Assembly (NCBI GenBank): GCA_025356085.1
Contig: JANXUV010000207.1
Location: forward strand, 1 to 34,650
From: Betaproteobacteria bacterium
Lineage (GTDB): Bacteria > Pseudomonadota > Gammaproteobacteria > Burkholderiales > SG8-39
Reading direction: 5' to 3'
DNA length: 34,650 bases
Under the pieces are notes generated by a model. That model did no database searches. It was given only the letters and a program-made list of their open reading frames with translations, and had not been told where the DNA came from. Within the stretch, counting starts at the first letter, position 1. Each line of letters opens with the position of its first letter. Below are positions 1 to 34,650 of this stretch, one piece after another. Position numbers and translations under genes: made by a program.

Positions 1-1398
1 CCAAGCCCGATCCAGGAACAAGCCATCCCTCTCGTCCTCGCGGGCCGCGATCTCATGGCCGGCGCCCAGACCGGCACCGGCAAGACCGCCGCGTTCGCGC
101 TGCCCACGCTGCAGCGCCTTGCGCCGCATGCGAGCACGTCGATGTCGCCCGCGCGGCATCCGATTCGCGTGCTGGTGCTCGCGCCGACGCGCGAGCTGGC
201 GATCCAGGTCGAGGAAAGTTTTCGCGATTACGCCAAGCACATGCCGATTCGCACCGCCATCGTTTACGGCGGTTCGGACATGAACGCGCAGATCGTGGCG
301 CTGCGCAAAGGCGTCGAAATCCTGGTCGCCACGCCCGGCCGCCTGCTCGATCACGTGCACAATAAGACGGTGATGTTCAATCAGGTGTCGGTGCTGATTC
401 TGGACGAGGCCGACCGGATGCTCGACATGGGCTTCATGCCCGACATCAAGCGCATCATCGCGCTGCTGCCGCCGGTACGGCAGAACCTGCTGTTTTCGGC
501 CACTTTCCCGGACGAGATCCGCAAGCTGGTCAAGACGCTGCTGAAGGATCCGGCCGAGGTGCAGATCGCGGCCCGCAACGCGGTCGCCGAACTGGTGACG
601 CACATCGTCCACCCGGTGGCGCGCGAAAAAAAGCGCGAACTGCTCGCCTATCTGATCCAGACGCGTGGCCTGAAACAGGTGCTGGTTTTCTGCGGCACCC
701 GCATCGGCGCCAATCGCTTGACGCACCAGCTCAGGGCGAACCACATCCAGACCGACGCCATCCACGGCGACAAGACGCAGGCCGAGCGCGAAGCCGCGCT
801 CGAGGCCTTCAAGGCGGGCAAGACCACGGTGCTGGTGGCGACTGACGTCGCCTCCCGCGGCCTCGATATCGAAAGCCTGCCGCAAGTCATCAATTTCGAC
901 ATCCCGCATGCGCCGGAAGATTACGTGCATCGCATCGGCCGCACCGGTCGCGCCGGCATGACCGGCGAGGCGATTTCTCTGGTGGCGCCGGAGGATTCCG
1001 AAGCGCTGGCGGCGATCGAAAAGCTGATCAAGACCAAAGTGGAACGCGTGCTGGTGGCCGGATTCGAACCCAATACCGGCACTGTGGCGGCGATGATGGG
1101 CGGGGAGTCGCGCGGAGAAGGGCGGGGCCAGGCGAGAGGGGAATCACGCGGAAGCCGGCGCGACGCGCGGCCCTCGCCAAACGGGCAAACCCGTCACCCC
1201 CAGGTACATCCGCTACCGCAGCAGGCCAAGCCGCAGCACAAGCCTCCGCAGCCCAAGCACTCCGACCCGATCTTCTCCAAGCCTTACGAACCCGGTACGG
1301 CGCCCGCAGAATCCAAGCCGCAGGAGCCGGTGCCGGCGCCGCTCGCCAAGCGGCGCGAGCGTCCAGTCGCGGCTCTGCTTGGTGGATTAAAAAGGTAA
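1..1398 (+). CDS. rhlE: DEAD-box ATP-dependent RNA helicase, RhlE-like (5' truncated by window edge)
   Basis: Frame is open from base 1 (PSPIQEQAIPLVLAGRDLMAGAQTGTGKTAAF); motifs AQTGTGKT, PTRELA, DEADRMLDMGF, SAT, HRIGRTGRAG; basic low-complexity C-terminal tail. Confidence 0.95.
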   Translation, partial: PSPIQEQAIPLVLAGRDLMAGAQTGTGKTAAFALPTLQRLAPHASTSMSPARHPIRVLVLAPTRELAIQVEESFRDYAKHMPIRTAIVYGGSDMNAQIVALRKGVEILVATPGRLLDHVHNKTVMFNQVSVLILDEADRMLDMGFMPDIKRIIALLPPVRQNLLFSATFPDEIRKLVKTLLKDPAEVQIAARNAVAELVTHIVHPVAREKKRELLAYLIQTRGLKQVLVFCGTRIGANRLTHQLRANHIQTDAIHGDKTQAEREAALEAFKAGKTTVLVATDVASRGLDIESLPQVINFDIPHAPEDYVHRIGRTGRAGMTGEAISLVAPEDSEALAAIEKLIKTKVERVLVAGFEPNTGTVAAMMGGESRGEGRGQARGESRGSRRDARPSPNGQTRHPQVHPLPQQAKPQHKPPQPKHSDPIFSKPYEPGTAPAESKPQEPVPAPLAKRRERPVAALLGGLKR

Positions 1399-2760
1399 TT
1401 TCAAATCTGGTTTTAGGGGTTGCAGCGTTTTCCTGAAGTCTTCCTGAATTCGCGCCAGCGCCTGCGGCGTATCCCCCTCGAAACGCAGCACGATCACCGG
1501 TGAGGTGTTCGAAGCGCGCGCGAGGCCGAAGCCGTCTTCGAATTCCGCCCGCACCCCGTCGATGGTCAGTACGCGGCGCGCCTTCGGGAACGGCTTCATC
1601 GCCAGCAGCTTTCCCATCAGCGCCTGCGGCTCGCCTTCGGCGAGCTTCCAGTTGAGTTCCGGCGTCGAGGGTGCATCCGGCAGGTTCTCCAGCTCCGCGT
1701 TCGGGTCCTGCACTTTCGACAGGATTTCCAGCAGACGCGCGCCGCAGTAGAGCGCGTCGTCGAAGCCGTACCAGCGCTCCTTGAAGAAGATGTGTCCGGA
1801 CATCTCGCCGGCGAGCGGCGCGCCGCTGGCCTTCATTTTCGCCTTCACCAGAGAATGTCCGGTCTTCCATATCGTGGCGCGCCCGCCGTGCTTTTCGATC
1901 CAGGGCGCGAGCAGGCGCGTGCACTTGACGTCGTAGATAACTTCGGCGCCCGGGTTGCGCGACAGCACGTCCCTGGCGTAAAGCATCAACTGGCGGTCGG
2001 GGAGGATGATCTTGCCGTTCTTGGTGACGACCCCCAGGCGATCGGCGTCGCCATCGAAAGCGAGGCCAAGTTCTGCCGGTCCTGTTTTTAGTTCTTGAAT
2101 TAAAGACAAAAGATTTTCAAGCTTGGAAGGGTCCGGGTGGTGGTTCGGAAAATGCCCGTCCACTTCCGAGAACAGCTCAGTGACTTCGCAGCCCAGGCGC
2201 CTGAACAGGCGCGGCGCGATCACGCCCGCTACGCCGTTGCCGCTGTCTATCGCCACCTTGAAAGGCCGTGCGAGTTTCACGTCGCCCGCAATGCGGTCCA
2301 CATAGGCATCGAGCACATTTTCCTTCGATCTCCTGCCCGCGCCGGACGCGAAGCTGCCGCTTTCCACGCGGCGGCGCAGGTCGTGGATTTCCTCACCCGA
2401 CAAGGTATCGCCCGCGACAACCGTCTTCAGCCCGTTGTCCTGCCCGGGATTGTGGCTGCCCGTCACCATCACGGCGCTGCGGCAGCCCAGGTGATATGCG
2501 GCGAAATAGGTGACCGGCGTAGGCACCACGCCAATGTCGATCACGTCCGCGCCCGCGGCGTTCAGGCCGTCCATCAGCGCGGCGGAAAGTTCGGGGCTGG
2601 AGAGGCGGCCGTCGCGGCCTACAGCGAATACCGGCGCGCCGCGCTCGTGGCCCAGACTGCCGATCGCGCGCCCAATTTCGCGTACCACGGCGGCCGACAG
2701 GATTTTGCCGGCGATGCCGCGGATGTCGTAGGCGCGGAAAATTTCTGCGGGAACTTTCAC
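1387..2760 (-). CDS. phosphomannomutase/phosphoglucomutase (AlgC-like)
   Basis: 457 aa; FRAYDIRGI N-terminus, phosphoserine loop TGSHNP, metal loop DGDADR, GEMSGHIFF sugar loop. GTG start overlaps the upstream TGA. Confidence 0.93.
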   Translation of the reverse strand: MKVPAEIFRAYDIRGIAGKILSAAVVREIGRAIGSLGHERGAPVFAVGRDGRLSSPELSAALMDGLNAAGADVIDIGVVPTPVTYFAAYHLGCRSAVMVTGSHNPGQDNGLKTVVAGDTLSGEEIHDLRRRVESGSFASGAGRRSKENVLDAYVDRIAGDVKLARPFKVAIDSGNGVAGVIAPRLFRRLGCEVTELFSEVDGHFPNHHPDPSKLENLLSLIQELKTGPAELGLAFDGDADRLGVVTKNGKIILPDRQLMLYARDVLSRNPGAEVIYDVKCTRLLAPWIEKHGGRATIWKTGHSLVKAKMKASGAPLAGEMSGHIFFKERWYGFDDALYCGARLLEILSKVQDPNAELENLPDAPSTPELNWKLAEGEPQALMGKLLAMKPFPKARRVLTIDGVRAEFEDGFGLARASNTSPVIVLRFEGDTPQALARIQEDFRKTLQPLKPDLKLPF

Positions 2761-3710
2761 GGGGCGGACGGTGCGGATGGTGCGGATTGTGCGGATGGTG
2801 CGGACAGGAAATCCAGGACGCGCCTGGCAAGCCAGCGGTTGCGGCCGGGAAATCCGGCATGGCCGCCGCTGCGAGGAAATTCTAGCACCACGTTTGGCGG
2901 CACTACGCCCGATGCCTCTACTGCATCAAGCGCCGCTGCGGGCATGAACGGATCGTTGCGTGCATTGATGACCAGCGTCGGGATGCGGATGTTGCGCAGC
3001 CACGGCGCGCTCGAGGAGCGTGCCCAGTAGTCGTCTGCGCCAAGGAAGCCGTGCAGCGGCGCGGTGACCGTGTCGTCGAATTCCCAGAAGGTGCGGGCAT
3101 TTTTCAGTCGCATGGCATCGACGGGAATTTGTTGCCGTCGGATCTTCTCGAATGTCTTTTTCTTGAGGGTTTTGAGAAAGATCCGCGTGTAAAGTTCCCT
3201 GCTCAAGCCCCGGTCAAGCGATCGCCCGGCGGCCGCGAGGTCGAGCGGCGCCGAGATGGCGGCGGCCCGCTGCAGGCCGATGGAGCGCCCCTTTTCTCCC
3301 AGCAGCTTCAGCAGCGCGTTGCCGCCCAGGGAAATTCCGACCGCATGGCGCGCTTCCAACCGGTTCAGGATCCAGTCGAGTTCCGCACTGTCGCCCGAGT
3401 GATAGGCGCGTGGCAGGCGGTTCAGCTCGCCCGAGCAGCCGCGGAAATGCGGCACCACGCAACGCCAGCCGAGCGCGAGCGCCTGCGCCGCGATCGCACG
3501 CGCGTAGGGACTGGATGAATTGCCTTCCAGGCCGTGGAATATGGCGATCAGCGGTCCTTCGGTGCCCGCCCAGTCAAGATCGATGAAGTCGCCGTCGGGC
3601 GTTTCCCAGCGCTCGCGGCGCCAGGCGATGCGCGGTGCCGGCGCCAGCGCGGCATAGAGAGTTTGCAGGTGGCCGCCCGGCAACCACCAGGGCGCGCTAT
3701 AGGAACTCAA
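2757..3710 (-). CDS. YheT-family alpha/beta hydrolase
   Basis: 317 aa; WWLPGGHLQTLYA N-terminus, HGLEGNSSSPYAR, VPHFRGCSGE, GISLGGNALLK nucleophile elbow; TTG start; C-terminal (SAP)n tail. Confidence 0.9.
   Translation of the reverse strand: MSSYSAPWWLPGGHLQTLYAALAPAPRIAWRRERWETPDGDFIDLDWAGTEGPLIAIFHGLEGNSSSPYARAIAAQALALGWRCVVPHFRGCSGELNRLPRAYHSGDSAELDWILNRLEARHAVGISLGGNALLKLLGEKGRSIGLQRAAAISAPLDLAAAGRSLDRGLSRELYTRIFLKTLKKKTFEKIRRQQIPVDAMRLKNARTFWEFDDTVTAPLHGFLGADDYWARSSSAPWLRNIRIPTLVINARNDPFMPAAALDAVEASGVVPPNVVLEFPRSGGHAGFPGRNRWLARRVLDFLSAPSAQSAPSAPSAP
2762..2806. repeat. five imperfect tandem copies of a 9-bp unit (gtgcggatg)
   Basis: gggcggacg|gtgcggatg|gtgcggatt|gtgcggatg|gtgcggaca; encodes the SAPSAQSAPSAPSAP tail of the YheT-like protein. 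Confidence 0.85.
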
Positions 3711-4141
3711 TGGAAAGTCTTGGACCCGGCGGCGGCTGGTTCCGGCGCCGAGGTGTCCGGCGCGGGCGAAGCATGGTGCACGGCGATGCGCCAGCCCGCC
3801 GGCGTGCGCAGGTAGACGTTGGTCGTCAGTATCGGCGGGCGCGGGCGCTGCTCGCCGGCAACCGTGATGTTCTCGTGCAGGCTGTGCACGGCGACCATCA
3901 TGCCGTTCACCAGGACCTGGTGCGAGATCTGCACGCGCATGCCCGGCCCGCCGGCGAACATCTGGCGCCAGGCTTCGCGCACCTGCTGCTGGCCCGCCAG
4001 CCGTTGCCCGGCCGGGTGCACGCAGATGATTTCCTCATCTTCCGACCAGACCGCCATCATGCCTTCGAGGTCGGCTCGCTCGAGCGCTTGATAGAACGCG
4101 TTTTCGGCGTCCTGGGCGGTGGGGAAAATCTTGGTGCTCAC
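3707..4141 (-). CDS. SnoaL/NTF2-like domain protein (DUF4440-type)
   Basis: From GTG at 4141: MSTKIFPTAQDAENAFYQALERADLEGMMAVWSEDEEIICVHPAG...; the longer track ORF (to 4255) runs into waaF antisense. GTGA overlap with the waaF-like stop. Confidence 0.8.
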   Translation of the reverse strand: MSTKIFPTAQDAENAFYQALERADLEGMMAVWSEDEEIICVHPAGQRLAGQQQVREAWRQMFAGGPGMRVQISHQVLVNGMMVAVHSLHENITVAGEQRPRPPILTTNVYLRTPAGWRIAVHHASPAPDTSAPEPAAAGSKTFH

Positions 4142-5082
4142 GGCAGGGCCTGTATTTCCTGCAGTACGCGGTCCACGGCAAGGTCGTTCATGCACTTGAA
4201 GTGCCCGAGCGGACAGATGCGCTGGAAACAGGGACTGCATTCGACTTTCAGCCACAGCACGCGCGCCGCGGGAGACAGGGGAGGCGTGTGCTCCGGGCTG
4301 GAAGAGCCGAACAACGCCACCTGTGGCGTGCCGGTGGCGGCGGCCACGTGCATCAGGCCGGAGTCGTTGGTGATCACTGCGCGGGCGCCGGCGATGAGGT
4401 CGATCGCCTCGTCGAGCGTCGTACAGCCGACAAGATTTTTACCCGGGATTTTCTCTGCCTCTGTTTTATCGGACAAGGATCCCAGAATGACAATCTGCGC
4501 ATCCAGTCGCGCGGCCAGCTCGCGGAAATACGGCCAGCGCTTGGCGGGGCCGTACTCCGCGCCCGGACAAAACACGGTGTAGGGGCCGGAAATGCCGAAG
4601 CGCGCGGCCGTGTCGTTTGCCTTCGAAATCAAGCGCGGAAGAGGCAGCGGGACAGCGGGTTCGACTCCAGGCTGTTCCGACAGGCGGGCGTAGCGCAGAG
4701 CCATCGACTCCCGCCGCGCGCTTTGCCGATGACTGCGGTTCAACAGGGCGCCGCGGCCATAGCCCGCGCGCAGCGGAATCGCCGCGAACAGCGGGATCAG
4801 CGCGGATTTCCAGGTGTTCGGCAATACGACGGCTTCATCGTAGGCGCGCGCTTTCAAGCTGCGTCCAAGGCGCCAGCGCTCGGCGAGCTGCAGCGCGCCG
4901 TGGCCCAGGTCGGCCTCGATTACCTCGTCGACTTCAGCCATGCGGCGCAGGACCGGCGCCACCCAGCGCGGCGCCAGCACCTCGATGCGCGCGCCGGGAC
5001 GGCGCGCGCGCAGACGGGAAAACAGCGGCTGCGCCATCAGCGCGTCGCCGATCCAGTTCGGTGCGACGACGAGAAGGCGCAG
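4138..5082 (-). CDS. waaF: glycosyltransferase family 9, lipopolysaccharide heptosyltransferase II-like; start codon probably non-canonical (CTG 5082 or ATT 5091)
   Basis: Conserved N-terminus RLLVVAPNWIGDALMAQPLFSRL extends upstream of the first ATG at 5037; FCPGAEYGPAKRWP, TNDSGLMHVAAATGTPQVALFGSSSPEHTPPLS, C-terminal CSPCFQRICPLGHFKCM. Confidence 0.88.
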   Translation of the reverse strand: MRLLVVAPNWIGDALMAQPLFSRLRARRPGARIEVLAPRWVAPVLRRMAEVDEVIEADLGHGALQLAERWRLGRSLKARAYDEAVVLPNTWKSALIPLFAAIPLRAGYGRGALLNRSHRQSARRESMALRYARLSEQPGVEPAVPLPLPRLISKANDTAARFGISGPYTVFCPGAEYGPAKRWPYFRELAARLDAQIVILGSLSDKTEAEKIPGKNLVGCTTLDEAIDLIAGARAVITNDSGLMHVAAATGTPQVALFGSSSPEHTPPLSPAARVLWLKVECSPCFQRICPLGHFKCMNDLAVDRVLQEIQALP

Positions 5083-5086
5083 TGCG

Positions 5087-5293
5087 CTAATGACCTTTTT
5101 TACCGCCCTTGTAGGTGTATTTCGTCCCGCAGTAGGGGCACAGCGCTTCGCCGTGCTTCACCACGTCGAGGAACACGCGCGGGTGGCGCGCCCAGAGGGG
5201 CGCGCCCGCCATCGGGCAGTGCAGCGGCAGGTCCTTGTCGCTGAGCTCGACCTGGCGCGATGTACCCGACGTATCGGCAGTGTCGTTGCTCAT
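5087..5293 (-). CDS. zinc-finger domain-containing protein (zf-CHCC type)
   Basis: 68 aa; LPLHCPM...HPRVFLDV...GEALCPYCGTKYTY; sits between ilvE and waaF with overlaps. Confidence 0.85.
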   Translation of the reverse strand: MSNDTADTSGTSRQVELSDKDLPLHCPMAGAPLWARHPRVFLDVVKHGEALCPYCGTKYTYKGGKKGH

Positions 5294-6258
5294 TTCCTGC
5301 CCTTATTCATCGGCACTGGCGTCAGCCAGTGCTTATGCTTGCGGTCCTTGCCGGTGACCACGTCGAAGAACGCCTTCTGCAGCGCTTTCGTGATCGGGCC
5401 CGCCTTGCCGGCGCCGATCTGGCGCTGGTCGAGTTCCCGGATCGGCGTCACTTCGGCGGCGGTGCCGGTGAAAAAGCACTCGTCCGCGATGTAGATGTCG
5501 TCCCGCGTCAGGCGCTTCGCCTTCACCGTGTAGCCGAGGCCTTCGGCCAGTTCGATGACCGAGGAGCGAGTGATGCCGGTCAGCGCCGAAGTGAGTTCGG
5601 GCTCGTAAATCACGCCATCCTTGACCATGAAGATGTTCTCGCCGGCGCCCTCGGCGACGAAGCCATCCACGTCAAGCAACAGGCCTTCGTCGTAGCCGTG
5701 CTGCGTCGCTTCCAGCGTCGCCAGCACCGAGTTCGGATAGGTACCCGACATCTTGGCGCGCGCCATAGTCACGTTGACGTGGTGGCGCGCGACCGAGGCG
5801 GTCTTCACGCGGATACCCTTGTTGAGCGCTTCGGGCCCGAGATAGGCGCCCCAGGGCCAGGCCGCGATCGCGACGTGCACCTTCGCGCCGACCGGCGACA
5901 CGCCCATCTTCTCCGAGCCGTAGAACGCGATCGGCCGGATGTAGCAGGCCTCGTGGCCGTTGGCGGCGACCACGTCGATCTGCGCCTGCATCAGGCGCTC
6001 GACCGTGTAGGGGATCTTCATCATGTAGATGTGCCCCGAATTGATCAGCCGCTGGGTGTGCTCGCGCAGCCGGTAGATCTGCGTGCCGCTGACGGTCTTG
6101 TATGCGCGCACGCCCTCGAATACCGCGAGCCCGTAGTGCAGTGAATGCGTCAGGACATGGGTGGTTGCCGAGCGCCAGGGCACCAGCTTGCCGTCGTGCC
6201 AGATCCAGCCGTCGCGGTCCGCCATCGAGAGCGCCGCGGCCGCCTTTGCTTTCGCCAT
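5290..6258 (-). CDS. ilvE: branched-chain amino acid aminotransferase
   Basis: 322 aa; MADRDGWIWHDGKLVPW...HSLHYGLAVFEGVRAYKT, YIRPIAFYGSEKMG, ARAKMSGTYPNS, EGAGENIFMVKDG, FFTGTAAEVTPIRELD. SD AAGGAG upstream. Confidence 0.95.
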   Translation of the reverse strand: MAKAKAAAALSMADRDGWIWHDGKLVPWRSATTHVLTHSLHYGLAVFEGVRAYKTVSGTQIYRLREHTQRLINSGHIYMMKIPYTVERLMQAQIDVVAANGHEACYIRPIAFYGSEKMGVSPVGAKVHVAIAAWPWGAYLGPEALNKGIRVKTASVARHHVNVTMARAKMSGTYPNSVLATLEATQHGYDEGLLLDVDGFVAEGAGENIFMVKDGVIYEPELTSALTGITRSSVIELAEGLGYTVKAKRLTRDDIYIADECFFTGTAAEVTPIRELDQRQIGAGKAGPITKALQKAFFDVVTGKDRKHKHWLTPVPMNKGRK

Positions 6259-6283
6259 GAAACCGATTCTCCTTGAGTGTGAT

Positions 6284-6294
6284 GCGCCATTCTA
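6284..6294 (-). promoter_or_regulatory. ilvE -10 element candidate (TAGAAT on minus strand at 6294..6289)
   Basis: Reverse complement of 6289-6294 is TAGAAT, ~30 nt upstream of the ilvE ATG; no convincing -35 read. Confidence 0.4.
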
Positions 6295-6316
6295 ACCACA
6301 GGCGGCGGAAATGCAC

Positions 6317-6340
6317 TAGACTATTAACATGATTGTTAAT
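6317..6340 (+). promoter_or_regulatory. candidate -10 TAGACT (6317-6322) plus inverted repeat ATTAAC-ATGATT-GTTAAT (6323-6340) spanning the ArsR start codon
   Basis: Perfect 6-bp inverted repeat, 6-bp spacer; ATG at 6329 lies in the spacer; no Shine-Dalgarno upstream. Confidence 0.5.
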
Positions 6341-6649
6341 CCTCTGGACGCCCTGTTCCAGGCGCTGGCCTCGGTGCCGCGGCGGCAGATCCTCGCTTTC
6401 CTCGGGCAAACGGCGCTCTCCACTTCCGACCTCGCCGCGCGCTTCGGCATGACGCCGCCCGCGGTGTCGCGCCATCTCTCCGTGCTGCAGCAGGCGGGCC
6501 TGGTGTCCGCGGAGCGGCAGGGCCAGCGCGTGCTGTACCGCCTGCACCGCGACGCGCTGCTGGACGGCCTCGCGCGCTTTGCTTCCGAGTTGGACGGCCC
6601 CCTGCGGCACGCGCCGCAGAAGCCGCACGCGCCGCGCGAAGCGATCTAG
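6329..6649 (+). CDS. ArsR-family winged-helix transcriptional regulator
   Basis: 106 aa; PLDALFQALASVPRRQILAFL...LSTSDLAARFGMTPPAVSRHLSVLQQAGLVSAERQGQRVLYRL; contains no cysteine. Confidence 0.9.
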   Translation: MIVNPLDALFQALASVPRRQILAFLGQTALSTSDLAARFGMTPPAVSRHLSVLQQAGLVSAERQGQRVLYRLHRDALLDGLARFASELDGPLRHAPQKPHAPREAI

Positions 6650-6897
6650 TGCTGCCGCAAACCCGCAGATGGCTCACCTGGGGCGCGAAGGCCGCCGTTT
6701 TCGCCGTATTCTTCGCTGCGGGCGTGGCGGGCTTTTTATTGGGCACGCCAGCGCATAAACTCGAGGCCAGCCAGGATGAGGTCTGCCGCGCCAGCTGCGC
6801 GGACTTGCGCAAGTTCCACCGGCTGGTGCCGGTGCCGCAGTCGGGGCCGGCCCCGCAGGGAAAGTACGATGGGCCCTGGAATTGCGAGTGCTATTGA
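6649..6897 (+). CDS. small single-TM hypothetical protein with four cysteines after the TM segment
   Basis: GTG start overlapping the ArsR TAG (TAGTG); hydrophobic GAKAAVFAVFFAAGVAGFLLG, then CRASC...CEC. Confidence 0.6.
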   Translation: MLPQTRRWLTWGAKAAVFAVFFAAGVAGFLLGTPAHKLEASQDEVCRASCADLRKFHRLVPVPQSGPAPQGKYDGPWNCECY

Positions 6898-6929
6898 GCG
6901 CTGTCCGCTGTCAAACACCTGAGGACGCC

Positions 6930-7196
6930 ATGAACAACGAAAAGATCACCGTACGCCACACCGAGACCGGCAAGACCATGGAAGTGGTGGTCTACAGCAA
7001 GCGCACCGAAGCGATCGAAGTGGTGATCGGCGAGGGATTGAACAACGTGAAGTGCGTGCTGACGCCGACGCGCAACGGCATGGCCTACGCCGGCAGCATC
7101 ATGGGCCGCGAGATCGTCTACGAAAGAAGCCGGGACAAGGTAAAGGCCGACCTCGAGATCGCCAACCCGAACCTGCGCGGGCCCCGCGCGCGCTAA
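6930..7196 (+). CDS. conserved-looking hypothetical protein (88 aa)
   Basis: MNNEKITVRHTETGKTMEVVVYSKRTEAIEVVIGEGLNNVKCVLTPTRNG...; upstream extension to 6882 less likely. Confidence 0.65.
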   Translation: MNNEKITVRHTETGKTMEVVVYSKRTEAIEVVIGEGLNNVKCVLTPTRNGMAYAGSIMGREIVYERSRDKVKADLEIANPNLRGPRAR

Positions 7197-7228
7197 GGCG
7201 CGCGCCCTGCACGCACGCTAGCGCGGCG

Positions 7229-7552
7229 ATGGATTCAGCGGCTTTCTTCTCCAGCGCCGTCGGACTCGTATTTGGCGTATTTTCCTGGCTTCAGTTCCCG
7301 GTGCTCTGCAGCGTCATGTTTTCGTCCACTCGCGCGGGTGCGGACAACTACCGCTATTCGCTGATCCTCGGCGCGTTGCTGGCGGCGGTGGGAATCTTTT
7401 CCGCCTTGCATGCATGGACGCGGCGTGCGCGGGGGGCGCTGTTCGCCGGCGCGCTGCTTTTGAATTTCGGCTTCATCGCGGCCACGTTGGCCGCGCCGGG
7501 CTGGTTCGACGCCACCTGTCATGCCCTCTACGTGGACGTCACCGATCAGTAG
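7229..7552 (+). CDS. small multi-TM hypothetical membrane protein
   Basis: 108 aa from ATG 7229: MDSAAFFSSAVGLVFGVFSWLQFPVLCSVMF...; about three hydrophobic segments; 3' end overlaps the glnE 3' end. Confidence 0.6.
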   Translation: MDSAAFFSSAVGLVFGVFSWLQFPVLCSVMFSSTRAGADNYRYSLILGALLAAVGIFSALHAWTRRARGALFAGALLLNFGFIAATLAAPGWFDATCHALYVDVTDQ

Positions 7553-10089
7553 GCGGAAAAGACCGCTTTCCAGAGCTCGCGTACCGCCGCCGATTTGAGC
7601 GCCACCTGTTCCGGAGGCACCCGGGCGTATTTCAAGCCGTTAAGGCGTAGCGCATGCTGCAGCCGCCTGAACTTGCGGTAGGCGTTGCGGGATTTCTCGG
7701 CGAGCTCGTCGCCCATCAGGCCCAGGTCGGCGGCAACTTTCAGCAATGCGATGTTGCCGAGGTTGCGCGTGAGTTCCGGGTGGCGGTGCGCATGCGAAAG
7801 AACGAGGAATTGCACCGTGAACTCGATGTCGATCATGCCGCCGCGGTCGTGCTTGAGGTCGAACAGGCCGGAGCGGTTCGGGTGCGCGGCATGGAGCTTC
7901 TCCCGCATCGCCAGAATCTCCCGCGCCAGTGCGGAGGGGTTCCTTTTGCGCTGCAGGATTTTCGTCCTGATTTTTTCAAAAGCCGCGCCGATGTTCTTAT
8001 CACCGGCGCAGAAGCGCGCGCGGGTGAGCGCCTGGTGTTCCCAGGCCCACGCGGCGCGCTCCTGGTATTCCTCGAACGCGGCCACCGACGACACCAGCAG
8101 CCCGCTCGAGCCCGAAGGCCGCAGCTGCAGGTCGGTATCGAACAGCGTGCCGGCCGAGGTGCGCACGGTGAGCCAGTTGTTGTAGCGCTGGGCGAGGCGC
8201 GCGTAGTTTTCGGGCGCGCGATCGTCCGGATCGTCGTAGACGAAGATGATGTCCAGGTCGGAAGCGTAGCCGAGCTCCTTGCCGCCGAGCTTGCCGTAGG
8301 CGATCACCGCGAACAGCGGCTGCTCGCGGTGGCGCGTAGCGAGCTGCGCCCAGCAGGCTTCCAGCGATAGCTGCAGCACGATGTCGGCAAGCTGGGAAAG
8401 GTGGTCGGCGAGCACTTCGACCGTGAGCAGGCCGGCCAGATCCTGCGCCAGCATCCGGAACAACTGCGCCTGGTGCTGCTCTCGCACCGCGTTCATCTGC
8501 CGCTCGACGTCGCCGCCGGCGGCGGCGAGGGCGGCGCGCAGGCCTCGCTCGAATTCGTTCCAGTCGGGCGCCGAATAAAGCAGCCGGTCGTCGAGCAGTT
8601 CGTCCAGCAGCAGAGGATGGCGCGTTACGTACTCCGCGGCCCAGCTCGAGGCGCCGATCATGCGCGTGACGCGCTCCAGCGCCTCGGGCCGCTCCGCGAG
8701 CAGCGCCAGGTAGGCGGCGCGTCCCGCGATCGCTTCCAGCAGGTCGACGCCGCGCGTCAGGGTTGCTTCCGGATCAGCTGTCGTGGCCGCGGCGTGCGCA
8801 AGCGCGGGAATCAGGGCGTCGAAGCGGCGTCTCGAGTCGTCCGGCAACTGCGCGTAGCGCTGACTCGCGCGCAACATATCAAGCCTGGGATGCGCCGGCC
8901 AGGGTTTCGTCTCTGCTTCGCCGGAGGGGCCGGCGAACACCGACTGGAAATGGCGCGTGACCGCCTGGCGGTGCGCGTTCAGCGCATCGAGGAACGCGTT
9001 CCAGCCCGCGTAGCCCGACATCCGGGCCACGGCCGCGCGGTCTTCCTCGCTCACCGGCAGTTCGTGGGTCTGCGCATCGTCCAGGTACTGCAGCCGATGC
9101 TCGACATTGCGCAGAAATACATAGGCAGCAGAGAGTTCTTGCACCGCCTCGTCAGGTAAATGCCTTTTCCTGGATAAAAGCTCGAGAACGGAAAGAGTCG
9201 GCTGAACCGTGAGCTCGGGATCGCGGCCGCCCCGTATCAGCTGCAGCGCCTGCACGATGAATTCAATCTCGCGGATGCCACCCGGGCCGAGCTTGACATG
9301 CTCGGCGAGTTCGCGCCGCGCCACGTCGCGCCGCACTTCGGCATGCAGCCGCCGCATTGCCTCCAGCGTGCCGTAGTCGAGGTACTTGCGATACACGAAC
9401 GGGCGAATAATTTCCTGAAGGACTTTTTTATCGGCGACAGAAGCTGAAACAAGCCGTGCCTTGATCCATGCATAGCGCTCCCACTCGCGCCCCTGGGTGA
9501 CGAAGTAGGCTTCCAGCGCCTCGAAGCCGCTGACCAGCGCGCCTGAATCGCCATAGGGGCGCAGCCGCATGTCGACGCGGAACGCGAAGCCGTCTTCGGT
9601 GACCTCATTCAGCAGCGCGATCAGCTTGCGGCCGGTGCGTTCGATCCGCTGCGGGTCGACGGGTTTCTCCTTCGTGTCCGGGTGCACGAAGACCAGGTCG
9701 ATGTCGGACGATACGTTCAGCTCGCGCCCGCCCAGCTTGCCCATCGCCACCACGATCAGTTCCGCTTCGCCCAGCCATTCGAGCGCGGCGCGGATGCTGG
9801 CGTCAGCGAGCTCGCTCATCACGGCGCAGACCTCGGCCAGGTCCGCCGCGCCGTCCAAGTCTCTCGCCATGGTCCGCAGCAGCACGCGCTGGCGCAGGCG
9901 CCGCAACCGGCGCTTGAAAGCGGCTTCGTCATCGGCGCGGAATCCCGCCAGCGCGTCGCGCATCGCGGCCACGCTGAACGCTGCGCATGCGGCGCGTTCA
10001 AAATCCACCTCGGCGGCCCATTCGGGGTGCGCGGCGAGGCGCTCCGCGGCATAGCGTGAAAAGCCTATTTTCCGAATCGGATCCGGCAT
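7546..10089 (-). CDS. glnE: bifunctional glutamine synthetase adenylyltransferase/adenylyl-removing enzyme
   Basis: 847 aa; two nucleotidyltransferase halves (MGKLGGRELNVSSDIDLVFV and YGKLGGKELGYASDLDIIFVYDD), LGPGGIREIEFIVQ, HDRGGMIDIEFTVQ. Confidence 0.95.
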   Translation of the reverse strand: MPDPIRKIGFSRYAAERLAAHPEWAAEVDFERAACAAFSVAAMRDALAGFRADDEAAFKRRLRRLRQRVLLRTMARDLDGAADLAEVCAVMSELADASIRAALEWLGEAELIVVAMGKLGGRELNVSSDIDLVFVHPDTKEKPVDPQRIERTGRKLIALLNEVTEDGFAFRVDMRLRPYGDSGALVSGFEALEAYFVTQGREWERYAWIKARLVSASVADKKVLQEIIRPFVYRKYLDYGTLEAMRRLHAEVRRDVARRELAEHVKLGPGGIREIEFIVQALQLIRGGRDPELTVQPTLSVLELLSRKRHLPDEAVQELSAAYVFLRNVEHRLQYLDDAQTHELPVSEEDRAAVARMSGYAGWNAFLDALNAHRQAVTRHFQSVFAGPSGEAETKPWPAHPRLDMLRASQRYAQLPDDSRRRFDALIPALAHAAATTADPEATLTRGVDLLEAIAGRAAYLALLAERPEALERVTRMIGASSWAAEYVTRHPLLLDELLDDRLLYSAPDWNEFERGLRAALAAAGGDVERQMNAVREQHQAQLFRMLAQDLAGLLTVEVLADHLSQLADIVLQLSLEACWAQLATRHREQPLFAVIAYGKLGGKELGYASDLDIIFVYDDPDDRAPENYARLAQRYNNWLTVRTSAGTLFDTDLQLRPSGSSGLLVSSVAAFEEYQERAAWAWEHQALTRARFCAGDKNIGAAFEKIRTKILQRKRNPSALAREILAMREKLHAAHPNRSGLFDLKHDRGGMIDIEFTVQFLVLSHAHRHPELTRNLGNIALLKVAADLGLMGDELAEKSRNAYRKFRRLQHALRLNGLKYARVPPEQVALKSAAVRELWKAVFSAY

Positions 10090-10123
10090 TTACAGCTAGA
10101 ATACAGGAGCTTTCCGAAGCGCG

Positions 10124-13100
10124 ATGCGAATCCCGTACCGAAACCAGTTCCGCAACCTTCTTCGTGCGCTGGAGATCCTCGCCTGGTCGGCGTTTTTCGT
10201 CTTCGCCATGGTGTTCCTCGCCGTGCGGTATTGGGTGCTGCCGAAGGTGGAGAACCACCGTGCGGAGATCGTTGCGGCGATCTCGCGCTCGGTCGGGCTG
10301 CCGGTAAAGATCGGCGCGTTCAGCACCAACTGGCAGGGATTGCGGCCGCGGCTGTCGATCGCCGACGTGCGCGTCTATGACAGCGACGGCCGCGAAGCCC
10401 TGGTGTTGCCGGCGGTGGAAAACGTGGTGGCCTGGCGGTCGCTGTTCGTGGGCGAGTTGCGTCTGCACTCCTTCGTCATCGACGGGCCGAAGCTCGCCGT
10501 GCGCCGCGACGCCCGCGGCGACATCTACGTCGCGGGGATTCGCATCTCGGGCAAGCAGGGCGATGGCAAGCTGGCCGACTGGATTCTCAGCCAGAGCCAG
10601 ATCGTGGTGCGCGGCGCGGAGATCGAATGGCTGGATGAGACGCGCAAGGCGCCTCCGCTCAGGCTTTCAGAGCTCAATTTCCGCCTCGACAACGATGGCG
10701 ACGAGCATCTGGTCGGAATGGTGGCGCGCCCGCCGCTGGCGCTCGGGCCCTGGGTCGAGGTGCGCGCGCGGCTCGAAGGCCAGAGCGTGCGTCAGATTGA
10801 AACGTGGAGCGGACGGATTTACGCTGAACTTGGAAACACCAACCTCGCCGGATGGCGCGCCTGGGTCGACTACCCGATCAACTTGCGCAGCGGCGAAGGC
10901 GCGCTGCGGGTTTGGGGTGCGCTGGAGGGCGGCAGGCTGGCGCAGGCCACCGCTGACGTGGTGCTGTCGAATGTTTCCGTGCAGCTCGCCCGGGAGCTTC
11001 CACAGCTGCAGGTGTCTGCGGTGCGGGGCCGTGTCTACGGCCGCGAAACCGCTCGCGGCTACGATTTCGGCGTGAGCAACCTCTCGCTCGCGAGCCCGGG
11101 CGCGCCGCCAATGAACGGCACCAGTTTCCACGCCAGCTGGGAACCGGCCGGCGGCACCTCGCTGGTGCAACGTGGCTCGGTGAACGCCAACCTGGTCGAG
11201 CTCGGACCGCTCGCGCACCTGGCGGAATACCTGCCATTCCCCAATGACCTGCGCAGGCTGCTCGGCGAACTGGCGCCGCAAGGCAATCTGCTGGATACGA
11301 AATTTGACTGGACCGGCGAGCTTCCCGACCGCGCCAGCTATACCGCCAAGACCCGCTTCGCCGGCCTGACCATGAACGCCTGGCGCAGCATCCCGGGCTT
11401 CGCCAATCTGTCGGGCAGGCTGGAGGCGAATGAGAAGAAGGGCACGGTGTACCTTGCGTCACGCAAGAGCGAACTCGACCTGCCGAAGGTTTTCCCGGAG
11501 CCGCGCATTGCGCTGGACACGCTGAACGGCGACGTGGGATGGGAGCGCAACGCCGACGCCGGCGTCTCGGTGCGGCTCGCCAACCTCAGTTATGCCAACA
11601 AAGACCTCGCCGGCACCGCTAACGGCAGTTACGCCTGGAACGGCGAAGGGCCCGGGCTGATCGACCTGACTGCCCAGCTCTCGCGCGCCGACGGCAATGC
11701 GACCGCCCGGTACCTGCCGTTGTCCGCGATTATGGGCGCGCGCACGCGGGAGTGGGTGGCAAGCGGCGTGCTTGCGGGCGAGGCAAGCGACGCTCGCCTG
11801 CGCCTGCGGGGCGACCTGCGCGATTTCCCGTTCCTCGATCCGCAGAGGGGCCAGTTCCAGGTCGTCGCGAAAGTGTCGAACGCGGTACTCGACTACGCTG
11901 CCGGCTGGCCGCGCATCGAGGCCATCCAAGCCAACCTGATGTTCGACCGCGACAAGATCGAAATCACAGGGCTCAGCGGCAAGATCCTCGGCGTGCCCAT
12001 CGCCAACGTTCGCGTGACCCTGCCCAGCATGCTCGATCCGGACCCGCGCCTGATCATCGACGGCGGCGCGGAGGGGCCGACCGCGCTGTTCCTCGACTAC
12101 ATCCATGAAAGCCCGGTGCGGCGAATGATCGGCGGCCTCACCGACAGCATTACCTCGCTGGGACACGGGAAGCTGCGCCTGCGCCTGGAATTGATGCTGC
12201 ATGAAATGGGCAGAAGCAAGATCGCCGGCGAATTCCAGTTCACGGGCAATGCGATCACCGTCGATGCGCGACTGCCACCGATCCAGCGCGCGGGCGGGCG
12301 CGTCAGTTTCACCGAATCCACGTTCACGGTCGGCGATGTGCGCGGGCAGTTGCTCGGCGGCGACGTGCGGATCTCCGGCGGTTCCCGGCAAGACGCCGGC
12401 GTGGTTGTTACCGCCGACGGCCGCGCGACAGTGGAAGGCCTGCGTGCGGTGTTCGATCATCCATGGCGCCGTCGCCTGTCGGGTTCGATGCGCTATGCCG
12501 CGTCGGTGACGGTGAAAGAGGGCCGCTCGCAGCTGACGCTGGATTCGACGCTGGAGGGGCTGTCGACGACTTTGCCGGCCCCTCTGGCGAAGGCCGCGGC
12601 CGAAATTCTGCCTCTGCGCGTGGAGGTATTCCCCGGCGAGGGGCGGGACCGGATCTCGATTGCGCTCGGACCGGCGACCGGACGGATTATCTCTGCGGAG
12701 TTCCTGCGCGCAGCGCAAGCGGGCGGCCAGGGCAGTACTGCCGCCCCCGGCACCATGCAGCTGCAGCGCACCTTGGTGACGCTCAATCCCGTCACCGGCG
12801 AGACGCAGCGCATTCCCGAGCGCCGCGGCCTGACGGTGCGCGGCTCGCTGCCGGCGCTCGACCTGGACCGCTGGCTGCCGCTGTTTACCGAGGGCGGCAC
12901 GACGGGGGCCAGCATGAGCGAGGGCGCGAGCTACGACGTCAAGGTCGGCGTGCTGGATGCGCTCGGCAAGCGCATGCGCAGCGTCGACCTGCAGGGGGTT
13001 GCCGACGGCAGCGGCTGGTCGGCCAGCATGAGCACCGCGGAGTTCGCCGGCGATGTCGTCTACCGCGGCGAGGCCGGCGGGCGCCTGGTGGCGCGCTTCT

Positions 13101-14026
13101 CGCGCTTCGCGCTGCCCGAGGAATCGCCGGGCGCGAAGCCGAGCGAGGCGATCAAGGAACTGCCGGCGCTGGATATCGTGGCCGACAACTTCACGCATCG
13201 CGGCCGCAAACTGGGCCGCGTCGAGGTGCAGGCGCGGCACGAGGGCCGCGCCTGGCGCATCGACAAGTTGGCGATGACCAATCCGGATTCCGCGTTGTCA
13301 GGCAACGGCCTGTGGAAGCCGGGCGATGGCTCGCGAACTTCGCTCGCGTTCAAGCTCGACGTGAGCGACGTCGGCCAGTTCCTCGAGCGCATCGGCACCC
13401 CCGACCACGTCAAGGGCGGCCGCGCCAAGCTGGAAGGCACGCTCAACTGGAACGGCGACCCGGTGACCACCGATTACGCGACGCTGGGGGGCGCACTGCA
13501 GCTGCAGATCGAAGACGGGCAGTTCCTCGAGATCGAGCCCGGCGTCGGCAAGCTGGTGTCGCTGATGAGCCTGCAGATGCTGCCGCGGCGCCTGACGCTG
13601 GATTTCCGCGACGTGTTCTCCAAGGGCTTCCAGTTCGACCGCATCACCAGCAACATGGCGATCGAGCGCGGCGTGATGGCGCTGAAGGATTTCCACATGA
13701 ACGGGCCCGCGGCCGATGTCGCGATGAGCGGGCAGGTGGACCTGTCGCTGGAAACCCAGAACCTGAACGTCAAGGTGATCCCGCAGCTCGGCGACACGGC
13801 TTCCACGGTGGTCGGCCTGGTGAACCCGATCGCCGGTGTGGCGACGCTGATCGCCGGGCGCCTGATGAAGAACCCGCTCGGCAAGGCGTTCGCGTTCGAT
13901 TACCGCATCAGCGGCACCTGGACCGATCCCAAGGTCGAGAAGCTTCAGCCGTCGGTTATCCTGAACGCGCCGCTGGACCCGGGTGCCCCCGGCAACCGGG
14001 ATGTCTACGAGAGGAAACCGAACTGA
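10124..14026 (+). CDS. yhdP: YhdP-family AsmA-like inner-membrane protein
   Basis: 1300 aa; single N-terminal TM, then long beta-rich region; [31 protein letters not shown]-terminal [58 protein letters not shown]. Confidence 0.9.
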
Positions 14027-15468
14027 TGGATGCCGATGTGCTGCTCGCCACCGCGGACGCCTGCCTGCTGGCGCCGTTCGACCTCCAAAGTCGTAAGTTG
14101 GATGCGGTCTACGGTGCCCTCGCCGGGCGGCGCCTCGACTATGCCGACCTGTATTTCCAGTACACCCGCGCCGAGAGCTGGAGCCTGGAGGAGGGCATCG
14201 TCAAGTCGGGCAGCTTCTCGATCGAGCAGGGCGTCGGCGTGCGCGCGATTTCTGGCGAGAAGACCGCCTTCGCCTACTCCGACGAAATTAGCTTTTCGGC
14301 CTTGCAGGATGCCGCTCGCGCGACGCGCGCCATTGGCCATTCGGGAAAATCTCAAACGGGGAAAGTCGCCACGCGCAGCAGGGCGCCGCGGCGCTACGAG
14401 CCGCTCGACCCGCTGGCTTCGCTGGATGCGGACCGGAAAATAAAGCTGCTCGAAAAACTCGAGCAGCTTTGCCGCGCCACCGATCCGCGGGTGACGCAGG
14501 TGGTAGCGAACCTGGGCGCAGAGTACGAGGTGGTGCTGATCTCGCGCTCCGACGGCGTGCTGGCCGCCGACGTGCGCCCGCTGGTGCGGCTGTCGGTGCA
14601 GGTGATCGCCGAGGCCGGCGGCCGGCGTGAAATGGGACATGCGGGCGGCGGCGGGCGCACCGGCTACGAGCATTTCAGCGACGAAGTCCTCAAGGATTAC
14701 GCCCAGCAGGCGGTGCATCAGGCGCTGGTGAATCTGGAATCGAAACCCGCGCCGGCCGGCACCATGACCGTGGTGCTCGGACCCGGCTGGCCGGGCATCC
14801 TGCTGCACGAGGCGATCGGCCACGGCCTGGAAGGCGACTTTAACCGCAAGGGCAGCTCGGCGTTTTCCGGGCGGCTCGGCGAGCGCGTCGCCTCGCGCGG
14901 CGTCACGGTGGTGGACGACGGCACGCTGCCCGGCCGGCGCGGCTCGCTCACCGTGGACGATGAAGGCAACCCGACGCAGCGCACCGTGCTGATCGAGGAC
15001 GGCATCCTGCACGGCTACATGCAGGACAGCCTGAACGCGCGCCTGATGAAAATGCCGGTCACCGGCAACGCCCGGCGCGAATCCTTCGCGCACATGACCA
15101 TGCCGCGCATGACCAACACCTACATGCTGGCCGGCACGCGCGAACCCGAGGAAATCATCCGCAGCGTGAAGAAGGGCCTGTACGCGGTGAATTTCGGCGG
15201 CGGCCAGGTGGACATCACCACCGGCAAGTTCGTCTTCTCGGCGGTGGAGGCCTACATGATCGAGAACGGCAAGGTCACCCATCCCGTGAAAGGAGCCACG
15301 CTGATCGGCAATGGTCCGGATGCGCTCACCCGCGTCAGCATGATTGGCAACGACTTGCAGCTGGACAATGGCCAGGGCACCTGCGGCAAGGAAGGCCAGA
15401 GCGTGCCGGTCGGCGTCGGCCAGCCGACGCTGAAGATCGACGGGCTGACGGTTGGTGGAACAGCCTGA
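14026..15468 (+). CDS. tldD: metalloprotease TldD
   Basis: 481 aa from ATG 14026 (overlaps the yhdP TGA); [30 protein letters not shown] contains the HExxxH metal site; C-terminal [12 protein letters not shown]. Confidence 0.95.
14442..14470 (+). other. perfect hairpin inside tldD: AAAGCTGCTCGA-AAAAC-TCGAGCAGCTTT
   Basis: 12-bp perfect inverted repeat with 5-nt loop read directly. Confidence 0.85.
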
Positions 15469-16252
15469 AGATCTAGCCGCGCGAATTCCGGATGGGGCGT
15501 TACTTGCCCTTCCGCCGGACTATTCGCTGGTGGCGATGGAAGTGGTGCGGGCACTGATCCGGAAAAAGGCGCGCAACCTCCGGCTGCTCGGCGTTCCCAT
15601 CCTCGGCCTGTCGGCCGATTTGCTGATCGGCGCGGGCTGTGTCGCTGAGGTGGAGACGAGCGCGGTATCGCTCGGTGAGGCGGGGTTGGCGCCGCGATTT
15701 ACCGATGCTGTTGAAAAAAAATCCCTCCTTGTAAAAGACGCAACCTGCCCGGCAATTCATTGCGCGCTGCAGGCGGCGGAAAAGGGCGTGCCCTTCATGC
15801 CGCTCGCCGGCATCGGTGCCTCCGACCTCCTGAAGGAAAGAAAGGACTGGAAAGTGCAGGGCGATCTCGTCCTTGTGCCCGCGATCCGGCCGGATATCGC
15901 GCTGTTCCACGCGCGCTGGGCGGACGAGGCCGGCAACGTCTGGGTCGGCCGGCGGCGGGAGCTCGCCACAGCCGCGCATGCTTCCCGGCTTGTTTTTGTT
16001 TCTTTTGAAGAAAAAAAACCAGGAGACATGCTGGAGGACGAAGTTCTCGCCCCGGGCGTCATCTCGTCCATCTATGTTTCTGGCGTCGCACACACGCCGC
16101 GCGGCGCCTGGCCGCTCGGCATGCCTGGGCTTTACGGCGCCGACGACCTGCACGTTTCGCAATACGCCAAGGCGGCGAGGACGCGCGATGGCTTCCAACG
16201 TTACCTGGACGAATGGGTCCATACGCCAAGGAAGAACTCCTCGCCTGCGTAA
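15452..16252 (+). CDS. CoA-transferase subunit A (glutaconate/3-oxoacid CoA-transferase-like)
   Basis: 266 aa; [67 protein letters not shown]; start TTG 15452 or GTG 15455, inside the tldD 3' end. Confidence 0.85.
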
Positions 16253-16896
16253 TCGCGAGGTTGCTGGACGGCGCGCGCCATGCCGCGGTCGGCGCGTCGT
16301 CGCCGATTCCCGCCGCGGGTTGTTTTTTGAGAAAAAATTTTGACCTTGGGTTCCGGGTTTCGTTGCAGCAGCGGCGGGCTTCCAATCCCTTTACCGAAGG
16401 CTCGCGCGAACTCTTCGACCTCGCCGGCCAGGGGCGCATCGACGTGTTTTTCCTCGGCGGCGCGCAGATCGACGGAGGTGGCGCGATCAACCTGGTGCGC
16501 GCGGAGGGCAAGCGCTTCCCGGGGTCGTTCGGCTCGGCGTACATGTACGGGGTGGTACCCCGGACGATCCTGTTTCGCGAGGAGCACTCGCGCCGCACGC
16601 TGGTGCCGAAGGTCGAATTCGTTTCGGCGCGCGGCACGCCGGCGGCACTGCTCACCGGCAAGGCACTGTTCTCGTGGCAGAAGGACAAGCGCCGTTTCCG
16701 GCTCGAAAGCGTGCATCCAGGCGTTAGCGCCGAAGAAATCCGAGAAACCACCGGCTTCGATTACGATGCACCGCAGCAAGTACCGGGAACTCCGCCACCG
16801 TCCCCAAGCGAATTAAATCTGCTTCGCGGCCCTGTGGCGCGCGAAATCGGAGAAAATTACCCGGAGTTTGCGCGCAGAGTCTGGGGTTCCAGCTAG
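16213..16896 (+). CDS. CoA-transferase subunit B
   Basis: 227 aa; [44 protein letters not shown]; 40-nt overlap with subunit A. Confidence 0.85.
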   Translation: MGPYAKEELLACVIARLLDGARHAAVGASSPIPAAGCFLRKNFDLGFRVSLQQRRASNPFTEGSRELFDLAGQGRIDVFFLGGAQIDGGGAINLVRAEGKRFPGSFGSAYMYGVVPRTILFREEHSRRTLVPKVEFVSARGTPAALLTGKALFSWQKDKRRFRLESVHPGVSAEEIRETTGFDYDAPQQVPGTPPPSPSELNLLRGPVAREIGENYPEFARRVWGSS

Positions 16897-16904
16897 GCAT
16901 GTGA

Positions 16905-17012
16905 CTGAATATCTGCGTCGCGGCGCCGGCGGTGCTGAACGCGATTTATCGCGCGACGGGCAAGCGCATCCGCTCGTTCCCGCTGAAGAACCACGGTATC
17001 GAAATGGTGTGA
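16905..17012 (+). pseudogene. C-terminal relic of a xanthine-dehydrogenase-family molybdopterin-binding subunit
   Basis: Translation LNICVAAPAVLNAIYRATGKRIRSFPLKNHGIEMV* ; in-frame TGA at 16902; resembles the ...NAI(Y/F)xATGKRIRSLPLKNH C-terminus of XDH-family large subunits. Confidence 0.7.
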
Positions 17013-17416
17013 GGGGTTTCGCTTTCGCACTTTTGCTGGCTGTTTCAGGAAGCGTCTTCTCGAACGAAGAATTATCGACCCCGATGTCCGGCGCCAAAGG
17101 CGATCCGGCGCGGGGCCGGGCGATTGTGGCGAACCGGCAGGCCGGCCTGTGCCTGCTATGTCACAGTGGGCCGTTTCCGGAGGAGCGCTTCCAGGGCAGT
17201 ATCGCGCCGGACCTGAACGGAATCGGCTCGCGGCTGTCGGAAGGCCAGATACGATTGCGCATCGTGGACCCGGGACGCTTCAATCCTTCGACGATCATGC
17301 CTGCCTACTTCCGCACGGAAGGCCTGGCGCGCGTCGCACCTTCCTTCAAGGAAAAGCCGATTCTCAGCGCGCAGCAGATCGAGGACGTCGTCGCTTTCCT
17401 CGCGACGCTGAAATGA
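17009..17416 (+). CDS. soxX: sulfur oxidation c-type cytochrome SoxX
   Basis: GTG start; signal peptide MRGFAFALLLAVSGSVFS; CLLCHSGPFPEERFQGSIAPDLNGIGSRLSEGQIRLRIVDPGRFNPSTIMPAYF. Confidence 0.92.
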   Translation: MRGFAFALLLAVSGSVFSNEELSTPMSGAKGDPARGRAIVANRQAGLCLLCHSGPFPEERFQGSIAPDLNGIGSRLSEGQIRLRIVDPGRFNPSTIMPAYFRTEGLARVAPSFKEKPILSAQQIEDVVAFLATLK

Positions 17417-17420
17417 TCGC

Positions 17421-17870
17421 ATGATCACGCGCCGCGAATTCGTCGTGCTGGCCTGCGCCACCGCCTCCTGCGCCGCGCCCGGCGCGCTGCATGCCACGCC
17501 CGCCGCGGTGGACGAGGCGATACGCGCCATCACCGGCGGCACCCCGGCCAGGCGTGGCAGGGTGAAGCTGGATGCGCCCGCGCTGATCGAGAACGGCAAC
17601 TCGGTGGTGCTGGGCGTCTCGGTCGAAAGCCCCATGACGCAGGCGGACCACGTCAAGGCGATCCATGTCTTCGCGCCAATGAATCCGCTGCCCAACATGG
17701 TGAGCGTGTACCTCGGGCCGCGCTCCGGGCGCGCGCAGTTCTCGACGCGGGTGCGCGTGGCGGACACCCAGACGCTGGTGGCGCTCGCGCAAATGAGCGA
17801 CGGCAGCTTCTGGTCGGACCAGGTGAGCGTGGTGGTGACGATCGCCGCCTGCCTGGAGGAGCTGAAGTAG
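17421..17870 (+). CDS. soxY: thiosulfate oxidation carrier protein SoxY (atypical C-terminus)
   Basis: 149 aa; Tat-like MITRREFVVLACATASC; IENGNSVVLGVSVESPMTQADHVKAIHVFAPMNPLP; ends VTIAACLEELK rather than GGCGG. Confidence 0.9.
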   Translation: MITRREFVVLACATASCAAPGALHATPAAVDEAIRAITGGTPARRGRVKLDAPALIENGNSVVLGVSVESPMTQADHVKAIHVFAPMNPLPNMVSVYLGPRSGRAQFSTRVRVADTQTLVALAQMSDGSFWSDQVSVVVTIAACLEELK

Positions 17871-17871
17871 C

Positions 17872-18192
17872 ATGGCGCGCGCCATCATCCAGGTGCCGGC
17901 GCGTGCGAAGCGCGGCGACATTCTCGAGCTGCGGGCGCTCATCGGCCACGTCATGGAAACCGGCTTTCGCCGTACCGAATCGGGGGCGCTGGTGCCGCGC
18001 GACATCATCCGGCAGCTGGTCTGCACTTACAATGGCATCGAGGTCTTTCGCGCCGACTTCCATCCGGCGATCGCCGCCAATCCGCTGATCAGTTTCACCA
18101 CCGTCGCCACCGAGAGCGGGAAAATGGAATTCCGCTGGACCGGCGACAACGACTTCTCCGCGACCGAGTCGGCGCCGATCACCGTAGAGTGA
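17872..18192 (+). CDS. soxZ: thiosulfate oxidation carrier complex protein SoxZ
   Basis: 106 aa; VPARAKRGDILELRALIGHVMETGFRRTESGALVPRDIIRQLVCTYNGIEVFRADFHPAIAANPLISF. Confidence 0.93.
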   Translation: MARAIIQVPARAKRGDILELRALIGHVMETGFRRTESGALVPRDIIRQLVCTYNGIEVFRADFHPAIAANPLISFTTVATESGKMEFRWTGDNDFSATESAPITVE

Positions 18193-18938
18193 TAGCGCGT
18201 TTTCTTTTCCTGTTTTTGATTCTCGGTTCGCCCGCGGGAGCGCAGACGCCTCCCGCAGATCGTCGTTCCGGCTACGAATTCATGGGTCAGGACACGCGCG
18301 CCATGCAGAATGACGACGCAACCAACCCCGCAATGCTCTGGGTGCTGGATGGAGAGGCGCTTTGGGGCCGTAGGACCGGAGCGGCAGACAAGGCCTGCGC
18401 CGACTGCCACCAGGGCATGCAGGGTGTTGCCGCGCGCTACCCCGCACTGCATTCTGAAAAACTGGTCAATCTTGACCAGCGCATCAACCTTTGCCGCACC
18501 GAACAGCAAAAGGCGCCGGCATTGCAGCTCGAAAGCCGCGAACTGCTCGCGCTAAGCGCGTATATCGGCCGGCAGTCGCGCGGCCTCCCGATCGACATCG
18601 CCGAATCTGAGCAGGCAAAGCCTTTCCTGGACTCCGGGCGGGCGGCGTTCAACCGGCGGCAGGGCCAGCTGAATCTTTCCTGCACGCAGTGCCACGTTGG
18701 GCTCGCCGGCAACAAGCTCGCCGGCAATCCGATTCCGCAGGCCCATCCGACCGGCTACCCGATCTACCGCCTGGAGTGGCAGGGCCTGGGCTCGCTGCAG
18801 CGGCGCCTGCGCAACTGCATGATCGGCGTGCGCGCCGAACCTTATGCCTATGGCTCGCCGGAGTTCGTCGAGCTCGAGTACTACCTGATGTGGCGCGCGC
18901 GCGGCATGAAGCTGGAGACTCCCGCGGTCCGGCCGTAG
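18189..18938 (+). CDS. soxA: diheme cytochrome SoxA
   Basis: 249 aa, GTG start; two CxxCH (CADCH, CTQCH), RINLCRTEQQKAP, catalytic-Cys region RLRNCMIGVRAEPYAYGSPEFVELEYYL. Confidence 0.92.
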   Translation: MIARFLFLFLILGSPAGAQTPPADRRSGYEFMGQDTRAMQNDDATNPAMLWVLDGEALWGRRTGAADKACADCHQGMQGVAARYPALHSEKLVNLDQRINLCRTEQQKAPALQLESRELLALSAYIGRQSRGLPIDIAESEQAKPFLDSGRAAFNRRQGQLNLSCTQCHVGLAGNKLAGNPIPQAHPTGYPIYRLEWQGLGSLQRRLRNCMIGVRAEPYAYGSPEFVELEYYLMWRARGMKLETPAVRP

Positions 18939-18946
18939 CGCGGCCG
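18930..18946 (+). terminator. GC hairpin CGGCCG-TAGCG-CGGCCG between the convergent ends of soxA and the GGDEF-EAL gene
   Basis: 6-bp self-complementary arms with the soxA TAG in the loop; only a weak T-rich stretch downstream. Confidence 0.3.
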
Positions 18947-18951
18947 CCCTG

Positions 18952-21465
18952 CTATGCCTTGATTTTCTTTGTCCGTGTTTTCGTGCTTGGTTCGCGCAAG
19001 CTCTGCAGCAAGGCTTCGATCTCCGCGGCCGGTTTCGGGCGGCAGAACAGGAAGCCCTGGTAGGAATCGCAGCCCCGGGTGCGCAGGAACGCCAGTTGTT
19101 CCTTGGTCTCGACGCCTTCGGCGAGGGACTTCAGCTTCAGCTGCTTGGCCAGCGTGATCACGGTGCTGACGATGGCGGCGTCGTCGCGATCGCTCTTGAT
19201 GTCGCGCACGAACGACTGGTCCACCTTGAGCGTGTGCACCTGGAAGCGGTGCAGGTAGGCGAGCGAGGAATAGCCGGTACCGAAATCATCGAGCGAAATC
19301 TGCACGCCGATGTCGTGCAGCGCGCGCAGGCCTGCGGCGGCTTCCTCGGTGCGGTGCATCATGGTGCTCTCGGTGATTTCCAACTCGAGGAGACCCGGCG
19401 GCAGGCCGGTTTCCTCGAGAATCGCGGACACCATCTGCACCAGGTTTTCCTGGCGGAACTGCCGCGCCGAGAGGTTCACCGCCATGGTGATTGGCCCCAG
19501 GCCGGCGTCGAGCCAGCGCTTCGCCTGCAGGCAGGCTTCGCGCAGCACCCATGCGCCGATCGGCAGGATCAGCCCGGTTTCCTCGGCGAGCGGGATGAAA
19601 TGCGCCGGCTCCACCATGCCGTGCTCGCGGTCGTTCCAGCGCAGCAGCGCCTCGACGCCAATGACCGCGCCGCTGCGAACGTCCACCTGCGGCTGGTAGT
19701 ACAACTGCAGTTCGCCGCGCGCGACCGCGCCGCGCAGCCGCCCCAGCATGTCCACGCGCTTTTCCGTGCGTTCGCTCATGTCGGGGGAGAAGAACTGGAC
19801 GTTGTTCCGGCCTTCCTGCTTGGCGTGGTACATCGCCAGGTCTGCGTTCCTCAGCAGGGTGTCGGCGTCTTGGTCGTCCAGCGGATACACCGTCACGCCG
19901 ATGCTGGTCGACAGGTGCAGCTCGTGGCCCGCGACGTCGGCCCGCTCGGAAATCGAGCGCAGCAGCTTGTCCGCAACGCGCGAGATTTCCTCGGCATTGC
20001 GCACGTCTTCCAGCAGGATGGTGAATTCATCACCGCCGAGCCGCGCCACGGTGTCCGTGGCGCGCAGGCAGCTTTCCAGCCGCAGCGCAATCTCCTTCAG
20101 CACCGCGTCGCCCACCGCGTGTCCCAGGCTGTCGTTGACCTCCTTGAACTGGTCGAGATCGAGGAACATCACCGCCAGCAGCGTCTGGCCGCGGTCGGCG
20201 CGCGCCATCGCGCGCTTCAGGCGCCCCTGCAGCAGCGCGCGGTTGGGCAGCCCGGTGAGGGTGTCGTAATGCGCCATGCGCGCGAGCTCCTCCTCGGCGC
20301 GCATGCGCGCGGTGATGTCGCGCGCCACGCCGCGGTAACCGCGGAAGCTGCCCTTGTCGTCGAAGATCGGCTTGCCGGTGTGGCTGACATAGGTGACGCG
20401 GCCGTCGGCGTTGGAGCGCGCCAGCACGAAATCCCTGAACGGCAGGTGCGCCTCCAGCGTGGCGCGGTGGCGCGCCATTTCCTCGTCGCCGCCATGCCGG
20501 TCGTAATCCCAGCGGTGCTTGCCGATCAGCGTTTCCGGGCCGACGCCGCGCACCTTGCGGATGCCCTCGGATACGTAGGTGAAGCGCAGCTCGGCGTCCA
20601 TCTCCCAGTACCAGTCCGAGGAGAGTTCGGTGAGACTGCGGAAGCGCTCGGCGATCTCGCGCAGGCTGCGCTTGGTGCGCTTGGTCTGCGTGATGTTGCG
20701 CCCGACGCCGCGGTATCCGGTGAAGCGTCCCTGTGCGTCGAACACCGGCTTGCCGCTCACCTGGACGATGACGCTGGCCCCTTTTTCGTCGCGCCTGCGC
20801 AGTTCGAGTTCATGGAACGGCTCGTGCCGCTCCAGCTGCGCGCGGTGCGCGTTCCAGTCTTCCTCGCGCATGTTGAGCCAAGGATAGTCCCATCGTAGCT
20901 TGCCGATGAAGGTCGGCGCCGCCAGCCCCATCGATTGCGTGCCGCGCGAGACGTCGACGAAGCGGAATTCCGCATCCTGCTCCCAGTACCAGTCGGCGGA
21001 GAGTTCGGTCAGATCGCGGAAGCGCTGCTCGCTGCGCTCCAGCGCCTGGCGCGCTTCGACTGTCGCCGTCACGTCGACGAAGGAGCCGACCACGCCGCGG
21101 CTCCCGTAGGGCGCGGGCAGTTCCACGGCCGTGGTGCTGACCGATATCCAGACGCGCTTGCCATCCGGCCGCAGCACGCCTTTCACCACGTCGCGGTGGG
21201 GCTGCCCCGTGGCGAGGGTTTCCAGCGGCGGGTGGCGATCGATTGGCCAGGCGACCGGATCGATCGGCGAGGCCACGCAACCGCGGTCGGTGGGCCGGGT
21301 ACCGACCAGGTCCTGCAATGACCGGCCGAGAATGGTCTCGGCGGCGGGGTTCGCGGTGATCACCTTGCCGTCGCTGTCGTAGATCAGTACACCCTCGGAG
21401 AGGTTGTCGATGACGGCGCGCAGCAGCTCGCGGTTGTCCTTTTCGAGAGGCGTGCGGCTGTTCAC
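18952..21465 (-). CDS. PAS-PAS-PAS-GGDEF-EAL cyclic-di-GMP signalling protein
   Basis: 837 aa; [80 protein letters not shown]. Confidence 0.93.
20603..21030 (-). repeat. tandem PAS-domain duplication inside the GGDEF-EAL gene (378-bp period)
   Basis: tcccagtaccagtc recurs at 20603 and 20981; encoded [23 protein letters not shown] and [23 protein letters not shown]. Confidence 0.75.
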
Positions 21466-22973
21466 GCGGCGCTCCAGTGCAGCGAGCGGCTCACGGCTTC
21501 GTGCCAGCGCGCGAGCAGTTCATCGGCGTCGGCGCGCGCCATGTGCGGCTCGAAGCGGCGCTCCATCTGCCATTGGGCGGCAATTTCCTCGCGCGATTTC
21601 CAGACGTCGGTATACAGGCCGGCAAGATATGCGGCGCCCAGCGCCGTGGTCTCCAGTACCTTCGGCCGCACTACCGGAACGCCGAGGATGTCGGCCTGGA
21701 ACTGCATCAGCAGGTCGTTGGCGGCGGCGCCGCCGTCCACGCGCAGCTCGGAGAGTTTCTCGCCCGCATCTTTTTGCATCGCATCAAGGACGTCGGCGCT
21801 CTGATAGGCAATGGATTCGAGCGCCGCGCGCGCGATGTGGGCGCGCGATGAGCCGCGCGTCAGGCCGACGATCGCGCCGCGCGCGTGCGGGTCCCAATGC
21901 GGCGCGCCCAGGCCGGTAAAGGCTGGCACGATATAGACGCCGCCATTGTCCAGGACGTCCGATGCGAGCCGTTCGATGTCGGCAGAGGACTCGAAAAACT
22001 TCATTTCGTCCCGAAGCCATTGCACGACCGCGCCGCCGATGAACACGCTGCCTTCCAGCGCGTACTGGCGGTCCACGTCGCGCGCATCCACCGCGCGCCC
22101 GATCTGCGCGGCAGCGGTGGCCAGCAATCCATGCTTGGATGGCACCACTTTGTCGCCAGTGTGCATCAGCATGAAGCAGCCGGTGCCGTAAGTGTTCTTC
22201 GCCATGCCTGCCGTATGGCAACCCTGGCCGAACAGGGCCGCCTGCTGGTCGCCGGCGACGCCGGTGATGGGAATGGGGGCGCCGAGAATCGCGGGTGCGA
22301 CCATGCCGAAAGCGTGGGAGGAGGGAAATACGTCGGGCAGCATCGCCCGCGGCACGCGCAGCAGCGCGAGCAGCTCCGGATCCCAGTCGCCCGAATGGAT
22401 ATTGAAAAGCAGGGTGCGCGACGCATTGGTCGCATCGGTGACATGTACCTTGCTCTGCGACAGGTGCCAGACCAGCCAGGTGTCTACCGTGCCGAAGGCG
22501 AGCTCGCCCAGTTCCGCGCGCCGCCGCGCGCCCGGGATCTGGTCGAGGATCCATGCCACCTTGGTGCCGGAGAAGTAGGGATCGAGCACCAGGCCGGTGC
22601 GCTCCTTAACCAGGCTTTCGGCGCCCACCTCCTTCAGTTCGGCGCACATCGGCGCGGTGCGCCGGTCCTGCCAGACGATCGCCCTGTGGATCGCCTGTCC
22701 GGTCTGGCGGTCCCAGACCACAGTGGTCTCGCGCTGGTTGGCGATGCCGCACGCGACCATATCCTCGGCCTTGAGGCCCGAGCTGCGCAGCGCTTCGCGC
22801 GCGACGTCGCGCTGCGTGCGCCAGATTTCATCCGGATCGTGCTCCACCCAGCCGGGCTGCGGGTAGTGTTGCTTGAATTCGCGCTGCGCCGAGGCGACCG
22901 GCTTGCCGGTCTCGTCGAAAATGATGGCGCGCGAACTGGTGGTGCCCTGGTCGAGGGCGATGACATATCGCAT
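21462..22973 (-). CDS. glpK: glycerol kinase
   Basis: 503 aa; [104 protein letters not shown]. Confidence 0.96.
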
Positions 22974-22995
22974 TTGGTCAATGATTCTAACCGCA

Positions 22996-23023
22996 TTGAA
23001 AACTGCGGGGCCGATGCTAAACT
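22996..23023 (+). promoter_or_regulatory. candidate sigma70 promoter for sucCD: TTGAAA - 16 bp - TAAACT with TGn extension
   Basis: ttgaaaactgcggggccgatgctaaact upstream of sucC, followed by SD-like AGGGAGA. Confidence 0.5.
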
Positions 23024-23050
23024 GCGCCGCTCCAGGGAGAATATCGCCGC

Positions 23051-24217
<1,167 letters not shown>

Positions 24218-24219
24218 CG

Positions 24220-25098
24220 ATGAGTATCCTGATCGACAAGAACACCCGGGTGATGACGCAGGGCATCACCGGGAAAACCGGCCAGTTCCATACCAAGATG
24301 GGCAAGGAGTACGCCAACGGCAAGAACTGCTACGTCGCCGGCGTGAATCCGAAGAAAGCCGGCGAGAGCTATGAAGGGATCCCGATTTTCGGCACGGTTA
24401 CCGAAGCGAAGAAGCAGACCGGCGCGACAGTGTCCGTCATCTACGTCCCGCCCCCGTTCGCGGCCGCTGCGATCGATGAGGCCATCGAGGCCGACCTGGA
24501 CCTGGTGATCTGCATCACCGAGGGCATCCCGGTGCGCGACATGATCCGCACCAAGTACAAAATGCAGGGGAAGAGGACGCGACTGGTCGGGCCAAACTGC
24601 CCCGGCGTGATCACCCCGGAAGAAATAAAGATCGGCATCATGCCGGGCCACATCCACAAGAAGGGCCCGATCGGCGTGGTGTCGCGCTCGGGCACGCTGA
24701 CCTACGAAGCGGTCGGCCAGCTGATGGACCTTGGTCTTGGCCAGTCCTCCTGCGTCGGCATCGGCGGCGACCCGGTGAACGGGCTGAAGCATATCGACGT
24801 GCTCAAGATGTTCAACGACGACCCACTGACCGAGGCGGTGATCATGGTGGGCGAGATCGGCGGTTCGGACGAGGAGACCGCGGCGCAGTGGGTCAAGGCG
24901 AACATGAGGAAACCGGTGGTCGGCTTCATCGCAGGCGTTACCGCGCCGCCGGGCAAGCGCATGGGTCACGCCGGCGCCATCATCTCGGGCGGCAAGGGAA
25001 CCGCGCAGGAAAAGCTCGCCGTCATGGAAGCTTGCGGCATCAAGGTCACCAAGAACCCGGCCGAAATGGGCAAGCTGCTCAAGTCCGTATTGAAGTGA
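24220..25098 (+). CDS. sucD: succinate-CoA ligase alpha subunit
   Basis: 293 aa; [61 protein letters not shown]; ends KLLKSVLK. Confidence 0.97.
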
Positions 25099-25110
25099 AG
25101 TAGCACCTCT

Positions 25111-26325
25111 CTGGCGCTCGAAAAGCCGATCCTCACGCTGCCCGGTCCGCGGCAGATCGCCGCGGATTTCGGCGGCGTTTACGCCGCAAACGGGCTGATC
25201 GGATTCATTTTCGCTGCCACCGGTCCGGTGGCGATCGTGCTGGCGATCGGCGCGCAGGGCGGACTGACCGAATCGGATCTCGCTTCCTGGATCTTCGGCT
25301 CGTTCTTCCTGGGCGGCCTGGCCACGCTGTCGTTTTCCCTGTTATACCGCCAACCGCTGGTGTTCTTCTGGACCATTCCGGGCTCGGTGCTGGTCGGGCC
25401 CGCGCTCGGCCACCTCTCGTTCCCGGAAATTATCGGCGCTTTCATCGCCTCTGCCGTGCTGATGCTGGTGTTGGGCCTGTCCGGCTGGGTGCGGCGCTGC
25501 ACCGAGGCCGCGCCGATGCCGATCGTGATGGCGATGGTAGCGGGCGTGTTCCTGCGCTTCGGTTTGAATCTGGTGTTCTCCATGCGCGACGATTTCTGGG
25601 TCGCGGCGCCGATGGTGCTGGCCTTTGTGTTTCTTTCCTATTCAAAAAAGGCGGGACAATTGCTTCCCCCGGTGCTTGGCGCGCTCTTGGCAGGCGCAAT
25701 CGCGGTCTGGGCGCTCGGCAGGTTCCAGGCGCCCGCGACGCTGTTCGCTTTCGCCGCGCCCAATCTCCATGTGCCGGTGTTTTCCTGGCAGGCGATGATC
25801 GAGCTGGTGGTGCCGCTCGCGATCACGGTGCTGGTGGTGCAGAACGGGCAGGGTTTCGCGGTGCTCACCGCCGCGGGCCACAAACCGCCGATGAACGCGA
25901 TCGCCGCCGCCTGCGGCGGCATCTCCATCATCACTGCCTGCATGGGAGCAGTGTCCACCTGCCTGACCGGGCCGGTAAACGCGATCATCTCCAGCGCCGG
26001 CGAAAAACACCGCCACTACACGGGCGCGCTACTGGTCGGGTTGCTGGCGATCGCCTTCGGCTTGATGTCGCCGTTCTTCACGCGCCTGCTGCTGGCGACG
26101 CCGCCGGCCTTCATCGCGGCGCTGGGCGGCCTCGCCATGCTGCGAGTGCTACAGACCGCGTTCACGGTGTCCTTCGGCAGCGGCAAGTTCGTGCTCGGCG
26201 CGCTGGTGACTTTCCTGGTCACGGTGGCCGACGTGCCGATCTTCAGCATCGGCGCGGCGTTCTGGGGGCTGGTATTCGGTTTCCTGATTTCCTGGCTGCT
26301 GGAAAGGAAGGACTTCGCCCGCTAG
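25111..26325 (+). CDS. BenE-family benzoate/H+ symporter-like membrane transporter; start probably CTG 25111 (first canonical start is GTG 25228)
   Basis: LALEKPILTLPGPRQIAADFGGVYAANGLIGFIFAATGPVAIVLAIGAQGGL then multi-TM; FFWTIPGSVLVGPALGHLSFPEIIGAF; NGQGFAVLTAAGHKPPMNAIAAACGGISI. Confidence 0.8.
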   Translation: MALEKPILTLPGPRQIAADFGGVYAANGLIGFIFAATGPVAIVLAIGAQGGLTESDLASWIFGSFFLGGLATLSFSLLYRQPLVFFWTIPGSVLVGPALGHLSFPEIIGAFIASAVLMLVLGLSGWVRRCTEAAPMPIVMAMVAGVFLRFGLNLVFSMRDDFWVAAPMVLAFVFLSYSKKAGQLLPPVLGALLAGAIAVWALGRFQAPATLFAFAAPNLHVPVFSWQAMIELVVPLAITVLVVQNGQGFAVLTAAGHKPPMNAIAAACGGISIITACMGAVSTCLTGPVNAIISSAGEKHRHYTGALLVGLLAIAFGLMSPFFTRLLLATPPAFIAALGGLAMLRVLQTAFTVSFGSGKFVLGALVTFLVTVADVPIFSIGAAFWGLVFGFLISWLLERKDFAR

Positions 26326-26379
26326 CCTACTTGCTCGCGGCGACCTGGACGGCAATGCACGCCTGAAGATTCGAATTTG

Positions 26380-29187
26380 CTAGGCGAGGTCCGGCTCGCC
26401 GCAATGCTTCAGTATTTCGGCGCGTACGGCGTCGCGCAGCTTCACCGCTGCGGCCCAGTCGCCGCCTTCCGGGGCAATGGGCGTGCCGACGATCACCGAG
26501 ACCGCCGCGCGGCGCAGAACCCAGGTCCCGTCGCGCAGCACCGAGCGCACGCCGCGCAGCGCCACCGGCACCACCGGGATGCCGGCCTGCGCCGCGGCCT
26601 GGAAGGCGCCAGTGCGAAAGCCCATCAGCCCGGTCGAGCGCTGCAGCTTGCCCTCGGGGAATACGATCAGCGAGACGCCGCGCTTCGAGGCGTCGGCCAT
26701 GTCGCCCGCGTGTTCGGCGCTTTTCGCGACATCGAAGCGTTCGATGAACTGCGTGCCGAAGCCCGAGAGCAGCGCGCGCATGAGGAAATTTTCCTGGAAT
26801 TCGCGTTTGGCGACGAAGGCGAAGCCGCGATAATCGAGGATCGCGAGCAGCACCAGCGCGTCGAGATAGCTGGTGTGGTTCACCGCCAGGACCATGGGGG
26901 ATTTGATCTCCAGGTTTTCCTTGCCCGCCACCGCAACGGGAATACCGGAAAGAACCAGGAACCACTTTGAGACGGATTTCCCGACCGACCAGCACGCTCT
27001 GACCGGCAGGAGAAGCGATGCAAGCAATACGAAGGGAATCAGCGCTGCAAAAACCACGTAAGCGCGCAGCGCGAACAGCGCGCCGCCGAGGGTGCGCAGG
27101 CCGCGGCGCAGCTGCGGCGCGGCGCCGGCGAGCAGCAGGCGCGCGAACTGAAGCCACACCGCGCCGCCGGTGACCGCGGAGGGCCCGCGCTCGTAGAATT
27201 CGCGCGCGGCGACGCGGCGAATCTTTCCGCTGGAGGTCTTCGGCACGGTCGCGGGCGGCGCGAGCACGATGTCGTCGGCGGGGGCGCCGATCAGGCTCAC
27301 CGCCAGTTCGTTGATCATTCGCCTCAGGTCGTCGTGCCGCGAGGGATCGCGGTCCTTCATCTCCGCCAGCACCACCACGCGCTCGGTGCCGGTGGCGGCG
27401 TCCTGGCTGCCGAATACGGCCACGCAGCCGCGCCGCACGCCGGCGAGGTCGCCCACGGCCTGCTCCAGTTCATAGGGACTGATATTGCGGCCGCCGCGGA
27501 TGATGATGTCCTTCTCCCGCCCGGTCAGGAAAAGCGTGCCCTGCGACAGGTAGGCGCGGTCCCCGGTGTTCAGCCAGTCGCCGCTGCCGAACAATGTCTT
27601 CGTCGCCTCCGGATTTCGGTAATAGCCCGAGGTGGAGGAGGGGCCGTGAAACTGCAGCTGGCCTTCCTGCCGGTCCGGCAGTTCCAGTCCCGCGGTGTCC
27701 ACCACGCGAATGTCATGGCCGGGTATCGGCGTACCGCAGCCGATGACGATCAACGGCGAGGCTTCATTGGCTGCCGCCTCTATTGCTTCGCCCGTTCGCG
27801 TGAAGCGCTCGCGGTCGAGGCGGTCGGCGATCCAGGGCGTGCCGGGTACGGTGATCGCCACGCCGACCGAGGATTCCGCGAGGCCGTAGGAGGGCGACAG
27901 GCAATTCTTGCGCAGCCCCCATTTCGCGAAGCGCTTCTCGAATTTGACGATGGTGTCCGGGCTGACCGGCTCGGCGGCGTTGAAGGCGAAGCGCCACGTC
28001 GAAAGATCGATGCCTTCCATATCCTCGTCCGGGATGCGGCGGAGGCAGAGCTCGAAGGAAAAATTCGGTCCGCCCGACAGCGTGCCGCGATGGCGGTGGA
28101 TGGCGCGCAGCCAGCTTGAAGGCCGCGACAGGAAGGCAAGCGGCGACATCAGCACCGTCGGGAAGCCGAGCACCAGCGAGGCGAAGTTGGCGCCGATCAG
28201 GCCGAGGTCGTGATAGAGCGGCAGCCAGCTCACGAACACGTCCGACGCGCTGGTGTTCACCGCCGCGCCCATCGCGCGCACGTTAGCCATCAGGTTGGCG
28301 TGCGAGAGCACCACGCCCTTCGGATTGCCTGTGCTGCCGGAGGTGTACTGCAGGAAGCCCGTCTCGCCGGGATTGCCGTGCACCGGATTGAAGTTCTTCC
28401 CGGATGAGGAATTCAAATCGGCGGGAGTCAAAATCAATCCCAATGATTCCACCTGCGCCCGCAGCAGCCAGGCGAGCGGCTTCGCCTCCGGGATGGTGAT
28501 CATGATGTTCGCGCCTGCGCTCTTGAGTATCCCCACATGGCGCGTCATGTGGTCTTCGATGGTGGTCAGCCGCGCCGGTGGATACAGCGGCACCGGCACG
28601 CCGCCCGCGAGCAACACGCCGTAGAACGAATAGAGGTATTCCTTGCAGGTGGGCAGCATGATCGCCACCATCTGCCCGTGCTGCAGGCCCGCCTGCGCGA
28701 GGCGGGCGGCGTAGCCCATCGCGCCGTCCCAGAGCGCGCGGTAGCTGAGCGGGGATTCCTGGTGCTCCTCGTACATGAATACCGTCAGCCGGTCCGGCTG
28801 ACGATCGACGTGGTACTGCAACGCTTCGGTCAGCGTGCGCGCCTGTGATTCCGTTGGCGGACGCATGCCTTCGCCCTGTGCCAGGCTTGAGACCTGGGAT
28901 GCGCCGCGATCGGCGGCGCGTGGCGCCTGGCCGGTACTGGAGAGCAGGAAACGCAGCAGATCGCGCGGCGTTTCCGCGGTCGCCAGCGCCTGCTCCGGCA
29001 GTGCGATGCCGAACTCCTTCTCAAGCCGAAGCACGAGCTCGACGCGCGCCAGGCTGTCGAGGCCCAGTTCCCTTTCGAGCGAGCTGTCGAGCGCCGCATG
29101 AGGTTCGACGTGGGGCCGTGCCTCTTTCGCCACCGCAACGACGACGTCGAGCAGACGTTCCGGTCTGATTTCTCGGGTAGATTCCAT
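26380..29187 (-). CDS. fusion: N-terminal acyl-carrier domain, AMP-dependent fatty-acyl synthetase/ligase, C-terminal PlsC-type acyltransferase
   Basis: 936 aa from ATG 29187; LGLDSLARVELVLRLEKEFG (phosphopantetheine Ser), LQYTSGSTGNPKGVVLSHANLMAN, GRNISPYELE, TSSGKIRRVAAREFYE, NHTSYLDAL (HX4D), FPEGKLQRS. Confidence 0.88.
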   Translation of the reverse strand: MESTREIRPERLLDVVVAVAKEARPHVEPHAALDSSLERELGLDSLARVELVLRLEKEFGIALPEQALATAETPRDLLRFLLSSTGQAPRAADRGASQVSSLAQGEGMRPPTESQARTLTEALQYHVDRQPDRLTVFMYEEHQESPLSYRALWDGAMGYAARLAQAGLQHGQMVAIMLPTCKEYLYSFYGVLLAGGVPVPLYPPARLTTIEDHMTRHVGILKSAGANIMITIPEAKPLAWLLRAQVESLGLILTPADLNSSSGKNFNPVHGNPGETGFLQYTSGSTGNPKGVVLSHANLMANVRAMGAAVNTSASDVFVSWLPLYHDLGLIGANFASLVLGFPTVLMSPLAFLSRPSSWLRAIHRHRGTLSGGPNFSFELCLRRIPDEDMEGIDLSTWRFAFNAAEPVSPDTIVKFEKRFAKWGLRKNCLSPSYGLAESSVGVAITVPGTPWIADRLDRERFTRTGEAIEAAANEASPLIVIGCGTPIPGHDIRVVDTAGLELPDRQEGQLQFHGPSSTSGYYRNPEATKTLFGSGDWLNTGDRAYLSQGTLFLTGREKDIIIRGGRNISPYELEQAVGDLAGVRRGCVAVFGSQDAATGTERVVVLAEMKDRDPSRHDDLRRMINELAVSLIGAPADDIVLAPPATVPKTSSGKIRRVAAREFYERGPSAVTGGAVWLQFARLLLAGAAPQLRRGLRTLGGALFALRAYVVFAALIPFVLLASLLLPVRACWSVGKSVSKWFLVLSGIPVAVAGKENLEIKSPMVLAVNHTSYLDALVLLAILDYRGFAFVAKREFQENFLMRALLSGFGTQFIERFDVAKSAEHAGDMADASKRGVSLIVFPEGKLQRSTGLMGFRTGAFQAAAQAGIPVVPVALRGVRSVLRDGTWVLRRAAVSVIVGTPIAPEGGDWAAAVKLRDAVRAEILKHCGEPDLA

Positions 29188-29208
29188 TATCCTGCCGGTA
29201 ATCGGTGA

Positions 29209-29216
29209 GTGTACAC
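29209..29216. promoter_or_regulatory. palindromic GTGTACAC in the 51-bp divergent intergenic region; candidate overlapping -10 or operator
   Basis: Reads TACACT on minus and TACACG on plus between starts 29187 (-) and 29239 (+). Confidence 0.3.
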
Positions 29217-29238
29217 GGCTCTCCGGAGGGCATTCGCG

Positions 29239-30081
29239 ATGGCGAACGACAGTCGAATTTCCGTTTTCTCGAGCGAGAACCGCGCGAACGTCGCGATCTA
29301 TCCGCTCGACGTGTTCGTGCTGACCGACCTCGGCACGGAGCAGATCCGCGGCGGTGCCACCGCGCTGCCGCCCGACGCGCTCGGGCTGCTGGTGCTCATG
29401 GACGGCAAGGCCACGATCGGCGATCTGGAACAAAAAGCGCCGCACATCCCCTCGCAGGTGCTGCGCGACCTGGTGCGTGCGCTGCTGGCCGGCGCCATGG
29501 TGCGCGCGGCCACCGTCAGCGAAACCGACGGCCTGGATTTCAGCGCCTACTTCAGCGCCCTCGGCGCCAGTCCGGAGCCCTCCGCGGGCGCCAAAGCGAG
29601 CGCCGGCCGCGAGGCCGCAAGCGGCACGCCCCAACTCGAGCGTTCCGGCTACTACGTCAGCATCGCGCGCCGCGCGGTCGCGGCGAAGAGCCCGCGCGGC
29701 GGCGCGAAGTGGAAGGCGTTCCTGGTGGAGGACGACCCCGATGTCTCCAGGCTGGTCGCGCGCCTGCTCGCCGGCGAAGGCTTCGAGGTGAGCGTGGCCG
29801 CAAATCGCCACGAGGTCGTCGCCGGGCTGCGCCAACCGCTGTTGCCCGATGTGGTGATCCTGGACGTCATGCTGCCGGACGTGAACGGCTTCGACATCCT
29901 GCAGAAGCTCAAAGCGCACCCCGCACTCAAGGCGGTACCGGTGATCATGCTCACCGCCGACGCGGCGCGCGAAAGCGTGATGCGCGGGCTGGCAGGCGGC
30001 GCCGACGGCTACATCACCAAGCCGTTCGAGCGGGAGAAGCTGCTCGGCGGCGTGCGCGCGGTACTGGGCTTGGGCGGCTGA
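29239..30081 (+). CDS. response regulator with uncharacterised N-terminal domain and C-terminal REC domain
   Basis: 281 aa; SD GGAGGG before ATG 29239; AFLVEDDPDVSRLVARLLAGEGF, VVILDVMLPDVNGFDIL, IMLTAD, GADGYITKPFE. N-terminal ~110 aa not REC. Confidence 0.85.
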   Translation: MANDSRISVFSSENRANVAIYPLDVFVLTDLGTEQIRGGATALPPDALGLLVLMDGKATIGDLEQKAPHIPSQVLRDLVRALLAGAMVRAATVSETDGLDFSAYFSALGASPEPSAGAKASAGREAASGTPQLERSGYYVSIARRAVAAKSPRGGAKWKAFLVEDDPDVSRLVARLLAGEGFEVSVAANRHEVVAGLRQPLLPDVVILDVMLPDVNGFDILQKLKAHPALKAVPVIMLTADAARESVMRGLAGGADGYITKPFEREKLLGGVRAVLGLGG

Positions 30082-30088
30082 CGCGCCG

Positions 30089-31225
30089 CTAGTCGAAGCC
30101 GACGATCTCCACCCAGTTCGAGCCTTTTCCGGTCGGGTACTTCTGCAGCAGCGCCAGCGCGCCGCTGGAGCCGTCAATCGAGAACACCGAGATCGTCTCC
30201 GACTTCTCGCCGGACACCACCAGGTACTTTCCCCTGGGCTCGATGGCGAAGCCGCGCGGCTGCTTTTCGACCGGAGTGCTTGCGAGGTAGCTCAGCTTGC
30301 CGGTGGCGCCGTCCACGCCAAAGGCGCCCAGAGTGCTGCTGGTGCGCTCCGCGGCATACAGGAATTTGCCGTTCGGTGTGAGGTGCAGGTCCGATGCCCA
30401 AATGTCGCTGGCAACATCGCGCGGCGTCTGGCCCGGGGCGATCGGCGCGCGCGGCGCGCCGGGAACGAGCTTGGTGTCGGCGGGCAGCGCCGAGGCGGAG
30501 CCGGCTTCCGTCAATAGCCCGGTCTTCGCATCCAGCGCCAGCGTGGTCACCGTGGCGGTCAGTTCGTTCAGCAGGTAGACGAATTTGTTGTCGGCCGAGA
30601 CGATGATGTGGCGCGGCCCGGTGCCCGCCTTCATCTGCACCACCGCGGGCGTGTTCGACGCCAGCCTGCCGGCCTTAGCGTCCAGCTTGAACTGGAAGAT
30701 CTGGTCGGTGCCGAGGTGCGGCACGAACACGTAGCGGTTGGTCTGGTCGGTGATGATCGAATGTGCGTTACGTCCGGTGGGAATCACCTGAAGCGGATCG
30801 GACACCTTGCCGTCCTTGCCGATCGCGTTCAGGCCGACCTGGTGGCCGCCATAGGAGGCGCCGAGCAGGAAGCGGCCGGACTTGTCCGCCGAGATGTAGG
30901 GATAGCTCTCCGCCAGTGCGCCGCCCGAGAGCTGTGTCAGCGCGCCAGTGTTGCGGTCGATGGCGTAGGTGAGGACAGCGTAGGGCTTGGAGCGGACCGC
31001 GGCATAGAGAAACCGCTTATCGGGGCTGGCGGCCATCGGCATCACCAGGTTGCCGGCCTTCACGCGGGCGCCCGGCTTTAGTGCGCCGTCCGGCTGCAGC
31101 GTGTAGACGCCGATATCGCCGTCTTCGGCGTTCGACACGTAGACGAAGGTCGCCGCTGGTGCGGCGGCGGCCGTGCTCATGAATATGAAAAAAAGGATGG
31201 TCTTGCTCAGGCTGGTGAAGTGCAT
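30089..31225 (-). CDS. lactonase / 6-phosphogluconolactonase-like beta-propeller protein, exported
   Basis: 379 aa from ATG 31225 with SD GGGAGGG; signal peptide MHFTSLSKTILFFIFMSTAAAAPA; repeated FVYVSN/FLYAA blades; HLTPNGKFLYAAERTSSTLGAF. Confidence 0.85.
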   Translation of the reverse strand: MHFTSLSKTILFFIFMSTAAAAPAATFVYVSNAEDGDIGVYTLQPDGALKPGARVKAGNLVMPMAASPDKRFLYAAVRSKPYAVLTYAIDRNTGALTQLSGGALAESYPYISADKSGRFLLGASYGGHQVGLNAIGKDGKVSDPLQVIPTGRNAHSIITDQTNRYVFVPHLGTDQIFQFKLDAKAGRLASNTPAVVQMKAGTGPRHIIVSADNKFVYLLNELTATVTTLALDAKTGLLTEAGSASALPADTKLVPGAPRAPIAPGQTPRDVASDIWASDLHLTPNGKFLYAAERTSSTLGAFGVDGATGKLSYLASTPVEKQPRGFAIEPRGKYLVVSGEKSETISVFSIDGSSGALALLQKYPTGKGSNWVEIVGFD

Positions 31226-31258
31226 GGTTCCCTCCCAGGAATTGGTGCGGTCAAAGTG

Positions 31259-31264
31259 TAGACT
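31259..31264 (+). promoter_or_regulatory. candidate -10 TAGACT 6 nt upstream of the Bug-protein ATG
   Basis: tagactatttgcATG; no Shine-Dalgarno. Confidence 0.4.
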
Positions 31265-31270
31265 ATTTGC

Positions 31271-32233
31271 ATGCATCATTTGGTCGCCGCGTTGTGCACC
31301 GCACTCATGCTCCTGCCGGCTGCCGCGCGCGCGCAGTATCCCGAGCGACCGATCAATGTGATCGTCGCGTACTCGCCCGGTGGCGGCACCGACCTGATTG
31401 CGCGCGCAATTGCACCTTTCATCGAGAAGAATCTCGGCGGCGGCGCCCGTCTTGTGGTGGTCAACCGCGCGGGCGCGGGCGGCGAGATCGGCTTCGCTGC
31501 GCTCGCAGCCGCGGCGCCGGACGGCTACACCATCGGCTTCGTCAACACGCCGCCGCTGCTGACGATTCCGATCGAGCGCCCGGCGCAGTTCGGCTGGCAG
31601 CGCTACGAGTATCTCGGCAACATCATCGACGACCCCTGCAATTTCTCGGTGCACGCGGATACCGACATCAAGGATCTCAAGCAGCTGGCCGCCTACGCGA
31701 AGGCGAATCCGGGCGTGGTCACGGTGGGCACCACCGGCATCGGCTCGGACGATCACCTCGCGATGCTGATGTTCGGGCGCGCCGCTGGCGTGCAGCTGCG
31801 CCATATCCCGTTCAAGGGCTCGGCCGATGTGCGCGCCGCCATCTCCGGCAAACAGATCACCGTCGCCGCGATCAACATCGGCGAGGCCATGCAGTATCAG
31901 AAGGGCGGCACGCCGCTGCGCAATCTTGTGCAGATGAGTCCCGCGCGCACCAACCTCGCGCCGGACCTCGCGACCGCGCGCGAGCAGGGCTACGACATCG
32001 AACTCTCGTCGCTGCGCGGCATGGTCGCGCCTAAAGGGCTGCCGCCGGAGATTCGCGACCGGCTCGTCAAGGCGATCGAGCGCTCGGTGGCCGATCCGGA
32101 ATTTCAGGCGAAGGCGGTGCAGTTCTTCTCGCCCCTTCGCTACCTGCCTCCCGCGCAGTACGAGACGCTGGTGCGCGAGGCCGACACGACCTACCGCCTG
32201 CTGTGGAAGGAATTGCCCTGGGCGGACAAGTAG
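31271..32233 (+). CDS. Bug/TctC-family tripartite tricarboxylate transporter substrate-binding protein
   Basis: 320 aa; signal peptide; YPERPINVIVAYSPGGGTDLIARAIAPFIEKNLGGGARLVVVNRAGAGGEIGF. Confidence 0.9.
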   Translation: MHHLVAALCTALMLLPAAARAQYPERPINVIVAYSPGGGTDLIARAIAPFIEKNLGGGARLVVVNRAGAGGEIGFAALAAAAPDGYTIGFVNTPPLLTIPIERPAQFGWQRYEYLGNIIDDPCNFSVHADTDIKDLKQLAAYAKANPGVVTVGTTGIGSDDHLAMLMFGRAAGVQLRHIPFKGSADVRAAISGKQITVAAINIGEAMQYQKGGTPLRNLVQMSPARTNLAPDLATAREQGYDIELSSLRGMVAPKGLPPEIRDRLVKAIERSVADPEFQAKAVQFFSPLRYLPPAQYETLVREADTTYRLLWKELPWADK

Positions 32234-32239
32234 TTCTGC

Positions 32240-33913
32240 TCAGGACCTGAGAACCGTCCCTGCCGCGGCGCCGGTCAGCGCGCCCTTTTCCCAGGTCACT
32301 GCGCCGTTCACGACCGTATATTCGATGCCCTGCGAGCGCATCACCATGCGCTTGGCGCCGCCGGGCAGGTCGTAGAGCCGTTCAGGGCGCCCCATCGAGC
32401 CGACGGTAGCGGGATCGAAGATCGCGATATCGGCCGCCCATCCCGGCTGCACGCGGCCGCGGTCCTTGATGCCAAAGAAGTCCGCAGGATCCGAAGTCAT
32501 GCGCCGCACCGCTTCCTCCAGCGTTAGCACTTTCTTTTCCCGCACCCAAGTACCGAGCATGTAGCTCGGGTAGCCCGAGTCGCAGAGCATGTCCAGGTGC
32601 GCGCCGCCATCGCCCAGGCCCAGCAGCATGTCCGGATTGTTGAGGATTTCGGCCATCCGGTCGACGCGATTATTGAACGAGATCATGGTGAACTCGTTGT
32701 CAAGGTCGTCGGCGAGAGTGAGATCGAGGAAGGCGTCGACGCCATCCTTTCCCTGCACGGCGGCAACTTCAGCGACGGTTTGGCCTTCCCATTTTTTTAA
32801 GTTTGAAGATTTGACTTCATGAACCGTAATGCGCTCCCAGTTTCCAAAAGCTGCGGGACGCTTCAGTTCTTCGCGAAATTGATTCCTGAAATTCTGGTCT
32901 CTATACACGGAGGCCTGCGCCTCCTTCGATTTGTCTTCGAACACGCGTTTCCACGACGGGAAGGCGGCAAAGGAGAACGGGTTGCGCATGTTGATTTCGC
33001 GCGTGAGCGGCAAGGGCGAGGTCTGCGGCCGCGCGCCGCGCGCGATCATCGGCGCGGCCTTGCGCAGCGAGGTGCGCACCGCCTCCGAGATGTCGTCGCG
33101 GTCGAACATGGCGATGAAGGTGATCGGCCGTGCGCTTTCGGTGAGCATGAAATCGAGGAGTTCGAGTTCCGGCTCTTCCATCACCCCGATCTGCTTGGTC
33201 ATGGCGATCTCGATCGAGCCCTTGCCGCGCTCCCTCAGCGCGTTGCAGTAGCCCTTCAGCTCTTCGCGGCTTGCGTTGCGGCAGGCGAGCGGGCGGCCGG
33301 CGTAGCCCATGTGCTGGTTGAGAAGCGTGCTGGAGAAGCCGAAGGCGCCGGCATCGACCGCTTCTCCCAGTAATTTTTTTATTTCGCTCAATTCAACGGC
33401 AGAAGCGGCGCGCTCCATCGACGCCTCGCCCATCACGTAATGCCGGAACGGCGTCAGCGGCGCGAGGAATCCAAGGTTGAGGGAAGGCTTGCGCGCCGCG
33501 GCGGCATCCATGAACTCAGGAAAGCTCTCCCAGTCCCAGGTGATGCCTTGGTCGAGTACCTCGAAGGGGATCGCCTCCACGTTCACCAGATCCCGCATCG
33601 CGATCTCGCGCGTCTCGGGCCGGCAGGGCGCGATGCCGACGCCGCAGTTGCCCATCACCACCGAGGTCACGCCGTGCCAGGAGGAGGGCGTCAGCGCGCC
33701 GTCCCAGCAGATCTGCGCGTCGTAGTGGGTGTGCGGGTCGATGAAACCTGGCGCGACTGCCAGGCCATCGGCGTCGATGGTTCTTTTGGCCCCGTCGCTG
33801 CATTTGCCGACCTGAACTATCTTCCCGTCCGAAATCGCGATATCGGCGCGGCGCCCCGGCGCGCCGGTGCCGTCGATCACAAGCCCGTTCTTGATGAGGA
33901 GGTCGCAAGTCAT
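32240..33913 (-). CDS. N-acyl-D-amino-acid deacylase-like amidohydrolase
   Basis: 558 aa from ATG 33913: MTCDLLIKNGLVIDGTGAPGRRADIAISDGKIVQVG; GFIDPHTHYDAQICWD; VMGNCGVGIAPCRP; LGDGGAHLDMLCDSG. The track ORF extends upstream past the likely start. Confidence 0.9.
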   Translation of the reverse strand: MTCDLLIKNGLVIDGTGAPGRRADIAISDGKIVQVGKCSDGAKRTIDADGLAVAPGFIDPHTHYDAQICWDGALTPSSWHGVTSVVMGNCGVGIAPCRPETREIAMRDLVNVEAIPFEVLDQGITWDWESFPEFMDAAAARKPSLNLGFLAPLTPFRHYVMGEASMERAASAVELSEIKKLLGEAVDAGAFGFSSTLLNQHMGYAGRPLACRNASREELKGYCNALRERGKGSIEIAMTKQIGVMEEPELELLDFMLTESARPITFIAMFDRDDISEAVRTSLRKAAPMIARGARPQTSPLPLTREINMRNPFSFAAFPSWKRVFEDKSKEAQASVYRDQNFRNQFREELKRPAAFGNWERITVHEVKSSNLKKWEGQTVAEVAAVQGKDGVDAFLDLTLADDLDNEFTMISFNNRVDRMAEILNNPDMLLGLGDGGAHLDMLCDSGYPSYMLGTWVREKKVLTLEEAVRRMTSDPADFFGIKDRGRVQPGWAADIAIFDPATVGSMGRPERLYDLPGGAKRMVMRSQGIEYTVVNGAVTWEKGALTGAAAGTVLRS

Positions 33914-33924
33914 GGGTGAGCCTG

Positions 33925-33930
33925 AGTCTA
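33925..33930 (-). promoter_or_regulatory. candidate -10 TAGACT for the amidohydrolase gene
   Basis: Reverse complement of agtcta, 11 nt before ATG 33913; no strong SD. Confidence 0.4.
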
Positions 33931-34008
33931 GCGCGGCGCAGCCGAAGGCATGCGTTTTACGCGGCCAAGTGCTGCAGGAAACGCATGAAGAACGCTTCGC
34001 GGCGCGTG

Positions 34009-34014
34009 TAGACT
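34009..34014 (+). promoter_or_regulatory. candidate -10 TAGACT for the SRPBCC gene
   Basis: tagactgaccgcacATG; no Shine-Dalgarno. Confidence 0.4.
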
Positions 34015-34022
34015 GACCGCAC

Positions 34023-34424
34023 ATGGCTTCCATCCACAAGGAAATCCGCCTCGCCGCCAGCGCTGATGACGTCTGGGACGCGGTACGCGACGTCGGCAAC
34101 ATCCATACGCGCCTGTGTCCGGGTTTTCTCACCGATTGCCGAATGGACGGGCCGGATGCGCGCATCGTGACCTTCGGCAACGGCATGGTGGTGAAGGAAC
34201 TGATCATCGACCTGGACGAAAAGGCCCGGCGCGTCGCCTGGTCCGCCGTCGGCGGACGCATGTCGCATCACAACGCTTCGATGCGGATTTTCGCCGAGGC
34301 CGCGGATTGCCGCGCGGTGTGGATCGCCGACCTGCTGCCGAACGATCTGGCCGGCGCGATCGCCGGGATGATCGACCAGGGCCTGGCGGCGATGAAGAAG
34401 ACGCTGGAGAGGAAAGCGGCCTAG
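34023..34424 (+). CDS. SRPBCC-family (polyketide cyclase/START-like) protein
   Basis: 133 aa; MASIHKEIRLAASADDVWDAVRDVGNIHTRLCPGFLTDCRMDGPDARIVTFGNG... Confidence 0.85.
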   Translation: MASIHKEIRLAASADDVWDAVRDVGNIHTRLCPGFLTDCRMDGPDARIVTFGNGMVVKELIIDLDEKARRVAWSAVGGRMSHHNASMRIFAEAADCRAVWIADLLPNDLAGAIAGMIDQGLAAMKKTLERKAA

Positions 34425-34650
34425 GCTTTCGGTGGCTTGATTTCTTCCAGCCGGTCTGTCGCGGGCGGCGGCGCAATCGACAGCGCGGTGATCTCGGCGC
34501 GCAGCGCCGAAGTCATGTCCACCTTGACCGCGTTGAGGGAATCCTTAAGCTGGTCAAGGTTGCGCGCGCCGATGATCGGCGCGGTGATGGCGGGGTGCGC
34601 GCCGACCCAGGCGACCGCGGTGCTGACCGGGTGCAGGCCTTTCTGCCTGC
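34421..34650 (-). CDS. aldo/keto reductase, 3' end only
   Basis: Minus-strand translation GLHPVSTAVAWVGAHPAITAPIIGARNLDQLKDSLNAVKVDMTSALRAEITALSIAPPPATDRLEEIKPPKA*; IIGARNxxQL motif. Confidence 0.85.
   Translation of the reverse strand, partial: RQKGLHPVSTAVAWVGAHPAITAPIIGARNLDQLKDSLNAVKVDMTSALRAEITALSIAPPPATDRLEEIKPPKA

Follow-up and report, generated by a model that had tools for sequence, protein, structure and literature searches.

The sulfur substrate of SoxY rides on the cysteine of a GGCGG arm (PMC6067878). SoxYZ-type carriers can also be associated with a periplasmic dehydrogenase that has a different chemistry, as described for family TIGR04557 and PP_2677 of Pseudomonas putida (PMC12997753). 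SoxY proteins with an AAC arm are not new either: they already form a curated family, TIGR04487 ('SoxY-related AACIE arm protein'), although a survey of the open-access literature returned no paper on the gene partners or function of its members. To our knowledge, no two-subunit Mo-hydroxylase of the xanthine dehydrogenase/aldehyde oxidase family has been described in connection with SoxYZ. Here, we analyzed a stretch of 34,650 nucleotides of betaproteobacterial DNA (the window), which carries a compact soxX-soxY-soxZ-soxA group with all four genes intact and their motifs kept (Table 1).

The soxY product is 149 amino acids long, with a twin-Arg-like TRREF near its N terminus, and ends in VVVTIAACLEELK (longer tail, QVSVVVTIAACLEELK, then stop), which reads VTIAACLEELK. 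The original prediction, made from this DNA alone, held that this SoxY lacks the GGCGG terminus and keeps one cysteine at the equivalent, nonterminal place, and both the end of the ORF and a phmmer alignment confirmed it. Cys144 is matched to the cysteine of the GGC motif in Paracoccus pantotrophus SoxY (2oxg, E 6.8e-17) and is followed by five residues, LEELK, before the stop, so that AACLEELK stands where canonical SoxY has GGCGG. The protein carries the AAC[I/L]E-type arm of TIGR04487 (TIAACLEELK) and passes that model with 179.8 bits against a cut-off of 172, bearing out the further suspicion that such variants may be in databases. It fails the model for true SoxY, TIGR04488 (97 bits versus 125), and the one for the quinoprotein-associated SoxYZ-like carrier, TIGR04557 (52.5 bits for Y and 38.4 for Z versus 140, with Y and Z unfused). 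The immunoglobulin-like fold of SoxY is nevertheless recovered: an AlphaFold2 model (mean pLDDT 86.9; the final residues are a tail of low confidence, 61) has P. pantotrophus SoxY 2oxg as its best fold match (E 1e-10; TM 0.84 normalised by target). The soxZ gene directly downstream presumably encodes its partner. The probable GTG start of soxX, at 17009, overlaps the stop of an upstream gene remnant, and the mechanical ORF starts at 16868. SoxA has two CxxCH haem motifs. Its R-x3-C-x4-R-A motif, kept in 93/96 relatives, we take to hold the conserved cysteine of the active site.

Table 1. Features of the soxXYZA locus in the window.
Feature	Position	Strand	Basis
Two CoA-transferase-like genes, flank outside the module	15452-16252 and 16213-16896	+	PF01144
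MoL C-terminal stub (remnant of Mo-hydroxylase large subunit), LNICVAAPAVLNAIYRATGKRIRSFPLKNHGIEMV then stop	16908-17012	+	Identity to relatives' MoL; tblastn 16908-17009
soxX, monohaem c-type cytochrome	17009-17416	+	TIGR04485, 76.7 bits, above cut-off
soxY, AAC-arm type	17421-17870	+	TIGR04487 match, Pfam SoxY, fold match to 2oxg
Cys144 codon, presumed carrier cysteine	17850-17852	+	Alignment with P. pantotrophus GGC cysteine; invariance in 122 relatives
soxZ, partner subunit	17872-18192	+	TIGR04490, 76.5 bits, cut-off 76
soxA	18189-18938	+	TIGR04484, 208.7 bits, above cut-off

Relatives were drawn from 370 genomes of the class, 300 genomes of the order, and 80 loci with named records, yielding 122 AAC-type loci that are not fully independent, as some records perhaps occur in both sets. 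The arm cysteine is present in 122/122 of their SoxY proteins and is never the last residue (0/122); it is preceded by alanine in 120/122 and has Glu or Asp at +2 in every one. This A-C-x-[E/D] pattern is not chance, as judged from its conservation. In a SoxY tree of 83 rows, a 99/91 branch sets off the AAC type, together with one divergent extra row, and a 99/87 branch sets off the GGCGG and other loci; the placement of rows on long branches, L134 and L115 among them, is unsure. The AAC soxXYZA type occurs in 36 of the 300 sampled genomes of the window's order and also in records from Alphaproteobacteria and Rokubacteria.

Clustering and ordering of neighboring ORFs showed that the relatives' sox genes are immediately preceded by two genes for an enzyme of the xanthine dehydrogenase family, encoding its 2Fe-2S subunit (MoS) and its large subunit with the Mo cofactor (MoL), the usual order being MoS-MoL-(fccAB)-soxX-Y-Z-A. 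Among AAC loci with at least 3.6 kb of upstream sequence, a requirement that excluded some near contig ends, 88/97 have MoL upstream on the same strand. The corresponding count is 0/21 in a comparison set of mostly GGCGG loci, which includes the non-GGCGG loci L125, L128, and L129 and the AAC locus L122, counted in both sets. The nine exceptions include the window; L119 and L120 do carry the pair, but in divergent orientation. No residual MoL was found in the MoL-less loci L086, L094, L097, L102, L122, and L232. Three of these, L232, L086, and L122, have AAC soxXYZA without MoS/MoL or a detectable stub, which suggests repeated loss of the Mo-hydroxylase.

The catalytic motifs of the pair are conserved: GxGE is kept in 96/101 MoL proteins, and both 2Fe-2S motifs are kept in 96/97 MoS proteins. 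MoCoBD domains are present, a twin-Arg-like leader was found in 63/101, and the enzyme is probably periplasmic. No curated NCBIfam subfamily matched MoS or MoL at cut-off, and the closest solved structure to MoL is the large subunit of an aldehyde dehydrogenase (8gy3, E 2.7e-69). Between MoL and soxX, 24/80 named loci encode an FccB-type flavoprotein, a subunit of flavocytochrome c sulfide dehydrogenase (FccAB) (PF21706/PF09242 domains; PDB 1fcd, E 2e-114), and 18/80 encode a small cytochrome c. Independently, RefSeq annotates the full order in Methylobacterium sp. NMS14P as (2Fe-2S), Mo subunit, cytochrome, FAD protein, soxX, 'SoxY-related AACIE arm protein', soxZ, soxA; Neorhizobium galegae has a matching cluster in which the TIGR04487 name is also used. 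SoxY and MoL distances covary (rho 0.70 versus at most 0.21 in permutations), with shared species history a partial cause.

A further group has MoS-MoL-soxY-soxZ clusters without soxX or soxA (L078, L081, L082, L085, L087, L090-L093, L095, L099, L101, and L106). Their arms end mostly in CG, CGL, or CGG, and both of the two SoxY proteins scanned pass TIGR04487; MoL is upstream on the same strand in 14/14 loci of this group. On pSymA of Sinorhizobium meliloti, a genetically tractable species, L247 (6902-9343) has yet another SoxY variant (arm ending ATNGCL), followed by soxZ, a cytochrome c gene, and an FAD protein gene in flavocytochrome c order, with no soxB nearby.

At a threshold of 200 bits, soxB was near the AAC soxY in 0/122 loci. 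The check proposed with the original prediction, that the AAC arm goes with absence of soxB from the genome, was not borne out, since soxB scored above cut-off in 28/36 AAC genomes of the order sample (8/36 were without it) and in the window's genome. In the rest of the order sample soxB was found in 114/264 genomes, a lower fraction than among AAC genomes in a comparison uncorrected for relatedness, and with this enrichment we rejected the absence of soxB as the driver of the AAC type. Behind the named loci, 16/20 genomes have soxB; it is missing from Microvirga sp. BSC39, M. arabica, Telmatospirillum siberiense, and the metagenome-assembled genome SG8_41. Most of the soxB-less genomes in the two samples are drafts. 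Thus, the AAC system neither requires nor replaces soxB, and because most AAC genomes encode SoxB elsewhere, action in trans is possible. The broader claim of a variant carrier with other substrates or partners fared better in its other parts: the lineage is distinct and the partners differ (its own soxX, soxZ, and soxA, no adjacent soxB or soxCD, and the Mo-hydroxylase upstream in relatives), and only the tie to soxB absence fell away.

The rest of the window's genome (3.17 Mb, 96.7% complete) places the AAC set in context. Contig C199 carries a canonical, GGCGG-armed soxYZAX, and the single soxB lies at the end of contig C73, outside the window. These data imply that the AAC set is a paralogous second system, not a damaged thiosulfate carrier. 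No SoxC scored above cut-off in this genome (best 219 versus 420 bits), so soxCD was not called; an fccAB pair sits on another contig, C208. Adjoining soxB on C73, in divergent orientation, is a different xanthine-dehydrogenase-type pair with weak similarity to MoS/MoL (L035, 1551-4645). Congeners have a further divergent soxYZA-soxB cluster (L121, L123, and L124), which differs from the canonical cluster and also has a GGCGG arm.

No intact MoS/MoL lies beside soxXYZA in the window; all that is found there is the MoL stub, the last ~34 codons of the gene, with 91% identity over 33 amino acids to the MoL C termini of related Betaproteobacteria (L162/L163/L074). A CoA-transferase-like pair occupies the place of the relatives' MoS/MoL. 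Another MoS/MoL pair lies on contig C104 without a link to sox, and C222 carries a C-terminal MoL fragment that is perhaps the end of the C104 MoL. We ruled out the C104 MoL as the lost partner, as it is 42-50% identical to the MoL proteins of Mo-Sox clusters, against 91% for the stub, and unlinked to sox. With MoS/MoL lost from this locus, its soxXYZA would either use partners encoded elsewhere or have a reduced role.

Upstream of the module lie TldD and the two CoA-transferase-like genes; downstream are a GGDEF-EAL gene, glpK, and sucCD. On a single contig of congener G589, TldD and the CoA-transferase-like pair are directly followed by glpK-sucCD, and on a single contig of congener G424 one GGDEF-EAL-type gene separates the two groups; neither has sox genes at this place. 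A contig chimera at the MoL stub is therefore unlikely, and the simplest reading is that the sox piece was inserted here, truncated before or after. The CoA-transferase-like genes, which come after tldD, are divergent, with weak matches to PF01144 only, and the trio they form with tldD keeps its position beside glpK-sucCD in related members of the genus and family.

We conclude, with a probability of roughly 60%, that this SoxY serves as carrier subunit in a second Sox-type system, one that works independently of SoxB and in relatives is clustered with MoS/MoL, often with FccAB, and with SoxXA. From gene content and motifs, we infer a shared pathway in which SoxXA would couple a sulfur compound oxidatively to the arm cysteine of SoxY, so that a mixed disulfide or persulfide forms there. 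The Mo-hydroxylase would then oxidise a carbon of the arm-bound compound. FccAB, where present, would draw electrons from released sulfide or sulfane, the electrons would pass to cytochromes c, and SoxB, which acts on GGCGG arms, would be dispensable. The substrate of this periplasmic module is probably an organic sulfur compound: a SoxYZ loaded by SoxXA, a Mo-hydroxylase, and a frequent sulfide dehydrogenase are best fitted by SoxB-free oxidation of a carbon-containing sulfur compound. More tentatively, and with the odds against it, these loci may represent a widespread, previously undescribed periplasmic pathway in which the Mo-hydroxylase acts on organic sulfur held by the A-C-x-[E/D] arm, SoxXA loads it, FccAB clears, and neither SoxB nor SoxCD has a role.

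Other explanations account for part of these observations. An ordinary thiosulfate carrier whose arm has drifted could rely on the SoxB that belongs to the cell's canonical set and serve as a backup or regulated SoxYZ; soxB is indeed present in most AAC genomes and in the window's own, and SoxX, SoxZ, and SoxA are recognisable as Sox proteins. We consider this quite improbable, as the AAC clade is separate, its acidic +2 residue is invariant and its cysteine never terminal, and soxB is never adjacent and is missing from some AAC genomes altogether. The GGCGG arm, moreover, enters a narrow SoxB channel unsuited to bulky charged residues, and those of the AAC arm would not be expected to fit; a structure exists (4uwq). 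A thioester or aldehyde relay without sulfur oxidation, in which the arm cysteine would trap an aldehyde as a hemithioacetal for oxidation by an aldehyde-oxidase-type Mo-hydroxylase, is unlikely but somewhat more credible. It would accord with the nearest solved relative of MoL, with the group that pairs MoS/MoL with soxYZ alone, and with the parallel of SoxYZ-like carriers beside PQQ alcohol dehydrogenases (PMC12997753). Sulfur chemistry is indicated instead by the FccB found in some clusters and by SoxXA, retained with its active cysteine motif in most, and the low TIGR04557 score of the window SoxY also speaks against the relay.

A third explanation concerns the window alone: a piece of the operon may have landed between TldD/CoA-transferase and GGDEF-EAL/glpK/sucCD with its Mo-hydroxylase cut off, leaving a decaying soxXYZA that is no longer useful. 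The short MoL remnant and the sox-free flanks in congeners are what such decay would leave, and the nearest other MoS/MoL in the genome is just 42% identical to the query MoL. Yet soxX, soxY, soxZ, and soxA are intact with their motifs, dN/dS-like ratios against G499 are ~0.2-0.45 (most of the divergence may predate the loss), and a few other loci, such as the three without a detectable stub, likewise have soxXYZA without MoL. We regard decay as very unlikely.

Since sox genes often serve as markers of thiosulfate oxidation in metagenome studies, and AAC soxXYZA is common in the window's order but never beside soxB, taking it as a sign of thiosulfate oxidation may mislead. Should the Mo-hydroxylase act on a carrier-bound substrate, SoxYZ carriers would have been recruited a second time, in addition to the quinoprotein case, and work on cultured strains (for example Polynucleobacter, Methylobacterium sp. 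NMS14P, or Neorhizobium galegae) could reveal the substrate. Nothing on a link between the Mo-hydroxylase, FccAB, and SoxXYZA was found in the open-access literature; subscription papers and preprints lay outside this scope, so a prior description is possible.

Among known systems, TIGR04487 agrees with the window SoxY in length, A-A-C-x-E arm, and a score above its cut-off, and in gene context in NMS14P and N. galegae; its name records the arm only, and its model also passes the sister group with arms ending in CG or CGG. With canonical SoxYZ (TIGR04488, 2oxg), the window SoxY has in common the fold, the position of the arm cysteine, the SoxZ partner, and neighboring SoxXA, but it differs in lacking GGCGG, in scoring below the cut-off, in having no soxB or soxCD in its cluster, and in belonging to a separate clade. 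The TIGR04557 carrier likewise joins a SoxYZ carrier to a periplasmic dehydrogenase of another chemistry, whereas the window module has separate Y and Z genes, scores far below that cut-off, and keeps soxXA, and the partner in its relatives is a molybdenum enzyme. MoS/MoL share MoCoBD, a 2Fe-2S subunit, GxGE, and a twin-Arg-like leader with the xanthine dehydrogenase/aldehyde oxidase family. The relatives' flavoprotein resembles that of FccAB, with FccB domains and a strong match to 1fcd; it lies within their Mo-Sox cluster, and the window's genome has fccAB on a separate contig.
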